A DNA stretch of 63,217 nt. Source: Bacteroidia bacterium. GTDB lineage: Bacteria > Bacteroidota > Bacteroidia > Bacteroidales > Prolixibacteraceae. Within the stretch, counting starts at the first letter, position 1. Each line of letters opens with the position of its first letter. Below the pieces are notes generated by a model that made no database searches, had not been told where the DNA came from, and worked only from the letters and a program-made list of their open reading frames with translations. The translations under genes were made by a program, and so were the position numbers. The stretch covers positions 1 through 63,217 of the forward strand of contig JAPLDS010000042.1 in assembly GCA_026391295.1 (NCBI GenBank), read 5' to 3'. This document shows, in pieces, positions 1-63,217 of the stretch.

Positions 1-350
1 ATTTTTAAAAATAATTTTCTGTCCTGACCCGGCTTTCGTGAACCTATTATACAACAAGCTGTCGCAGCTTATCTCTTTGTAAGTTCGTTTTCTTACCTTC
101 TCAATATCTTCAATGAACTTGTTATCTTCTTAAATACTCCCAACCCAATTTTTTCTGGCGAAAGTTCGGCAAAGGTAATTCAATTATTAACTCCACAAAA
201 ACTTTAATCAACCTTTTTTTAAGGAAAAAATCTTTTCAAGAAATTGTGGAACGTTAATCTTTTTAACTCGCCTTCATACGATCCTAAAATCGTGGTGCAA
301 ATGTAGAAGGTTTCTAACGCCAATTACCCTAAAGAACCTAAATAATACAA
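1..350 (-). promoter_or_regulatory. Probable rRNA operon promoter(s) and leader, reading out of the left edge
   Basis: No protein gene is visible here. On the minus strand there are two Bacteroidetes-type -7 boxes: TACCTTTG (complement of 170-177), with TTG 18 nt upstream (196-198), and TACATTTG (complement of 298-305), with a poorer TTG at 15 nt. Downstream of the first, still on the minus strand, comes GTTCATTGAAGATATTGA, which resembles the conserved segment before 16S rRNA in Bacteroidetes rrn operons. It is followed by a small perfect hairpin (56-70, AAGCTG/CAGCTT). Tandem promoters plus this leader suggest that 16S rRNA begins just outside position 1. The promoters are read from sequence; the rRNA identity is inference, since no rRNA is inside the window. 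Confidence 0.45.
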
Positions 351-488
351 GAGTTTTGAGATATTTTAAAATATCTCGGTCACCGATCAGCCATTCAGCA
401 CACTAGCTATGTTAAGTAAATGTTAAGCCCCTCGATGAGGCCTAAAAAATGGGTGAATTTAAGATCAAATATGACTCTAAACGGGACC

Positions 489-1184
489 TTAGAGCATTAC
501 CACACCAAAGATCGCAGCGAATTTATCGCGTAAAATAGTTTTGACGTGGTCAAAATCGATAATTTCACCAAGCTCATTCTGGAGTGAAGTAACCCCTTTA
601 TCAGAAAATCCACAGGGATTGATGTCATTAAAATAGGATAGATCGGTATTTACATTCAAGGCAAATCCATGCATCGTGACCGAACGAGAGCTTTTTACTC
701 CAATGGCACAAATCTTTCTGGCCTTAGCAGTACCCACATCGAGCCAAACACCGGCAGCCCCTGGATCACGAGTTCCGCTTAACCCAAACGTCGAAATAGT
801 CTGAATAATTACCTCCTCTATACTATATATATACTGTCGCAATCCAATCGTAAAATTTTCGAGGTCTAAAATCGGATAACCCACAAGCTGACCAGGCCCG
901 TGAAAAGTAATATCGCCACCACGATCAGTCTTATAAAAAGAAGCTTTCCTGTCTTGTAATTGAATATAATTAAGAAGAAGGTTATGCTCATCGCCACTTT
1001 TCCCTAACGTATAAACCGCGGGATGCTCCACAAACAACAAGAAATTAGGAGTCAAAGCCTCTCCATTATGATCTCTATCGAGCTTTATAGAGACAATTTG
1101 TTTCAGCAATTCTTCCTGCCGCGCTAATGCAATCTTATAATCGCAAACCCCGAGATCAAAAAACTGTATGAGTGTATTTTTCAT
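489..1184 (-). CDS. lipB: Octanoyl-[acyl-carrier-protein]:protein octanoyltransferase LipB
   Basis: LipB moves octanoate from octanoyl-ACP to the lipoyl domains of 2-oxoacid dehydrogenases and GcvH, the first step of endogenous lipoate synthesis in the cytoplasm. In the 231-residue protein the family signature RGGDITFHGPGQ lies at residues 88-99. The catalytic lysine is in RKICAIG (K157) and the catalytic cysteine in NPCG (C191). An in-frame ATG 33 bases upstream (1217) adds a non-homologous stretch; the start at 1184 (MKNTLIQFF) fits the family better. The gene is single and divergent from the transporter to its right. No lipA is in the window. Confidence 0.93.
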   Translation of the reverse strand: MKNTLIQFFDLGVCDYKIALARQEELLKQIVSIKLDRDHNGEALTPNFLLFVEHPAVYTLGKSGDEHNLLLNYIQLQDRKASFYKTDRGGDITFHGPGQLVGYPILDLENFTIGLRQYIYSIEEVIIQTISTFGLSGTRDPGAAGVWLDVGTAKARKICAIGVKSSRSVTMHGFALNVNTDLSYFNDINPCGFSDKGVTSLQNELGEIIDFDHVKTILRDKFAAIFGVVML

Positions 1185-1321
1185 TAACCGAACTAATATG
1201 CGCCCCTGAATTGCCAATTATTGAGACAAAAGGGGATGGCTCCATGTGAATCTATATTATGCGTCTGCGAAGATACTCATTTTAAAGACCAGGGAATCGA
1301 ATGGATGTATTCCATTTTTTT

Positions 1322-1329
1322 TACTTTTG
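1322..1329 (+). promoter_or_regulatory. -7 promoter box of the POT transporter gene
   Basis: TACTTTTG matches the Bacteroidetes -7 consensus TAnnTTTG and lies 23 bases before the ATG at 1353. No good -33 TTG was found at the expected distance. It places the transcript start downstream of the ATG at 1221, which argues against the longer reading frame. Confidence 0.5.
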
Positions 1330-1352
1330 AGATCTCTCTAAAGTTATTAACT

Positions 1353-2828
1353 ATGATTTCTCTAAAACTTCTTAAAAAATATCCAACTACATTTTGGGTC
1401 GCCAATGCGATGGAATTGTTTGAGCGATGGGCCTGGTATGGATTCTATCTCATCTTTGCACTCTACCTTACCAATTCAACAGACGAAGGAGCATTAGGCT
1501 TTTCACAAACCCAAAAAGGGTTGATAATGGGTATTGGGACCGCATTTCTTTATTTGCTACCGATATTTACTGGCGCATTTTCTGATCGAATTGGATATCG
1601 AAAGACTCTATACATTGCGTATATTATATATACGGTAGCCTTTCTTTTAATTCCAATCTGTAAATCGTTTACCGCCGTTTTTCTTATTTACCTATTTCTC
1701 GCAGTTGGCGCGGCCCTCTTTAAACCCATCATAGCAGCCACCGTAACTAAGACAACGGACGAAGAGACCTCTTCTATAGGATTCGGGATCTTTTACATGA
1801 TGATAAACATCGGAGGATTCATTGGTCCATTTGTGACTGGATACTTTAGAAAATTCTCATGGGACTATGTGTTCTATGCTTCAGCAGTAGTTATTGCCTT
1901 AAATTTCATACTTGTCACACTATATTATAAGGATCCGATTCAAAAGCAAGATAAGAATGAGTCCAAACCTAAGTTGAAAGAAGAACTGAAGCATGTAGTT
2001 CAAAACATTGGGACAGCCTTATCGGACTGGAAATTTGCCCTATTCTTATTTATCATAGCTGGATTTTGGACTATGTTTTTTCAGGTCTATATGACGTTAC
2101 CTGTCTTTATAGATCAATGGGTAAATACATCCGTAGTTTATGACTTCTTACTAAAATATTGGCCTTGGCTAGCGCATCAACTGGGAACAGCTTCTGGAAC
2201 GATCCCTGCTGAATATCTAATAAATCTGGATGCTGGTTATATTATCCTCTTCCAGTTAGCCATCTCTGCATTCGTGATGCGATATAAACCTTTAAATGCT
2301 ATGATCATTGGAACTCTCATTGCATCCATAGGCATAGGACTAAGTCTAGCGACTCAAAATGGACTATTTATTGTTGTGGCCTTGCTAATTTTTGCATTGG
2401 GAGAGATGATGAGTTCGCCAAAGATTACGGAGTATATTGGACGGATAGCGCCATCAGACAAAACGGCCCTCTATATCGGATGCTCCTATCTCCCTATTGC
2501 TTTAGGAAATTTGTTTGCAGGATTGGTGTCTGGTAATTTATACCAAAGCATGTCGGATAAAATCACCCTAACGCAAAAAGAAGTTGGTTCGCGAAGCCTC
2601 GATATTCCAAGCATAAGCTCTCAATTTTCCAAAAATGATTACTTTCAGAGTGCTGCAACAAAGATGAATATGTCGGTTGATCAGCTGACCCAATTTCTAT
2701 GGGATAAATATCACCCCTCGTCGTTTTGGATGGTAGTCACTTCAATAGGAACAATTGCAGCAGTAATGCTTTATATTTACGATAGATTAATTCTTAAAAG
2801 TGTAAAGCAACCCTCACAAGTTCAATAA
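1353..2828 (+). CDS. POT/PTR-family proton-dependent oligopeptide transporter
   Basis: This inner-membrane major-facilitator protein probably imports di- and tripeptides with protons. The 491-residue protein is almost wholly hydrophobic. It carries the POT motif ExxER in ELFERWAWYG (residues 21-30), the MFS loop motif GAFSDRIGYRKT between helices 2 and 3, and the conserved FYMMINIGGFIGP segment of helix 5. The open frame extends upstream to 1221, but those 44 residues are not POT-like and start before the -7 box at 1322, so the ATG at 1353 is preferred. An outer-membrane protein gene follows after 23 bases, which suggests co-transcription. Substrate specificity cannot be read from the sequence. 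Confidence 0.88.
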   Translation: MISLKLLKKYPTTFWVANAMELFERWAWYGFYLIFALYLTNSTDEGALGFSQTQKGLIMGIGTAFLYLLPIFTGAFSDRIGYRKTLYIAYIIYTVAFLLIPICKSFTAVFLIYLFLAVGAALFKPIIAATVTKTTDEETSSIGFGIFYMMINIGGFIGPFVTGYFRKFSWDYVFYASAVVIALNFILVTLYYKDPIQKQDKNESKPKLKEELKHVVQNIGTALSDWKFALFLFIIAGFWTMFFQVYMTLPVFIDQWVNTSVVYDFLLKYWPWLAHQLGTASGTIPAEYLINLDAGYIILFQLAISAFVMRYKPLNAMIIGTLIASIGIGLSLATQNGLFIVVALLIFALGEMMSSPKITEYIGRIAPSDKTALYIGCSYLPIALGNLFAGLVSGNLYQSMSDKITLTQKEVGSRSLDIPSISSQFSKNDYFQSAATKMNMSVDQLTQFLWDKYHPSSFWMVVTSIGTIAAVMLYIYDRLILKSVKQPSQVQ

Positions 2829-2851
2829 AGCGGACCAGCCGAATCAACAAG

Positions 2852-3976
2852 ATGAACAAGTATAAGCACCTCGTCATACTTTTAATTTTGAACCTCGCAC
2901 TATTAAGCGCGTATGGCCAGAATAGCTATAACTTATTCAAAACCTATGAGCCGTTTAGACCGGATACTATTGGCCCGTTCTATTTTGCAGTTGACAATAT
3001 AAATTTCTTTAAAAACAATGAGAATAAGCTAAGTCGCAGCATCGATTATACTTTAACCGGGACAATGCTGAGGCCCAAAGCGGTATACTATCCCGATTCA
3101 AAGTTGCGAATCGAATTAGGGGGTCATATTCTTAAGTACAATGGCAGAGAAGACTATGCACATTTAAATCCCTGGTTTAATGCACACTATAAGCCCACAG
3201 ATAAAATTTCAGTCATTATTGGAAATTTAGATGCCGATCAAAATCATCAGTTGTCGGAACAGCTTTATAATTCTGAGCTATTCTACACCGCACCTCCAGA
3301 AGTTGGACTTCAGACGAAGTATAAATCTACCCGTTTTTCAGCTGATCTTTGGATCGACTGGCAGCAGATGATCTTACCTGGAGATCCCTTTAAGGAGCGA
3401 TTTGTCTTTGGAACTAAAACCAATCTAGTAGTAAAAGAAAGCAAAGAATCATCGGTATCACTCCCTTTTTCCTTTTATGGAGTCCACCATGGAGGGACAA
3501 TTGGAACGGCCCCGGGACTCGCCACAAGTTTTATAACACTTACGCCAGGCTTGGTTTATAAGAAAAAAATCGCGAGCAAAGTATTTACAGAGCTAGAGCT
3601 TACTTCTTCATTTTCTCTTTCAACCTATCCCAAAGATGATGTCATATTCAAGCAATCGAGTGGATGGGGGACATATCTTAGCGGCAAACTGGATTCAAGA
3701 TTTGGAGGTATTACCGCTGCATTCTGGCACGGACATCTATTTTATACACCTCAAGGAACTCCTATATTTCAAAATTATGCTGGAACCGGGGAGGCTTGGA
3801 CGACCACAAAAAATCTAGTTGACTTGAAATATCACTATCAATATCGAATCATAAAAGATACCTACTTTGGATTTATGTTTGATTACTATTACGACACCCT
3901 TCAAAAGACAGCTGTAAATAGCGAAGGGCTATATCTGATTCTAAATTTTGGCGTAATTCCCAAACGTACAAAATAG
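2852..3976 (+). CDS. Exported protein, probable outer-membrane beta-barrel, function unknown
   Basis: The 374-residue protein starts with a clear signal peptide (charged NKYKH, then a hydrophobic stretch to about residue 22, with cleavage near AYG/Q). The rest is rich in alternating polar/aromatic strands such as RIELGGHILKY and YFGFMFDYYYD, as in outer-membrane barrels, and ends with the strand-like LYLILNFGVIP. I recognise no named family. It begins 23 bases after the POT transporter, so it may supply an outer-membrane path for the same substrate; that is inference from neighbourhood only. No lipobox or catalytic motif is seen. Confidence 0.6.
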   Translation: MNKYKHLVILLILNLALLSAYGQNSYNLFKTYEPFRPDTIGPFYFAVDNINFFKNNENKLSRSIDYTLTGTMLRPKAVYYPDSKLRIELGGHILKYNGREDYAHLNPWFNAHYKPTDKISVIIGNLDADQNHQLSEQLYNSELFYTAPPEVGLQTKYKSTRFSADLWIDWQQMILPGDPFKERFVFGTKTNLVVKESKESSVSLPFSFYGVHHGGTIGTAPGLATSFITLTPGLVYKKKIASKVFTELELTSSFSLSTYPKDDVIFKQSSGWGTYLSGKLDSRFGGITAAFWHGHLFYTPQGTPIFQNYAGTGEAWTTTKNLVDLKYHYQYRIIKDTYFGFMFDYYYDTLQKTAVNSEGLYLILNFGVIPKRTK

Positions 3977-4056
3977 GAAACAGCAAAATTAAGTCTCGTT
4001 TGAAGTCATCTGGCATGCTTTGTATTGATTTTGTTGCAGTTATTTTCAATAAGCAG

Positions 4057-4086
4057 TTGTTAAATCAAAAATAATAAATACTTTTG
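4057..4086 (+). promoter_or_regulatory. Promoter of the rplM-rpsI operon
   Basis: TTG at 4057-4059, a 19-nt spacer and TACTTTTG at 4079-4086 form an almost ideal Bacteroidetes sigma-ABfr-type promoter. Transcription should start near 4093, leaving an untranslated leader of about 155 nt before rplM. Confidence 0.75.
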
Positions 4087-4150
4087 CAGTCCCGATTTTA
4101 TCTTTATTTGCTGAAGTATTAATTGGGTAGGGTAGCAACCTTAGCATAAG

Positions 4151-4174
4151 TTATTGACAATTAATTGTTAATAA
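4151..4174 (+). promoter_or_regulatory. Hairpin in the rplM leader, possible autoregulatory element
   Basis: In RNA, UUAUUGACAA and UUGUUAAUAA form a 10-bp stem (one G-U pair) closed by a UUAA loop. It sits in the long leader 74 bases before rplM. Ribosomal protein L13 represses its own operon in other bacteria, and structured r-protein leaders occur in Bacteroidetes. The hairpin is visible; its role is inferred. Confidence 0.4.
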
Positions 4175-4247
4175 ACCTGTTACACTGCCTATTAATCGTG
4201 TGAATCAGCAAAAAATAGATTGTGTCACATTTTAATTTGAAACGAAA

Positions 4248-4703
4248 GTGGATTCTTTAAGTTACAAAACGATATCGTTGAACAAAGCAACGGTAAACAA
4301 AGAGTGGGTCGTAATCGATGCCACTGATCAGATTCTAGGTCGCTTAGCCAGTAAAGTGGCTGTTGTCCTTAGAGGCAAACATAAAGCAAGTTACACCCCT
4401 CATGTTGATTGTGGTGATAACGTGATTATTGTTAATGCTGAAAAAGTACGATTAACCGGGAATAAATGGAAGTTGAAAGAATACATCCGTCATACGGGTT
4501 ATCCAGGTGGTCAACGTACGCAAACTGCGGCGGATATCTTGAAAAAGTATCCTGAAAGACTATTGGAGAAAGCCGTTAAAGGGATGCTTCCTAAGAACAG
4601 TTTAGGCAGCAGACTTTTCACCAATTTACATGTTTTTGTTGGCGCAAATCATGACAAAGAAGCTCAACAGCCAAAATTAATTAACCTGGACAATATTAGA
4701 TAA
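4248..4703 (+). CDS. rplM: 50S ribosomal protein L13
   Basis: L13 is an early-assembling large-subunit protein. The 151-residue product contains the family core [16 protein letters not shown] near residue 20, the central [18 protein letters not shown] and HTGYPGG segments, and [17 protein letters not shown]. The start codon is GTG at 4248; the N-terminus ([19 protein letters not shown]) aligns with the usual Bacteroidetes L13 start. It is the first gene after the promoter at 4057-4086, with rpsI 5 bases downstream, the classic rplM-rpsI pair. A GTG start after a long structured leader is compatible with translational control. Confidence 0.97.
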
Positions 4704-4708
4704 CTATC

Positions 4709-5098
4709 ATGGAAATCATAAACACTATTGGCAGAAGAAAAACTGCTGTTGCCCGTGTATATCTCTCTGAAGGAAAAGGTAACATTACCATTAACAAAAG
4801 AGAATTGGCAGAATATTTTCCTGTAGGCACCTTACAATATATCGTTCAACAGCCGTTGAATCTATGTGAAGTAGCAGGTCAGTATGATATTAAAGTTAAT
4901 CTTGATGGCGGTGGATTAAATGGTCAAGCAGAAGCTCTTCGCTTGGGTATTTCACGTGCATTGCTAAAAATTAACGAAGCAGATTACCGTCCAAAACTGA
5001 AAGCAGCTGGCTTTCTTACTCGCGATCCTCGTGAAGTAGAACGTAAGAAACCAGGACGTCCAAAAGCACGTAAACGCTTCCAGTTCTCTAAACGTTAA
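4709..5098 (+). CDS. rpsI: 30S ribosomal protein S9
   Basis: S9 is a small-subunit head protein whose C-terminal tail reaches the P-site tRNA. The 129-residue product begins with [16 protein letters not shown] and contains [19 protein letters not shown]. It ends in the conserved basic tail [18 protein letters not shown] with terminal arginine. It lies 5 bases after rplM in the same operon. Confidence 0.97.
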
Positions 5099-5147
5099 TC
5101 GATTCATCGAAAGAATTTTTTATAAATATTGTTTAGAATCTAAATTG

Positions 5148-5177
5148 CTAGGACTTCAACATTGTTGGACTACCTAG
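5148..5177 (+). promoter_or_regulatory. Hairpin in the rpsB leader
   Basis: In the 114-base gap between rpsI and rpsB, CTAGG (5148-5152) pairs with CCTAG (5173-5177) around an inner CAAC-att-GTTG stem-loop (5157-5167). No U-run follows, so it is not an evident terminator. S2 represses rpsB-tsf through the mRNA leader in E. coli; a similar role here is possible but unproven. Confidence 0.3.
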
Positions 5178-5212
5178 TGATTGACTGAACAGAACGTAAA
5201 CAAATAAGTAAT

Positions 5213-6100
5213 ATGCCAAGAACAGAATTTAAGCAATTGTTAGACGCTGGGGTACATTTTGGTCACCTTAAGCGCAAATGGAATCCAGCTATGGCTCCGT
5301 ATATCTTTATGGAGAAAAATGGTATTCACATTATCGATCTTCAGAAAACTATCGTCAAAATTGATGAAGCTGCTGAAGCATTGAAACAAATTTCAAGATC
5401 AGGACGTAAAATCCTTTTTGTTGCTACAAAAAAACAAGCAAAGTCAATTGTTGCGGAGAAAATCTCTGCAATCAACATGCCTTACGTGGCAGAGCGTTGG
5501 CCAGGTGGTATGCTTACCAACTTCCCAACTATTCGTAAAGCGGTAAAAAAAATGTCTTCTATCGACAAAATGATGAAAGATACTGCTTGGGACAATATGT
5601 CAAAACGTGAGAAACTTCAGATCACTCGTCAAAGAGCAAAATTGGAAAAAGTATTAGGATCGATTGTTGATCTTACTCGTCTTCCAGCTGCGCTATTTAT
5701 TGTTGATGTTTTGAAAGAAAAAATCGCAGTTCGCGAAGCTCAACGTCTATCGATTCCAATCTTTGCAATGGTTGATACAAACTCAAATCCTGATGGAATT
5801 GATTTTATCATCCCATCAAATGATGATGCATCTCAATCTATTGATTTAATCATCACCACCATGTGTGATGCAATTAAAGATGGTCTTGCTGACCGTAAGG
5901 TTGAGCGTGAAAAAGACGAAACAGACGAACAAGCACTTGAACTTAAAAAAGGTGGTCGTAAAGCAGTCGTGAAAATTATCGTAGAAGATGACATCGTAGA
6001 AGATGAAGACAAAGATGAACTAGAGGATTCAGCGTCTGAAGCTAGTGATGATGAGTCAATCGAAGATGTTGCGAATGAAGATGCAACTGAAGTAAAGTAA
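5213..6100 (+). CDS. rpsB: 30S ribosomal protein S2
   Basis: S2 binds the small subunit with S1. The 295-residue protein has the family start LLDAGVHFGHLKRKWNP, the KKQAKSIVAEKI and WPGGMLTNFPTIRK segments, and IFAMVDTNSNPDGIDFIIPSNDDA. After about residue 240 it carries a long acidic tail rich in Asp/Glu (KGGRKAV, then repeated ED). This exceeds the roughly 240-residue size seen in E. coli; similar tails occur in other Bacteroidetes. It is followed 36 bases later by tsf. Confidence 0.96.
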   Translation: MPRTEFKQLLDAGVHFGHLKRKWNPAMAPYIFMEKNGIHIIDLQKTIVKIDEAAEALKQISRSGRKILFVATKKQAKSIVAEKISAINMPYVAERWPGGMLTNFPTIRKAVKKMSSIDKMMKDTAWDNMSKREKLQITRQRAKLEKVLGSIVDLTRLPAALFIVDVLKEKIAVREAQRLSIPIFAMVDTNSNPDGIDFIIPSNDDASQSIDLIITTMCDAIKDGLADRKVEREKDETDEQALELKKGGRKAVVKIIVEDDIVEDEDKDELEDSASEASDDESIEDVANEDATEVK

Positions 6101-6136
6101 TTACGATCTTAACTGATAATTTTAAAATCTATAACA

Positions 6137-6961
6137 ATGAATATTTCTGCCGCTGATGTTGCAAAATTGCGCAAAGCAACTGGTGCTGGGATGATGGATT
6201 GCAAAAATGCCTTAACAGAGGCAGATGGCAATTTCGACCGTGCTATTGAAATTATACGTGAAAAAGGGAAACTAGTTGCAAGTAAACGTGCCGACAGAGA
6301 ATCCTCTGAAGGGGTTGTGCTTTCAAAGGTTTCTGACGACAAAAGCTTTGGAGCTGTGATCTCTTTAAATTGTGAAACAGACTTCGTAGCTAAAAACGAC
6401 AACTTTATTGCCCTTGCTGATAAAATATTAAGTCATGCAATTGCCAATAAATGCGAATCATCAGACGACGTGAAAGCGTTGATCATGGATGGCCGTACTA
6501 TTGGAGAACAAGTGCTTGAACAAACAGGTATCATTGGAGAGAAGATCGAATTGGCCTTTTATTCATGCATTAAAGCAGCAAATGTTGTTCCTTACATCCA
6601 CCCAGGAAATAAACTTTCTACGCTAGTTGGATTTAGCAAAGCAATTGACAATCAAGCAGGAAGAGATGTTGCAATGCAAATTGCAGCGATGAATCCTGTA
6701 GCCGTTGACAATGACGATGTTGCTCCAGAGATTGTAGAACAAGAATTAAAAATTGCTAAAGAAAAATTCAGATTAGAAGGTAAGCCAGAAGCGATGCTTG
6801 ATAAAATCGCCCAGGGTGCACTGAATAAATTCTACAAAGACAGCACACTGTTGAATCAAGATTTTGTAAAAGACAACAAATCAACGATTCGTCAGTATCT
6901 TTCAAGTGTAGATAAAGAAGTTAAAGTAACGACTTTCATCCGTTTTACATTAAACGTTTAA
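6137..6961 (+). CDS. tsf: Translation elongation factor Ts
   Basis: EF-Ts is the nucleotide exchange factor for EF-Tu. The N-terminal UBA-like motif VAKLRKATGAGMMDCKNAL is at residues 8-26, and the core SLNCETDFVAKNDNF follows near residue 75. The 274-residue length is normal. It is the last gene of the rpsB-tsf unit and ends 21 bases before a strong terminator. Confidence 0.96.
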   Translation: MNISAADVAKLRKATGAGMMDCKNALTEADGNFDRAIEIIREKGKLVASKRADRESSEGVVLSKVSDDKSFGAVISLNCETDFVAKNDNFIALADKILSHAIANKCESSDDVKALIMDGRTIGEQVLEQTGIIGEKIELAFYSCIKAANVVPYIHPGNKLSTLVGFSKAIDNQAGRDVAMQIAAMNPVAVDNDDVAPEIVEQELKIAKEKFRLEGKPEAMLDKIAQGALNKFYKDSTLLNQDFVKDNKSTIRQYLSSVDKEVKVTTFIRFTLNV

Positions 6962-6982
6962 GAGCTAATACTTATTCTTACG

Positions 6983-7008
6983 AAAGAGCCTCCATTTGGA
7001 GGCTCTTT
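6983..7008 (+). terminator. Rho-independent terminator after tsf
   Basis: A perfect 11-bp stem (AAAGAGCCTCC / GGAGGCTCTTT) with an ATTT loop runs into a T-run. The T-run itself provides part of the next promoter's -33 element. Confidence 0.9.
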
Positions 7009-7038
7009 TTGTTTAAACTCTTTTTTGATGTAAATTTG
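7009..7038 (+). promoter_or_regulatory. Promoter of pyrH-frr
   Basis: TTG at 7009-7011, a 19-nt spacer and TAAATTTG at 7031-7038 match the Bacteroidetes consensus. The element starts in the T-run of the tsf terminator. Transcription should begin near 7045, which fixes the pyrH start at 7057. Confidence 0.75.
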
Positions 7039-7056
7039 TCGATCAAAACTTTTCAA

Positions 7057-7767
7057 ATGGCAAAATATAAGCGAATCCTTTTGAAGCTCTCAGGCGAATC
7101 CCTGATGGGAGAACAGCAATATGGAATTGATCCACAAAGACTCAAGGACTACGCCATCCAAATTAAAGAGGCAGTTGCCCTAGGGGTTGAAGTAGGCATC
7201 GTTATTGGAGGCGGGAATATCTTCAGAGGAGTTAGTGGTGCATCGAAAGGCTTTGATCGAGTGAAAGGGGATCAGATGGGAATGTTAGCGACGGTAATTA
7301 ACAGTCTTGCTCTGCAATCCGCATTGAGCAGCGAAGGGGTTAAAGGGCGCGTTTTAACCGCAATCAGAATGGAACCCATCGCAGAGTTCTATTCGAAGGA
7401 CAAGGCCATAGAAATGCTTAAAAATGGTGAAGTTGCAATATTTTCTGCAGGGACCGGAAATCCATTCTTTACAACAGACACAGCTTCAGCATTACGAGGC
7501 ATTGAAATCGAAGCTGATGCCATGCTTAAAGGAACCCGAGTGGATGGGATTTATACAGCTGATCCGTTAAAAGATCCTACTGCCACAAAATTTGATGCCA
7601 TTACGTTCGATGAGATCTACCACAAAGGGTTAAAGATAATGGACCTAACAGCAACCACCATGTGCAAAGAGAACAATCTAAATATCGTAGTCTTTGATAT
7701 GGATACGGTAGGAAATCTAATGAAAGTCCTAAGAGGTGAAAAAATAGGGACGGTAGTCCACAATTAA
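7057..7767 (+). CDS. pyrH: UMP kinase
   Basis: PyrH phosphorylates UMP to UDP with ATP in the cytoplasm and belongs to the amino-acid kinase fold. The 236-residue protein has the N-terminal KRILLKLSGESLMG phosphate-binding motif, VGIVIGGGNIFRG, a GTGNPFFTTDTASALRG loop and KGTRVDGIYTADP. The in-frame ATG at 7009 lies inside the promoter and terminator region, so the ATG at 7057 is chosen. frr follows 46 bases later, the common pyrH-frr order. Confidence 0.95.
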   Translation: MAKYKRILLKLSGESLMGEQQYGIDPQRLKDYAIQIKEAVALGVEVGIVIGGGNIFRGVSGASKGFDRVKGDQMGMLATVINSLALQSALSSEGVKGRVLTAIRMEPIAEFYSKDKAIEMLKNGEVAIFSAGTGNPFFTTDTASALRGIEIEADAMLKGTRVDGIYTADPLKDPTATKFDAITFDEIYHKGLKIMDLTATTMCKENNLNIVVFDMDTVGNLMKVLRGEKIGTVVHN

Positions 7768-7813
7768 TAGAAGGAATTAGTAATTTTAGAAGTGCATTAA
7801 ATTCAAGCATCAG

Positions 7814-8380
7814 ATGAACGAAGAGATAGAGTTGATAATTGACGATTCCACAGAAAGGATGGATCATGCTATTGCCCATTTAGACCATCAATTAGCCCAT
7901 ATTCGTGCGGGAAAAGCTAGTCCACGAATGATTGAAAGTGTCATGGTTGATTACTACGGCGTTATGACTCCTATTATGCAAGTTGCGAATGTGAACACTC
8001 CTGACGCTCGTACCATTGCGATTCAGCCTTGGGAGAAAAAGATGATTCAAACTATTGAGAAAGCCATTATGAACTCTAATCTTGGTTTTAACCCAGAAAA
8101 TAATGGAGAATTCATTCGTATTAACGTCCCAGTTCCAACAGAAGAGAGAAGGCGTAATCTTGTGAAGGATGCAAAAAATGAGGGTGAGACGGCTAAGGTA
8201 AGCGTAAGAGCGGCCCGAAAAGATGCGAATGACTATCTTAAAAAATTGCTAAAGGGGAAAGAAATATCTGAAGATGAAGAGAAAGATACGGTTGAGACGA
8301 TTCAAAACTTAACCGATAAATACACAAGAAAAATTGATGAATTAATTGCCACCAAGGAGAAAGAGATCCTTACCGTATGA
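7814..8380 (+). CDS. frr: Ribosome recycling factor
   Basis: RRF splits post-termination ribosomes together with EF-G. The 188-residue protein carries HIRAGKASPRMIESVMVDYYG near residue 30, RTIAIQPWEK, and the basic segment VPVPTEERRRNLVKDAKNEGE typical of the family. Its stop overlaps the start of the next gene (ATGA at 8377-8380), so the two are translationally coupled. Confidence 0.96.
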   Translation: MNEEIELIIDDSTERMDHAIAHLDHQLAHIRAGKASPRMIESVMVDYYGVMTPIMQVANVNTPDARTIAIQPWEKKMIQTIEKAIMNSNLGFNPENNGEFIRINVPVPTEERRRNLVKDAKNEGETAKVSVRAARKDANDYLKKLLKGKEISEDEEKDTVETIQNLTDKYTRKIDELIATKEKEILTV

Positions 8381-8865
8381 AAACACTACTTTTTCTTCTC
8401 TTGTTTAGCGCCATTTCAATGGTTGGCAATGCACAACAACCTCAGATCTATAATCCACAGGCTGATGTATCAAAAGCAATTAGTCAAGGATTGATTAAGG
8501 CAAAGGCGGAGAATAAGCATCTCTTGCTACAAGTGGGGGGCAACTGGTGCCCGTGGTGTATTAAGTTTCATAAAAATTGCACTGAAGATCCAGAGATAAA
8601 GACCGTAATGGATGCCAATTATATCTACTTGCTTGTGAACTACAGCAAAGAAAATCGGAACCTAGCAGAACTTAAAAAGCTTGATTACCCTCAACGATTT
8701 GGCTTTCCTGTTTTCGTTATCTTAGATAAAAATGGCAAACGAATTCATACTCAAAACTCATCTTACCTAGAAGAAGGAGACGGATATTCGAAGAAAAAAG
8801 TTGTCGAATTTCTTAAAGCTTGGACCCGTGACGCCTTAAGTCCAGAGCACTACAAAGAGAAATAA
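8377..8865 (+). CDS. Exported thioredoxin-like protein
   Basis: The 162-residue protein has a signal peptide (about residues 1-19, ending GNAQ) and a thioredoxin-like fold with active-site WCPWC (C58 and C61). A cis-proline-type FGFPVFVILDKNG follows later. It resembles periplasmic thioredoxin_7/DUF255-like disulfide reductases. The start overlaps the frr stop by 4 bases, an unusual pairing of an envelope redox protein with a translation gene. The substrate is unknown; delivery of reductant to periplasmic cysteines or haem-attachment sites is possible. Confidence 0.8.
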   Translation: MKTLLFLLLFSAISMVGNAQQPQIYNPQADVSKAISQGLIKAKAENKHLLLQVGGNWCPWCIKFHKNCTEDPEIKTVMDANYIYLLVNYSKENRNLAELKKLDYPQRFGFPVFVILDKNGKRIHTQNSSYLEEGDGYSKKKVVEFLKAWTRDALSPEHYKEK

Positions 8866-8986
8866 CAATCAGGCAAATACAATTCGTTTTATTTCAGTTG
8901 AAATTCTGAGATAAAATTAAACTTCCTCCCAAAATTCGAGTCAAACCGCTGAGAATTAAAATTAACTCTGTTCTCCAGATCAAAAA

Positions 8987-10195
8987 ATGAGCATCTCAAT
9001 TCGTCAGAACATAGTTGTAATTTTAATGCTAGTTTCAGTCATGGCCGCCCAAGCCAATGACAAACCCAAGACGCTACTTAAGCCAATTGGAGGCAATACA
9101 GAATCAAGCGATGTCCTTGACCTATTCAAGAAGGGGAAAAACAAGGTGGAGAAAGACTCTACAAACGGGGAAAAACCATTTTTTTCAGTCATACCTGTTG
9201 TCGGATATTCGATGCAGTCAGGGCTGACAGGCGCTATAATAACAAACACCTCATTTTATCTAGACGAACATAGAAGTAGGTTTTCTAACCTCCTGATTAA
9301 TGGATACTATTCGGAATATCATCAATATTGGTTTACGGCAAACAACAATCTATTTTTTGAAAAATCTAAGCTGCATTTAATCGGAGATATGCGCTACTAT
9401 AAATTCCCAACTCAAACCTATGGCTTAGGAACAAATAGCACTTTAAAGGATGCGCTAAAAATTGATTACTCGTATGTGCGCATTTCGCAAATCATCACAA
9501 GGTCGTTACTCCCTAATTTCTTTGTTGGCATTGGCTTCAACCTTGATTATCACTGGAATATACATCCAGACACCTTGCAAGGGAAAGCTTTAAATGACCT
9601 GAATAGGTATCAAAGAACAAATCACTCAAATTCAACAGGGGTTTCTTTTAATGTAATTTATGACAGCCGAAAGAATCCAGAAAATACAGCTGGAGGAACC
9701 TATGTGAATTTGCAGTATAGGCCTAATATGACCATTCTAGGAAGCGATTCCAATTGGCAATCCCTTCTTTTAGATCTCAGACATTTTATCCCTTTCCCTG
9801 CCTCCTCGCGCAATGTCTTAGCGCTTTGGAATTATTACAACTTTACCTTAAATGGGACACCTCCCTATTTAGATACACCTAGTATTGGCTGGGATGCATT
9901 TTCAAATACTGGCAGAGGGTATGTGCCGGGAAGGTATGCCGGGAAAAACTTAATGTATTTTGAATCAGAATACCGATTCGTCCTATCTCACAATGGGTTA
10001 TTGGGTGGAGTTGTGTTTGGGAATATGCAAAACATATATCAACGCTGGTCTGATAAACATGCTATTATCCCTGGAGGTGGGGTCGGGATCCGACTCAAAA
10101 TGAATAAGTACTCCAATACAAATTTAGGAATTGATTATGGCTTTGGAGTAGGAGGTTCACATGGACTATTCTTCAACTTAGGAGAAGTCTTTTAG
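8987..10195 (+). CDS. Omp85-type surface antigen (BamA/TamA-like barrel without POTRA domains)
   Basis: The 402-residue exported protein has a signal peptide (about 1-23, ending AQA). After a short spacer its barrel matches the bacterial surface antigen family: FFSVIPVVGYSMQSGLTGAIITNTSFYL, GVSFNVIYDSRKNPENTAGGTYVNLQYRP, and a C-terminal half ending in strand NTNLGIDYGFGVGGSHGLFFNLGEVF with terminal Phe. No POTRA repeats precede the barrel. Many Bacteroidetes encode such short Omp85 proteins, and their cargo is not known. The gene stands alone and converges on the SPOR gene across a strong two-way terminator. Confidence 0.75.
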   Translation: MSISIRQNIVVILMLVSVMAAQANDKPKTLLKPIGGNTESSDVLDLFKKGKNKVEKDSTNGEKPFFSVIPVVGYSMQSGLTGAIITNTSFYLDEHRSRFSNLLINGYYSEYHQYWFTANNNLFFEKSKLHLIGDMRYYKFPTQTYGLGTNSTLKDALKIDYSYVRISQIITRSLLPNFFVGIGFNLDYHWNIHPDTLQGKALNDLNRYQRTNHSNSTGVSFNVIYDSRKNPENTAGGTYVNLQYRPNMTILGSDSNWQSLLLDLRHFIPFPASSRNVLALWNYYNFTLNGTPPYLDTPSIGWDAFSNTGRGYVPGRYAGKNLMYFESEYRFVLSHNGLLGGVVFGNMQNIYQRWSDKHAIIPGGGVGIRLKMNKYSNTNLGIDYGFGVGGSHGLFFNLGEVF

Positions 10196-10212
10196 CTGAA
10201 CATAAAAAGCAG

Positions 10213-10265
10213 ATTAATAGATATAAAAAAAGAGGGCTAAACCCTCTTTTTTTATATCTATTAAT
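10213..10265. terminator. Bidirectional terminator, perfect 24-bp inverted repeat
   Basis: Positions 10213-10236 are exactly complementary to 10242-10265 around a CTAAA loop. The core GAGGG/CCCTC is flanked by A7 and T7, so both strands give a stem with a U-tract. It separates two convergent genes and its right end touches the stop codon of the SPOR gene. Confidence 0.92.
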
Positions 10266-10726
10266 TATTTCCTAATTAGTAACCAGAGATCAGCATACTT
10301 GGTGTATTGCTGACGGATATCACCCATTTTGCTTCTAGCAGCCGATTCATCATCGTAGCTTTGAGCACAAACGCGATACAATCCCTTTTCATTGATAAGG
10401 ATTCCTGGAGAAAAACCCTCAGAAGCAAGTGTCTTCTTAAATTTCTGTGCATTTTCATACACTCCAAAACTACCTAAGATTATATAAAATCGCTTAGATC
10501 CTAAATCGCTTGCTTCCCCTTTGGCAGCTGTAATATGCTCTTCTCTTGATTTCACAGACGATGCAGCACTACTAGATCCAGCAGGTTTAGCAACAGTCTC
10601 AGACTTTACAGTTTCAGGTACAACAGCTTCAGACTTTACTGGCTGTGGCTTTGGCGCAATCTTTTGCGTTTTGCATCCTACCGTCATTAGAACGATTAAG
10701 ATTAAGAGATTACTTAGAATTTTCAT
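10265..10726 (-). CDS. SPOR-domain lipoprotein
   Basis: The 153-residue protein has a lipoprotein signal peptide (hydrophobic stretch ending in lipobox MTVGC, Cys at about 18) and a low-complexity P/V/K/S linker. The C-terminal SPOR domain (about residues 78-153, FYIILGSFGVYENAQKFKKTL ... YRVCAQSYDDESAARSKMGDI) is of the type that binds denuded septal peptidoglycan. It is probably an envelope or division-associated lipoprotein. A TATCTTCG box (complement of 10755-10762) lies 29 bases before the start and may be its promoter. Confidence 0.85.
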   Translation of the reverse strand: MKILSNLLILIVLMTVGCKTQKIAPKPQPVKSEAVVPETVKSETVAKPAGSSSAASSVKSREEHITAAKGEASDLGSKRFYIILGSFGVYENAQKFKKTLASEGFSPGILINEKGLYRVCAQSYDDESAARSKMGDIRQQYTKYADLWLLIRK

Positions 10727-10882
10727 GAAATAAGTTTTTGGTGATTATATTCAGCGAAGATATAAAAAGAAATTAAAATTTGGATATGTCGCGTCAATTT
10801 CTTAAATTGTACATAATGTAGTCTCAGATCCGCACTCATCGGTTCAAATAATGGAATGGAATTCACATAATAATTCTAGAAA

Positions 10883-11386
10883 ATGAAGACTTCTAAATTC
10901 CCACTTATCTTTATTGTTGAAGATAACTCCGTCTATTCAAAGCTAATCGTCAGCCATCTCCGTTCGCATAAGTTTATTAACTGCGAAAGTTTTACAAGTG
11001 GAGAGGCCTGCCTTAAAGGGATCACTAGAGAGCCAGATATAATAATTCTTGATTATTTAATGAATGGGATGAATGGACTGGATGTCCTTATCGCGACAAA
11101 AAAGAGATCCCCAACTACCGATTTTATCTTTTTATCAGGACAAGACAGTATCGAAGTTGCGATTGACTGCATCAAATATGGAGCCTATGATTACATCGTC
11201 AAGGATGAATTTGCTCTTATAAAACTTTCAGATAAAATTAATAAACTGATCGCATTACGAGAACTTGTGGCCAGCAACAGATTATTCAAGAAAGGGATAA
11301 CAATCTTTGGAATAACGGTATTTGGACTGATTTTATTATTTCTATTTCTCGCCATCGTCTTTCCGTCAATTTTAACTAGGTCGTGA
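10883..11386 (+). CDS. Single-domain response regulator with C-terminal membrane anchor
   Basis: Residues 7-125 form a CheY-like receiver. The acidic pair is E13/D14, the phospho-acceptor D57 is in IIILDY, the conserved Ser is S85 and the lysine is K107 (DYIVKDEF). There is no DNA-binding or enzymatic output domain. Instead residues 137-162 form a strongly hydrophobic helix (GITVFGLILLFLFLAIVF), so the protein is probably tail-anchored in the inner membrane with the receiver in the cytoplasm. No histidine kinase is adjacent. Receivers with a C-terminal transmembrane helix are uncommon; the partner is unknown. Confidence 0.75.
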   Translation: MKTSKFPLIFIVEDNSVYSKLIVSHLRSHKFINCESFTSGEACLKGITREPDIIILDYLMNGMNGLDVLIATKKRSPTTDFIFLSGQDSIEVAIDCIKYGAYDYIVKDEFALIKLSDKINKLIALRELVASNRLFKKGITIFGITVFGLILLFLFLAIVFPSILTRS

Positions 11387-11405
11387 CAATTAAAAAAATT
11401 GTCAC
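11383..11405. terminator. Hairpin between convergent genes, weak terminator candidate
   Basis: GTGACAATT and AATTGTCAC form a 9-bp stem around five A residues. The stem includes the stop codon of the response regulator. No clear U-run follows on either strand, so termination activity is uncertain. Confidence 0.35.
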
Positions 11406-11453
11406 TCCTCGAATCGAGAAATAAAACTTCAAAATATTAGGCGGGTAATCGTA

Positions 11454-12425
11454 CTACCCCCAAATACTTGAATTAACAATTGGAATATCTTTGCGTCCAT
11501 TAAAAAACCGAATAATACTCTCACTGGCCTCTTCTGCCATCATGATACGACTATCAATAGTTCCAGTGGCATTATGAGGTGTTAAAACCACATTATCGAT
11601 CGCAAAAAGCTCTGGGGTAATCCTTGGCTCATCTTCAAACACATCTAGTCCTGCGCCACCTAATTTGCCGTTTAGTAAATTTTTGACCAATGCCTGCTCA
11701 TCAACAACGGGACCACGAGCGGTATTAATTAAATAAGCCCCAGTCTTCATTCTTTGCATCTGCGCATCCCCAATTAAATGGAATGTTTCATCTGTCAATG
11801 GGCAGCTTAGCGATACGATATCCGACAATTCAAGCAAGGTATCAAATGGAACCCATTTTGCATCAGCTTCTTCTTTTCCTTCGGCTGGTTTGGTTCGGTT
11901 GTAATAGATCACTTTCATCCCAGAGGCTACAGCCCTTCGTGTGATCGCGCGACCAATGCGACCCATGCCAACGATACCTAGTGTTTTACCCCACAATGAA
12001 CTTCCTAGGTTCTCCATCATTCCCCATTTCAAACCAGCTGGATTTCTTAGCTTGCGATCTGTTTCGCAGATCCTGCGCATCAAAGCTATCATTAAGCCCA
12101 TAGCCATCTCTGCGGTTGGCTCGGTGACAGCTCCTGGAGTATTACAAACTGCAATTCCATTCGAAGTGGCGTATTCGACATCAATATTATTATATCCAAC
12201 ACCATAGTTAGAGACGATCTTCACGTTAGGTGCCAATTTAAGTAAGTCAGCTTTAAATGGCTTAGTAAATACCGACAAAACGCCGTCGGCAACTGCTAAA
12301 TGCTCCTGAACGTCAGCATCACTAAAATAAAAGGAGTTTTCAGGATAAAGAACTTCAAAATTTTCTTTTAGAGCAGTGAGACCAGCCAATGGAAGCTGAG
12401 CTAATACGAGTATCTTTTTTTTCAT
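11454..12425 (-). CDS. D-isomer-specific 2-hydroxyacid dehydrogenase (glyoxylate/hydroxypyruvate reductase-like)
   Basis: It probably reduces a 2-oxoacid to a D-2-hydroxyacid with NAD(P)H. The 323-residue protein has the Rossmann motif GIVGMGRIG (residues 150-158). The catalytic Arg is R237 (INTARGPVVDE), Glu is E266 (DVFEDEP) and His is H284 (LTPHNATGT), the family triad. The N-terminal substrate domain contains VSNYGVGYNNIDV. There is no C-terminal ACT domain, so it is not a classical serine-pathway SerA. The exact substrate (glyoxylate, hydroxypyruvate, 2-ketogluconate or other) cannot be decided. It appears monocistronic, with the S41 protease upstream. Confidence 0.88.
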   Translation of the reverse strand: MKKKILVLAQLPLAGLTALKENFEVLYPENSFYFSDADVQEHLAVADGVLSVFTKPFKADLLKLAPNVKIVSNYGVGYNNIDVEYATSNGIAVCNTPGAVTEPTAEMAMGLMIALMRRICETDRKLRNPAGLKWGMMENLGSSLWGKTLGIVGMGRIGRAITRRAVASGMKVIYYNRTKPAEGKEEADAKWVPFDTLLELSDIVSLSCPLTDETFHLIGDAQMQRMKTGAYLINTARGPVVDEQALVKNLLNGKLGGAGLDVFEDEPRITPELFAIDNVVLTPHNATGTIDSRIMMAEEASESIIRFFNGRKDIPIVNSSIWG

Positions 12426-12516
12426 AATGATTGATTTAAAAAAGCTGTGAGATCTAAAAATCTAATGGTTAATAAACAGACTAAAATAGATGATTTAAAC
12501 ATTCGCTAAAGGCAAC

Positions 12517-14205
12517 CTATTTTTTATTTTTACCGATCTCAGCAGCAGGAGGCGCTAAGATAGAGGTATATTCGGCAGGATTACCGAAGATAGATAAGAC
12601 CCGCTTAATCTCCAAGTCTGTACCCAATTCAGAGATAATTGCTCCCTTTTGGTAATAATAGCGTCCAACGATCTCATCTTTTAATAATTCCCGAATCTCC
12701 TCACTAAACTTACCAAGATCAAGTTCAAGATTTAAAGTCAGTCCTTTCCCAAGTGCTTCAAACTCATTCTTTGCACCCTCAAAATAACGTTCTCTTTTCG
12801 CCACCTCGATGAGTGCTTTAAGCGTTTGCTCGCTGCGCGATTCATAGGTAAACTTCTTTCCCGATAAAAACTGTCGGAATTCAGAATAAATCTGATCATC
12901 AACAGCAAATTTATCAGCAGGAGCAATGGATTTATGTTTATATGCATATTCAGTTGCAAAGTCAAATATCATATAGTCTTGCACCAACTTGTAGGCAAGC
13001 GTACTTAATGTGTCTTGTACATTTTTCACATCCGGAGTAACACCTCCTCCATCTTTTACCAATCTTCCATTCTTCGTTTTAAAAACAGAGATCAAAGAAT
13101 CAGCAATATGCCCAACGCTACCGTCGGTATTTCGATGTGAATAGTCGAGTGCCTGAATACAGCGCCCACTTGGGATATAGTATTTAGCCGTTGTAACCTT
13201 TAATTTGGTATTGTAACTAAGATCACGGGTTGTCTGAACCAGCCCCTTTCCGAAAGTCCGATTTCCAAGAATTACCGCACGATCAAGATCTTGCAAAGCC
13301 CCAGCCACAATTTCAGAGGCCGATGCGGAGCCACTGTTCACAAGTACAATCAGGGGCATAACACTATCAACCGGCTGTTCGGTAGCTTGATAAACTTTAT
13401 CCCATTGCGCTACCTTCCCTCTTGTGCTGACAATTTCCTGACCATGATTGACAAATAGATTCGTCACTTTAACAGCTTCTCCAAGCAAACCGCCTGGATT
13501 AGAACGAAGATCTAAAACAAGCGATTTCGCACCTTTAGTGTCTCTAAGATTGATCAAGGCCTTGCGAATATTGTCGGCGCATCCATCGGTAAAGCTAGAG
13601 AGACGTATATAGCCCGTTTTAGAATCAATCATCCCAAAATAGGTCACCGGATCGATCTGAATCTGTTCGCGAACAATATCCAATGTAAAAGGTTCTTTCT
13701 CCCCAGGTCGCTGAATCTTAACTTTTACAGCCTTAGTGGCAGGCCCTTTAAGCATATCCGAGACGTCAGAAACTGCCATTTTATCTGCAGCCTTCCCGTC
13801 AACTTCAAGAAATATATCTCCAGCGCGCAATCCGCTCTTTTGTGCAGGAAAACCTTCATAAGGCTCAGCAACGACAATCTGATTCTTTTGTTTGCTGATC
13901 ATCGCACCTATACCCGCATATTCGCCAGTAGTCATAAACTTAAAATCATCCATTTCCGATTCCGGGATGAACGTGGTATACGGATCAAGGGTATCGAGCA
14001 TCTCGTCAATACCCTTTTTAATTAGTTTATCAGGCTTCACCTCATCAACATAAAAGAGGTTTAACTCCCGAACTAAGGTGTAGAAAATATCTAGGTTTTT
14101 AGAGATTTCGAAATTCTTCTGATCGCTTTTAAAGCCCCATAAAGAGAATCCCAAGATTACAACAAGAAGTAGCGCAATGCTAGCTTTCAACATTTTTTTA
14201 GTCAT
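12517..14205 (-). CDS. S41-family carboxy-terminal processing peptidase
   Basis: This is a periplasmic, membrane-anchored tail-specific protease. From the chosen start (562 residues) there is an N-terminal hydrophobic anchor (about 6-24), a PDZ domain (about 90-175, with EGFPAQKSGLRAGDIFLEVDG) and the S41 catalytic domain. The catalytic Ser lies in NSGSASASEIVAGAL (about 291-305) and the Lys in FGKG (K320); the DLRSNPGGLL motif precedes them. An in-frame ATG exists at 14232, but MTKKMLKAS at 14205 gives a normal signal anchor and lies 43 bases after the -7 box. The C-terminal extension of about 180 residues is usual in Bacteroidetes. Confidence 0.92.
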   Translation of the reverse strand: MTKKMLKASIALLLVVILGFSLWGFKSDQKNFEISKNLDIFYTLVRELNLFYVDEVKPDKLIKKGIDEMLDTLDPYTTFIPESEMDDFKFMTTGEYAGIGAMISKQKNQIVVAEPYEGFPAQKSGLRAGDIFLEVDGKAADKMAVSDVSDMLKGPATKAVKVKIQRPGEKEPFTLDIVREQIQIDPVTYFGMIDSKTGYIRLSSFTDGCADNIRKALINLRDTKGAKSLVLDLRSNPGGLLGEAVKVTNLFVNHGQEIVSTRGKVAQWDKVYQATEQPVDSVMPLIVLVNSGSASASEIVAGALQDLDRAVILGNRTFGKGLVQTTRDLSYNTKLKVTTAKYYIPSGRCIQALDYSHRNTDGSVGHIADSLISVFKTKNGRLVKDGGGVTPDVKNVQDTLSTLAYKLVQDYMIFDFATEYAYKHKSIAPADKFAVDDQIYSEFRQFLSGKKFTYESRSEQTLKALIEVAKRERYFEGAKNEFEALGKGLTLNLELDLGKFSEEIRELLKDEIVGRYYYQKGAIISELGTDLEIKRVLSIFGNPAEYTSILAPPAAEIGKNKK

Positions 14206-14247
14206 CGAAACGATAAAATTAAAAATTATCACTGTTCACCATATTTG

Positions 14248-14255
14248 CAAAAGTA
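14248..14255 (-). promoter_or_regulatory. -7 promoter box of the S41 peptidase gene
   Basis: TACTTTTG on the minus strand matches TAnnTTTG. No clear TTG is found 19-20 nt upstream, so only the -7 element is supported. Confidence 0.45.
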
Positions 14256-14405
14256 ACAATTCAGAGGTTAATCTAATCTATATTGATCGCTTGTTTATAG
14301 CCCATCACATTTAAGCCCCAATTATAGACTGATCTACACTTCAAACAATAAAGAAACGCTATGAGTTCAAAAGTTTAAGTATTTTTAGCATCTAAAATAA
14401 CGCAT

Positions 14406-15350
14406 TTGAATAAGGGATTAGTCATACGATCAACAGGCAGCTGGTATTCGATAAAATCGGATGATGGCACGATTCTAGACTGCCGCATAAAAGGGAAGCT
14501 AAGGATGAAGGAGGTTAGGACAACTAATCCCATAGCAGTAGGTGATAGAGTTGCTTTTGAACTCCAATATGACGAAACCACAAAAGAGGGAGTTACTGGC
14601 ATTATTGTTTCTGTTGAGCCGCGGAAGAATTACATTATTCGAAAAGCCTCTAATCTTTCACGCGAGAGTCAGATTATAGCCTCTAATATTGATCAGGCCT
14701 ACATTATAGTTACTGTGAATTACCCCGTAACGCTTCCCGGATTTATCGATCGCTATCTCGTTTCTGCGATGGCCTACCGCATACCAGCCACACTTATTTT
14801 TAACAAAATAGATCTATACAACGAGAAAGACTATGAAAAGCTAGAAGAGTTTCTTCAAACATATGAGTCAATTGGCTATAAATGTCTCCAGGTATCAGCC
14901 GAAAAAAATATCAATATTGATCTATTAAAAAAAGAACTTCCAGGAAAGATTAGTCTATTTTCTGGGCTATCAGGAGTTGGAAAGTCATCGATTTTAAACT
15001 GCATTGACCCCAATCTAAAGCTAAAGACTGGAGTGATCTCAGACCATCATCAGCAAGGGAAGCATACGACAACTTTTGCTGAGATGTTTGAAACTTTGGA
15101 AGATGCCATGATTATTGATACTCCGGGGATTAGAGGTTTTGGCGTTATCGACATGCAAAAAGAGGAGATTGCCCACTATTTTCCAGAGATTTTTGGGCTT
15201 TTAGATCAGTGTCGATTTTTCAATTGCATGCATACTCACGAACCTGGCTGTGCGGTAAAAGCGGCAGCTGAGAGGGGCGACATTCCCGCAACACGCTATG
15301 AATCATACCTATCCTTAATCGCAGAAGACGATTCAAGATACAGAGGGTAA
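14406..15350 (+). CDS. rsgA: Ribosome small-subunit-dependent GTPase RsgA
   Basis: RsgA is a late 30S-assembly GTPase. The 314-residue protein shows the circular permutation of the family: an N-terminal OB fold (1-75), then G4 (NKID), then G1 (GLSGVGKSS), G3 (DTPGIRGF) and the C-terminal zinc-binding segment CRFFNCMHTHEPGC. The start codon is TTG at 14406, giving MNKGLVIRSTGSWY, the usual family N-terminus. No earlier in-frame start fits. It is divergent from the S41 protease. Confidence 0.94.
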   Translation: MNKGLVIRSTGSWYSIKSDDGTILDCRIKGKLRMKEVRTTNPIAVGDRVAFELQYDETTKEGVTGIIVSVEPRKNYIIRKASNLSRESQIIASNIDQAYIIVTVNYPVTLPGFIDRYLVSAMAYRIPATLIFNKIDLYNEKDYEKLEEFLQTYESIGYKCLQVSAEKNINIDLLKKELPGKISLFSGLSGVGKSSILNCIDPNLKLKTGVISDHHQQGKHTTTFAEMFETLEDAMIIDTPGIRGFGVIDMQKEEIAHYFPEIFGLLDQCRFFNCMHTHEPGCAVKAAAERGDIPATRYESYLSLIAEDDSRYRG

Positions 15351-15447
15351 CCGACCCTATAACGATAGAAAGAGGTTTAATTTGCTCTAAATAAGTCGAG
15401 AAGTGAATATTTTCAACTTAAGAACCTTTTCGTAATTATATTTTATT

Positions 15448-15455
15448 TATTTTTG
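15448..15455 (+). promoter_or_regulatory. -7 promoter box of the aromatic amino acid operon
   Basis: TATTTTTG matches TAnnTTTG and lies 25 bases before the leader peptide ATG. A TTG is not obvious at the right spacing. The predicted transcript would begin around 15462. Confidence 0.5.
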
Positions 15456-15480
15456 TCCTACAAAATAAAAATTGACTTTA

Positions 15481-15546
15481 ATGAAAAACAGTACTTCTTA
15501 CTTTTGGTTTGATTATCTCGGCCTTCGCATGGGGACTGATCGGTAA
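15481..15546 (+). CDS. Leader peptide with consecutive Tyr/Phe/Trp codons (attenuation)
   Basis: A 21-codon frame opens with ATG at 15481 and stops with TAA at 15544. Codons 7-12 encode Y-F-W-F-D-Y, so five of six consecutive residues are aromatic and all three aromatic amino acids are represented. It is followed 27 bases later by a strong terminator and then by tyrA. This is the layout of trp/phe-type transcription attenuation: slow decoding at these codons when aromatic amino acids are scarce should prevent the terminator. No other function is likely for so short a frame. The coding potential is seen; the mechanism is inferred from known attenuators. Confidence 0.82.
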   Translation: MKNSTSYFWFDYLGLRMGTDR

Positions 15547-15607
15547 GGTATTGTAAACAAACAATATGATATCAAAAAGAGGTCTCCAGATAAGGAGACC
15601 TCTTTTT
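15530..15607 (+). promoter_or_regulatory. Attenuator: terminator with competing antiterminator
   Basis: The terminator stem is AAAAAGAGGTCTCC (15574-15587) with GGAGACCTCTTTTT (15594-15607), 14 bp around AGATAA, followed by further T residues. TGGGGACT (15530-15537) can instead pair with GGTCTCCA (15581-15588), including G-U pairs, which would break the terminator. UAUCUC (15514-15519), just at the last aromatic codon, can pair with part of GGGGA and would sequester the antiterminator when the ribosome moves on. The stems were found by eye and were not folded computationally. Confidence 0.75.
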
Positions 15608-15684
15608 TTAGCATTAAATCAACAACAGTAATTAAGGTTTAGCACCTTTAAAATACGCTGTTCTTTTTGATAAAATAAAGATAA

Positions 15685-16581
15685 ATGAAACTTGCAGTAA
15701 TTGGATTAGGACTTATTGGAGGGTCGATGGCGAAAGATTTGCGTAGAACCAAATTTGCCACCGAGATCATTGGCGTTGATAGCCATCCAAATAATGCGAA
15801 GATTGCCCTAGAAGTTGGCATTGTCGATCGAATTGAACTTCTGGAAAACGCAGTTAAAGAAGCCGATATCGTTCTTTTGGCGATTCCTGTCGATAAAATT
15901 GCTCAGGTACTCCCAACGATCTTAAGTCAAGTCTCTGCTTCCACTACAGTTATTGATGTTGGCTCAACAAAGCGCGAGATTACAGAAGCGGTTAAAGACC
16001 ATCCAATGCGTGGAAATTACGTGGCATCGCATCCAATGTCAGGGACCGAAAATAGTGGTCCTACAGCTGCCTTAGAACATCTATTTGAAAATAAAATATG
16101 CATAATTTGCGACCATCAGAATAGCAGGCCTCAACATTTAGCACTTGCAGAGAAGATGTTTCAAGCATTAGGAATGCCGATTGCCTATATGAGCAGTGAT
16201 GAGCAAGATCATACCACCGCTTTTATCTCTCACCTGCCGCATGCGACCTCTTTTGCTTTGGCGAATACTGTCCAGGCTATTGAAGATCGTAATATCATTT
16301 TTGATTTAGCTTCAGGTGGCTTTCAATCGGCAGTTAGGCTCGCAAAAAGTTCGCCTCAGATGTGGGGACCGATCTTCTGGCAAAACCGCGATTACATCTA
16401 TGAAGCCTTAGAATCCTATATTCATCACTTAGAAGAATTTAAAAAGAGCCTTAAAAATAATGACCACGAAAAGTTAATTGCCCTTATCGAAAACGCAAAT
16501 AACATTCGCGGAATCCTAGGGGGAGAGAACTCTTCCTTGACAAAAAAAGAAGAAACAATTATTAAATTTTATACAAAATAA
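15685..16581 (+). CDS. tyrA: Prephenate dehydrogenase
   Basis: TyrA converts prephenate to 4-hydroxyphenylpyruvate with NAD(P), on the path to tyrosine. The 298-residue protein has the N-terminal Rossmann motif VIGLGLIGGS (5-14) and DVGSTKREI. The prephenate-binding block contains ASHPMSGTENSGP and the conserved ISHLPHATSFAL. No ACT or chorismate mutase domain is attached. It lies directly behind the attenuator and just before the DAHP synthase/chorismate mutase gene, so it should be regulated by aromatic amino acid supply. Confidence 0.93.
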   Translation: MKLAVIGLGLIGGSMAKDLRRTKFATEIIGVDSHPNNAKIALEVGIVDRIELLENAVKEADIVLLAIPVDKIAQVLPTILSQVSASTTVIDVGSTKREITEAVKDHPMRGNYVASHPMSGTENSGPTAALEHLFENKICIICDHQNSRPQHLALAEKMFQALGMPIAYMSSDEQDHTTAFISHLPHATSFALANTVQAIEDRNIIFDLASGGFQSAVRLAKSSPQMWGPIFWQNRDYIYEALESYIHHLEEFKKSLKNNDHEKLIALIENANNIRGILGGENSSLTKKEETIIKFYTK

Positions 16582-16583
16582 TC

Positions 16584-16663
16584 ATGGGATTACAATTAGA
16601 CATACGCCCGATCAGGAACAAACGTTAGCAACAGCAAGAGAACTAGCAAAAGATAAAAGAGTT
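16584..16663 (+). pseudogene. Disrupted 5' end of the DAHP synthase/chorismate mutase gene
   Basis: ATG at 16584 opens MGLQLDIRPI, which looks like the usual start of this Bacteroidetes bifunctional enzyme, but the frame ends in TAG at 16626. The continuing protein is encoded in another frame from about 16607 (PDQEQTLATARELAKDKR) into the frame starting at 16664. Between the two the family expects about 20 residues including GPCSAE, which are absent in all frames. A frame-changing deletion of several tens of bases, natural or from assembly, explains this best. Confidence 0.7.
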
Positions 16664-17614
16664 ATGGTATATCGTGGCGGGATTTGGAAGCCACGTACCC
16701 GTCCAGGTTCATTCGAAGGAATGGGCTCTGTAGCTTTAGAATGGTTAAAACTTGCCAAGCAAGAGACTGGATTACTTACCGGAACAGAAGTTGCTAATGC
16801 CCAACATGTCGAGGAGTGTCTTAAAGCAGATGTCGATATCCTTTGGATTGGCGCTCGATCAACAGCTTCACCATTTGTGGTGCAGGAGATCGCTGACGTT
16901 TTAAAGGGAACTGATAAAATTGTAATGGTTAAAAATCCTGTTAATCCTGATGTTCAACTTTGGCTTGGGGCAATCGAAAGATTAAATCATGCAGGACTAA
17001 AAAATCTTGTTGCAATACATCGTGGATTTACTCCATTTGGCGAATCAAAATACCGCAATTATCCAAATTGGCAAACCGTTATTGAGCTACGCCAGCTTAT
17101 GCCAAACCTGCCAATTATCTGTGATCCTAGCCATATTGCCGGTAAACGCGAATACCTATTTGAGATCTCTCAAAAAGCATTTGACCTTGGATTAGACGGA
17201 CTGATGTTGGAATCGCATATCGATCCAAGCTGTGCTCTAAGTGATAAAGACCAGCAAGTTACGCCTGCTGATCTTTCAAAGATCTTAGATAAGTTGGTCA
17301 TTCGTTATGAGAATTCGAACGATCCTCAATTTGAAAATAAACTAGACGCTCTTCGTTCACGAATTGATGGCATTGACCATGAAATTATGGAAATCCTTGC
17401 CTCAAGAATGGAGATTGTAAAACAAATTGGAAACTATAAAAGAGACAATAAAGTTACTGCATTGCAGATTAACCGGTGGACTCAAATTATGGAAGACCGC
17501 ATTAAGACTGCGAAAAAACTTAATTTAGATGAGACCCTTATTAAATTGTTGTTTCAACTTATACATGAAGATTCAGTGCGTCAGCAAACCGAAATCATGG
17601 ACCGTGACTTGTAG
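16664..17614 (+). CDS. DAHP synthase/chorismate mutase, N-terminally truncated
   Basis: The bifunctional enzyme normally makes DAHP from PEP and erythrose 4-phosphate and isomerises chorismate to prephenate. From the first possible ATG (16664) the 316-residue product keeps GIWKPRTRPGSFEGMG, LVKNPVNPD-like VMVKNPVNPD, HRGFTPFGESKYRN and CDPSHIAGKR. It also keeps a C-terminal AroQ chorismate mutase domain (about 218-305, LDALRSRIDGIDHEIMEILASRMEIVKQIGNYKR). It lacks the first beta-strand and the GPCS motif, whose cysteine is a metal ligand in DAHP synthases. The DAHP synthase half is therefore probably inactive, whereas the mutase half looks intact. It is the second gene of the tyrA operon. Confidence 0.85.
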   Translation: MVYRGGIWKPRTRPGSFEGMGSVALEWLKLAKQETGLLTGTEVANAQHVEECLKADVDILWIGARSTASPFVVQEIADVLKGTDKIVMVKNPVNPDVQLWLGAIERLNHAGLKNLVAIHRGFTPFGESKYRNYPNWQTVIELRQLMPNLPIICDPSHIAGKREYLFEISQKAFDLGLDGLMLESHIDPSCALSDKDQQVTPADLSKILDKLVIRYENSNDPQFENKLDALRSRIDGIDHEIMEILASRMEIVKQIGNYKRDNKVTALQINRWTQIMEDRIKTAKKLNLDETLIKLLFQLIHEDSVRQQTEIMDRDL

Positions 17615-17647
17615 TCTTTAAAGCAAAAAATAAGTGTTGATGTAGTC

Positions 17648-17685
17648 AACTAAAAAAGAGACCTTATAAGGTCTCTTTTTTAGTT
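17648..17685. terminator. Bidirectional terminator, 38-nt perfect palindrome
   Basis: Positions 17648-17666 and 17667-17685 are exact reverse complements (core GAGACCTTATAAGGTCTC flanked by A6 and T6). It terminates the tyrA operon on the plus strand and the DUF4271-hemD-rnpA unit on the minus strand. It contains the rnpA stop codon (17680-17682). Confidence 0.9.
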
Positions 17686-18072
17686 TGTGAGGGTTACATT
17701 TTTCTTAAACCGTTCGATAACTTTAACCATTGCCTCATCGATCTGAGCAAAAGTTAATTCTTCCTTCGCAATATATACAATCATAAGTGCAACCTGCAGC
17801 TGATGTGCCATGAGCAACTCATGAAGCTCATGCTTATGAAAACGATAAGCTTCACGAAGTCGTCGTTTTAATAGATTTCGATCATGTGCCCGTTTAAAAA
17901 GTCGTTTTGGCACACTAAAAACTACTTGTACAGGGGCTAAAGTTGGCAAGCTTTCTTGTTTCCAGACCACTTTTAGGGGATAGCATAAAAATGAAGAACC
18001 TTTAAGAAAAAGATCGCCAATAATTTTTTGGCTACAGAGCTTCTCGTCTTTCTTAAAAGTAAATGTGGTCAT
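17680..18072 (-). CDS. rnpA: Ribonuclease P protein component
   Basis: RnpA is the protein cofactor of RNase P, which matures tRNA 5' ends. The signature FKRAHDRNLLKRRLREAYR (RNR-type RNA-binding helix) is present, preceded by VQVVFSVPKRLF. The frame extends upstream to 18102, but MTTFTFKKDEKLCS at 18072 matches the family start, giving 130 residues. It is the last gene of a unit after hemD, and its stop lies inside the terminator palindrome. No yidD follows. Confidence 0.92.
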   Translation of the reverse strand: MTTFTFKKDEKLCSQKIIGDLFLKGSSFLCYPLKVVWKQESLPTLAPVQVVFSVPKRLFKRAHDRNLLKRRLREAYRFHKHELHELLMAHQLQVALMIVYIAKEELTFAQIDEAMVKVIERFKKNVTLTN

Positions 18073-18132
18073 AGGTAAAGAAACAAAAAAGGGGAAAATC
18101 ACTTTCCCCCTTCAGATAATTTAAATAAAAAT

Positions 18133-18885
18133 CTATTTATTATTTTTATTGAATTCGGAAATAAATCGCTCTAAGGCAGCTGGCATTGATGGAGCCTCTG
18201 GTAATGGAGCCTCAACGTCTAAGCGCAAACCAGCATCACGAACAGCCTTCGCCGTAACTGGACCGAATGTAGCAATCTTAGTATCTTTTTGCTCAAAGTC
18301 AGGGAAATTAACAAACAACGATTTTATCCCACTCGGACTGAAGAATACCAGCATATCGTAATTAACATCTTTTAAATCAGATAGATTACTACTCACCGTG
18401 CGATACATGATCGCTTCAGTAACATTTAATTTTGCCTTTTCCATAAGCACTGGAATCTCCTCCTTGTGCATATCTGAAAGTGGAATAAGAAACTTATCCT
18501 CCTTATGCTTGGCCAAAACATCGACTAAATCGGGAAATTTTCCGTTAGCATAGAAGATTTTCCGCTTACGATAAACAATATATTTCTGAAGATAAAAAGC
18601 CGTAGCTTCTGAAATGCAGAAATATTTCATGGTATCAGGGATCAATAGGCGCAATTCCCCAGAGATCCGAAAGAAATGATCAATAGCCGTTCTACTGGTA
18701 AAGATAACCGCAGTATGATCCAAGATCTGAATTCGATCCTTTCGGAAGTCTTTAGCAGGAACACCCTCAACTTGAATGAATTGACGAAAATCAATCTTCA
18801 AATTATGTTTAACAGCCAAGTCGTGGTAAGGTGAGTTACCTGGAGTTGGTTCTGGTTGCGATACTAATATTTTTTTAATTCTCAA
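18133..18885 (-). CDS. hemD: Uroporphyrinogen-III synthase
   Basis: HemD closes and inverts ring D of hydroxymethylbilane in tetrapyrrole synthesis. The 250-residue protein has the two-lobed HemD pattern, with weak sequence conservation as usual: ILVSQPEPTPGNSPYHDLA at the N-terminus, VIFTSRTAIDHFF, YDMLVFFSPSGIKSLF and KIATFGPVTAKAVRDAGLRLDV. It lies between the DUF4271 gene and rnpA, a gene order known in Bacteroidetes. Haem supply is relevant to the cytochrome-rich operon downstream, though no direct link is shown. Confidence 0.88.
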   Translation of the reverse strand: MRIKKILVSQPEPTPGNSPYHDLAVKHNLKIDFRQFIQVEGVPAKDFRKDRIQILDHTAVIFTSRTAIDHFFRISGELRLLIPDTMKYFCISEATAFYLQKYIVYRKRKIFYANGKFPDLVDVLAKHKEDKFLIPLSDMHKEEIPVLMEKAKLNVTEAIMYRTVSSNLSDLKDVNYDMLVFFSPSGIKSLFVNFPDFEQKDTKIATFGPVTAKAVRDAGLRLDVEAPLPEAPSMPAALERFISEFNKNNK

Positions 18886-18924
18886 CTTCTATACTTTTAA
18901 AAATTGGCACTCTTCAAGCCTTAT

Positions 18925-20214
18925 CTATTGTTTCACGATAAGCTTGACAATCAAAAGCAATGGTAGAATTTCTAGGGTACAAAGGTATAAAATCAAATAG
19001 AAAATTGAAATCTCTTTTTGATAGGCTAAATAAATTGTTCGAATCACGGCTGCAATATGAAGTATTACCAGTAAAACTGCCATAATCCAGATGGTAATAA
19101 AATTAGTTATAGGTAAGATTGCATGAATAGTAACTAGCGGCAATAAGATGAATCCTAATGCCCTATAATGCAGGCTAATATTGAATAAAGACTCCTTGGT
19201 TTGCTCCTTTACCATGGTGATAGAGCCAACCAGTTTATTGAGCAATATTTTCAAAAAGAGATAGGTATTGATAACTGCTGCCATTCCAATAAAAAGGACG
19301 ATACTTGGATAACCACCAATGCTCACATTAAAGAATTGTGCGATCTGAAAGACCGAAAGCGGCAGCACTAAATGAAAGATTAGGTCTAATCGCACTGCCC
19401 CGAACATCATTTTATAACCACGCTGACGAAATAACCTGGTGGCTTCCTTAAAATTAACTAGACTTAAGAATATTTGATCTAAATATTTGGGGAAATTGGC
19501 GGTAACAGAGGCAAAAATAATCCAAAGGATTAAAATTAGTCCTAAAACCCAATCTTGACTTGGCGCAATTCGCTCCTTGCCCACCTTGCCATAAGGCTTT
19601 GTCGAAACAGGGATCACAGTCCGTTGAGCTTGAATAAAAGCGGAATCCGATAAGGTGGGGACATTGCCAAAATAGGCCGTATCTCCCAAGGTGGCATAGT
19701 AACCCGGATTACCGGTATAAATATTTAAACGAGAATCTCTAACGACGCTCTCTTCGCTATAGTTAACTTGTTTGCTGACCTCTTTCTTCGTTTGCTTTTT
19801 TGTGACAATAGCTTTTGAAACTATTGCTTTTTTGACCGGAATAGCCTTATTCGCAATCGGTTTCACCACACTCTTATTCCCCGGAACAACTTTTTTAACC
19901 ACCTCCTGTTTAACAGGAATAGCCTTTTTTGCAACCGTATTTTTTTGTGGAAGCGCCTTCTTACTAATCTCTTTCTTAACTGGAAGAGCCTTTTTTGCAG
20001 GCTCCTTCTTTATCGTTTTTTTTGTTGGCGCAGTGGCCTTGGAAACCGCTTTTTTCACTACAGCTCCCTTTTTTACCACCTTTGCTGGCTTAGAAACAGT
20101 AGTTTTTGCTTTAGCTTTCGTAGTGCTTTTTTTAACTGCTTGAACCTCCTTAGGCGGCAGTTCAGCAGCTAAACTATTTGATATTTCATTCACAACAACG
20201 AGTGCAACAGACAT
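18925..20214 (-). CDS. DUF4271-type membrane protein with Lys/Ala/Pro-rich N-terminal domain
   Basis: The 429-residue protein has two parts. Residues about 24-150 are a histone-H1-like low-complexity region built from variants of KKAxPVKKE with AKAK and KKA. Residues about 220-425 form a membrane domain with several hydrophobic helices, matching the Bacteroidetes DUF4271 proteins found next to hemD. The gene starts at 20214, 22 bases after a TATCTTTG -7 box. The function of DUF4271 is unknown. The basic tail is not part of the domain as I know it and could bind nucleic acid, acidic lipid or a polyanion. Confidence 0.75.
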   Translation of the reverse strand: MSVALVVVNEISNSLAAELPPKEVQAVKKSTTKAKAKTTVSKPAKVVKKGAVVKKAVSKATAPTKKTIKKEPAKKALPVKKEISKKALPQKNTVAKKAIPVKQEVVKKVVPGNKSVVKPIANKAIPVKKAIVSKAIVTKKQTKKEVSKQVNYSEESVVRDSRLNIYTGNPGYYATLGDTAYFGNVPTLSDSAFIQAQRTVIPVSTKPYGKVGKERIAPSQDWVLGLILILWIIFASVTANFPKYLDQIFLSLVNFKEATRLFRQRGYKMMFGAVRLDLIFHLVLPLSVFQIAQFFNVSIGGYPSIVLFIGMAAVINTYLFLKILLNKLVGSITMVKEQTKESLFNISLHYRALGFILLPLVTIHAILPITNFITIWIMAVLLVILHIAAVIRTIYLAYQKEISIFYLILYLCTLEILPLLLIVKLIVKQ

Positions 20215-20236
20215 AAATCATTCATTAGGAGCCTTG

Positions 20237-20244
20237 CAAAGATA
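20237..20244 (-). promoter_or_regulatory. -7 promoter box of the DUF4271-hemD-rnpA unit
   Basis: TATCTTTG on the minus strand matches TAnnTTTG, 22 bases before the ATG. No TTG is seen at standard spacing. Confidence 0.5.
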
Positions 20245-20340
20245 AAAAATAAAGGAATGATCTTTATCATGTTAAATGTTTCGTTTGAAAAGGTCAGGAA
20301 TACGCAATGTTTAAATAAGTTTTCCGCCTAAATAAGCAAA

Positions 20341-21516
20341 CTAGTGAATATTTCCCCCTACTAATAAATGACTTGGAACCCTTGCCGGAATCGATTTCTC
20401 TAATGGCTCATCATTTAATGCCCCAAGAAACTCAACAATAAACGCAATATCCTTAAAATCAACATTAAGATTCGAGACCAACGGATCAATCTGACTAAAC
20501 TGAAGCCTTGAATTTGCCTGTTTGCCCCCTGAAAGATCTTCATAAAACTCTAAAACATTTTCAAGACTCTTAAGCTTTCCGTTGTGCATATATGGATAGG
20601 TATGCAATAAATTACGAAGCGAAGGAGTTCTAAACGCATAGCTCTTTGCATAACCAGAATCAGAATATCTTAATTTTTCTTGTTCAGGGACTCCCATGAC
20701 ATGGGTTTTATAGTCTGAAAACATAGGTCCATGATGACATTTAGTACAGCCATCTTTTAGAAATAGTCTTAACCCTTCGAGTTCATTCCTGGTTAGCGCC
20801 GCAGTGTTTCCTCTCATATATTGGTCGAACCGTGAATTATTCCCAACAAGGGTGCGCTCATAAGCGGCAATCGCCTTGCCCAGATTATCCTTTGTGATCG
20901 CATCTTGACCCCCAAACGCCTTCTTAAATAATTTTCGATAATCTTCAATCTCCTTTAGCCTTGATATAACCTTTGCCAAAGCATTATTTTCCATAAAAGC
21001 ATGCCCACGCATCTCCTCAAATGCCTTTATTGGTTCTAGCGATTGGCTTTCTAGACTTTTTACTCGCAAATCCCAAAACATGGGAGATTGTAAAGGATCA
21101 ATCATACCACTGTTGGTGATCCCATTAAAGGCCGTATTTATAATAGATTGGGAATTCCGCTTTACAAAAGGGATATCATTGGGCTGCTTGAAATTACGGC
21201 TACCGCCCAGACCTGTTCCATTAACGCCAATGGATAGATCTAAACTCTCTGCAAACCCATAATCAGGGTGATGACAGGTGGCACAAGCCACATCTTTATT
21301 CCCGGAAAGGATAGGGTCAAAAAACAAAAGCCTCCCAAGCTCAATTTTCTCTGGAGTACTGGGGTTATTTATCGGGGTCGAAACCGTTAAAGGAAGAGCG
21401 CCTAATACAGAAATGTCATCCGGTGCCGGACGAACAATTTTCTTAGAATCGGAACTTGAATGACAAGCGCTAAATAAAATAATACCAAACACGAAAACAA
21501 CCAGATTCTTACCCAT
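20341..21516 (-). CDS. Di-haem cytochrome c peroxidase/MauG-family lipoprotein
   Basis: The 391-residue protein has a lipoprotein signal (IILFSAC, Cys at residue 18) and two c-type haem sites, CATCH (78-82) and CTKCH. The conserved segments RLLFFDPILSGNKDVACATCHHPDYGF, RTPSLRNLLHTYPYMHNGKL and LEFYEDLSGG follow. This places it in the bacterial CcP/MauG family, which reduces peroxide or oxidises protein or organic substrates. A longer frame reaches 21603, but the ATG at 21516 gives a proper signal peptide. It is the last gene of the eight-gene exported redox cluster, so it may serve as oxidase partner for it. Confidence 0.9.
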   Translation of the reverse strand: MGKNLVVFVFGIILFSACHSSSDSKKIVRPAPDDISVLGALPLTVSTPINNPSTPEKIELGRLLFFDPILSGNKDVACATCHHPDYGFAESLDLSIGVNGTGLGGSRNFKQPNDIPFVKRNSQSIINTAFNGITNSGMIDPLQSPMFWDLRVKSLESQSLEPIKAFEEMRGHAFMENNALAKVISRLKEIEDYRKLFKKAFGGQDAITKDNLGKAIAAYERTLVGNNSRFDQYMRGNTAALTRNELEGLRLFLKDGCTKCHHGPMFSDYKTHVMGVPEQEKLRYSDSGYAKSYAFRTPSLRNLLHTYPYMHNGKLKSLENVLEFYEDLSGGKQANSRLQFSQIDPLVSNLNVDFKDIAFIVEFLGALNDEPLEKSIPARVPSHLLVGGNIH

Positions 21517-21627
21517 TTTAAAAGCTTTTAATGCAGTTGAAAATTGCGTAAAGGGTTTCCGAATGTTCAAAGAGCTCCCAATTCTCTTTTTATTAAAATG
21601 CAAACATATTGTGAAGCCAAAAATAAC

Positions 21628-22557
21628 TTATTTTTCCACCGTATGCCAGCTATATACTCGTTTAAGGTTCGGCATTTGCTTTAATTGATCCAAGCAGACT
21701 GCCGTTATTTTAGTGTCGTTTAAATTGATGGCTTGCAGTTTATCCAACCCTTTTAATTGACCAACAATATGATCTGTGATCGGATTTTTCTCCAGTCGTA
21801 ATTTCTCTAGATTTGTCATCAAAGGTAAAAAATCTAAATCCTGATCTGTTAACCCATTGCCTGAAAGATTTAGCCAAATCACCTGGTTTGCGATGCTTCG
21901 CAATTGGGAAGCTATCTGGGTCATCTTTATGCCGCTTCCAGCAGGAATGGTAACATCTAGCTGCAAAGGAGCATGCAACATAATGCGAACAACAACACCT
22001 TTTGTTTTAAGACTATCTAATGCCTTAAGGTCTAATAAAAATGGGATATCAGCATTAGCCTGAACCGTCGTTAAACCATTCTCCCCTCCTTGAATCTTAT
22101 CGGACGTGCTATTGCCAAAAATATCTAACGAAATATAATCCTTCCCATGTGTCAACGAGCCTCCAAGATGACCCGTATAACAAACTAATAAAAACATGAT
22201 AAGCATTAAAGAAGAGAAGGTCCTCCGCTTTAATCTCATAGCAAGCTCAATAGATGAGCATGTAAAAAGAGACAAGATACCTGAGACGACAGCCAGCAAA
22301 ATACCATATAACTGATGATCTGAAAGAGTCTCTAAATCATAGCCACTCCCTTGAGCTAACAAATAGCCAAAAAGAGCTGCAACAGTTGCCGAGATAAAAC
22401 CTAAAAATAAAACAAATGGAACCGCACGTTTTAACGCTTCATACCGTTTTGCAAACGACAAAAATTCAAAAGCTACCGCAAGGATTAAAAACCCAATCGG
22501 AAGATGAACAATTAACGGATGAAGATGTCCTAAAAATGCAGATAGGTCCATTGTCAT
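21628..22557 (-). CDS. DUF2231-type membrane protein with C-terminal leucine-rich repeats, no haem site
   Basis: The 309-residue protein opens with HPLIVHLPIGFLILA (13-27) and further hydrophobic helices to about residue 150, ending HLGGSLTHG, as in DUF2231 membrane proteins. A linker and three to four LRR units follow (IWLNLSGNGLTDQDLDFLPLM, LEKLRLEKNPITDHIVGQL, LQAINLNDTKITAVCLDQL). It is a paralogue of the protein at 28458-29870 but lacks the CxxCH domain that the longer copy carries in the linker. The repeats are expected in the periplasm. It lies 3 bases after the NHL-protein gene. Confidence 0.78.
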   Translation of the reverse strand: MTMDLSAFLGHLHPLIVHLPIGFLILAVAFEFLSFAKRYEALKRAVPFVLFLGFISATVAALFGYLLAQGSGYDLETLSDHQLYGILLAVVSGILSLFTCSSIELAMRLKRRTFSSLMLIMFLLVCYTGHLGGSLTHGKDYISLDIFGNSTSDKIQGGENGLTTVQANADIPFLLDLKALDSLKTKGVVVRIMLHAPLQLDVTIPAGSGIKMTQIASQLRSIANQVIWLNLSGNGLTDQDLDFLPLMTNLEKLRLEKNPITDHIVGQLKGLDKLQAINLNDTKITAVCLDQLKQMPNLKRVYSWHTVEK

Positions 22558-22560
22558 AAT

Positions 22561-23670
22561 TTATACCCTAGTTAATTTTACAGGTGGGGTTTGATTGGCA
22601 TTCCATTGACAGATGTAAAGATTTAGATCATCATCGACACAAACATCATGACAATGCTGAAAAATATGATTCATATCTTGCAAGGTTGGCTGCAAAATGC
22701 CACTCTTATATACAGGAGCATTTCCCCCTGGATTTGATAGAACCTTATTATTTTGATCTAGAATTGTCACGAAGCCACTATTGCCGCCGATCATCTTTCC
22801 ATCCTCATCTTTTGACCAACAAACACCTGCATATAAGTTATCGCCCTTCAAAACGGGACGGCAGACATACATGCCTGGCAAATCAATACGGTATAGGAAC
22901 TTCCCATCGAGGGTAAACACCTTGAAGCAATTTTCCTCACGCGAAGTGCAGATAAGCTTATGATTATTTTTATCGCGAGTATCCACAGTTACACCATGCG
23001 CACAATGAAGATTGTGGTCAGGATTCGTATTGTTATGCCCCCCAAAATGACGAATATATTCCCCTTTACTATTGTATTGAATGATATAATCGGAACCATA
23101 ACCATCAGCTAAATAGATATCTCCATTGGGCGCTACGGCTGTCTCGGTAGGCATAAAAGACTCCGTGTCTTTATAAATTCCGATGGTCCGTGGATGCCCA
23201 AGTGTAAATATTATCCGTCCAGTTAGATCTGTTTTTACAACCTGTCCGGCCTGCTTGGTCCATTTACCAGTCTTATCCTGAAACCATCCGCAGTCAACAA
23301 TAAGCAAAAAGTCTTCTCCACCCTCTTTCGAAAGTGTTAAGCCATGACCGCCTGGCCACGAATTTCCCCAGCTATCCAAAAGTTTGCCAGATTTATCAAA
23401 GATCAGGATGTTGTTATGAATGTTATCACCTAACATAATTAATCGACCTTGACTATCCTGAACCATTTCATGACAGTTGAAAAGTGGATTGCTATTGACG
23501 CTTATCTTCGCCCAACTTTTATCAACTTTATATTTAAAGTCCCCCTGTCCAATGAAAGGATCATTTAATTGTTGATTTCCGGGAGAAATAGAGAATCCAG
23601 AACTTGGCAATACTGCAGCAGCGGTTGTCATAAGGGTTGAATTTTTTAAAAATGTTCTTCTAGAGGTCAT
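22561..23670 (-). CDS. Tat-exported NHL-repeat (six-bladed beta-propeller) protein
   Basis: The 369-residue protein begins with a twin-arginine signal (SRRTFLKN at 3-10, then a hydrophobic Ala-rich stretch). It then shows repeated propeller units such as LIMLGDNIHNNILIFDKSGKLLDSWGNSWPGGHGL, ETAVAPNGDIYLADGYGSDYIIQYNSKGEYIRHFGG, and HGVTVDTRDKNNHKLICTSREENCFKVFTLDGKFLYRI. The fold resembles peptidyl-alpha-hydroxyglycine lyase and 6-bladed lactonase-like proteins. Tat export implies folding or cofactor loading in the cytoplasm. The substrate is unknown. It lies 27 bases after a DUF1501 gene in the cluster. Confidence 0.82.
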   Translation of the reverse strand: MTSRRTFLKNSTLMTTAAAVLPSSGFSISPGNQQLNDPFIGQGDFKYKVDKSWAKISVNSNPLFNCHEMVQDSQGRLIMLGDNIHNNILIFDKSGKLLDSWGNSWPGGHGLTLSKEGGEDFLLIVDCGWFQDKTGKWTKQAGQVVKTDLTGRIIFTLGHPRTIGIYKDTESFMPTETAVAPNGDIYLADGYGSDYIIQYNSKGEYIRHFGGHNNTNPDHNLHCAHGVTVDTRDKNNHKLICTSREENCFKVFTLDGKFLYRIDLPGMYVCRPVLKGDNLYAGVCWSKDEDGKMIGGNSGFVTILDQNNKVLSNPGGNAPVYKSGILQPTLQDMNHIFQHCHDVCVDDDLNLYICQWNANQTPPVKLTRV

Positions 23671-23697
23671 AAATATCTATTGTTAGTCGTTATCATT

Positions 23698-25212
23698 TTA
23701 AGTCAAAATATCTTTTACTACGTTACCCTCAACATCGGTTAATCTGAATCGTCTTCCTTGAAATTTAAAGGTAAGTCTTTCATGATCGACGCCCATTAGA
23801 TTTAACAAGGTCGCTTGGAAATCATGCACATGGACTGGGTTTTTAACAACATTGTAACTGAAGTCGTCTGTCTCTCCATAACTTATTCCAGGTTTAACTC
23901 CCGCACCCGCCATCCACATGGTGAAACACCGTGGATGGTGATCGCGACCATAGTCATTCGCTTGAAGCTTGCCTTGAGAATAAACAGTCCGTCCAAATTC
24001 ACCTCCCCAAATCACTAAAGTATCTTCAAGAAGGCCTCTTCTTTTCAAATCTTTTAGCAGGGCAGCCGTTGGCTGGTCGGTATCTTTACATTGCTTGGCC
24101 ATTCCAGCAGGAAGACCACCATGATGATCCCACCCTTGATGGTAAAGCTGAATAAACTTCACATCTTTCTCTAATAGTTTGCGCGCTAAAAGGCAATTAG
24201 CGGCATAGCTTCCTGAATCGCGACTGTCAGGACCATAGAGATTGAAAACTTCATCAGGTTCATCGGAAGTATCCATCACTTCAGGAACCGATGTTTGCAT
24301 GCGGTAAGCCATCTCATATTGCGCAATTCGAGCTTGCACCTCAGGATCGCCATAAGGCTCATTTTGAAGTGTATTTAATTTAGACAGGTATTCAAGCATC
24401 TGTTTCCGATCGGCTCCATCATACCCTTCCGGATTGTCTAAATACAAAACCGGATTCTTCCCAGCTCTAAACTGAACACCCTGATGTTCTGAAGGGAGAA
24501 AGCCATTGCCCCAAAGACGGGCATAGAGCGGTTGATCTTTAACGGCATTCTTTGAAACTAAGACAATAAAAGAAGGAAGATTTTTATTGTCAGATCCTAA
24601 TCCATAGCTAACCCACGACCCGATAGAAGGTCGTCCAGGCAATTGATTTCCAGTTTGAAAAAAGGTTATGGCAGGATCGTGGTTAATCGCTTCCGAATGG
24701 ATTGATTTGATGATACATAAATCATCAACAACAGCCGAAGTATAGGGAAGAAGTTCACTTAACCAGGTTTGGGATTCACCATATTGACGAAACTTATACA
24801 CCGAAGGGACGATCGGAAGAATACTTTGATTGGCACTCATGCTGGTTAATCGCTGTCCTTGTCGCACGGAGTCAGGCAGCCCTTTCCCATACATCTCCAC
24901 TAACTTAGGCTTATAATCGAACGTCTCAAACTGAGAAGGTCCACCGCTCATAAAAAGATAAACCACACGCTTGGCTCGTGGCGCGATATGCGGAATTGCA
25001 CGCAAAATTTCCTCCTCAAGCGTCGCAGCTGGGATATCACCTTTAGCACCAACGCCTTTGCCAAGCAAATCATTTCCTAATAAAGAACCGAGCGCGAGTG
25101 CCCCAATTCCCAAGGAGGTTTTGGTTAAGAAATTGCGACGATCTAATCGATTATTTAATTGATTAAATTCTGGCGTATGCAATTTAAAAATATCGTGATG
25201 ATGATCGCTCAT
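23698..25212 (-). CDS. DUF1501 protein, Tat-exported (copy 2)
   Basis: The 504-residue protein has a twin-arginine signal (RRNFLTKTSLGIGALALGSLLG, RR at 25-26). The DUF1501 core includes KRVVYLFMSGGPSQFETFDYKPKL, IHSEAINHDPAITFFQTG, FIQLYHQGWDHHGG, DTLVIWGGEFGRT and GRDHHPRCFTMWMAGAGVKPG. The family belongs to the alkaline-phosphatase/sulfatase-like superfamily, and its reaction is not established. The histidine- and aspartate-rich motifs suggest a metal site. It is paired with a DUF1553 protein 3 bases upstream, the arrangement known from Planctomycetes. It is a paralogue of the protein at 29916-31415; both end in FRLTD and KDIL. Confidence 0.88.
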   Translation of the reverse strand: MSDHHHDIFKLHTPEFNQLNNRLDRRNFLTKTSLGIGALALGSLLGNDLLGKGVGAKGDIPAATLEEEILRAIPHIAPRAKRVVYLFMSGGPSQFETFDYKPKLVEMYGKGLPDSVRQGQRLTSMSANQSILPIVPSVYKFRQYGESQTWLSELLPYTSAVVDDLCIIKSIHSEAINHDPAITFFQTGNQLPGRPSIGSWVSYGLGSDNKNLPSFIVLVSKNAVKDQPLYARLWGNGFLPSEHQGVQFRAGKNPVLYLDNPEGYDGADRKQMLEYLSKLNTLQNEPYGDPEVQARIAQYEMAYRMQTSVPEVMDTSDEPDEVFNLYGPDSRDSGSYAANCLLARKLLEKDVKFIQLYHQGWDHHGGLPAGMAKQCKDTDQPTAALLKDLKRRGLLEDTLVIWGGEFGRTVYSQGKLQANDYGRDHHPRCFTMWMAGAGVKPGISYGETDDFSYNVVKNPVHVHDFQATLLNLMGVDHERLTFKFQGRRFRLTDVEGNVVKDILT

Positions 25213-25215
25213 AGC

Positions 25216-28200
25216 TTATCTTTTCGTTAATGTAGCGTCAGAATTTAAGATTACACTGGCCACAACGGCATTGGCTGCAACCTGGGCTGGATCGAGTATT
25301 TTGTTAATCTTATACTGACCCGCCGAAAGCCACCCTTTTGTCTTCTCTGGGGAACTCCTAAACTTGACGAGCTCTGATGCTTGCAAGTTTTTTAATAAGG
25401 AGAGTTCCATAGAAGATGGAGTCACACCTGATAATTTCCGGTAGATTGATATGATCGCTTTCTCAGGCTCTGCAGCCATCGTTAACTGTTCGCCCATAAC
25501 TTTAGCCGCCTCAACAAAGGTTGGGTCATTCAGTGTCACTAAAGCCTGAAGAGGGGTATTTGTTTTCTGTCGACGGACAACACAATAGCTTCGCGAAGTG
25601 GCATCAAAAGTTGCCAAAGTTGGATTCGGCACCGAGCGTTTTACTAAGACATAGATTCCTCTTCGATAAACATTTGCGCCTGTATCAGCCCTATAACTGC
25701 TATTATTAATCTCCCACAACCCATCAGGTTGATAAGGCTTAATACTCTTGCCTCCTAGAGTTGTATTCAGTAGACCGCTAGCCGCAAGGGCATTATCACG
25801 AATCATTTCAGCCGTTAATCGGATGCTCGGACCATGTGCCAACAAACGATTTTCAGGATCTAAGGCCAGATTTTGAGGGGTACTCTTCGAATCTTGTCGA
25901 TAGGTCGCAGACATCACTATTTGCTTACATAAATTTTTAAAATCCCATTTTGAATCTGTAAAAGAAACGGCAAGCCAATCTAAAAGTTCGGGATGACTCG
26001 GAAGTTCCCCTTGGTTACCAAAATCTTCAGCGGTCTTCACTAATCCCGTCCCAAAGAAATTTTGCCAGATACGATTGACAGCGACTCTAGCAGTCAATGG
26101 ATGATCATCATCGGTCAGCCACATGGCTAAGCCATAGCGATTCTGAGGAAATTTCTTTGAGAAAGGGAAGATTGAAGGAGGTGCATTCGGGAAAACTTCT
26201 TCTCCAAAGGCATCATAATTGCCTCTTTTTAGGATATAAGTCTTGCGTGGAATGGGCATATCTTGCATCACGCTAAGCTCTTGAATATTGGATACAGTAT
26301 CTGACACGTTTGTTCGTAGCTGCTGCAGTTTTTTCTGCTCAGCTAATAATCCGGGGTCCACAGCAGATAAATAATAGTTTTTTAAGGCTAATGAATCTGC
26401 GGAAGCTAGCAACTCAGGATTCTTTGCTGAGATTGACTTCCAAGCTGAATGGTCTCCTATAATCTTCAACTCAAAATCGGTTAAGGCCCGATTATAAACA
26501 GAAAGATCATCAACTTTACCCCCTTTAAATCCTAGTCCACGATCCCAGGCACCAATCTGTAAGCCAAGTTGATCCTTCCTATTTCGAACAATGTCTTTCG
26601 TCAATTGGTCCATCGTAGTCTCAAGCGCTAGCTCTTTGCCATCAAGGAATAGCTTTAGGCCATTTGCCTTCGATGAGCCATCGTAGGTCATCGATAGCAT
26701 AATCCATTTATTCCGAGGGATCGGATCTTTCATCACTCGAGAGATTGCATTGGAAGGAGCCGTATGCGACATGTTCACAGAAAGTTTATTCTCCTTGAGA
26801 TACACATGATAGCCGCGATAGTTATAGAGTCGTTCAGCAATACATTTATGAAAGATGACCCCCTCTTTAAAGTCATTTGGGATTAAAACACGCAGATTAA
26901 TGGTAAATGGATCAGAACGACTAAATGCACCTATTGAACCTGTAGCCATCCATTGATCTCCATTCAAAACCAACTCTTTGCCAGACTCATTTTTTTCAAA
27001 TACTGGAGCATCACCATCTGAGTTTCCAAGCCCACGTTTCATCGCGCCAATCAGCTGAGGCTTACTGCTGGATTTTAGAGTCCCATTATCGAAATTATAA
27101 TACGCCAGCAACCCATTCTGAGGAATTATTTCAGAACCCAACTGCTGATATTTTTTCATATTAAGCCAATCTTTAAAGCCAGGAATCGCAATTCCCTTCG
27201 TTTGTTCAACAGCTTTCTCTTGATCCGCAATTTGCTGATTCAGAACAGCTACATTTTTCTCCTTCTCTTTCGTAGGAAGCATCAGCGTAGGTGTAGGGGT
27301 TGCATCATCCCAAGAGATCTGACCTGCCTCTTTTACCCGATTAAAAAAACTGGTCAGCTCGTAATAATTTTTCTGGGTAATGGGATCAAATTTATGATCG
27401 TGACACCTCGCACATCCAATCGGAAGTCCCATGATAGCCGTTCCCATGGTATTGGTCCGATCTATGACATATTCCGTTTGAAACTCCTCCTCAATGATTC
27501 CACCTTCCATATTCTGCTGATGGAGTCTATTAAAAGCGGTCGCGATAATCATATCCTTGGTAGGGAAAGGCATTAGATCGCCAGCCAGCTGCCATTGTAT
27601 AAACTGGTTGTAAGGCATATTCTGATTATAAGCTTGAATAACCCAATCGCGGTAAGGCGACATATCGCGAAGTCGATCAACAGTATAGCCATAAGAATCA
27701 GCAAACCGAGCCAGATCAAGCCAGTCGACAGCCATTTTTTCACCAAAATGAGGCGACTTTAACAATCGTTCAACTTGTTTCTCATAGGCATTTGCGGCGC
27801 GATCCGAAAGGAATAAATCAATCTCCTCCAGCGTAGGAGGTAGGCCGGTGAGGTCAAGAGAGAGTCGTCGTAACAACAACTCCTTTGACGCTTCTTTAGA
27901 GGGTTGGATATGCTCCGACTCGAGACGACGGGCAATAAAATGATCTATTGAATTAACCATCCATCCAGATATATGGGCACTGGGCACACTTGGCTTTTCC
28001 GGTTTCACAAAAGCCCAATGAGGCTTGTATTTTGCCCCATGCTGAATCCATCTAACGAGGATTGCCTTTTCTTTCGAGCTAAGCACTAGGTGTGATTTGC
28101 TCGAAGGCATTATATAACTTGGATCCTCAGAGATAATCCGATGATAGAATTCGCTACCCTCCAAACTTCCTGGATCTATAGCAACTTTACCTGGAGTCTC

Positions 28201-28452
28201 AGGCAGAGGAGCATAAGCAAAAGACTGAATATCTAAACGAAGCCCAGCCTTCTGTTTTGTTTTATCCGGGCCATGGCAGGAGAAACATTTATCAGATAGG
28301 ATCGGTTTAACATGTTGGTTATAGTCGATCTTATCAGGAAGGAGTTTTAAGGAGGCTACAATATCCGCTGGCAGCTTGGGGCCACATGAACCTAAAGCAA
28401 GAACTGCAATAAGCAATGCAAATACGGAGGCTTTCTTCTTGAAAAATACCAT
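25216..28452 (-). CDS. PSCyt1-DUF1549-LamG-DUF1553 cytochrome lipoprotein
   Basis: The 1078-residue protein has a lipoprotein signal (LALGSC, Cys 23) and an N-terminal Planctomycete-type cytochrome domain with CFSCH (56-60). DUF1549 follows (VDWLDLARFADSYGYTVDRLRDMSPYRDWV, with a second CARCH site in GCARCHDHKFDP). A LamG/concanavalin-like domain (about 450-650, LLAYYNFDNGTLKSS to KVDDLSVYNRALTD) comes next, then DUF1553 (GLAMWLTDDDHPLTARVAVNRIWQNFFG, NTPLQALVTLNDPTFVEAA). The frame extends to 28497, but the ATG at 28452 gives the lipoprotein signal and avoids overlap with the preceding gene. LamG suggests glycan or protein binding. The reaction is unknown. Confidence 0.88.
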   Translation of the reverse strand: MVFFKKKASVFALLIAVLALGSCGPKLPADIVASLKLLPDKIDYNQHVKPILSDKCFSCHGPDKTKQKAGLRLDIQSFAYAPLPETPGKVAIDPGSLEGSEFYHRIISEDPSYIMPSSKSHLVLSSKEKAILVRWIQHGAKYKPHWAFVKPEKPSVPSAHISGWMVNSIDHFIARRLESEHIQPSKEASKELLLRRLSLDLTGLPPTLEEIDLFLSDRAANAYEKQVERLLKSPHFGEKMAVDWLDLARFADSYGYTVDRLRDMSPYRDWVIQAYNQNMPYNQFIQWQLAGDLMPFPTKDMIIATAFNRLHQQNMEGGIIEEEFQTEYVIDRTNTMGTAIMGLPIGCARCHDHKFDPITQKNYYELTSFFNRVKEAGQISWDDATPTPTLMLPTKEKEKNVAVLNQQIADQEKAVEQTKGIAIPGFKDWLNMKKYQQLGSEIIPQNGLLAYYNFDNGTLKSSSKPQLIGAMKRGLGNSDGDAPVFEKNESGKELVLNGDQWMATGSIGAFSRSDPFTINLRVLIPNDFKEGVIFHKCIAERLYNYRGYHVYLKENKLSVNMSHTAPSNAISRVMKDPIPRNKWIMLSMTYDGSSKANGLKLFLDGKELALETTMDQLTKDIVRNRKDQLGLQIGAWDRGLGFKGGKVDDLSVYNRALTDFELKIIGDHSAWKSISAKNPELLASADSLALKNYYLSAVDPGLLAEQKKLQQLRTNVSDTVSNIQELSVMQDMPIPRKTYILKRGNYDAFGEEVFPNAPPSIFPFSKKFPQNRYGLAMWLTDDDHPLTARVAVNRIWQNFFGTGLVKTAEDFGNQGELPSHPELLDWLAVSFTDSKWDFKNLCKQIVMSATYRQDSKSTPQNLALDPENRLLAHGPSIRLTAEMIRDNALAASGLLNTTLGGKSIKPYQPDGLWEINNSSYRADTGANVYRRGIYVLVKRSVPNPTLATFDATSRSYCVVRRQKTNTPLQALVTLNDPTFVEAAKVMGEQLTMAAEPEKAIISIYRKLSGVTPSSMELSLLKNLQASELVKFRSSPEKTKGWLSAGQYKINKILDPAQVAANAVVASVILNSDATLTKR

Positions 28453-28457
28453 TACCT

Positions 28458-29870
28458 CTATTTTACAATTGGAGTACGTGAAACAGCAGTATCCCATTCA
28501 ATTTTGGGAACTTGATATCCACCTCCATCAACATTGGTCTTAGGAAGTTCCAATCGAATTTTCTTAAGCTCATCGTCTGTAATGGCTGTCTGGTAGAGGT
28601 AAAGATGTCGCAAATTCTTAAGTATGCTAAGTGATGCCACACCTTTAGCCGTTGCCTTTGTCCCTGAGAGATTCAGATATTGTAAGTTCGATAGTTTTGT
28701 GAGTTTTGCGATACCTTGATCCGTAAGATTTGTCTTTTGTACATATAGTCGAGTCAGATTGGTTAACTGAACAAGGTCGTCAACATCATCATCTGTCAAT
28801 GAAATATTGGGTAATTTCAACCAAATAAGTTGATCTGATATAGCCTTTAAAAGCGTTAGGTCTTTTGCAGAAAAAGCCTCAATAGCGACATAATTTACCA
28901 AAAGATAATTGCTGTTCTGGGCAACTGGAACAACGGTTATACCGCGTTCTCTTAACTTTTGAACAGCAGACTCAGAGGCCTTACTCACCGATGTTTCAGG
29001 AATATCTACAAGCGAAATCTCCTCATTCGATTGATCGGAAGTCAGATTCTTAAAGACTTGCTTGATCTTCTCCGTCTGTTGTATCTCGCTAACTTTTCGA
29101 TCAAATGAGGCACCACCATTAATCCACCATTCCACTAAATCGATCTCTTCCTTGGTCAACTGCGGTTTTTCCGAAGGCGGCATATGATCCTTATTGTCCT
29201 TTGCAAGCAGAATTCTATTCATCAAATTGCTCTGCTCAGCTTGTCCTGCAACAATTGCGGCACCACCTTCTCCGCCCTTTAAAATTGAGGCAGGATCATC
29301 AAGCCTAAGCTTTGCTTTTTGCTTCTCAAGACCATGGCAAGCGATACATTTTGACTCAAAGATTGGCTGAATAAGGGTTGCATAGGCAGCACCATCTTGA
29401 ATATTTGCAATCGGCTTATGTTCGTTTTTAACTTTACTATTTTTTGCCGAAGATTCTTTGAATAAGAAATCGGACCCATGGGTAATGGAACCTCCAAGAT
29501 GACCAGTGATCAGAAGTAATATCGCCATTAGACCTGCAGTCCAAGTCAAACGTTTCTGCTTCAGATGGAGTACATAAAGCACAATCGAAGAAGCCGCCAG
29601 CGCTATGGCAAACCATTGGTGTTTGAAAATCAAACCTGGATCATAGCTTTCCGATTGGGATAATAGATATCCACTTATGCAGGAAGCTATGGCACTGAGC
29701 ATCCCTAAGAACAAGGTTATTCCAATCGCATCTTTTAAGTAGCTAAATTGCTCTTTCAGCGACAATGCAATAAATAAGACCGCCAAGATCAAAATTCCAA
29801 TTGGAAGATGGACCAAGATCGGGTGAAAACGACCAATAAATTCAGTGGCATTTAAAGCTAAAACGACCAT
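28458..29870 (-). CDS. DUF2231 membrane protein with c-type cytochrome domain and leucine-rich repeats
   Basis: The 470-residue protein has the membrane part FHPILVHLPIGILILA (15-30) to HLGGSITHG (124-132). It is followed by a PSCyt1-like domain with CIACH (175-179), the downstream motif HMPPSEKPQLTKEEIDLVEWWINGG, and C-terminal LRRs (about 345-450, LTRLYVQKTNLTDQGIAKL, LQYLNLSGTKATAKGVASL). The haem domain and repeats should face the periplasm. It could hold the soluble or lipoprotein cytochromes at the inner membrane and pass electrons. The shorter paralogue at 21628-22557 lacks the haem domain. Only 5 bases separate it from the next gene. Confidence 0.82.
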   Translation of the reverse strand: MVVLALNATEFIGRFHPILVHLPIGILILAVLFIALSLKEQFSYLKDAIGITLFLGMLSAIASCISGYLLSQSESYDPGLIFKHQWFAIALAASSIVLYVLHLKQKRLTWTAGLMAILLLITGHLGGSITHGSDFLFKESSAKNSKVKNEHKPIANIQDGAAYATLIQPIFESKCIACHGLEKQKAKLRLDDPASILKGGEGGAAIVAGQAEQSNLMNRILLAKDNKDHMPPSEKPQLTKEEIDLVEWWINGGASFDRKVSEIQQTEKIKQVFKNLTSDQSNEEISLVDIPETSVSKASESAVQKLRERGITVVPVAQNSNYLLVNYVAIEAFSAKDLTLLKAISDQLIWLKLPNISLTDDDVDDLVQLTNLTRLYVQKTNLTDQGIAKLTKLSNLQYLNLSGTKATAKGVASLSILKNLRHLYLYQTAITDDELKKIRLELPKTNVDGGGYQVPKIEWDTAVSRTPIVK

Positions 29871-29915
29871 AATTCGGTTAGATTATTTATTGGAAGTTAG
29901 TTTTACTATTTTTCA

Positions 29916-31415
29916 TTATGCAAGAATATCTTTGATTACCTTACCACTTAGATCCGTCAGGCGGAAGTTTCGTCCTTGCGACTCATAAGTTAGCTTCTCA
30001 TGATCGAAGCCAAGCTGATTAAGTATTGTCGCCTGAATATCATAAGCTTCTGTCTTGCCGCTCACAATGTTATAACCTATTTCGTCAGTAACACCATAGG
30101 ATGTTCCCCCTTTTATTCCTCCGCCAGCCATCCACATATTAAATGCAGCAGCATGGTGATCTCTTCCTTTAAAAGGCATTTTTTTACCTTCTCTATTTTC
30201 CTGCATAGGTGTTCTTCCAAATTCAGTACCCCAGATTACCAAAGTCTCATCGAGTAATCCTCGCTGTTTTAAGTCGAGCAGCAAGGCAGTGATGGGTCGA
30301 TCCACCTTTCGGCATTTATTGATCAATCCAATATCAACTGCATTCCCGGCAGAATCACCATGCGTATCCCAGCCCCAGTCGAAAAGCTGAACAAATCGAA
30401 CCCCTTTCTCAACCAACTTACGGGCTAAAAGCACGTTGTTAGCAAAGCTTGTTTTGCCCGGTTGAGTCCCATACATCTCATGAATATACTGAGGCTCATC
30501 ATTGATGTTCATCACGTCGGGGACAGAGATTTGCATCTTATAAGCCATCTCATATTGTGCGATCCGCGAAAGTGTCTCCGGATCGTTATATTCTGAATAC
30601 TGCTCTTGATTCACTTTATTAATGGCGTCGATAGAGGCCTTCCGTAAATCACGGTCCATCCCCTTCGGATCTTTAATAAATAGCACTGGATCACCTTCAC
30701 TACGACATTGAACGCCTTGATAGACGCTAGGCAAAAATCCACTTCCCCAGACGCTCTTGCCTGCATCCGGGTTATTCCCCCCAGAGGTTAATACAACAAA
30801 ACCAGGAAGGTTATTATTTTCGGTTCCCATACCATAAGTAACCCATGATCCTATACTTGGACGACCAAGTCTTGCCGATCCGGTATGCATTAATAGTTGA
30901 GCAGGAGCATGATTAAACTGTTCGGTTGTTACCGCATTTAGCATCGCAATATCATCAGCAACAGTTGCCAAATGAGGCAGATTGTCGGATAACCACAATC
31001 CACTCTCCCCGCGTTGCTTAAAGACCGCTTGAGGCCCAAGCATCTTAGGGACACCGCGAATAAATGCAAATTTCTTTCCTTCTAATAGTGATGGCGGACA
31101 ATCGAGACCATCCAATTTAGCCAGCTCGGGCTTGTAACTAAAAAGCTCTAGTTGCGACGGGGCTCCAGCCATATGCAGATAGATGACCGATTTCGCTTTC
31201 CCTGGGAACATGGGAGGTCGAGCGGCAAGAGGATTCGCCGCATCAAATAATTTCTTTGACCCTGAATTACCCCAACAATTGCCGAGTAATGAGCCTAACG
31301 CTAACGCCCCAAATCCCATGGCGCCATCCTTAAGAAAATGCCTGCGGGTATATTGCTGAAGCATCGCCTGCTCAGCTTCTTTAATAAGTCTTCTAGTTTG
31401 ATTATCGTCTCTCAT
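29916..31415 (-). CDS. DUF1501 protein, Tat-exported (copy 1)
   Basis: The 499-residue protein has a twin-arginine signal (RRHFLKDGAMGFGALALGS, RR at 24-25) and the DUF1501 motifs KSVIYLHMAGAPSQLELFSYKPEL, TTEQFNHAPAQLLMHTG, FVQLFDWGWDTHGD, ETLVIWGTEFGRT and GRDHHAAAFNMWMAGGGIKGG. It is the partner of the DUF1553 protein 5 bases upstream. Compared with copy 2, the GWDHHGG motif is GWDTHGD, so the two may differ in substrate. The enzymatic activity of the family is undetermined. Confidence 0.88.
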   Translation of the reverse strand: MRDDNQTRRLIKEAEQAMLQQYTRRHFLKDGAMGFGALALGSLLGNCWGNSGSKKLFDAANPLAARPPMFPGKAKSVIYLHMAGAPSQLELFSYKPELAKLDGLDCPPSLLEGKKFAFIRGVPKMLGPQAVFKQRGESGLWLSDNLPHLATVADDIAMLNAVTTEQFNHAPAQLLMHTGSARLGRPSIGSWVTYGMGTENNNLPGFVVLTSGGNNPDAGKSVWGSGFLPSVYQGVQCRSEGDPVLFIKDPKGMDRDLRKASIDAINKVNQEQYSEYNDPETLSRIAQYEMAYKMQISVPDVMNINDEPQYIHEMYGTQPGKTSFANNVLLARKLVEKGVRFVQLFDWGWDTHGDSAGNAVDIGLINKCRKVDRPITALLLDLKQRGLLDETLVIWGTEFGRTPMQENREGKKMPFKGRDHHAAAFNMWMAGGGIKGGTSYGVTDEIGYNIVSGKTEAYDIQATILNQLGFDHEKLTYESQGRNFRLTDLSGKVIKDILA

Positions 31416-31420
31416 CGGTT

Positions 31421-34156
31421 CTAGTTTTTATTCAGCCATTCGTCAAGGTTCAACATAGCACTGGCCACCATAACCATGGAGGCAGCTTTCGGCTTATCGG
31501 GTTTTTCTAGCTGACCTGCCATTAACGCACTTGCCTTAGCATCATTCCGAAATTTCGTATAAGAGGTGTTATATAACTCCATTAACGCATTCAGACGAGC
31601 CTTCGATATCGGTTTGTACATCATTAATTCGTACCCTTTTGCAATTTGCTGATTCACCTCTACCCCGCCAACTTCGTTTATTCGAGAAGCAAAATAGCGA
31701 GCCATAACCAGATAGGTTGAGTCATTCAGCGTTGTAAGAGCTTGTAATGGGGTGTCAGTGCGAATCCGCCTTGTGATGCATACTTCTCTTGCCCCTCCAT
31801 CAAAAGTGATCATAGACGGATAAGGTGCAGTTCTTTTCCAATAGGTATATACAGCCCGACGAAACTGATCCTCGCCTTGACTTTTCTTCCATACATCGCC
31901 ACTATACGGTGAACGCCAGATACCTTCAGGCTGATAAGGCATCACACTTTTGCCATACATCTTGCTGCTTAGCACATTGCTTACCGCAAGACTCTGATCT
32001 CTGATTTGCTCAGCAGATAACCGAACTCTTGGACCTCTTGCAAAAAATTTATTCATTGGATCTTTCTTCAATAAGCCATCAGTAACCTTCGACTCTTGGC
32101 GATACGTAGCAGAAAGAACAATCTCTTTTAATACCTTTTTAAGACTCCACTGGTAATCGTGCATAAATTTCCACGACAGATGATCAAGCAGCGCCCGATG
32201 GGTAGGTGGAATGCCTTGTGAACCAAGGTCTTCTAATGTTTCAGCAATTCCATAGCCAAATAATTGTTCCCACAAACGATTCACCATGGTACGAGCAACC
32301 AATGGATTTTTCTCATCGGTCAGCCACATCGCCATACCCAATCTGTTTTTTGGCGCATCAGCAGGCATTGGATTTAAAATATGAGGCACATCTGGAGTCA
32401 CAACGGCCCCTTCGACAAGTCGATTACCCCGCTCAAAAACATGGGAAGTACGAAATTGATCCTTGTTATTTTCCACCATGACAGGGATAGTTTCCACAGG
32501 AGCTTCCATCAGCTCAGAGAACGATTTCATGGCGTCGTCATAGCCAGGTTTTCCCTTACCAGGAAATTTCGTTCCAAAGGCAAACCAGTCAAATCGCACC
32601 CCGGTAGTCTCATCAAGTGCCGGAATCGCCTGATTATGAAATTTAAAGTATAAGTTATGCGTTCCGGAGATTGCAGGGAGGTCGATGGTTTGAAGTTTCC
32701 AAAAAGGCGTTTGATTCGACTTAAGTGCTACTGTTTTAATCAGCTTTCCTTTTAAGCTATCGAGGTAGATATAGACATTACCTGTATTTAATCGTGCGTT
32801 ATAGCGAAGCATAAGTTGTTCCTTTTGATCGAGAACAACATTCTTCAACCGGAAAGAACCTAAATTCCGAAGACCTGCAGTACAGCCTAAAAGTGCTCCA
32901 TTGATATATTTATCACCCTGTAACGAATTGATTGTTGGCTGCCACGTTTTTAAGAACGTGTAATATTTCTTCCCCTCTTCAGGAGAGGCATTGGTTTTAA
33001 TCCAATCAACCAAGGTGTTTAATTTTAAACTATCCACTGAATTATATTGGCGAAGTAAAGGATACTCTAGATCAACATCTTCATCTCTTGAGTTATTAAA
33101 GAAGGATAGGAACTTATAATACTCATCATGTTTAAAGGGATCATATGGATGGCTATGGCATTGCACACAGTTAAAAGTTGTCCCCATTAAGGCACTCCAG
33201 GTGGTATTTGTCCGATCCATAACGGCGGCCGTGCGAAACTCCTCGTCATCAGTTCCGCCTTCATCATTTGTCATGGTATTGCGATTAAAAGAAGTTGCAA
33301 TATATTTAGCGTCATCAGGATTAGGCATCAAATCGCCAGCAATCTGCTCCTTAATAAACTCATTATATGGCTTGTCGGCATTAAAAGCTCGGATCAACCA
33401 ATCGCGGTATTTCCAGATATTCCGACTTCCATCTTTTTCATACCCTTTGGTATCGGCATAACGAGCCAGATCAAGCCACAAGGAGGTCCAGCGCTCACCA
33501 TAGCTAGGCGAAGCCAGGAGATCATCAACGAGATTCTCGTATGCTTTTGGCGAATCATCTGCGAGAAATCGTTTTGCGACTAATTGAGTTGGGGGAAGCC
33601 CAGTTAAATCGAGACTGACTCTGCGCATAAGCGTGGACTTATCAGCTTCATCAGAAGGGGAGAGATGTTCCTGTTTAAGTTTCTGATAGACAAACTGATC
33701 TACCTCATTTTTAATCCAACTGGAAGAGTAATCAGGAATTTTTTCAGATTTAATCTCAGTATAAGCCCAATGCTGACCCCACTGAGCTCCTTCTTTAATC
33801 CATTGAGTTAAGATTTGAATATCCTCTTTTGAAAGTGGAGTATGCTTATATGGCATTCTCTCTTCAGGATCCTTTGAGGTGATTCGTTTAATGAATTCGC
33901 TTGTCTCAGGACTACCTGGAATAATTGCAGGCTTGCCCGATTTGGTATTCGCCATGGCGTCTTCACGAAAAAGAACACTAAAACCCCCTTTTTGCTTAAC
34001 GCCGCCATGACATGCAATGCAATTTTTATTCAGTATAGGCTTTACCTGAGAGCTATAATCTATTTTTTCAAGAGGCTTATGAAATACCACATAGGCAATT
34101 ACTCCCAATAAAAGAGCGACTCCAATGAACAATTTTTTTGATGACAGAAAATGCAT
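31421..34156 (-). CDS. PSCyt1-DUF1549-CBM6-like-DUF1553 cytochrome protein
   Basis: The 911-residue protein has an N-terminal hydrophobic segment (9-24, signal or anchor), a PSCyt1 domain with CIACH (46-50), and DUF1549 (SLWLDLARYADTKGYEKDGSRNIWKYRDWL, second site CVQCH in NCVQCHSHPYDP). A beta-sandwich segment around residues 420-535 (LMLRYNARLNTGNVYIYLDSLKG ... GTHNLYFKFHN ... RFDWFAFG) looks like a CBM6-type carbohydrate-binding module. DUF1553 is at the C-terminus (NTPLQALTTLNDSTYLVMARYF-like TDTPLQALTTLND). It is the first gene of the cluster. A binding module in place of LamG, compared with the second copy, suggests different glycan targets. Confidence 0.87.
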   Translation of the reverse strand: MHFLSSKKLFIGVALLLGVIAYVVFHKPLEKIDYSSQVKPILNKNCIACHGGVKQKGGFSVLFREDAMANTKSGKPAIIPGSPETSEFIKRITSKDPEERMPYKHTPLSKEDIQILTQWIKEGAQWGQHWAYTEIKSEKIPDYSSSWIKNEVDQFVYQKLKQEHLSPSDEADKSTLMRRVSLDLTGLPPTQLVAKRFLADDSPKAYENLVDDLLASPSYGERWTSLWLDLARYADTKGYEKDGSRNIWKYRDWLIRAFNADKPYNEFIKEQIAGDLMPNPDDAKYIATSFNRNTMTNDEGGTDDEEFRTAAVMDRTNTTWSALMGTTFNCVQCHSHPYDPFKHDEYYKFLSFFNNSRDEDVDLEYPLLRQYNSVDSLKLNTLVDWIKTNASPEEGKKYYTFLKTWQPTINSLQGDKYINGALLGCTAGLRNLGSFRLKNVVLDQKEQLMLRYNARLNTGNVYIYLDSLKGKLIKTVALKSNQTPFWKLQTIDLPAISGTHNLYFKFHNQAIPALDETTGVRFDWFAFGTKFPGKGKPGYDDAMKSFSELMEAPVETIPVMVENNKDQFRTSHVFERGNRLVEGAVVTPDVPHILNPMPADAPKNRLGMAMWLTDEKNPLVARTMVNRLWEQLFGYGIAETLEDLGSQGIPPTHRALLDHLSWKFMHDYQWSLKKVLKEIVLSATYRQESKVTDGLLKKDPMNKFFARGPRVRLSAEQIRDQSLAVSNVLSSKMYGKSVMPYQPEGIWRSPYSGDVWKKSQGEDQFRRAVYTYWKRTAPYPSMITFDGGAREVCITRRIRTDTPLQALTTLNDSTYLVMARYFASRINEVGGVEVNQQIAKGYELMMYKPISKARLNALMELYNTSYTKFRNDAKASALMAGQLEKPDKPKAASMVMVASAMLNLDEWLNKN

Positions 34157-34353
34157 AACTGGCTTATTTAGAAAGTCCAGCGAATACGATTATGGAATTA
34201 TCTAAAACCTATTCGTATACGCCACGAGATCAAGATTGGGTTAGTTTTCCAAAATTGAACTCAAGTATAAGCAATTAAAAACATTTTGGCAAATATCTGA
34301 TCCCAAAGGGGGTAATAAGCAAGGAGACAAGCCGCAGAATTAAAAAGAGAAAC

Positions 34354-34839
34354 TTAGAGCGACAGAAGCTTTAAAATTTGCAACTCCATTTTTTGAGGTG
34401 CTGTCCAAGGGGCAAAACGCTTTACCGGAGTTCCATTTTTGTCTAGGAGGAATTTGGTGAAATTCCATTTTATTCGGCCACCTAAAAAGTCTGGGAGCTG
34501 CTTTTTAAGATACGCAAATAAGGGGTGCGCCTGTTTCCCGTTTACCTTAATCTTTTCAAACATTTGAAAGCTAACACCATAATTAATCAAACAACCTTCT
34601 TGAATCTGCTTGGAATCCCCTGGCTCCTGTTTCCCAAACTGGTTGCAAGGGAATCCGCAGATAACCAATCCTTTATCACTATATTTTTGATGTAGTTCTT
34701 GTAGTCCTGCATATTGAGGAGTAAAGCCACACTTACTTGCGGTATTCACAATTAGCACAACCTTACCTTCAAGATCAGCCATATTAATTAATTCACCGCT
34801 AATAGAAACGGCGCGAAAATTGTAAAACAAACTCGGCAT
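34354..34839 (-). CDS. Glutathione peroxidase-family thiol peroxidase
   Basis: This is a cytoplasmic peroxidase of the GPx family, probably thioredoxin-dependent in bacteria. The 161-residue protein contains the catalytic tetrad residues C37 (NTASKCGFTPQY), Q71 (CNQFGKQEPG) and W125/N126 (IKWNFTKFL). The active residue is Cys, not selenocysteine. There is no signal peptide. It lies 33 bases after the TolC gene on the same strand and could be co-transcribed with the efflux operon, or simply be adjacent. Confidence 0.92.
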   Translation of the reverse strand: MPSLFYNFRAVSISGELINMADLEGKVVLIVNTASKCGFTPQYAGLQELHQKYSDKGLVICGFPCNQFGKQEPGDSKQIQEGCLINYGVSFQMFEKIKVNGKQAHPLFAYLKKQLPDFLGGRIKWNFTKFLLDKNGTPVKRFAPWTAPQKMELQILKLLSL

Positions 34840-34872
34840 TTTATGTTCTGATTAGATTAAAAACTTGTTATT

Positions 34873-36210
34873 CTATAAAACCAACGGAAGTCCACGATAA
34901 AAATCAAGAATCTTCGTACGGAAAATAAACTCATACTTCGCTTGAAGTAAATCGGATTCCGACTTTGACAATTTCGTTTTGGCAGTATTATACTCAATCG
35001 TATTTACCAATCCCACCGCAAACTTCTCAGATGAATAGCGAAAAGCCTCACGCATAGCAGATACAGCCTTTTGATTTGACGTAAAACGATTTAAGGCAGC
35101 TATAGCATTGGTCTGTGCCGTTTCAACATCGGATCTGAGCAGTTTCTTTGCCCCCTCTAGCTCAAGACCTGTATTTAGGACCTGAAGTCTTGCATTGTCG
35201 ATCTGGTACTTCGTTTGAAATTTATTGAAGATAGGGATGTTCATCTGCAAGCCAACCCCTTTACGCTGATTGTTTTTAAGCTGATCAGAAAAAGCAATGC
35301 TTTTACCATCTCGATCAGTATACTTATTGTTATACGTATCATAAACATTGGCATAAAGATTAACGGTTGGATATTGTAACCCTTGGGCCATTTTCAACTG
35401 AAACTTCGAACTTTGGAATCTTAAATCAGCACCCTTGATTTCTGGTCGCGTAAGCAAAGCTGCATTATACACCTCATTAGCTGCTACAATAGATGCCTGA
35501 GCAGAAATTTCTGGAAATGAAGGTGTTTCAATATCAAAACTCTCTTTTAAAGATAGCTCTAGCAGTTGTGCTAGTTTAAGTTTTGCAAGCTGCAACTGAT
35601 TTTTTGCATTGACTAGATTAAGTTCCTCCCCGGCTGCTTGAGCTTCAATATCCAAAAGATTCCCTTTTGCCAAACTACCTGCTTCAACTTTTTCATTAAT
35701 TTGCTTAATCTGAAGACGAGTTATATCTAGCTGGTTGGATGAGACCAAAACTAAGTCTTTAGCAAATAAGATCTCCAGAAAAGTAGAGGCAATATTAACA
35801 GAGATATCACTCTTGGCTTTCGAAAGATCTTCAACACTTGCTTGAAGATCTAACTCCAATTTTGAGATATTGTTCGAAATCTGAAATCCCTGAAAGACAG
35901 GCAATGAAACGCCTAATCCAAAATTTGTCTCTGAAGAGTTAATGTCTTTATAGGTATTTTCATAGGTTAGCGACCGTCCAAAGTTCATATTTTGAGACGT
36001 CTGCCCATTCAAACTAGGCAATCGCGAAAATTTCGTTTGTTGCAGTTGATTTTTTTGATATTCAGTAGCTATAGCGCCCTGCTTTATCTTGATGTTATTA
36101 TCAAGTGCATAATTGATGCATTTCTCCAAACTCCAAACTTGCTGGGCCTGAATCAGCGTAGGATTAAATCCGACTAGAGTTATGGTCAGCGCAAAGAGTA
36201 TTCGTTTCAT
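34873..36210 (-). CDS. TolC-family outer-membrane efflux protein
   Basis: The 445-residue protein has a signal peptide (about 1-22, ending IQAQ) followed by two repeats of the TolC coiled-coil/barrel unit, beginning VWSLEKCINYALDNNIKIKQGAIATEYQK and ending AFRYSSEKFAVGLVNTIEYNTAKTKLSKSESDLLQAKYEFIFRTKILDFYRG. It forms the outer-membrane exit duct for the ABC pump encoded just upstream (membrane fusion protein 66 bases before). Confidence 0.9.
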   Translation of the reverse strand: MKRILFALTITLVGFNPTLIQAQQVWSLEKCINYALDNNIKIKQGAIATEYQKNQLQQTKFSRLPSLNGQTSQNMNFGRSLTYENTYKDINSSETNFGLGVSLPVFQGFQISNNISKLELDLQASVEDLSKAKSDISVNIASTFLEILFAKDLVLVSSNQLDITRLQIKQINEKVEAGSLAKGNLLDIEAQAAGEELNLVNAKNQLQLAKLKLAQLLELSLKESFDIETPSFPEISAQASIVAANEVYNAALLTRPEIKGADLRFQSSKFQLKMAQGLQYPTVNLYANVYDTYNNKYTDRDGKSIAFSDQLKNNQRKGVGLQMNIPIFNKFQTKYQIDNARLQVLNTGLELEGAKKLLRSDVETAQTNAIAALNRFTSNQKAVSAMREAFRYSSEKFAVGLVNTIEYNTAKTKLSKSESDLLQAKYEFIFRTKILDFYRGLPLVL

Positions 36211-36276
36211 AGGTATTTGGTATTAAAAATCAGATTGATGTCTAATTGATATATTTTGGTCAGCGATGCTGTTAAG

Positions 36277-37416
36277 TTATATTTTTTTTTCTGCCGGTTT
36301 TTTACTCTGATCAACAACGGCTCCCTTCAGACGATCACTCTTCGAGAGTCCAGAGATGATCTCCATGTTAATCCCATCTGAAATCCCTGTTTTTACAAGT
36401 CTTTTTTCAAATTTCTGAGGTGTTGTCTCAATTTCAACATATGCCGTATCCTTCTCAAATTTCAACAAGCCCTCTGGAATGGAGAGAACGCTATCGCGCT
36501 TTTCAAGAACAATATTAGCATTTGCACTATAGCCAGAGCGAATAAACTGATTCTCATTCAGCTTCACATCCGCTTTAATATCAAACTGAATTGCTCCATT
36601 ATCGATCAACCCTTTAGGGGCGATGTATTTTAATACGGCGTTGAACTTCTCAGTTGCAATAGCACCAATAGTCAACTCTATATTCATCCCCTCTTTGATC
36701 TTTCCAACTTCTGTTTCGTCTACTTTCCCTTGGAAAATCATGTCATTCATATCTGCAATAATTCCAATGGTAGTTCCCGCATTAAAGGTATTCGCCTGAA
36801 TAACCGAAAATCCTTCTTTCACTGGGACATCAAGAACCATCCCTTCGATGGTGGATCGAATTAAGGTATTAGTCGTCGTGGCAGAGTTTTTTGTCACCCC
36901 TTTTCTGATTAATTCCAGGTTATTTTCTGCCGCCTCAGCCTCTTCTTTGGCTGAATTAAATGTCAGCTTCGCTTTTTGAAACTCCTCTTTTGAAGTCACT
37001 TGTTTGCCAAATAAGGTGGTCTGACGATCAAAATCTATCCGCGCATCTTCAAGGGTAAGCTTCGCACGGTTAACGCGTGACTCCGCATTGTTTAGATTAA
37101 CCATATCGGGGATAATTTTCACTCGCGCAATAACATCTCCATTTTTAATTTTTTGACCAGCTACAATAAAGATCTTCTCCACGATACCTGAAACTTGAGG
37201 TTTTATCTCAATCTCCTTTCTTGGAATAACCGATCCGGTGGCCACCGTCTTCTTGATAATATCGCGCACCTGCACATTTTGGATCTCAAAGATTTCGATC
37301 TTCGGTTGCGATTTCTTATACAAGAATACCAAAGTTCCAATAAACACAGCTAAAAGCAAGGTTAAACCTATGATCTTAACTACTTTCTTAAAAATACTTA
37401 CGCCGTTGTTACTCAT
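36277..37416 (-). CDS. HlyD/MacA-type periplasmic membrane fusion protein
   Basis: The 379-residue protein is anchored by one N-terminal helix (about 12-29). It has a biotinyl-lipoyl-like hairpin (GSVIPRKEIEIKPQVSGIVEKIFIVAGQKIKNGDVIARV), a coiled coil (about 100-165, NNAESRVNRAKLTLEDARIDFDRQTTLF) and beta-barrel/membrane-proximal domains. It should bridge the MacB-type permeases and TolC. It lies between permease and TolC genes on one transcript. Confidence 0.9.
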   Translation of the reverse strand: MSNNGVSIFKKVVKIIGLTLLLAVFIGTLVFLYKKSQPKIEIFEIQNVQVRDIIKKTVATGSVIPRKEIEIKPQVSGIVEKIFIVAGQKIKNGDVIARVKIIPDMVNLNNAESRVNRAKLTLEDARIDFDRQTTLFGKQVTSKEEFQKAKLTFNSAKEEAEAAENNLELIRKGVTKNSATTTNTLIRSTIEGMVLDVPVKEGFSVIQANTFNAGTTIGIIADMNDMIFQGKVDETEVGKIKEGMNIELTIGAIATEKFNAVLKYIAPKGLIDNGAIQFDIKADVKLNENQFIRSGYSANANIVLEKRDSVLSIPEGLLKFEKDTAYVEIETTPQKFEKRLVKTGISDGINMEIISGLSKSDRLKGAVVDQSKKPAEKKI

Positions 37417-37446
37417 AATACTTTTACTTTTATATTCTGTTAAATT

Positions 37447-38718
37447 TTATTCCTCTCTTAAAGCATCAATTGGCTTGATCTGCATGGCCCTAGATGCGGG
37501 GATCAGTCCAGCAAGCAGCCCCGCTAGCACGAGCACAAAAAGCGATGATAGTGCAACCGTAAGCGACACTGAAGGATTCGTGAAAAATACGCGATCATTA
37601 GTCGTAGACGGCGAATTTTCCATCACCTTATTAACCAATTCTAAAAGTCCAACACCAATGGACAAGCCAAGGTAACCAGAAACAGTTGTCAGCACCACGC
37701 TTTCAAGCATAATCTGAGAAATAATCATCCGCGGTGTTGCCCCAATGGCACGCTGAACACCTATCTCCTTAGTCCGCTCTTTAATGATTACCAACATAAT
37801 ATTACTTACTCCAATTACGCCAGCCAATAACGTTCCTATTCCAACTATCCAGGTTAAAATCTGAATTCCTAGAAATAGACCATTCATTTGTTCAAATTCC
37901 TTTTCGATGTTCACGCTGTTTAAGGCTTGGAGATCCTCAGGAGCGATCACATGTTTCTTTTTAATTAACTCTTTAACACGCTCCTCAACAATGCTGACAG
38001 GCACTCCTCTCTTTGCGGTAATCGCCATAAAATTTACGGTATTACCCATATTGTAAGTCTGAAGCATGGTCGTAAAAGGCAAACAAATTGACTCTTCGGT
38101 CCGTCCATTTATATTGATAGTGGTTTCTGCTCTGACAACCCCAATAACTTGATAATAGACGCCTGAAATTTTCAAATATTCACCAATTGGATTCTCTTTA
38201 GGATCGAACATCGACTCAAAAACCTTCTCGCCGATAACACATACTTTACGTTTATCCCGGATATCTAGTTCGTTGATCCAACGACCATTTAGAATCGTTG
38301 CAGGATCTATTTTGATATAATCAGGATAATCCCCTTTAACGTTAAATGATCCATTTTTCTTCCCCCGAATAACATTGGAGCCACCGCCCCAACGACCAGT
38401 AAAGTTCCTCGGAGTAATATATTCTATCTCAGGTATATTATCTTTAAGAAACTGAATATCCTCAGAATCCATATGCCAATAACGACCTCTCTTAAATCCC
38501 TTATAGGGCTCTCCTGTCTGCTCACTCCAGAAAAATGCAGAATTAGCAGCAAATTTAGCCGTGCCCTGAGTAACCCCATTTTGAAGACCTTTGCCTGCTC
38601 CAGCCATCACAATAAGCATGAAAATACCCCAGAAGACTCCAAAAGCAGTCAACAAGCTTCTTACTTTGTTTTTAGCCAAAGCATTCCAAATCTCATTCCA
38701 CCGGTCTAAATCAAACAT
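37447..38718 (-). CDS. MacB-type ABC transporter permease (second copy)
   Basis: The 423-residue protein has an N-terminal transmembrane helix (KVRSLLTAFGVFWGIFMLIVMAGAGKGLQNG), a periplasmic MacB_PCD domain and a C-terminal FtsX domain with three helices. The conserved coupling segment IKERTKEIGVQRAIGATPRMI lies in the C-terminal half. There is no ATPase domain, so it depends on the separate ATP-binding subunit. With the neighbouring homologous permease it probably forms a heterodimer. It lies 30 bases before the HlyD gene. Confidence 0.9.
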   Translation of the reverse strand: MFDLDRWNEIWNALAKNKVRSLLTAFGVFWGIFMLIVMAGAGKGLQNGVTQGTAKFAANSAFFWSEQTGEPYKGFKRGRYWHMDSEDIQFLKDNIPEIEYITPRNFTGRWGGGSNVIRGKKNGSFNVKGDYPDYIKIDPATILNGRWINELDIRDKRKVCVIGEKVFESMFDPKENPIGEYLKISGVYYQVIGVVRAETTININGRTEESICLPFTTMLQTYNMGNTVNFMAITAKRGVPVSIVEERVKELIKKKHVIAPEDLQALNSVNIEKEFEQMNGLFLGIQILTWIVGIGTLLAGVIGVSNIMLVIIKERTKEIGVQRAIGATPRMIISQIMLESVVLTTVSGYLGLSIGVGLLELVNKVMENSPSTTNDRVFFTNPSVSLTVALSSLFVLVLAGLLAGLIPASRAMQIKPIDALREE

Positions 38719-38756
38719 CTCGATTTATTTTACCCTTAAGAGCGTTCGTAGATCTA

Positions 38757-40019
38757 TTAATCATTACGTAATGCCTCAATTGGTTTAACATTTGCGGCTT
38801 TTCGTGCTGGCAGATATCCAGCCAAAGCACCTGAGACAATTAATATAACCATCGCAGTTATTGCGGTTGTAAAATCAACCGTAGGATTGCGGAAAAATAT
38901 GCGCTCTCCCTCGCCTGAACCAATAGCCTGTTCTAGTCCATAATTGACCGCTTCCATAAGGCCAATTCCAAATAATAGTCCGATATATCCAGCAACAGTT
39001 GTAATTAAAATTGACTCCAGTAGGACTAATCCAATAACAGATCCAGGTGTTGCCCCAATGGCCTTCCGTATGCCGATCTCACGTGTTCGCTCTTTAACAA
39101 GGATTAGCATGATATTACTAACTCCGACAATACCGGCTATTAAAGTTCCAATACCAATAATCCAAACGAAAATTTTTATTGCTTGAAAAATTTTCATGGT
39201 TCTAATATACATGGCAAGGAGATTAAATGAGCCCATTGCACGCTTATCTTTAGGATCGAAATTATGCCGAAGCGCCATCGCTTTTCGAACATCTGCAGTA
39301 ATAGAATCTGCCTCTTCGACAGTTGTCACCATTTTTGTGGTAACGGCAAAAGTATGCACACGGTCCGCGCCATTAAAGATGCGCTGAGCTGTTGAAATAG
39401 GGATATATGAGGTCCGCTCATCATCATTGCGTCGTCCCTTATCGTGGATGACACCTACAACCTTGAAGGGAACATTATTCAAGTTGATGTATTCACCAAG
39501 CGGATCAACATCTTTAAATAAAGCTAGACGAACATTATCTCCAATGACAATAACTTTTCGATAATCATTAATATCTAAATCATTGATAAAGCGACCCGAT
39601 GTGACCTTCATATTGCCCATTAACTTCAACGATGGATGACAGGATGAAGTCTCAAAAGTGCCGTATTCATTCTTGTACGTATAGACAATATTGCCCGGCA
39701 GGTAATAACGGGAAGAGACCAGTTCTAAATCTAGGTTCATCCCTTTTAGAAAGGTGTAATCAGCATTATTAAATTTAACACTTCGTCCCTCTTTGAGTCC
39801 CTGATATGGCATTGATGTCTCACCAGCCCAAAGCCACATCATATTGACTGAATTGCTGGCAAACTGTGTTCTCACTCCGTTCTGAAGACCATTCCCAGAG
39901 CCAAGCAAAATCATAAGCATAAAGATTCCCCACGCGACTGAAAAGCCGGTGAGAAAGGTGCGAAGCTTATTTTTCTTTATCGTGGCAAATATTTCTTGCC
40001 AAACATCAATGTCAAACAT
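38757..40019 (-). CDS. MacB-type ABC transporter permease (first copy)
   Basis: The 420-residue protein has the same plan as the next gene: the N-terminal helix KKNKLRTFLTGFSVAWGIFMLMILLGSG, a MacB_PCD periplasmic domain and a C-terminal FtsX domain with VKERTREIGIRKAIGATPGSV. The two permeases are clearly paralogous but divergent, consistent with a heterodimeric type VII ABC pump (macrolide, lipoprotein, lipid or peptide export). It starts 11 bases after the ATPase gene. Confidence 0.9.
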   Translation of the reverse strand: MFDIDVWQEIFATIKKNKLRTFLTGFSVAWGIFMLMILLGSGNGLQNGVRTQFASNSVNMMWLWAGETSMPYQGLKEGRSVKFNNADYTFLKGMNLDLELVSSRYYLPGNIVYTYKNEYGTFETSSCHPSLKLMGNMKVTSGRFINDLDINDYRKVIVIGDNVRLALFKDVDPLGEYINLNNVPFKVVGVIHDKGRRNDDERTSYIPISTAQRIFNGADRVHTFAVTTKMVTTVEEADSITADVRKAMALRHNFDPKDKRAMGSFNLLAMYIRTMKIFQAIKIFVWIIGIGTLIAGIVGVSNIMLILVKERTREIGIRKAIGATPGSVIGLVLLESILITTVAGYIGLLFGIGLMEAVNYGLEQAIGSGEGERIFFRNPTVDFTTAITAMVILIVSGALAGYLPARKAANVKPIEALRND

Positions 40020-40030
40020 ATACCCTTTAA

Positions 40031-40744
40031 TTACTCTGTGCTAACACGATTTTTAAAGGCCAGCAACTCGCCATTTTTTATAACCTCTTCAATAACTCCA
40101 TCTTTTAATTTGATGATTTTTTTGGTCATAGCAGCGATGTCGTGCTCGTGCGTAACGATAATTACAGTTTTTCCTTGATCATTAATCTCCTTTAAAATCT
40201 CCATTACTTCCAGAGATGTTGCCGAATCAAGAGCTCCAGTTGGCTCATCTGCTAAAATAATACGCGGTTGTGAGATTAATGCTCGAGCAATAGCGACACG
40301 TTGTTTCTGTCCCCCCGAGAGCTCACTAGGAAGATGGCGAGCCCACTCTTTTAACCCTAGTCGGTCGAGATATTCTAAAGCTATCTGATTTCTTTTTTTA
40401 CGACTAATCTTCTGATAATAGAGTGGAAGTGCCACATTCTCCATGGCATTCTTGAACGAAATAAGGTTAAACGACTGAAAGATAAATCCAATCATCTCAT
40501 TGCGAGTCAAAGCCGCCTTCGTTTCATTCAGCCCCTGGATTAACTTACCTCCCAAGTAATAAGTCCCTCGATCATAATCATCAAGAATCCCTAAGATATT
40601 CAACAAGGTTGATTTGCCAGAGCCGGAAGAGCCCATAATAGAGACGAATTCACCCTCCTCGATATCAAGATGTAACCCTTTTAATACATGAAGGCTATTA
40701 TGCCCCATCTCGTAAGACTTATGTAAGTCCTTAATCTGTATCAT
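40031..40744 (-). CDS. ABC transporter ATP-binding protein (MacB/LolD type)
   Basis: The 237-residue ATPase has Walker [10 protein letters not shown] (38-46), Q-loop FQSFN (89-93), signature LSGGQ (142-146), Walker B RIILADEP (161-168, D166/E167) and H-loop VTHEHD. The closest relatives are LolD/MacB-type ATPases. It is the first gene of the efflux operon, with a good promoter ending about 17 bases upstream. Confidence 0.93.
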
Positions 40745-40760
40745 TTTAATATGGAATTAT

Positions 40761-40791
40761 CAAATTTAATTGGCAATAAAAGGTGAATCAA
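40761..40791 (-). promoter_or_regulatory. Promoter of the ABC efflux operon
   Basis: On the minus strand, TTG (complement of 40789-40791), a 20-nt spacer and TAAATTTG (complement of 40761-40768) match the Bacteroidetes promoter. Transcription would begin about 10 bases before the ATPase start codon, giving a very short leader. Confidence 0.65.
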
Positions 40792-40935
40792 CCATTGGAC
40801 ACTTTCTTAGATCAAAAGTTTAATGGCAATCGCCCCTATTTCCCATCAACTTGTTAGGCAGGTTCAGGATATTCTTAAAGTTACGAAAAATAGATATTAA
40901 TTAAACAAACCTTAGCCAATAAAGTTTTGTTTAGA

Positions 40936-41982
40936 CTACCCTTTTATTGGATTCCAACCTTGAGCTTGCAAAGGAATTTCTTGCCCGATACCCGCTGTAA
41001 TCAAATTAACACCTTCACTTTTATCAGTTATATAACCAATTACAGAGATGTCTGGATTATTCCGTATCGCATCAAGATTAGTAACGGGAAGCGTAAAAAG
41101 CAGTTCATAATCTTCTCCGCCATTTAACGCAGCCACTAAAGGGTTTATATTTAATTCGGCTGCCATCTTTTTCGTTTGATTATCGTATAATAATCGATCT
41201 TCATAGAGTCGGCACCCAACATCACTCTGAGTACATAAATGCAAAATTTCGGAAGAGAGGCCATCAGAGATATCAATCATGGAAGTCGGCTTAATGCCTA
41301 ATTCTTTAAACAAAACAGGGATATCTTTTCTCGCTTCTGGCTTAAGTTGTCGTTCTAAAATATAATCATAGCCTTCGAGCTGAGGCACCATTTTTGGGTT
41401 CACCTTAAAAACTTCATTCTCACGCTCAAGCAATTGCAATCCTAAATAGGCACCACCTAAATCACCCGTGACGCACAATAAATCGGTATCCTTAGCACCG
41501 TTCCGATAGACTAGATCTTCCTCTTCAGCCTCACCAATAGCCGTGACTGAAATTAACAACCCCGTTAATGAAGAGGTGGTATCACCTCCCACAAGATCAA
41601 CGCCATAGCGCTCACAGGCCAAATAGATCCCACTATAAAGTTCATCTAAAGCTTCGATCGACATCTTTGAGGAGACCGCAATAGAAACAGTTATCTGCTT
41701 CGGAGTGGCATTCATCGCATATACATCGCTAAGATTTACCGTCACCGCTTTGTATCCGAGATGCCTTAGTGGCACATACATCAAATTAAAATGAACTCCT
41801 TCGGTTAATAAATCCGTAGTCACGACAACTTTCTTCTGCTTAAAATCAAGTACAGCGCAGTCGTCTCCAACACCTCTTATGGTGCTCTCATTTTTCAGTT
41901 GAATATTTTCGGTCAGACGACGGATTAATCCAAACTCACCAAGCTCGGAAAGCTCTGTCTTACTTTGCGTTGCATTTGTCAT
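40936..41982 (-). CDS. thiL: Thiamine-monophosphate kinase
   Basis: ThiL phosphorylates thiamine monophosphate to thiamine diphosphate with ATP. The 348-residue protein of the PurM/ThiL fold contains [27 protein letters not shown] (N-terminal Mg/ATP site), [50 protein letters not shown] and [13 protein letters not shown]. No TPP riboswitch or other thi genes are seen nearby. It diverges from sufB across a short region with overlapping promoters. Confidence 0.94.
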
Positions 41983-42014
41983 CGAGGAAACAATTTATTT
42001 AAAATTTCAAGGCT

Positions 42015-42045
42015 CAAAAGTAGTGTTCATTTTGTATCTTTGCAA
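42015..42045 (-). promoter_or_regulatory. Promoter of thiL
   Basis: On the minus strand, TTG (complement of 42043-42045), a 20-nt spacer and TACTTTTG (complement of 42015-42022). Its -33 element abuts the -7 box of the plus-strand suf promoter. Confidence 0.6.
42035..42042 (+). promoter_or_regulatory. -7 promoter box of the suf operon
   Basis: TATCTTTG matches TAnnTTTG. A leader of about 80 nt would follow before sufB at 42130. It overlaps the thiL promoter on the other strand. No clear TTG was found at 19-20 nt. Confidence 0.55.
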
Positions 42046-42129
42046 TTTAATACCGGTCTAATTGAGGAAAGAGTAGGAATTTCTGCTTTTCATTTGTTAC
42101 TGGTATGTATATTGAAATGTGAAATAATC

Positions 42130-43575
42130 ATGGAAGACCAAAATAAATTATTAAAAGAGGTCACCCAGCGCGACTATAGATTTGGCTTTGTATCAGATAT
42201 TGAGACTGATACAATTGTCAAAGGGCTTAATGAGGATGTAATTCGGATTATCTCTGCCAAAAAGGAAGAGCCTGAATTTATGCTCGAATTCCGCCTGAAA
42301 GCTTACCGTCGCTGGTTGACAATGAAGATGCCTGAATGGGCTCAACTGAAAATACCTGTTATTGACTATCAGGATATTATTTTTTATGCCGCTCCAACGC
42401 AACAGGCGAAATACGAAAGTTTAAATGAAGTAGATCCCGAATTGCTTCGTACGTTTGAAAAGCTTGGAATACCTCTTGAAGAGCAGAAAATGTTATCCGG
42501 AGTGGCAGTAGATGCCGTGATCGATAGTGTTTCGGTTAAGACAACCTTTAAAGAGACGCTTGCCGAACGTGGTATTATCTTTTGCTCCTTTAGCGATGCC
42601 GTTAAGCACCATCCCGACCTAATTCAGAAATACCTCGGAATGGCTGTGCCTTATAACGACAACTATTTTGCAGCGCTTAACTCGGCAGTCTTTTCGGACG
42701 GGTCGTTTGTATATATTCCTAAAGGAACTCGCTGTCCAATGGAACTTTCAACCTATTTCCGTATCAACGCGAAGAATACTGGACAGTTTGAGCGCACACT
42801 TATCATTGCCGACGACGATAGTTATGTCTCTTATTTGGAGGGATGTACAGCGCCAATGCGTGATGAAAATCAACTTCATGCTGCCATTGTTGAGATTATT
42901 GCACTCGACAGGGCTGAAGTAAAATATTCTACAGTTCAGAACTGGTATCCAGGAGATAAAAACGGGAAGGGCGGAATATTTAATTTCGTTACTAAACGTG
43001 GAATCTGCAAAGGAGAATCATCTAAGATACTTTGGAATCAGGTAGAGACAGGCTCAGCTATCACTTGGAAGTACCCAAGCTGCATTTTAATGGGTGATAA
43101 TTCGATTGCCGAATTTAACTCCGTAGCCTTGACCAACAACTTCCAACAAGCCGATACGGGAACAAAAATGATTCATATCGGGAAAAACACAAAAAGTACC
43201 ATTGTGTCGAAAGGGATATCTGCAGGACACAGCTCTAATTCATACCGTGGATTAGTGCGAGTAGCACCGAAGGCCATCAATGCTCGAAATTATTCACAAT
43301 GCGATTCGCTGCTATTAGGCGATACATGTGGTGCGCATACCTTCCCCTATATTGAGGTAGGAAACAGCAGTTCGATTATTGAGCACGAAGCAACAACATC
43401 CAAAATTGGAGAAGACCAGATCTTCTATTGCAACCAACGAGGAATCTCTTCAGAAGATGCGATAGGGATGATTGTGAATGGCTATGCTCGCGAGGTGATT
43501 AATAAGCTCCCAATGGAATTTGCCGTTGAGGCTCAGAAACTATTATCCATAAGCCTAGAAGGCAGTGTAGGATAA
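42130..43575 (+). CDS. sufB: Fe-S cluster scaffold protein SufB
   Basis: SufB is the scaffold subunit of the SufBCD complex. The 481-residue protein includes [93 protein letters not shown] and [10 protein letters not shown]. An upstream in-frame start at 41965 lies before the promoter and inside thi[12 protein letters not shown] at 42130 matches the family. It is the first gene of sufBCDSE. Confidence 0.96.
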
Positions 43576-43614
43576 GACAAAAAATAAAGTTTTACGAATT
43601 ACAACACATCGAAT

Positions 43615-44367
43615 ATGTTAGTTATAAAAGATTTATATGCAAAGGTTGAGGGGAAAGATATCCTAAAAGGGATCAACCTTACCGTGAATGCGGGTGAAGT
43701 TCATGCAATAATGGGACCTAATGGTTCTGGGAAAAGTACCCTTGCCAACGTTTTGGCTGGGCACACGAACTTCGAGGTTACTCATGGAACGGCAACTTTC
43801 AATGGTAAAGATATCTTTGAGATGTCGGCCGATGTAAGAGCTAAAGAGGGACTATTCCTAAGCTTTCAATATCCAGTGGAGATCCCAGGTGTAAGCATGG
43901 TTAACTTTCTTAAAACTGCGGTTAATGAGCATCGTAAATACCGCAATCAGAAAGAGCTGTCAGCCGGAGATTTTCTAAAGCTTATGCGGGAGAAAAAAGA
44001 GATGGTTCAAATCGATTCCCAATTGACCAATAGATCGGTTAATGAAGGGTTCTCAGGCGGAGAGAAGAAAAAGAATGAGATCTTTCAAATGGCCATGCTT
44101 GAGCCAACATTAGCCATTCTCGATGAGACAGATAGTGGATTAGATATTGATGCACTTCGAATCGTTTCAAACGGGGTTAATATGCTTAAAAATAAGAATA
44201 ATGCAACCATCTTAGTGACGCATTATCAACGTTTATTAGACTATATCGTGCCTGACTTCGTTCACGTTCTTTATGAAGGACGAATCGTAAAATCAGCTGG
44301 CAAAGAACTTGCCATCGAGCTTGAAGAAAAAGGTTACGACTGGATCAAAAAAGAGGTAGAAGCATAG
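43615..44367 (+). CDS. sufC: Fe-S assembly ATPase SufC
   Basis: The 250-residue ABC-type ATPase drives SufBCD. Walker A is GPNGSGKST, the signature is FSGGEKKKNE (the Suf-specific SGGEKKK form), Walker B is LAILDETDSGLD and the H-loop is VTHYQRLLDYI. It lies 39 bases after sufB and 2 bases before sufD. Confidence 0.96.
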   Translation: MLVIKDLYAKVEGKDILKGINLTVNAGEVHAIMGPNGSGKSTLANVLAGHTNFEVTHGTATFNGKDIFEMSADVRAKEGLFLSFQYPVEIPGVSMVNFLKTAVNEHRKYRNQKELSAGDFLKLMREKKEMVQIDSQLTNRSVNEGFSGGEKKKNEIFQMAMLEPTLAILDETDSGLDIDALRIVSNGVNMLKNKNNATILVTHYQRLLDYIVPDFVHVLYEGRIVKSAGKELAIELEEKGYDWIKKEVEA

Positions 44368-44369
44368 TT

Positions 44370-45743
44370 ATGGCAGAATTATTAGAAAAAATATCAGCCG
44401 TCGATAGGATTAGCAACATCTTTGTTGCGAATCAAACTATGGTTGGAGAAGGATTGCCTGCTTGGGTCAACCAAGCACGAACGCCTGCGCTCCAGGCCTT
44501 CCAAAAAATGGGAATCCCAAGTTTTAGAACCGAGAACTATAAATATAGCGACCTCACCCGATTATTCGAGAATGAGAATTTTCGCAGATCCTTTAAGCCT
44601 GATCTATTTGATGTCGATCTTGCCGAAGTATTTAGCTGTGACGTGCCAGAATTCGATACCCATCTAATTCTTGTTGCAAACGGATGGTACGACGAAAAAA
44701 GCACCAATAGCGAACTCTTTCCAAAAGGGGTAATCATTAAAAGTTTGCGCAAGGCCATGTTGGAAAATGCCGATTTAGTAGAGGCTTATTATGGAAAACT
44801 CGCTAAATCAAATGAAGATCCGTTAACAGCAATAAATACCATTTTTGCTCAAGACGGGGTATTTATCTATATCCCTGACAATGTGCAGATCAGCAAGCCA
44901 CTGCAAATAATCAATATACTACGAAGCGAAGATGACCTTTTCGTTACCCAGCGAAACATGATTATTGCAGGTAAAAATAGTCAAGCTAAGATTATGCTTT
45001 GCGATCATACACTAACATCACAGCAATTTATTAACTCGAATATCACCGAGGTAAAGATTGGTGAAGATGCCGTAGTCGACATTTATAGCATCCAAAATCA
45101 GCATAATAAAACAGCTAGCTTTTCTGGAATATATGTCAGTCAAGATAAGGGGTCAACCTTATCCACCAATGCCATGACGCTCCATGGTGGCATTATCCGC
45201 AACAACCTTAAGATTAGTCTTGATGGTGAACATGCCTCTGCAAACATCAGTGGATTAGCCTTGTCAGATAAAAATCAACATGTCGATAATTATACAAGTA
45301 TCGAGCATCTTAAGCCAAATTGCGTCAGTAATCAACTGTATAAAAATATTCTTGACGATAGTTCAACAGGAGCCTTTACGGGACGGATTCATGTATCGCC
45401 ATATGCGACTAAAACCGCAGCTTATCAACGGAACAACAACGTGTTACTAACGGATGCGGCAAAAATGAACACCAAGCCTCAGCTTGTTATTGATAACGAT
45501 GATGTGAAATGTTCGCATGGTGCAACAGTTGGTCGCATAAATGATGAAGCACTATTCTACCTTCAGGCTCGTGGAATTAATGAAAAAGAGGCCCGACTAA
45601 TGCTTATGTTTGCCTTTGCTCACGAAGTATTAGCCGAGGTTAAGATTGATAAACTACGCGATGTAATTGATCAATTGGTAAATAAACGTCTGCGCGGCGA
45701 AGTTTCGCGGTGTCACTCGTGTGCATTAGATTGCATTCGTTAA
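44370..45743 (+). CDS. sufD: Fe-S assembly protein SufD
   Basis: The 457-residue SufB paralogue has the C-terminal beta-helix core HVDNYTSIEHLKPNCVSNQLYKNILDDSSTGAFTGRIHV, KMNTKPQLVIDNDDVKCSHGATVG and the motif FYLQARGINEKEARLMLMFAFAHEVL. The N-terminal half contains PSFRTENYKYSDLTRLFE. It completes SufBCD and is followed by sufS. Confidence 0.95.
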   Translation: MAELLEKISAVDRISNIFVANQTMVGEGLPAWVNQARTPALQAFQKMGIPSFRTENYKYSDLTRLFENENFRRSFKPDLFDVDLAEVFSCDVPEFDTHLILVANGWYDEKSTNSELFPKGVIIKSLRKAMLENADLVEAYYGKLAKSNEDPLTAINTIFAQDGVFIYIPDNVQISKPLQIINILRSEDDLFVTQRNMIIAGKNSQAKIMLCDHTLTSQQFINSNITEVKIGEDAVVDIYSIQNQHNKTASFSGIYVSQDKGSTLSTNAMTLHGGIIRNNLKISLDGEHASANISGLALSDKNQHVDNYTSIEHLKPNCVSNQLYKNILDDSSTGAFTGRIHVSPYATKTAAYQRNNNVLLTDAAKMNTKPQLVIDNDDVKCSHGATVGRINDEALFYLQARGINEKEARLMLMFAFAHEVLAEVKIDKLRDVIDQLVNKRLRGEVSRCHSCALDCIR

Positions 45744-45773
45744 AAAAACTGAACCTTATTCATTCGCGAAACT

Positions 45774-46991
45774 GTGAGTTTTGATCTCCTGAAAATACGA
45801 AAAGATTTTCCAATTCTTGACCAAAAAGTCAATGGGAAAGCATTGGTATATCTGGATAATGCGGCAACAAGCCAGCGTCCAGTGCAGGTCATCGAACGGA
45901 TGAACGAGTTCTCTCTTAAGACCAATGGCAACATCCATCGGGCCACCCATACCTTTGCAAACAAAACAACTGAAGCATTTGAACAGGCTCGTGAAATTGT
46001 TCGAAGCTATTTAAATGCAACAGAATCAGCGGAAGTAATTTTTACATCTGGAACAACTGAATCGATAAATTTAGTTGCCCACTCCTTTGGAGATGCCTTT
46101 ATCCATGAAGGTGATGAAGTGATCGTTACAGAGATGGAGCACCATGCAAATATCGTCCCTTGGCAAATGATGTGCGAACGGAAAGGAGCCAAGCTCAAGG
46201 TTATCCCTTTTAATGAAAAAGGGGAACTTTCTATGGATGCACTCGACAGCCTAATCACCGGTAAAACAAAGATCATAGCGGTGACGCATGTCTCGAATGT
46301 TCTTGGCACTCTAAACCCTATTGCCACAATCATTGAAAAGGCGCATCTTAAAAATATCCCTGTATTGATTGATGGGGCGCAAGGAGCTCCTCATTTTCAG
46401 ATCGATGTTCAAGCACTTGACTGTGATTTTTATACCTTTTCTGGACATAAAATTTATGGTCCAACAGGCATTGGAGTCCTTTACGGAAAACGCAAATGGT
46501 TAGATCAGATGCCTCCCTTTCTTGGTGGCGGTGAGATGATCGACAGAGTGACTTTCGGTAAAACAACCTTCAATGAGATCCCTTATAAATTTGAAGCTGG
46601 AACACCAAATTACGTTGGTGCGATTGGATTAGGAGCGGCTATCGAGTATATCCAAAGCCATGATCATTCCGTAGTGCTCAAACATGAACAAAATCTGCTC
46701 CAGTTTGCAACTAAAAAACTTAAAACGATAAATGGCTTAACGATCTACGGTGAGGCCAGCAAAAAGGCGGGAGTGCTGAGTTTTAACATAGAAGGGATTC
46801 ACCCTTTCGATTTAGGAACGCTACTTGATCAATTGGGCATCGCTGTCCGCACAGGAAGACTTTGTGCCGATCCCGTTATGGACCATTTCTCTGTTGAAAA
46901 TATGGTCCGTTCATCCTTCTCTTTTTACAATACATTGGAAGAAGTAGAGGTATTTTACCAAGCCTTGATAAGGCTTAAAACCATGTTTTAA
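45774..46991 (+). CDS. sufS: Cysteine desulfurase SufS
   Basis: This PLP enzyme removes sulfur from cysteine and delivers persulfide to SufE. The start codon is GTG at 45774 (MSFDLLKIRKDFPIL; 405 residues). LDNAATSQRP is at 28-36, the PLP-lysine K226 is in FSGHKIYGP, and the catalytic Cys364 is in RTGRLCADP, where many SufS proteins read RTGHHCAQP. It lies 30 bases after sufD. Confidence 0.95.
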   Translation: MSFDLLKIRKDFPILDQKVNGKALVYLDNAATSQRPVQVIERMNEFSLKTNGNIHRATHTFANKTTEAFEQAREIVRSYLNATESAEVIFTSGTTESINLVAHSFGDAFIHEGDEVIVTEMEHHANIVPWQMMCERKGAKLKVIPFNEKGELSMDALDSLITGKTKIIAVTHVSNVLGTLNPIATIIEKAHLKNIPVLIDGAQGAPHFQIDVQALDCDFYTFSGHKIYGPTGIGVLYGKRKWLDQMPPFLGGGEMIDRVTFGKTTFNEIPYKFEAGTPNYVGAIGLGAAIEYIQSHDHSVVLKHEQNLLQFATKKLKTINGLTIYGEASKKAGVLSFNIEGIHPFDLGTLLDQLGIAVRTGRLCADPVMDHFSVENMVRSSFSFYNTLEEVEVFYQALIRLKTMF

Positions 46992-47022
46992 AAGACATAA
47001 CAAGATTCAATAGACCTATCGA

Positions 47023-47454
47023 ATGACTATAGACGAAATACAACAAGAGATAATCGACGATTTTGCAGGATTTGAAGACTGGATGGATAAGTATAGCTTG
47101 CTCATTGAATTAGGAAACGAAATGGCCCCTATAGATGTCCAATACAAAGTCGATGAAAACCTAATTCGTGGATGTCAGTCGAGAGTCTGGCTTCATCAAG
47201 AATATCTAGACGGGACGATCACCTTTGAAGCGGAAAGTGATGCATTAATCGTAAAAGGATTGGTGGCACTTCTACTGAAAATCTATTCAGGTAGAACTCC
47301 ACACGAGATTTTAGCTTCTGAACCTCGTTTTATCGACGAGATTGGATTACGTCAACATCTCTCACCCACACGCTCTAATGGACTCTTGGCCATGGTTAAA
47401 CAAATGAAACTTTACGCCTTGGCTTACGAGAAAATTTCAACTAAAAACAATTAA
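47023..47454 (+). CDS. sufE: Cysteine desulfuration protein SufE
   Basis: SufE accepts persulfide from SufS and passes it to SufB. The 143-residue protein has the acceptor cysteine C51 in IRGCQSRVWL and the family elements DWMDKYSLLIELG and LLKIYSGRTPHEIL. It sits 31 bases after sufS and 2 bases before the DUF59 gene. Confidence 0.94.
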   Translation: MTIDEIQQEIIDDFAGFEDWMDKYSLLIELGNEMAPIDVQYKVDENLIRGCQSRVWLHQEYLDGTITFEAESDALIVKGLVALLLKIYSGRTPHEILASEPRFIDEIGLRQHLSPTRSNGLLAMVKQMKLYALAYEKISTKNN

Positions 47455-47456
47455 AA

Positions 47457-47759
47457 ATGGATCCAAGAATAGATTTAATTATTGAAAACCTTAAAGAGGT
47501 ATTTGACCCAGAAATTCCAGTTAATATTTATGATCTAGGGCTGGTCTACAGTGTCGATGTAGCTGGAAATGAGGCTCAAATCCTGATGACCTTAACTGCG
47601 CCAAACTGTCCTGCTGCTGACATGATTTTGGCTGATGTCGAGTATATGACAAACAAGGTCGAAGGGGTTGAGACCTGCAAAATTGAACTAACATTTGAAC
47701 CCGCCTGGGAGAAATCGATGATGTCGGAAGAGGCCCGACTGGAATTGGGATTTATGTAG
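47457..47759 (+). CDS. DUF59/MIP18-family protein, SufT-like
   Basis: The 100-residue protein matches the MIP18/DUF59 family: FDPEIPVNIYDLGLVYSVDV, then ILMTLTAPNCPAADMI with the conserved Cys (C51), then VEVELTFEPAW-like KIELTFEPAWEKSMMS. Members take part in Fe-S protein maturation (SufT, Cia2). Its place directly behind sufE supports that role here. Confidence 0.9.
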   Translation: MDPRIDLIIENLKEVFDPEIPVNIYDLGLVYSVDVAGNEAQILMTLTAPNCPAADMILADVEYMTNKVEGVETCKIELTFEPAWEKSMMSEEARLELGFM

Positions 47760-47774
47760 CATTTATGTCCCCTT

Positions 47775-48707
47775 ATGGATCACTCTCGCCAAACATATAG
47801 CCAGCTAATTAAACAAAAGGCTTTAGAACTTGGCTTTGCAGAGTGTGGAATATCACAAGTCCGAGTGCTGGAAGAAGAGCGTGAACCCTTGCAAAAATGG
47901 TTGATAAACCAGATGCATGGGAATATGGCCTATATGGCGAATAACCTCGAAAAACGGCTCGATCCAGGGAAGCTAGAAGAGGGGTCAAAGTCCGTGGTCT
48001 CTTTGCTTATCAATTATTTTCCAACCCAGCAACAAGCTGATCCTTCCGCACCCATTATCTCAAAATATGCCTACGGAAGAGATTATCATTTTGTGGTCAG
48101 GGAAAAACTTAATGAACTTTTAACATACATCCAATCAGACCTTTCACCGTGCCAAGGGAGAGGGTTTGTCGATTCGGCACCCGTTCTGGAACGCGCACTT
48201 GCTAAAGCAGCTGGCTTAGGTTGGATTGGAAAGCATTCCCTATTAATCAATAAATATCATGGCTCATATGTGTTTATTGCTGAGCTAATTATAGATCTTG
48301 AGCTAGCTTACGACACTCCATTTACCAGCGACCATTGTGGCACTTGCACCAAATGTATTGATGCATGTCCAACAAAGGCAATCGTTGCCGATCGGGTTAT
48401 AGATGCCACAAAATGTATCTCCTATCACACCATTGAAAACAAAGAAGAGGCACCTGCCGACATTCAGGCAAATTTAGAAAATCGGATCTATGGATGCGAC
48501 ATTTGTCAAGACGTATGTCCATGGAATAAAGTCATTACCCCTAATAAAAGCGATGATTTCAAGCCAATGCCAGGACTTTTAGAGATGACTAAAGTAGAAT
48601 GGTCTGAACTAAGCCCTGAAGATTATCGTGTGAGATTTAAGAAAACGGCCTTTGAGAGAGCAGGATATACACGATTGAAACGCAACATCGACTACCTAAC
48701 TAACTAA
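47775..48707 (+). CDS. queG: Epoxyqueuosine reductase QueG
   Basis: QueG reduces epoxyqueuosine to queuosine in tRNA, using cobalamin and two [4Fe-4S] clusters. The 310-residue protein has VDSAPVLERALAKAAGLGWIGKHSLLI and the cluster motifs CGTCTKCIDACPTKAI and CDICQDVCPWN. The C-terminal HEAT-like extension of longer QueG proteins is absent; the short form is common. It begins 15 bases after the SufT-like gene, so this Fe-S enzyme is probably co-transcribed with its assembly genes. Confidence 0.93.
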   Translation: MDHSRQTYSQLIKQKALELGFAECGISQVRVLEEEREPLQKWLINQMHGNMAYMANNLEKRLDPGKLEEGSKSVVSLLINYFPTQQQADPSAPIISKYAYGRDYHFVVREKLNELLTYIQSDLSPCQGRGFVDSAPVLERALAKAAGLGWIGKHSLLINKYHGSYVFIAELIIDLELAYDTPFTSDHCGTCTKCIDACPTKAIVADRVIDATKCISYHTIENKEEAPADIQANLENRIYGCDICQDVCPWNKVITPNKSDDFKPMPGLLEMTKVEWSELSPEDYRVRFKKTAFERAGYTRLKRNIDYLTN

Positions 48708-48759
48708 TTTAATTGTATCTTTAGGAGATAGAATAATTGACATCTATTTCAAAAGATAA

Positions 48760-49755
48760 ATGGTTAAATTCAATACCCCAGTAGCACTAAATGAGTCGGG
48801 GACTAAAATAAGTTACCATACCCAATCGATGATGATTGGTTCATGTTTCTCAGAAAACATTGGGCGCAATCTCCAGGAGTGCTGCATGCCTATTACGGTT
48901 AATCCCTTTGGAATTTTATACAATCCGTCATCGATAGCTAATTGTCTAAAACATATTATCACACAAAAGAAATTTACAGATCAAGATTTATTCGAGAGAG
49001 AAGGCTTATTTCATAGTTTTTCACATCACAGTAGCTTCTCAAATTCCAACCCTAAGACTGTCCTTGATCAAATTAACAAGCATTCACTTGAGGCATATAA
49101 TAGACTAAAGCAAGCCTCGCATCTTTTTATAACTTTCGGAACAGCATGGGTATTTGAAAACAAAAAATCGGGAGCGATTGTCTCCAATTGCCATAAGTTG
49201 CCAGCATCAGAGTTCGTCCAGTACCGTTTAACTGTAAGCCAAATCAAAGAAGAGTGGATCGCATTAATTGATCAATTAAAAGCCTTTAATCCGAAACTGC
49301 ACTTAGTTTTTACCGTTAGTCCTATTCGTCATCTTAAAGATGGGGCACACGAAAATCAGTTAAGCAAGTCAACCCTGCTGCTTGCTATAGATGAGCTAGT
49401 TGCGCATAATAGCGATGAGATATGCTCCTATTTCCCTGCCTATGAATTGCAGCTAGATGAGCTTCGGGATTATCGCTTTTATGCGAACGACATGCTTCAT
49501 CCAAGCGAGCTGGCTCTTGAGTATTTTAGAGAAAAATTTAGTGCGGTCTTCCTTGAAAAAGATAGCCAACAAGTCAAAGAGGCCATTGAAAAATTACTTC
49601 AAGCAGCTAAACACAGACCGTTTAATGCAAGCGAAAAAATCTATCGAGATTTTATCACCTTGCAACTTGAAAAAATTAATCAGTTAAAAATACAATATCC
49701 TCATCTTGAACTTGGTTCGGTTGAAAAACTGTTTCAGGAAAAAATAGGAATTTAA
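48760..49755 (+). CDS. GSCFA-family protein (SGNH-hydrolase-like)
   Basis: The 331-residue protein carries the family name motif GSCFSENIG (G27-F30) near the N-terminus. It continues with ITFGTAWVFENKKSGAIVSNCHKLP, FTVSPIRHLKDGAHENQLSKS and FYANDMLHPSELA. The block order (GSxF, then GT.W, TVSP.RH, D..HPS) resembles the catalytic blocks of SGNH/GDSL hydrolases, with the DxxH pair in NDMLHPS. There is no signal peptide. Substrate and role are not known; an acyl or acetyl ester is a reasonable guess. The family is typical of Bacteroidetes and Alphaproteobacteria. Confidence 0.85.
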   Translation: MVKFNTPVALNESGTKISYHTQSMMIGSCFSENIGRNLQECCMPITVNPFGILYNPSSIANCLKHIITQKKFTDQDLFEREGLFHSFSHHSSFSNSNPKTVLDQINKHSLEAYNRLKQASHLFITFGTAWVFENKKSGAIVSNCHKLPASEFVQYRLTVSQIKEEWIALIDQLKAFNPKLHLVFTVSPIRHLKDGAHENQLSKSTLLLAIDELVAHNSDEICSYFPAYELQLDELRDYRFYANDMLHPSELALEYFREKFSAVFLEKDSQQVKEAIEKLLQAAKHRPFNASEKIYRDFITLQLEKINQLKIQYPHLELGSVEKLFQEKIGI

Positions 49756-49853
49756 ATTTTTAGTTGACAATACCTTTATCTATTTTTATCGTTGACGGCA
49801 GCGACTAAAGACCATTGCAGACAATTAAAAGAATGTAATTTAAAACATGAAGT

Positions 49854-51794
49854 ATGAGTTACCTAAAATTCGATAAAGAGGAGCTGGTAAATCTGGAGTA
49901 CTCTTTACAGCGCGAATTTCTGCGAACTAACCGTTTAGGCGCCTACTCTTCCTCAACTATTTCCGGTTGCAATACCCGAAAATATCATGGAATGCTTATT
50001 GTTCAACTTGACGAACTCGACGGTGGAAAGTATGTCTTACTCTCCTCTATTGATGAATCAATTATACAACATGACACCCAATTTAACTTAGGAATTCATA
50101 AGTATCCTGGTGAATTTTACGAGCCTAAAGGGCATAAATACATTCGCAACTTTGAGATTGAGACGATTCCAAAAGTAACTTATCGTGTTGGTGGTGTAAT
50201 ACTTACCAAGACTCGAATGCTTGTGGAAAATTCCAACCAAGTGATTGTAAAGTACACCTTAGAGGAAGCCAATAGTCCAACCACCTTGCGTTTTAAACCC
50301 TTTCTTGCCTTTCGAAATGTACACCAACTTACCAAGGCTAATATGGTTGCGAATAGCAAATATGCCAAAGTGAAAAATGGGATCATGATGAAACTTTATG
50401 ATGGCTTTCCAAACCTCTATATGCAATTTTCAAAAGAGCCTGACTTTGTTCCTGTTCCAGATTGGTCACTAAATATTGAGTACATAAAAGAGCGTTCAAG
50501 AGGTTATGAATATCAAGAGGACCTTTTAGTTCCAGGTTATTTTGAACTAGACATAAAAAAGGGGGAATCGATATTCTTCTCCGCCTCAACAGAACTTTGT
50601 GATCCTAAGAATCTTTACAAGCATTACGAGACTGAAAAAGAGAGTCGACTCCCACGAGATAGTTTCGTTAATTGTCTGCTTAACTCCGCCCAACAGTTTC
50701 GATCAGATCGGAAGGACGGACAGGATTTAATCGCTGGATTTCCTTGGTATGAATCGATCCCTAGGCAGACCTTTTTCGCTTTGCCAGGCATCCTGCTTAC
50801 CAAGAAAGAGGTAGCCAGCTACGAAGCCATACTAGCAACCAATTTAGGTCGATTAAAAGACGGGCTACTGCCTAAATATGCTGGAACTCCAAGCGATTAT
50901 GACGCTGCGGATGCACCCCTAATGGCCTTCAGCGCTATTCAAGAGCTCGTCCCATTTAGCGATAAAAAGACGTTATGGAAAAATTATGGCTCTGCTCTAA
51001 AAGAGATCTTATCAAGCTATAAAAATGGGACCCATTTTTATATTCATATGGAGCCTAACGGACTTATTTATGCGAAGAAAGATGGGGTTGCACTCACCTG
51101 GATGGATGCTTATATCGATGGAAGTCCAGTAACACAACGAGGTGGTCTAGCGGTTGAAATTAATGCCTTATGGTATAATGCGGTCTGCTTTGCACTAGAT
51201 CTTGCAGAAGCAGCTAAAGATAAAAAGTTCATTGGTGAATGGTCAGAACTGCCCTCAACAATAGCCCAATCATTTCTGGATACTTTCTGGGATGACACCC
51301 ACGAATATCTGGCTGACTTTGTTGATGGCAATTATACCGATTGGGCTGTTCGTCCAAATATGTTGCTTGCCGCTGCCTGCGCCTATTCGCCTTTAAGTAG
51401 AGAACAGAAAAAGATGATTCTAAGTAAAGTTAGAAACGAGCTGCTTACGCCGCGAGGACTTCGAACTTTAGCTCCAAACGACTTGCACTACAAAGGAACT
51501 TGCGAAGGGAATGTTGATCAACGATCTGCGACACTGCATATGGGTAGTGTTTTTCCTTTCTTAATCTATCCTTTTGTGAAAACCTATCTTGAAGTGCATA
51601 AAGCAGGTGGGTTATCCCTATTAAAGCAGATAATGGCGGTATTCGAGGAAGAGATGTCAGAACACTGTTTAGGAACACTTTCTGAGGTATATGAGGGAAA
51701 TCCACCTTACACGGCTAGAGGAGCAATTTCGCAAGCCTGGAATGTAGGTGGAGTATTGAGTGCTATTTCGGCGCTTGAGAACTATAAAATTTAG
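49854..51794 (+). CDS. Glycogen debranching enzyme (GH133-like amylo-alpha-1,6-glucosidase)
   Basis: The 646-residue protein has the GDE N-terminal domain (EFLRTNRLGAYSSSTISGCNTRKYHGMLI, residues about 19-49). The C-terminal (alpha/alpha)6 catalytic domain includes AGFPWYESIPRQTFFALPGILL, TLWKNYGSALKEIL-type LPKYAGTPSDYDAADAPLMAF, DGVALTWMDAYIDGSPVTQRGGLAVEINALWYNAV and DYAVRPNML-like DWAVRPNMLLA. It removes alpha-1,6 branches of cytoplasmic glycogen. It heads a run of glycogen genes with the glycosyltransferase 54 bases downstream. Confidence 0.92.
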   Translation: MSYLKFDKEELVNLEYSLQREFLRTNRLGAYSSSTISGCNTRKYHGMLIVQLDELDGGKYVLLSSIDESIIQHDTQFNLGIHKYPGEFYEPKGHKYIRNFEIETIPKVTYRVGGVILTKTRMLVENSNQVIVKYTLEEANSPTTLRFKPFLAFRNVHQLTKANMVANSKYAKVKNGIMMKLYDGFPNLYMQFSKEPDFVPVPDWSLNIEYIKERSRGYEYQEDLLVPGYFELDIKKGESIFFSASTELCDPKNLYKHYETEKESRLPRDSFVNCLLNSAQQFRSDRKDGQDLIAGFPWYESIPRQTFFALPGILLTKKEVASYEAILATNLGRLKDGLLPKYAGTPSDYDAADAPLMAFSAIQELVPFSDKKTLWKNYGSALKEILSSYKNGTHFYIHMEPNGLIYAKKDGVALTWMDAYIDGSPVTQRGGLAVEINALWYNAVCFALDLAEAAKDKKFIGEWSELPSTIAQSFLDTFWDDTHEYLADFVDGNYTDWAVRPNMLLAAACAYSPLSREQKKMILSKVRNELLTPRGLRTLAPNDLHYKGTCEGNVDQRSATLHMGSVFPFLIYPFVKTYLEVHKAGGLSLLKQIMAVFEEEMSEHCLGTLSEVYEGNPPYTARGAISQAWNVGGVLSAISALENYKI

Positions 51795-51848
51795 AATAAG
51801 TAGCTGTCGATTGATATAAAAAATGTTTCACAACTCAGCGATTATAAG

Positions 51849-53150
51849 ATGAAAGTTTTAATGTTTGGATGGGAGTTTCCGCCGCACATTAGTGGAGGGC
51901 TCGGCACAGCAAGTTACGGTCTAACTAAAGGATTGGCACAAATTGCCGATGTTGAGGTTCTTTTTGTTGTGCCTAAAGCTTATGGAGACGAAGACAATTC
52001 AGCTGTTAAAAAGATCATCGGTGCGAACGAAATATCCATCTCTCAAAAACGAATACATCTCGCCACAAAAAATCATAAAGTAACAACGTTAGAAGTTGAG
52101 TCTAATCTAGTCCCCTATTCTTCCCCCGAAGAATTTTGGAAACTTACCGAACAACGTTTCTCTTCACACACCCGATTTATTGAGACCGATTCAGAAGGAA
52201 AGCTCCCCTTTACCGGGAAATACGGAAACGGACTACTCGACGAGATTGCCAATTATGCCATTGTTGCTGAACAAATCGGACAAGAATATGACTTTGATGT
52301 TATCCATGCCCACGACTGGCTTGCATATCCTGCAGGCATTGCTGCTAAGCGAGTAAGCGGCAAGCCTCTGGTCATTCATGTTCATGCCACGGACTTCGAT
52401 CGTAGTGGCGGAAGTGTCAATCCAAAGGTTTATGCCCTAGAACGAGAAGGGATGGAGATCGCCGATCAGATTATTACCGTCAGCAACCTAACCCGCAACA
52501 TCGTCATTGAGAAATACGGAATTGATCCATCAAAGATTACAACGGTCTACAACGCTGTCGAGCCAGTAGAAAAACCGGAAAATCAAGATTCTGGACGAGG
52601 AATAAAAAAGAAAATTGTCACCTTTTTAGGTCGTATTACGATGCAAAAAGGACCTGAATATTTTGTGGAAGCGGCCTATCAAGTACTAAAACGGACAGAT
52701 AATGTCCATTTTGTTATGGCAGGAAGTGGCGATATGATGGAGAAAATGATCCGTCGTGCTGCCCGACTTGGCATTGCAGATCGCTTTCATTTCACTGGCT
52801 TCCTGCATGGCGACGACGTGTTTGATATGTTTCGGATGAGCGATGTCTATGTGATGCCATCTGTTTCTGAGCCTTTTGGCATCTCACCCTTAGAAGCCAT
52901 GATGTCAGATGTTCCAACCATTATTTCAAAACAGTCGGGTGTTGCGGAGATTCTTACACATGCCATTAAAGTTGATTTCTGGGATATCAATGCAATGGCA
53001 GATGCAATCTATGGGATCTTAAAATATCCAGCCTTATCAACCATGTTTAAAAAGCATGGGAAAGAAGAAGTCGATAGCCTTCAATGGAAACATTCGGCAG
53101 AGCATGTTCACAAAGTCTATTTATCGGCATTAAAAACAGTCAAAAATTAA
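51849..53150 (+). CDS. Glycosyltransferase, probable glycogen synthase
   Basis: The 433-residue GT-B enzyme has the donor/acceptor loop FGWEFPPHISGGLGTASYGLTKGL at the N-terminus, HAHDWLAYPAGI, and a C-terminal Rossmann domain with FLGRITMQKGPEYFVEAA and SVSEPFGISPLEAMMSD. This is the GT4/GT5-like type annotated as glycogen synthase in Bacteroidetes. Its place between debranching enzyme and GH57 amylase supports glycogen synthesis. UDP-glucose versus ADP-glucose use cannot be decided. Its stop is 3 bases before the GH57 start. Confidence 0.87.
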   Translation: MKVLMFGWEFPPHISGGLGTASYGLTKGLAQIADVEVLFVVPKAYGDEDNSAVKKIIGANEISISQKRIHLATKNHKVTTLEVESNLVPYSSPEEFWKLTEQRFSSHTRFIETDSEGKLPFTGKYGNGLLDEIANYAIVAEQIGQEYDFDVIHAHDWLAYPAGIAAKRVSGKPLVIHVHATDFDRSGGSVNPKVYALEREGMEIADQIITVSNLTRNIVIEKYGIDPSKITTVYNAVEPVEKPENQDSGRGIKKKIVTFLGRITMQKGPEYFVEAAYQVLKRTDNVHFVMAGSGDMMEKMIRRAARLGIADRFHFTGFLHGDDVFDMFRMSDVYVMPSVSEPFGISPLEAMMSDVPTIISKQSGVAEILTHAIKVDFWDINAMADAIYGILKYPALSTMFKKHGKEEVDSLQWKHSAEHVHKVYLSALKTVKN

Positions 53151-53155
53151 ATGAT

Positions 53156-54559
53156 ATGAAATCAGTTTGTCTTAACTTTCAGATCCATCAGCCATTTAGA
53201 TACCGCAAATATCGATTTTTTGATATTGGGAATGATGCCTATTATTATGACGATTTTGCGAATGAGACCTTTATGCGCAAAGTCGCTGATCATGTTTATT
53301 TGCCTGCAAATAAGATCATCCATGATTTAATTATCAAACATAAGGGAGCCTTTAAGGTGGCCTTCTCCTTGTCTGGGACTGTTCTCGACCAGTTTAAACT
53401 CTATGCTCCTGAAGTCATTGATTCGTTCGCTCATTTAGCGGCTACAGGCTGTGTTGAATTTCTATCTGAAACCTACGCCAATTCAATGGCATCCTTGAAG
53501 GACGGGGATCTATTTGAATCACAAGTTAAAGCGCACGACGATTTGATCGAAGAGCTCTTTGGCTATCGCCCTAAAGTATTCCGCAATACGGAGCTCATCT
53601 ATTCAGATGAAATTGGAGACCGCGTGCAAAAAATGGGCTTTGAGGCCATGATCACAGAAGGTGCAAAACATGTTCTGGGCTGGAAGAGTCCGAACTATTT
53701 ATATTGTAATACCATCAATCCCAGACTTAAAGTACTGATGCGCAATTTTAGGTTTAGTGATGACCTATCCTTTAAATTCTCGAATAAAGAATGGAGCGAA
53801 TATCCATTAACAGCTGAAAAGTATGCCGGATGGATGGTTGCCTTACCGAAAGAAGAAGAGGTAGTTACCATATTCATAAACTATGAAACTTTTGGACAGT
53901 TGCATACTAAGAAATCTGGCATTTTTGATTTCCTCAAGCATCTCCCTGAGGCTGTATTAAAAACCGGAGAATTAAAGTTTTCCACACCTTCAGAAGTAGT
54001 TGCCTCGCTCCAACCCATATCCTCCGTTCATGTGCTGTATCCGATCTCTTGGGCAGACGAAGAACGAGACCTATCAGCTTGGCTAGGGAATGAACTTCAA
54101 AAAGAAGCCTTTGAAAAACTCTATCTTTTAAAAGATCGGATGGCTCAATGCCAGGACGCTGCCTTATTAAAAGATTGGAACTATCTCCAGACAATTGATC
54201 ATTTCTATTACATGTGCACTAAATTTTTCTCAGATGGAGAAGTGCATAAATATTTTAACCCATACGGAACACCGTATGAGGCCTTTATAAATTACATGAA
54301 CATCCTAAGTGATTTTAAGATTCGGCTCAACGCTATTATTCCTGAAGATGAGAAACATCAAGAACTAGAAAGTCTACGGGAATTGTTTCAAGCTAATTCA
54401 AAAAAGCTAGAACTAGCAGAGCAAGAATTAAAAAAAATCCAAAAGGAGGTCACTTTGAAGGAGCCTAAAGAGACAAAAGCAAAAAAGGCTCCAGCAAAAC
54501 CTGCTGATACATTAAAACCAAAAGCTGTGAAAAGCAAGAAAGCCGCTCCAAAAAAATGA
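53156..54559 (+). CDS. GH57 alpha-amylase-type enzyme with Lys/Ala/Pro-rich C-terminal tail
   Basis: The 467-residue cytoplasmic protein starts KSVCLNFQIHQPFRYRKYRFFDIG, the GH57 N-terminal motif. It contains VAFSLSGTVLDQF, GCVEFLSETYANS, the nucleophile region FRNTELIYSDEIG and GKSGIFDFL-type KKSGIFDFLKHLP. The frame is open upstream to 53084, but the ATG at 53156 gives the conserved family start and avoids overlap with the previous gene. The last roughly 35 residues are strongly basic (AKKAPAKPADTLKPKAVKSKKAAPKK). It probably degrades glycogen or maltodextrins. Its stop overlaps the ribokinase start (ATGA). Confidence 0.88.
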   Translation: MKSVCLNFQIHQPFRYRKYRFFDIGNDAYYYDDFANETFMRKVADHVYLPANKIIHDLIIKHKGAFKVAFSLSGTVLDQFKLYAPEVIDSFAHLAATGCVEFLSETYANSMASLKDGDLFESQVKAHDDLIEELFGYRPKVFRNTELIYSDEIGDRVQKMGFEAMITEGAKHVLGWKSPNYLYCNTINPRLKVLMRNFRFSDDLSFKFSNKEWSEYPLTAEKYAGWMVALPKEEEVVTIFINYETFGQLHTKKSGIFDFLKHLPEAVLKTGELKFSTPSEVVASLQPISSVHVLYPISWADEERDLSAWLGNELQKEAFEKLYLLKDRMAQCQDAALLKDWNYLQTIDHFYYMCTKFFSDGEVHKYFNPYGTPYEAFINYMNILSDFKIRLNAIIPEDEKHQELESLRELFQANSKKLELAEQELKKIQKEVTLKEPKETKAKKAPAKPADTLKPKAVKSKKAAPKK

Positions 54560-55461
54560 GGGAAAATAAGATAACTGTTATCGGAAGTAGTAATACCGAT
54601 ATGGTCATTAAGGCCTCTAAGTTACCTGCTCCTGGCGAGACTATTCTCGGGGGCGATTTCTTCATGAATCCTGGCGGCAAAGGTGCCAATCAAGCTGTTG
54701 CTGCAGCTCGTCTGGGCGGAAACGTAAGCCTAGTGGCAAAAGTTGGTAATGATATTTTTGGGCAACAAGCTAAAGCACTATTTGAAGCAGACAATATTAA
54801 CACAAAGCATCTGACGATCGATCCTACGTATCCTTCAGGCATTGCATTAATTACAGTCGATCAACATGGGGAGAACTGCATCGTCGTAGCATCTGGGGCA
54901 AATGGCTCTCTTACTACGAAGGAGATAGATGATGCAAAAGAAGATATTCTGCAGTCAAACTTGATTTTAATGCAATTGGAAATTCCGTTAGTGACGGTGG
55001 AGTATGCTACTGAAATAGCCTCCAAAGCAGCTATTAAGGTCATCCTTAATCCAGCTCCAGCAACGAAATTATCAGATTCGCTGTTGTCAAAACTATATAT
55101 GATCACGCCAAACGAAACTGAGGCAGAACTAATTTCCGGCATTCCTGTAACCGATTTTGCTTCTGCTGAAACGGCAGCACGTTATCTGGCCTACAAAGGT
55201 ATCCGCGTTATTGTTATCACGATGGGTAGCAAAGGAGCCTTGGTATTTAATGACAATAAAGCGATTATCGTAAGTGCTCCAAAAGTAGAGGCAGTCGACA
55301 CAACGGCTGCTGGAGATGTATTTAATGGAGCCCTAGCAGTGGCCATCTCAGAAGGTCTAGATCTTAAAGAAGCGGTGGAATTTGCCTGCAAAGCCGCCTC
55401 TATCTCAGTAACACGAATGGGAGCGCAAGCATCAGCCCCTAGCCGATCAGAAATTAGCTAA
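54556..55461 (+). CDS. rbsK: Ribokinase (PfkB family)
   Basis: It phosphorylates D-ribose to ribose 5-phosphate. The 301-residue protein carries VIGSSNTDMVIKASKLPAPGETI at the N-terminus, the PfkB signature 1 NPGGKGANQAVAAARLGG and signature 2 DTTAAGDVFNGALAVA with the catalytic Asp. ITPNETEAELISG is also typical of ribokinase. It overlaps the GH57 stop by 4 bases and is followed 27 bases later by a secreted ADP-ribosylglycohydrolase-family protein, which points to ribose rather than another sugar. Confidence 0.9.
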   Translation: MRENKITVIGSSNTDMVIKASKLPAPGETILGGDFFMNPGGKGANQAVAAARLGGNVSLVAKVGNDIFGQQAKALFEADNINTKHLTIDPTYPSGIALITVDQHGENCIVVASGANGSLTTKEIDDAKEDILQSNLILMQLEIPLVTVEYATEIASKAAIKVILNPAPATKLSDSLLSKLYMITPNETEAELISGIPVTDFASAETAARYLAYKGIRVIVITMGSKGALVFNDNKAIIVSAPKVEAVDTTAAGDVFNGALAVAISEGLDLKEAVEFACKAASISVTRMGAQASAPSRSEIS

Positions 55462-55488
55462 ACTCAAACGAACCTCAAAATCTATCAC

Positions 55489-57102
55489 ATGAACCTTTCG
55501 GTTAAATCATTAATCCTTACTGGGCTCTTGTTGCAAGTACTAATTCAATCAGGTATTGCACAAACAGTTTTGCCTGCTAGCCAATCCATTTCGGCTAGGC
55601 TATTGCAAGACAAAATCGCAGGGGGATGGGCAGGTAAGATTATTGGAGTCACCTATGGCGGCCCCACTGAGTTTAAAGCCCAGGAGAAAACTTATGATGA
55701 GCCCATTACATGGGTTCCTGCAGATGTAATTGGCTCACTTGAACAAGATGATCTCTATGTTCAACTCACGTTCCTAATGACCATGGATCAATATGGCATC
55801 GAAGCTCCATCAAAAAAATTCCAAGAATTGTTCGCTAAAGCGGGATACGAACTTTGGCATGCCAATGTACAAGCAAGAAAAAACTATTTCGATAGCATTT
55901 TCCCGCCCATGTCAGGCCATCCCAAAAATAACATCCATGCGGACGACATCGACTTTCAAATAGAAGCCGACTACATTGGCTTTATGTGCCCAGGCATGCC
56001 TCAGACCTCAAATCGAATTGCGGATAAGATTGGTCATGTTATGAACTATGGCGATGGTGTATATGGCGGTGTTTTCCTAAGTGCCTTATATTCTCAAGCC
56101 TATTTCGAGAGCAACATTCGCACTTTGGTAGAGAAAGCACTACAGGCTTTGCCAGCCAAAAGCGAATATGCTAAAATAATCCACGACGTATTAATCTTAC
56201 ACGATCACTATCCTAAAGATTGGCGAGCAGCTTGGACTGAACTAGAGGCAAAATGGGGAACTGAGCATATCTGTGATGCTGGAACGACTTCTAATATTGA
56301 CGCAAAATTTAATGGCGCTTTTATTGTAATGGGACTCTTATTTGGGGAGGGAGAACCACTAAAAACCATGGAAATAGCCACACGTTGCGGTCAAGATTCC
56401 GACTGTAATCCATCAAATGTTATGGCGGTGCTAGGCGTTATCAAGGGCTTTAGTGGATTACCAATCGACTACCAAGAGGCGATGCGTAAAATGGGAGATT
56501 CGCTATTTATTCATACCAACTATTCGTTCAATAAAGCGGTTGATCAAACCCTTAAATATGCGAAAGAGCTCATTGTTAAAAATGGTGGAACTATAACCTC
56601 AAAGGAGATCAAAATAAAAACTCAGGTGCTTAAACCTTCTGCCTATGAAGCATCATTCCCTAAGCTAATTTACGATAAAACGGTCGAAGTAAATGACCAG
56701 AATGGATGGACCTTTAAAGGAAACTGGATGGCCTTTAATAAAGACAATCCTAAAGCCAAATTTAGCAATCATGCTGGTGATGAAGCTAGATTTGATTTTG
56801 CTGGAACTGGAGTATCCCTAAATGGCAATTGGTTTAAAGACTGTGGACAAGCCGATATTTATTTAGACGGAGCATTCGACCGAACGATTGACACCTATTT
56901 TTTCTTTGCAAACCAGACGCACAATAATATGGACCTCTATCATATTACAAACCTAAAGCCAGGGAAACATACACTTAAAGTAGTCGTTAAAGGGACTAAA
57001 AGAGCTGAAGCCACTGGAGAGAATATATACCTAACCAAAGCTATTGTGTTTAAAACTGGCTCAAAACGGAGTGAGAGTTTTAAATTTTCATTCCAAAAAT
57101 AA
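55489..57102 (+). CDS. Secreted ADP-ribosylglycohydrolase-family protein
   Basis: The 537-residue protein has a signal peptide (about 1-24, ending GIAQ) and an ADP-ribosylglycohydrolase fold (about 40-370). The acidic metal motifs are SLEQDDLYVQLTFL, HADDIDFQIEADYIG and CGQDSDCNPSNVMAVLG. A C-terminal beta-rich domain follows (about 390-530, FDFAGTGVSLNGNWFKDCGQADIYLDG ... LKPGKHTLKVVVKG) and may bind ligand. In Bacteroides rus loci a homologous enzyme is encoded with ribokinases and a ribose transporter. By analogy this protein may release ribose from nucleoside- or ADP-ribose-type molecules in the periplasm. The activity is inferred. Confidence 0.85.
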   Translation: MNLSVKSLILTGLLLQVLIQSGIAQTVLPASQSISARLLQDKIAGGWAGKIIGVTYGGPTEFKAQEKTYDEPITWVPADVIGSLEQDDLYVQLTFLMTMDQYGIEAPSKKFQELFAKAGYELWHANVQARKNYFDSIFPPMSGHPKNNIHADDIDFQIEADYIGFMCPGMPQTSNRIADKIGHVMNYGDGVYGGVFLSALYSQAYFESNIRTLVEKALQALPAKSEYAKIIHDVLILHDHYPKDWRAAWTELEAKWGTEHICDAGTTSNIDAKFNGAFIVMGLLFGEGEPLKTMEIATRCGQDSDCNPSNVMAVLGVIKGFSGLPIDYQEAMRKMGDSLFIHTNYSFNKAVDQTLKYAKELIVKNGGTITSKEIKIKTQVLKPSAYEASFPKLIYDKTVEVNDQNGWTFKGNWMAFNKDNPKAKFSNHAGDEARFDFAGTGVSLNGNWFKDCGQADIYLDGAFDRTIDTYFFFANQTHNNMDLYHITNLKPGKHTLKVVVKGTKRAEATGENIYLTKAIVFKTGSKRSESFKFSFQK

Positions 57103-57202
57103 CCTTGATCTAAAGAGATAAAAACAAAATACTACAACCCTAAAATAGATCAATCCGAAACAAAGAATCCTCAAATAAACCTTATCTAAACCACTAACTT
57201 GT

Positions 57203-58201
57203 ATGTACATTGTAGAAAATTATTCCGTTGCCGTCATTCTCACTCTGATAACCATGTTATGCTGGGGATCTTGGGCAAACACCCAAAAACTAGCAGCAAA
57301 AACGTGGCGTTTTGAACTATTTTATTGGGATTATGTATTGGGCATACTTCTATTTTCATTGCTCATGGGCCTAACACTTGGAAGTTCTGGAGCTCAAGGG
57401 ATGGGATTTATTGACAACTTACGTCAGGCCGAATGGTCTAGCATTGGGAAAGCCTTAGCTGGAGGAGTCATCTTTAACCTTTCAAATATTCTAGTGGTGG
57501 CCGCTATCGCAATTGCAGGAATGGCTGTCGCATTTCCTGTTGGCGTTGGGATAGCGCTAGTATTAGGAGTAATTGTGAATTATATTGGGAACCCACAAGG
57601 GGATGCGGTACTTCTTTTTAGCGGGGTTACACTTGTTGGAATTGCCATTGTGCTTGATGCATTTGCCTATAGAGAAAAAGCGGCGCAATCACAAACCGTC
57701 CCTGCCAAAGGGATCATCATTGCGGCTATTGGCGGTATATTAATGGCCGTATTTTATCGTTTTGTTGCCGAGTCAATGGCTAAAAATCTGATAACACCTG
57801 AAGCCGGACTGCTGACCCCTTACTCGGCTGTATTTATTTTTGCCTTGGGAATCTTAGTTAGCAACTTTCTTTTCAATACCATCTTGATGAAAAAACCAAT
57901 TGAAGGAGAGCCTGTAACGTATGCTCAATATTTTAAAGGGGGGATTAAGGAGCACATAACGGGTATCGCTGGCGGAACGATCTGGTGCATAGGGATGTCG
58001 CTTAGCATTCTTGCAGCTGGAAAAGCAGGATTTGCAATATCCTATGGTCTGGGACAAGGTGCCACCTTGATTGCGGCTCTTTGGGGTGTATTTATCTGGA
58101 AAGAATTTAAAAATTCATCTAGGAAAGTCAACGTTTTGCTTGCTTTGATGTTTGTGCTTTTCGTGGCTGGCTTAGGATTAATAATCCTTGCTGGGAGCTA
58201 A
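57203..58201 (+). CDS. GRP/RhaT-type sugar transporter, probable ribose permease
   Basis: The 332-residue membrane protein has about ten helices and the drug/metabolite transporter pattern of the glucose/ribose porter group: ITMLCWGSWANTQKLA at the first helix, FNLSNILVVAAIAIAGMAVAFPVGVGIALVLG, and GTIWCIGMSLSILAAGKAGFAISYGLGQGATLIAALWGVFIWKEF. It follows the ADP-ribosylglycohydrolase gene by 100 bases. The context suggests that it imports ribose for the ribokinase. Its stop overlaps that of mtaB on the other strand (CTAA, 58198-58201). Confidence 0.85.
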   Translation: MYIVENYSVAVILTLITMLCWGSWANTQKLAAKTWRFELFYWDYVLGILLFSLLMGLTLGSSGAQGMGFIDNLRQAEWSSIGKALAGGVIFNLSNILVVAAIAIAGMAVAFPVGVGIALVLGVIVNYIGNPQGDAVLLFSGVTLVGIAIVLDAFAYREKAAQSQTVPAKGIIIAAIGGILMAVFYRFVAESMAKNLITPEAGLLTPYSAVFIFALGILVSNFLFNTILMKKPIEGEPVTYAQYFKGGIKEHITGIAGGTIWCIGMSLSILAAGKAGFAISYGLGQGATLIAALWGVFIWKEFKNSSRKVNVLLALMFVLFVAGLGLIILAGS

Positions 58202-59499
58202 AGAACGGCTTCTCCAAACAAGTAGCTATTTTCATCGTCTCCTTTGCGCTCAAGAAGTCGAACTTTATGGATCGCATTTTTCTGCGCCCCTGCAAGTTTG
58301 AATCGGACAGGGATATAATGTTCTCCATAACCACTTGCGACTCCATGTGCAACTTTCTCCACAAGGACATCTTGAGTCTTCCCGATAAAGGAATTAAAAT
58401 AATCAATCTTATTCTCAACCGAGAGATCTCTTATCTGAAGTGATCTTTCGGTTTTCACTTTCTCGGGGAGATGATTCTCAAGTCGCTCAGCTCGTGTTCC
58501 CTTTCGAACCGAATATTTAAACGTATGGATATGGCTAAAATTAAACTCCTTAATGGCCTCTAATGTTTGTCCAAATTCCTCTTCCGTCTCGCCAGGAAAG
58601 CCAACGATAATATCTGTTGTGAAATTAAAATCAGCATAAATAGCTCTAAACTGAGTTACAGTCTTGCGAAACTGTTCTACATCATACATGCGGCGCATCC
58701 GGAGTAATGTTTTGTCGGAACCACTTTGTAGACAAAGATGAAGATGAGGCATTAACTTAGGATGGGCAAAGAGTTTCACAAAATCAGGACCAAAGCCATC
58801 AGGCTCTAATGATGAAATTCGAACCCTAAAATCACCAGGGACTTCTAAGATCTGAGCTAACAAATCTTCAAATCGAGTAGCTCCATCGCTGTATCTTCCA
58901 ATGTTAACTCCGGTAATAACAATCTCTTTAAAGCCATTCTCAACTGTCTTCCGAATGCTCTCAAGAACATCGGCCACTGGTCGCGAAACAGCATTACCGC
59001 GAACCATTGGAATGATACAAAACGTGCAAAAATTATCACACCCATCTTGAATCTTAACGGCACTTCGGGTATGCAGACTTTTCTTGACGGGCTCATACCG
59101 AAAAACATCTTGTGGTAGCTGATCAGGGTGCGCAATCTCACCAGAGAAATGGGCATCAACGAGAGTCAAAATAGAGCTCTTACGACTGTTTTCTACTACG
59201 AAAGTGATATTCTCCTGACTTTCCAGTTTCTCCTTGAAATTATTAGCCATACAGCCCGTAACGACAACAACCGCATTCTTAGCTTTGCGCGCAGTCTGAC
59301 TAATGACAGACCTAGACTTATGATCACTTTGGTTTGTGACGGTACAGGTGTTCACAATCACCACATCAGGAGATTCATTATAATCGACAAGCTCATAGCC
59401 GGCCTGACTAAAATCTGTGACTAAAGCATCTGTTTCGTATTGATTAAGACGGCAGCCCAAAGTTTTGAAGGCTACTCTCTTTTTTTCGTTTAGGATCAC
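58198..59499 (-). CDS. mtaB: tRNA threonylcarbamoyladenosine methylthiotransferase MtaB
   Basis: This radical-SAM enzyme turns t6A37 of tRNA into ms2t6A. In the 433-residue protein the UPF0004 domain has GCRLNQYETDAL, NTCTVTNQSDHKSR and VTGCMANN. The radical-SAM motif is CDNFCTFCIIPMVRG, followed by ITGVNIGRY and a C-terminal TRAM-like segment. It forms a pair with miaB, whose stop is 33 bases upstream, in the same direction. Confidence 0.92.
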   Translation of the reverse strand: MILNEKKRVAFKTLGCRLNQYETDALVTDFSQAGYELVDYNESPDVVIVNTCTVTNQSDHKSRSVISQTARKAKNAVVVVTGCMANNFKEKLESQENITFVVENSRKSSILTLVDAHFSGEIAHPDQLPQDVFRYEPVKKSLHTRSAVKIQDGCDNFCTFCIIPMVRGNAVSRPVADVLESIRKTVENGFKEIVITGVNIGRYSDGATRFEDLLAQILEVPGDFRVRISSLEPDGFGPDFVKLFAHPKLMPHLHLCLQSGSDKTLLRMRRMYDVEQFRKTVTQFRAIYADFNFTTDIIVGFPGETEEEFGQTLEAIKEFNFSHIHTFKYSVRKGTRAERLENHLPEKVKTERSLQIRDLSVENKIDYFNSFIGKTQDVLVEKVAHGVASGYGEHYIPVRFKLAGAQKNAIHKVRLLERKGDDENSYLFGEAVL

Positions 59500-59532
59500 G
59501 CGGTTGGTCTAATTTAAATTTTATGTCGATTG

Positions 59533-60867
59533 TTATGCTGGTACAACTTCGCCGCTCAAAGATAAGAAAGCCGCGTCAGTAATTTTAACACTGATAATCT
59601 TACCCATCAGAGAGTCATCGTGATGATCTAATCTAACAATGATTCGCCCTTCGTTGATACCGGTCATGAAACCAGTCTTTCGATCGGTCCCATTGATCAG
59701 AACTCGCATCGTTTTTCCCTCCAGTGTTTTATTGTATTCGAGCGAACAGGCCTTCAAGGTTTGAGACAATCGGTGCAAACGATCTTTCTTATCGTCTGAT
59801 GACACCTCGTCTTCCCAACGGAAACTTGCTGCACCCGGCCTTGGCGAATACATGGCGATATAAGCCATGTTAAATTTGAATTCTTCAAATGCAGCGGTGG
59901 TATTTTGAAACTCGGCTTCTCCTTCTCCTGTAAAGCCGACAATAATATCGGTAAAAAGGGTTGCTTGAGGGATTAATTCACGAATATCATCAACGATACT
60001 CCGGTATTTCTCCATCGAATGACGACGGTTCATCTTCAACAAGACGCGCTCATCACCACTCTGCATCGGCAGGTGTATCTGCTTGGCAAGACAAGCATAA
60101 TTTGCAATCACCTCAATAACCTCACGGTTCATATCTTGCGGATGCGGAGAGGTGAAATAGACCCAAAACTCTTGGTCCGAGGTATTCCCGTATTCACCAA
60201 TCTGACGCAACAATTGAGCAAATGTTATCTCTTCGCCATTCTTATCTAAGCCATATGAATTAACGTTCTGTCCTAGTAGCGTAATCGACTTATATCCTTG
60301 GTTCACTAAGTGACGAACCTCATCAACAATCTCTTGCGAAGGGCGAGAGACTTCCCGGCCACGGGTGTAAGGAACGGCACAAAACGTACAGAATTTATCG
60401 CATCCATTTTGTATCGGGACATAGGCTTCGTAGGTCGATTGATATTTCGGCTTGATATTCCACATCGCAGCGATATGCTCATTCTTTGGCATAATCGGCT
60501 GACGCATCTTTAATCCAGCTGGAGTTACTACGCCATATTCTCGAATCATATCGGGAAGCTGGCCTAGTTCGCTCATCTGAAAAATAAGATCAAAAGTCTT
60601 CAGGAATTTATCTTTATCGGCAGGCAATAAACATCCAGAGACAAAGGTTATCAGATTCCGTTTGTTCTTCCATCTGTTCCACTGCGCTATCTTATTGTAA
60701 ACTTTGTCGATTGGTTTTTGACGCACAGAGCAGGCTAGAATGCCCAGCAAACTTGCCTCTTCTTCGTTATCGGTTTTATGATACCCCATCCCCTCAAGAA
60801 CAGCACTAACCCTTTCGCTATCCGCGAGGTTCATTTGGCAACCCAATGTAATTAAGTGGTACTTCAC
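59533..60867 (-). CDS. miaB: tRNA isopentenyladenosine methylthiotransferase MiaB-like
   Basis: MiaB methylthiolates i6A37 using two [4Fe-4S] clusters. The 444-residue protein has the auxiliary-cluster cysteines in LGCQMN (C10), ILACSVRQ (C46) and VSGCLLP (C79), and the radical-SAM motif CDKFCTFCAVPYTRG. It also has LLGQNVNSYG, IHLPMQSGDERVL, DIIVGFTGEGEAEF and a C-terminal TRAM domain (GKTMRVLINGTDRKTG). The second cysteine context reads ILACSVRQ rather than the common NTCSIRE, so this is a divergent MiaB subtype. The tandem with mtaB suggests one tRNA-modification unit. Confidence 0.87.
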   Translation of the reverse strand: MKYHLITLGCQMNLADSERVSAVLEGMGYHKTDNEEEASLLGILACSVRQKPIDKVYNKIAQWNRWKNKRNLITFVSGCLLPADKDKFLKTFDLIFQMSELGQLPDMIREYGVVTPAGLKMRQPIMPKNEHIAAMWNIKPKYQSTYEAYVPIQNGCDKFCTFCAVPYTRGREVSRPSQEIVDEVRHLVNQGYKSITLLGQNVNSYGLDKNGEEITFAQLLRQIGEYGNTSDQEFWVYFTSPHPQDMNREVIEVIANYACLAKQIHLPMQSGDERVLLKMNRRHSMEKYRSIVDDIRELIPQATLFTDIIVGFTGEGEAEFQNTTAAFEEFKFNMAYIAMYSPRPGAASFRWEDEVSSDDKKDRLHRLSQTLKACSLEYNKTLEGKTMRVLINGTDRKTGFMTGINEGRIIVRLDHHDDSLMGKIISVKITDAAFLSLSGEVVPA

Positions 60868-60922
60868 ACGAATAAAGTTAAGTTATGGTTCAAATGATGA
60901 ATGGTTAGAATAGGAAACGCCA

Positions 60923-61603
60923 TTAAAAATAAACTTCGCAATGAATTTGATCGCGACTAAATCCTTTGCCTTTTAATATCTCAAGTGCATCAAAGATCAT
61001 TTCACTATTGCCGCACAAATCAAATTGAGTGTCAGGAGCAAATGTACAAGTCTTTAAATATCCCGTTAATCGGCCATGATAATCACCCGTTTTCTCGCGA
61101 CTCGTGCAAAGTACATAACGACTTTTCTCATATTCATGACTATCATAAGCCTCTTCAAGAGTTTTCACACCATGAATTAACCTATAGTCAATATTCGGAT
61201 AAGTGCGAATAATGCTACGAAATGGTGCAATACCCGTTCCACTTGCAATAAAAACAAATTTCCCCTTCTCTGCTTTTCCTGGTTCCATGCCAAATTTACC
61301 AAATGGACCATGCACTTCAAGCATCCGTCCAATTTTTAATCGGCGTAACTGAGGAGTAAAATAACCATTCTGCACCTCTTTGATTAAGACTTCTAGGTTT
61401 TCTTCATTCTCGCCGCTGTAAATCGAGTATTCACGACTCTGGTTTCCGCCAACGATACCTAATGAGATATGCTGCCCAGCTTTAAAGGCAAAACGAGCCT
61501 TAGGTAATCTTATTGAAAATGCATTACCTGTTAAATGTCTAATCTCTAATATTTTGTAGAAGCTTTCGTCCGTTTCATGATCGTGCCTCATCAAAGTCAT
61601 CAT
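60923..61603 (-). CDS. FNR-type FAD/NAD(P) oxidoreductase (226 residues)
   Basis: A single-module flavin reductase. The FAD-binding motif is REYSIYSG with KAGQHISLGI before it and EVQNGYFTPQLRRLKIG after it. The nucleotide-binding motif is FIASGTGIAPFRSIIR, with YVLCTSREKTGDYHGRLT and LCGNSEMIFDALEIL further on. It ends in CEVYF, where FNR-type enzymes have a C-terminal aromatic. It lacks an attached ferredoxin domain. A TAATTTTG -7 box lies at the complement of 61623-61630. The start could also be at 61600 or 61591. Ferredoxin or flavodoxin is a likely partner. It lies head to head with a second 226-residue homologue. Confidence 0.85.
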   Translation of the reverse strand: MMTLMRHDHETDESFYKILEIRHLTGNAFSIRLPKARFAFKAGQHISLGIVGGNQSREYSIYSGENEENLEVLIKEVQNGYFTPQLRRLKIGRMLEVHGPFGKFGMEPGKAEKGKFVFIASGTGIAPFRSIIRTYPNIDYRLIHGVKTLEEAYDSHEYEKSRYVLCTSREKTGDYHGRLTGYLKTCTFAPDTQFDLCGNSEMIFDALEILKGKGFSRDQIHCEVYF

Positions 61604-61622
61604 ATGCTTAAATTTTGGAAAG

Positions 61623-61630
61623 CAAAATTA
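61623..61630 (-). promoter_or_regulatory. -7 promoter box of the minus-strand FNR gene
   Basis: TAATTTTG on the minus strand matches TAnnTTTG and lies 20 bases before the ATG at 61603. No clear -33 TTG. Confidence 0.45.
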
Positions 61631-61779
61631 ACTATTTATTTCTTTTGCGGATCACCCTCTCTTCTTTCCTCAAAAGAGAAACGATACACCTTATTAACCT
61701 ATAAGAAATCGATTTGTTTTACTTTTCTATCGAAAAAGACAAAATTTGCCAAACTCTTTACAATTGTCAGAACCTTGAG

Positions 61780-61787
61780 TAAGTTTG
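61780..61787 (+). promoter_or_regulatory. -7 promoter box of the plus-strand FNR gene
   Basis: TAAGTTTG matches TAnnTTTG and lies 25 bases before the ATG at 61813. The nearest TTG (61764) is too close, so only the -7 element is supported. Confidence 0.45.
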
Positions 61788-61812
61788 TATGTTTGATAAT
61801 TAAAAAATAATA

Positions 61813-62493
61813 ATGGCTAGACCAGCAGAATATTCAAGAGCCGAGATCCCCCTCTTTGCAGTAGAAATAATCGAAAATCTCGAGATTTCGCCTGGTGTAT
61901 TTGTCCTTTCATATCGACAAAAAGTTGATTTTATCCCAGGTCAAGTAATTAAAGTAGCCCTTGATAAGCTTCAGCCTCCTCGAATTTACAGTGTTTGCAG
62001 TGGCGACAATTCCGAACTAGTAAGTATCCTTTACAACATTAAAGAGGAGGGTTATCTAACTCCCAAATTGGCAAAAGCTGTGGCTGGGGATAACCTTTTC
62101 GTCTCCTTACCTTATGGAAGTTTTCATGGAGACCATGATCCGGCCTATTGGATTGCCACAGGAACCGGAATATCGCCCTTCTATAGTATGTTTCAATCTG
62201 GATTGTCTGACCAGAAAACGCTAATCCATGGTGTTAGTCACCTCAACCAATTCTATTTCGAAGAAGAGCTCTCATGGGCCTTAGGGCCGAAATACATAAA
62301 ATGCTGCTCGCAAGAACAGGATGAGTCAACCTTTGCAGGGAGAGTTACAGAGTATCTTTTATCCTTGGATAGCCTGCCGAAGGATTATAAATACTACCTT
62401 TGTGGTAAATCCTTGATGGTCGTGGAGGTACGTGATATTCTGATAGACAAAGGAGTACCGTATGCTCAGATTTTTGCAGAGATCTATTTCTAA
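61813..62493 (+). CDS. FNR-type FAD/NAD(P) oxidoreductase (226 residues), divergent paralogue
   Basis: It has the same plan and length as the gene on the other strand: FIPGQVIKVAL, the FAD motif RIYSVCSG, IKEEGYLTPKLAKAVAG, the nucleotide motif WIATGTGISPFYSMF, LIHGVSHLNQFYFEEEL, YYLCGKSLMVVEVRDIL and the terminal AEIYF. Identity with its neighbour looks low outside the motifs, so the split is not recent. It may reduce ferredoxin or flavodoxin, or take electrons from it. rlmN follows after 35 bases. Confidence 0.85.
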   Translation: MARPAEYSRAEIPLFAVEIIENLEISPGVFVLSYRQKVDFIPGQVIKVALDKLQPPRIYSVCSGDNSELVSILYNIKEEGYLTPKLAKAVAGDNLFVSLPYGSFHGDHDPAYWIATGTGISPFYSMFQSGLSDQKTLIHGVSHLNQFYFEEELSWALGPKYIKCCSQEQDESTFAGRVTEYLLSLDSLPKDYKYYLCGKSLMVVEVRDILIDKGVPYAQIFAEIYF

Positions 62494-62528
62494 GCAAAAC
62501 AACTCAAGAAGCTCTATTTTATTCGCGT

Positions 62529-63217
62529 ATGGTACTGAAAGATCAACTTTTCGGCAAAGACTTAGAAGAACTACAACAGGTTAGCTTATCACTAGGATTG
62601 CCAAAATTTACAGGCAAACAACTAGCCGACTGGCTATACAAGAAAAATATTCACTCCATTGACGAGATGAGTAATCTCTCAAAGAATGCCCGTGATCTAC
62701 TCAATGAAAAGTACGAATTTGGACTCTCAGCACCATCAAAAATTCAGACTAGCATAGACGGGACCAAGAAATATCTCTTCCCAACAGCGCTTAATAAGTT
62801 TATTGAAACAGCTATGATCCCTGATGAGGATCGAAAAACTGTTTGCGTTTCAACACAGGTAGGGTGTAAGATGGGGTGTCTATTCTGCATGACAGGCAAA
62901 CAAGGATTTCAAGGACAATTAACTGCGGGTGAGATCGTCAATCAGATCCGAAGTATTGACGAAAATGGGGAGGTTTCAAACATCGTCTATATGGGGATGG
63001 GCGAGCCATTTGATAACCTTGAAGCCGTCCTTAAAAGTTTAAAAATTCTTACTTCCGATTGGGGCTATGCCATGAGTCCACGAAGAATTACGGTTTCTTC
63101 TATTGGCATAATTCCGGCCATGATTCGGTTCTTAAATGAGAGCGATGCTCATCTAGCTATCAGTCTGCATACCCCTTTTGATGAGGAGCGACGTAAGCTA
63201 ATGCCAGTTCAGATTGC
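62529..63217 (+). CDS. rlmN: 23S rRNA (adenine2503-C2)-methyltransferase RlmN, partial (3' end outside)
   Basis: RlmN is a radical-SAM enzyme that methylates A2503 of 23S rRNA and A37 of some tRNAs. The 229 codons present begin MVLKDQLFGKDLEELQ. They include the helical N-terminal domain (FTGKQLADWLYKK), VSTQVGCKMGCLFCMTGKQGF with the CxxxCxxC cluster (C113, C117, C120), NIVYMGMGEPFDN, RRITVSSIGI and AISLHTPFDEERRKLMP. The gene runs off the right edge, so the C-terminal catalytic cysteine is not visible. Confidence 0.95.
   Translation, partial: MVLKDQLFGKDLEELQQVSLSLGLPKFTGKQLADWLYKKNIHSIDEMSNLSKNARDLLNEKYEFGLSAPSKIQTSIDGTKKYLFPTALNKFIETAMIPDEDRKTVCVSTQVGCKMGCLFCMTGKQGFQGQLTAGEIVNQIRSIDENGEVSNIVYMGMGEPFDNLEAVLKSLKILTSDWGYAMSPRRITVSSIGIIPAMIRFLNESDAHLAISLHTPFDEERRKLMPVQI

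Follow-up and report, generated by a model that had tools for sequence, protein, structure and literature searches.

The window, a 63,217-nucleotide contig (JAPLDS010000042.1) from a Bacteroidia bacterium of the family Prolixibacteraceae, carries a short leader region between rsgA and tyrA; all of the features described below lie on the plus strand. tyrA (15685-16581) encodes prephenate dehydrogenase (NF006307, 349.4 bits at a cut-off of 295) and is the first gene of an operon in which a DAHP synthase/chorismate mutase gene follows (16584-17614; PF00793 and PF01817), such that domain matches bear out the gene order that an earlier note on this DNA had proposed. Upstream of tyrA, a 21-codon frame followed by a stop codon (15481-15546) translates as MKNSTSYFWFDYLGLRMGTDR and contains all three aromatic amino acids, as that note had described, and Tyr7, Phe8, Trp9, Phe10, and Tyr12 are likely the regulatory codons. 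Shine-Dalgarno sequences are generally absent in Bacteroidota. A promoter-like TAnnTTTG box, seen in the sequence at 15448-15455 and not flagged earlier, resembles the −7 element of Bacteroidota promoters.

Past the frame, the RNA is predicted to fold into the proposed intrinsic terminator with a U-run, in which 14 pairs join 15574-15587 (segment 3, the 5′ arm T5) to 15594-15607 across a loop at 15588-15593. The 3′ arm T3 and the U-run together (segment 4) span 15594-15609, the T-run ending at 15609, and both arms are supported by the fold and by relatives. A promoter and terminator scan of the window did not pick up the 14-bp terminator, probably because the U-run belongs to the stem. T5 is also the 3′ arm of an antiterminator, the 5′ arm of which is a segment here called G (segment 2, 15531-15537), with 15581-15587 as its partner. 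The 8-bp rival pairing put forward earlier, 15530-15537 with 15581-15588, is present, and two of its eight pairs are G-U. Two additional elements had not been noticed before. One is a stem between segment A (segment 1, 15488-15494) and segment B (also numbered segment 2, 15548-15554), which is supported by covariation, by a partner-swap test, and by the fold of the nascent RNA, where it extends to bases near 15501. The other is an inner antiterminator hairpin, in which the 15549-15554 part of B pairs instead with 15561-15566 of segment C (15561-15567) at a probability of 0.97 to 0.98 in the window fold, either without a ribosome or with a stalled one. The inner B:C hairpin is clear in the window's genus and variable elsewhere, and it is supported by the fold. 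Folding of the RNA, as the earlier note had suggested, gave the 243-nt leader a z score of −4.28, and none of 200 shuffles was equally stable.

Taken alone, the aromatic frame of the window is only mildly unusual, as 96 of 5,000 shuffles of the 400 nt before tyrA reached at least five aromatic residues in eight, and the tyrA loci of family genomes were therefore compared. A search of 140 genomes, the window's genome included, gave 125 with a tyrA match, and 122 loci were used after three with fragmentary tyrA matches were left out; the assignment to Prolixibacteraceae was taken from named records, and the leader of one locus (L014) was set by hand. A frame with at least five of eight aromatic residues was found within 400 nt before tyrA in 121 of the 122 loci, compared with 4 of 122 when the same criterion was applied to the opposite strand and with 3.6% of shuffles. 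The sole exception, L048, has just 288 nt preceding tyrA. A terminator-like hairpin with a U-run followed the frame in all 121 assessable loci, the window among them. The leader peptides vary yet keep the aromatic run (for example FYFWFGYLGLRMGTER, FFYWFYYFCSPIGIGR, YFWFYYPVFQQEIGE, and YFYFYFYYGSENGVRK). The earlier note had proposed a search for the same leader in relatives and had named a lack of conservation of the aromatic codons there as grounds for refutation; the opposite was found, as the aromatic run and the terminator are kept in 121 of 121 assessable loci. Eight of 11 loci from named records, including Maribellus maritimus (Maribellus lineage: Bacteroidia; Marinilabiliales; Prolixibacteraceae) and an uncultured Draconibacterium, had leaders identical to members of the set, and those eight loci seem to represent the same assemblies and hence not to be independent evidence.

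Tyr and Phe codons are present in all 121 family leaders, and Trp codons are present in 83, in every one of which Trp adjoins another aromatic residue. All 13 leaders of the window's genus contain Trp. Among the 38 leaders without Trp are 28 of the 34 leaders of genus g6, to which L057 and L073 belong and in which runs such as YFYFYFYY occur (Trp is found in the other 6 of 34), as well as all leaders of genera g4, g5, g14, g19, and g22 (together eight leaders). Judged from the leader sequences, the amino acid inputs seem to have been re-tuned between genera, as in the Trp-free leaders of g6. The proposal that one switch senses all aromatic amino acids at once is supported, with the reservation that Trp is not universal (83/121) as Tyr and Phe are (121/121).

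In 112 of 120 family loci, the leader ATG has a TAnnTTTG box no more than 60 nt upstream, compared with 4.4% of base shuffles. Of 121 family loci, 120 have the DAHP synthase/chorismate mutase gene after tyrA, and in only 16 was a same-strand rsgA found upstream, the loci reaching 0.3 to 4 kb in that direction. Because the box accompanies the leader, the same gene follows tyrA, and rsgA is rarely upstream, it seems that promoter, leader, and operon move together.

Pair counts were made on an alignment (A1) of 48 hand-chosen leaders out of the 121, which represent 14 of 23 genera; g4, g5, g9, g11 to g14, g19, and g23, which are more divergent, lie outside the pair counts and are included in the swap test, the helix test, and the folds of 121 loci. 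Three mutually exclusive stems were recognized in the alignment: the antiterminator G:T5, the terminator, and A:B, the last of which joins the codons just before the aromatic run to the bases just past the stop codon. G:T5 was paired in 99.4% of cells, and 36 cells, in four of its seven pairs, had two-sided changes; one pair is G-C 24 times, C-G 22 times, and A-U twice and is never broken. The covariation of G:T5 was 0.459 compared with a shuffled mean of 0.293, and A:B and the terminator core were paired in 93.2% and 94.6% of cells, respectively. Neither the covariation nor the share of paired cells of any of the three stems was reached by any of 500 shuffles, a test that kinship among the leaders can inflate. 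Both measures also exceeded every slid control for all three stems, the highest slid share being 73.8% (A:B). Two weaker measures separated the stems less sharply: the number of pairs with two-sided changes was reached by 2, 131, and 91 of 500 shuffles for G:T5, A:B, and the terminator, respectively, and the number of pair types was reached by 51, 22, and 139.

When partners were swapped between the 23 genera, permutations as good as the true pairing numbered 0 of 20,000 for A:B and 1 of 20,000 for G:T5, and the own partner was better than the median swap in 23 of 23 genera for A:B and in only 15 of 23 for G:T5. An uninterrupted helix of at least 6 bp was present in all 121 loci for A:B, a few of these helices being mere A/T runs, and in 119 of 121 for G:T5. 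The score of a single helix exceeded the 95th percentile of shuffled spacers in only 72 of 121 loci for A:B and 71 of 121 for G:T5. The consensus fold of the alignment also proposes a possible hairpin between the aromatic run's end and segment G, which overlaps with coding constraint.

The specificity of the element was assessed with a covariance model (R1) built from the 48 leaders and searched in 60 family genomes. R1 matched 57 of the 60, including all 52 of good quality, and the best match adjoined tyrA in 57 of 57 matching genomes, places being compared by eye. The genomes without a match (G033, G076, and G121) had no tyrA match either. Eleven extra matches were found in 8 of the 57 genomes (E values of 1.2e-4 to 0.0099), and of the six that were inspected, one was a His leader before hisG and five had no aromatic leader. 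A second leader copy in the window's genome was considered and rejected, as the next R1 match there (E value of 0.022) is a plain terminator after an unrelated, repetitive 499-aa frame.

To model the effect of ribosome position, the window RNA was folded up to the end of the terminator 5′ arm with a ribosome footprint of 30 nt. The probability of G:T5 was 0.90 to 0.99 when the A site lay at any of codons 7 to 12 (Y F W F D Y); it was 0.67 at codon 13 and 0.00 at codons 14 to 22, the last being the stop codon. The probability was also 0.96 to 0.99 at codons 1 to 5 and 0.48 at codon 6. A stall on codons 1 to 5 would therefore permit antitermination too, and the aromatic codons, which make up the late end of the stretch where a stall permits modelled read-through, are not distinguished by position alone. 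Their composition and conservation set them apart. Among the 121 loci, T5 was paired upstream (P > 0.5) in 112 with a mid-run ribosome, in 119 with the ribosome on the last aromatic codon, in 37 with the ribosome at the stop codon, and in 74 without a ribosome, and upstream pairing was greater mid-run than at the stop codon in 115. With the ribosome at the stop codon, upstream pairing of T5 in the window was 0.62 by this looser measure compared with 0.00 for G:T5 itself.

Folded at full length, the RNA favored the terminator whichever ribosome state was modelled. A kinetic switch would be expected to behave in this way, and the argument for attenuation therefore needs folding during transcription. 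In nascent window RNA ending at 15554 to 15566, the A:B probability was 0.95 to 0.98. Once T5 had emerged and no ribosome was present, A:B fell to 0.00 to 0.01 and G:T5 stood at 0.79 to 0.87 at equilibrium. Because G:T5 outcompetes A:B under those conditions, termination in the absence of a ribosome is weakly supported; A:B is favored by covariation and disfavored at equilibrium, and its putative role as a protector in untranslated RNA thus rests on covariation and not on the energy model.

We conclude that the leader is very probably a ribosome-mediated transcription attenuator of the trp/phe-leader type, which would pool the supply of charged tRNA-Tyr, tRNA-Phe, and tRNA-Trp. The locus has a frame rich in codons for aromatic amino acids, an intrinsic terminator, and a cognate biosynthetic operon downstream, as attenuators do, and pairing, covariation, and models agree on an antiterminator that excludes the terminator. 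Our data comprise the frame, its fixed position upstream of tyrA, alternative stems that are conserved and covary, and models in which folding depends on where the ribosome stands; we infer leader translation, the starvation response, and the direction of regulation. Transcription would start shortly after 15455, and a ribosome would initiate at 15481. When charged aromatic tRNA is scarce, the ribosome would stall on Y-F-W-F-D-Y and cover segment A, such that B could pair with C and G with the terminator 5′ arm, no terminator would form, and tyrA and the DAHP synthase/chorismate mutase gene would be transcribed. When supply is good, the ribosome would reach the stop codon and cover G and B, which would leave the 5′ arm free for the terminator at 15574-15609. 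If no ribosome loads, A:B would form first and may hold the antiterminator back. In silico, it is well supported that the leader would be a classical attenuator in mechanism and that the pooled aromatic specificity would be the variant.

The absence of Trp from 38 of 121 leaders, comprising most of g6 and all of g4, g5, g14, g19, and g22, could indicate that the leader is essentially a Tyr/Phe attenuator in which a Trp codon is tolerated or incidental and provides no third input, a reading that we consider possible and on the whole doubtful. Consistent with a narrower specificity, trpE in the window's genome (contig C25, approximately 178.0 to 178.3 kb; L177/L226) is preceded by tandem Trp-rich leaders, MTKNISIWLWWGNTFLC and MEAKFWNQLYWRWQASKLIR, each frame being followed by a hairpin and then a U-rich stretch. 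Both frames were found in 13 of 14 assessable loci of the genus (15 were read), and an Rfam scan of the trpE leader locus L177 gave no match at an E value of ≤1. On sequence grounds, Trp appears to be served separately in the window's genus by the two trpE leaders. Against the absence of a Trp input, the window's genus keeps Trp in 13 of 13 leaders and the whole set in 83 of 121, always beside another aromatic residue, the modelled antiterminator probability is 0.99 with the A site on W9, and the second gene encodes a DAHP synthase, which acts in the pathway that all three aromatic amino acids share. Elsewhere in the window's genome, prephenate dehydratase had no convincing leader, the nearest candidate frame being MRFPVYFSPVFQGI.

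Other mechanisms would produce parts of the same picture. The leader peptide shows unusual hydrophobicity and, within the genus, a conserved tail, as might be the case if the nascent aromatic peptide arrested the ribosome or sensed a free amino acid in the manner of TnaC rather than reporting codon starvation. Such sensing is improbable, as Tyr and Phe swap, Trp is replaced by Tyr or Phe between genera, and the tail and length vary; moreover, the tail is conserved because its codons pair in the RNA (G:T5). A terminator and antiterminator architecture is also common to metabolite- or tRNA-binding riboswitches, such as the T-box, alongside which the frame would be accidental. The constraint on both codons and stems and the length of the leader, only about 130 nt, make a riboswitch very unlikely, as does the outcome of Rfam searches, in which neither the window nor 20 related loci gave a hit at a family's cut-off, one tRNA gene in the related loci excepted, and no T-box covariance match was found in the same sequences. 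A known Rfam family was rejected as the identity of the leader on the same searches. Finally, a frame as aromatic as that of the window arises in 1.9% of shuffles, and it could in principle be a chance frame next to an ordinary terminator of the upstream rsgA. We give that explanation a practically negligible probability and consider it refuted by conservation, as 121 of 121 family loci share the layout though a same-strand rsgA is rarely upstream, and a promoter-like box accompanies the leader. The pooled aromatic attenuator remains the reading that we prefer.

Leader-peptide attenuation is a textbook mechanism in Proteobacteria and, to our knowledge, is little described in Bacteroidota. The enterobacterial Phe leader of pheA and pheST has a frame rich in aromatic codons, 1:2, 2:3, and 3:4 stems, a terminator, and an aromatic gene downstream. 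The window leader resembles it in having an aromatic leader frame, alternative stems, an intrinsic terminator, and an aromatic biosynthesis gene downstream; it differs in that its peptide combines Tyr, Phe, and Trp where the Phe leader relies on Phe only, and it belongs to another phylum and another operon. The Phe_leader family RF01859 was also the best weak Rfam match (30.2 bits and an E value of 0.0025, with a threshold of 55), compared with 25.6 bits on the opposite strand. The trpL attenuator works by ribosome-mediated attenuation, as does Bacteroid-trp, from both of which the window leader differs in having a single Trp codon (none in 38 of 121 family loci) and in preceding tyrA. Bacteroid-trp (RF01692) gave no match at an E value of ≤10 in 15400-15700 and none at its gathering threshold in the window or the 20 related loci. 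Leaders that respond to several amino acids are known from ilvGMEDA and thr, which, like the leu-phe leader of Lactococcus (RF01743), sense several amino acids through one leader; their specificities are for branched-chain amino acids, Thr/Ile, or Leu/Phe and do not include the aromatic triple. The leu-phe_leader model scored 16 bits in the window at a cut-off of 70.

Published work on related bacteria contains partial precedents. A Bacteroid-trp RNA has been listed for Bacteroidetes (PMC2864571). A 2021 transcriptome paper on Flavobacterium psychrophilum reported clues to leader-peptide attenuation before amino acid operons, a lack of Shine-Dalgarno sequences in flavobacteria, and a conserved, Rfam-negative structured 5′ element upstream of pheA in that species and other Flavobacteriaceae (PMC9723704). 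The pheA element is probably of the same kind as the class-level leaders described below and constitutes a close prior notice; the pheA section of that paper describes no aromatic leader, stems, or tyrA form, and its main text uses neither "aromatic" nor "tryptophan." In Bacteroides thetaiotaomicron, small open reading frames in long 5′ untranslated regions were found to be reminiscent of attenuation leader peptides (PMC7366714). They come from the same bacterial class and are likewise short frames in 5′ untranslated regions; they differ in that the passages on them name no amino acid operon, and "aromatic," "tryptophan," and "phenylalanine" are absent from the main text. In 2010, the authors of one study knew of no leader-peptide systems outside Proteobacteria and Actinobacteria except for the ermC leader and added a Firmicutes case of their own (PMC2965389), and a study on Actinobacteria found that phenylalanine and tyrosine operons there are not preceded by conserved RNA structures (PMC1262725). 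Among the titles and abstract openings listed from the open-licence literature, none describes a Tyr-Phe-Trp leader in Bacteroidota. The aromatic leader is unsurprising in kind and widespread, and it is apparently uncatalogued.

Similar leaders were found beyond the family. Strong tyrA matches outside Prolixibacteraceae gave 56 loci, of which six had too little upstream sequence and were left out; the remaining 50 came from 22 of 118 other genomes of the order and from 28 genomes of the class. The other genomes matched the window's tyrA weakly or not at all, with no match in 78 of 119 order genomes and 106 of 149 class genomes. In order and class genomes with a match, the frame immediately upstream of tyrA is mostly of a size typical of an aminotransferase. 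In 33 of the 50 loci, an intergenic frame contained six or more aromatic residues in nine, compared with 1 of 50 on the reverse strand. No aromatic leader was found upstream in the other 17, and the device is thus common and not universal outside the family. A terminator-like hairpin lay no more than 150 nt past the stop codon in 37 of 40 non-family leaders, compared with 3.75% of base shuffles. Moreover, among 32 of these 37, the region after the aromatic run formed a strong helix with the terminator 5′ arm in 25, compared with 14% of shuffles. The first gene after the leader was prephenate dehydratase in five of five loci checked, and the single next gene checked was an aminotransferase. Seven loci (L132, L133, L137, L141, L144, L146, and L207) have two successive aromatic leaders upstream of the operon that contains tyrA, and each of these leaders has a terminator-like hairpin of its own.

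Outside the aromatic pathway, a His-rich leader (MYTRHHHHGHHYFLQR) with a terminator lies directly before hisG on the minus strand of another family genome (L250, G115:C18:46600-48600). It is the R1 match with an E value of 1.2e-4, and its spacer after the stop codon resembles the spacer of the aromatic leaders.

A mixed-aromatic attenuator could well have been the ancestral means by which the class Bacteroidia controlled the synthesis of aromatic amino acids, located before pheA-aminotransferase-tyrA in many families and before a split-off tyrA-DAHP synthase/chorismate mutase operon in Prolixibacteraceae. Its inputs would have been tuned by swaps of Tyr, Phe, and Trp codons, it would have been doubled in several lineages, and it would belong to a wider set with the tandem Trp leaders of trpE and the His leader of hisG. 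The leaders across Bacteroidia may share a common ancestry. For a branched pathway, pooling the aromatic amino acids in one leader would be a simple way to control the steps that the branches have in common. Leaders that contain or lack Trp, both single and tandem, form a natural series in which the effect of codon content on the response can be tested, and the aromatic leader is an easily recognized RNA element for annotation that was absent from Rfam 15 in the scans here.

Two minor observations concern individual records. Compared with its nearest relative (L002), the DAHP synthase/chorismate mutase gene of the window has a 64-nt deletion near its start (16584-16660) that includes the GPCS-coding part and causes a frameshift. 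GPCS and an RGG-type motif occur in one frame in 115 of 120 family loci, the exceptions being the window and four loci of g19, and the broken DAHP synthase gene in the window assembly reflects either a pseudogene or an assembly error. Separately, a bin titled Odoribacter sp. (PNOH01000001.1, L217) has a leader identical to that of L040, a family locus from genus g2 of Prolixibacteraceae, and the Odoribacter title may therefore be wrong.
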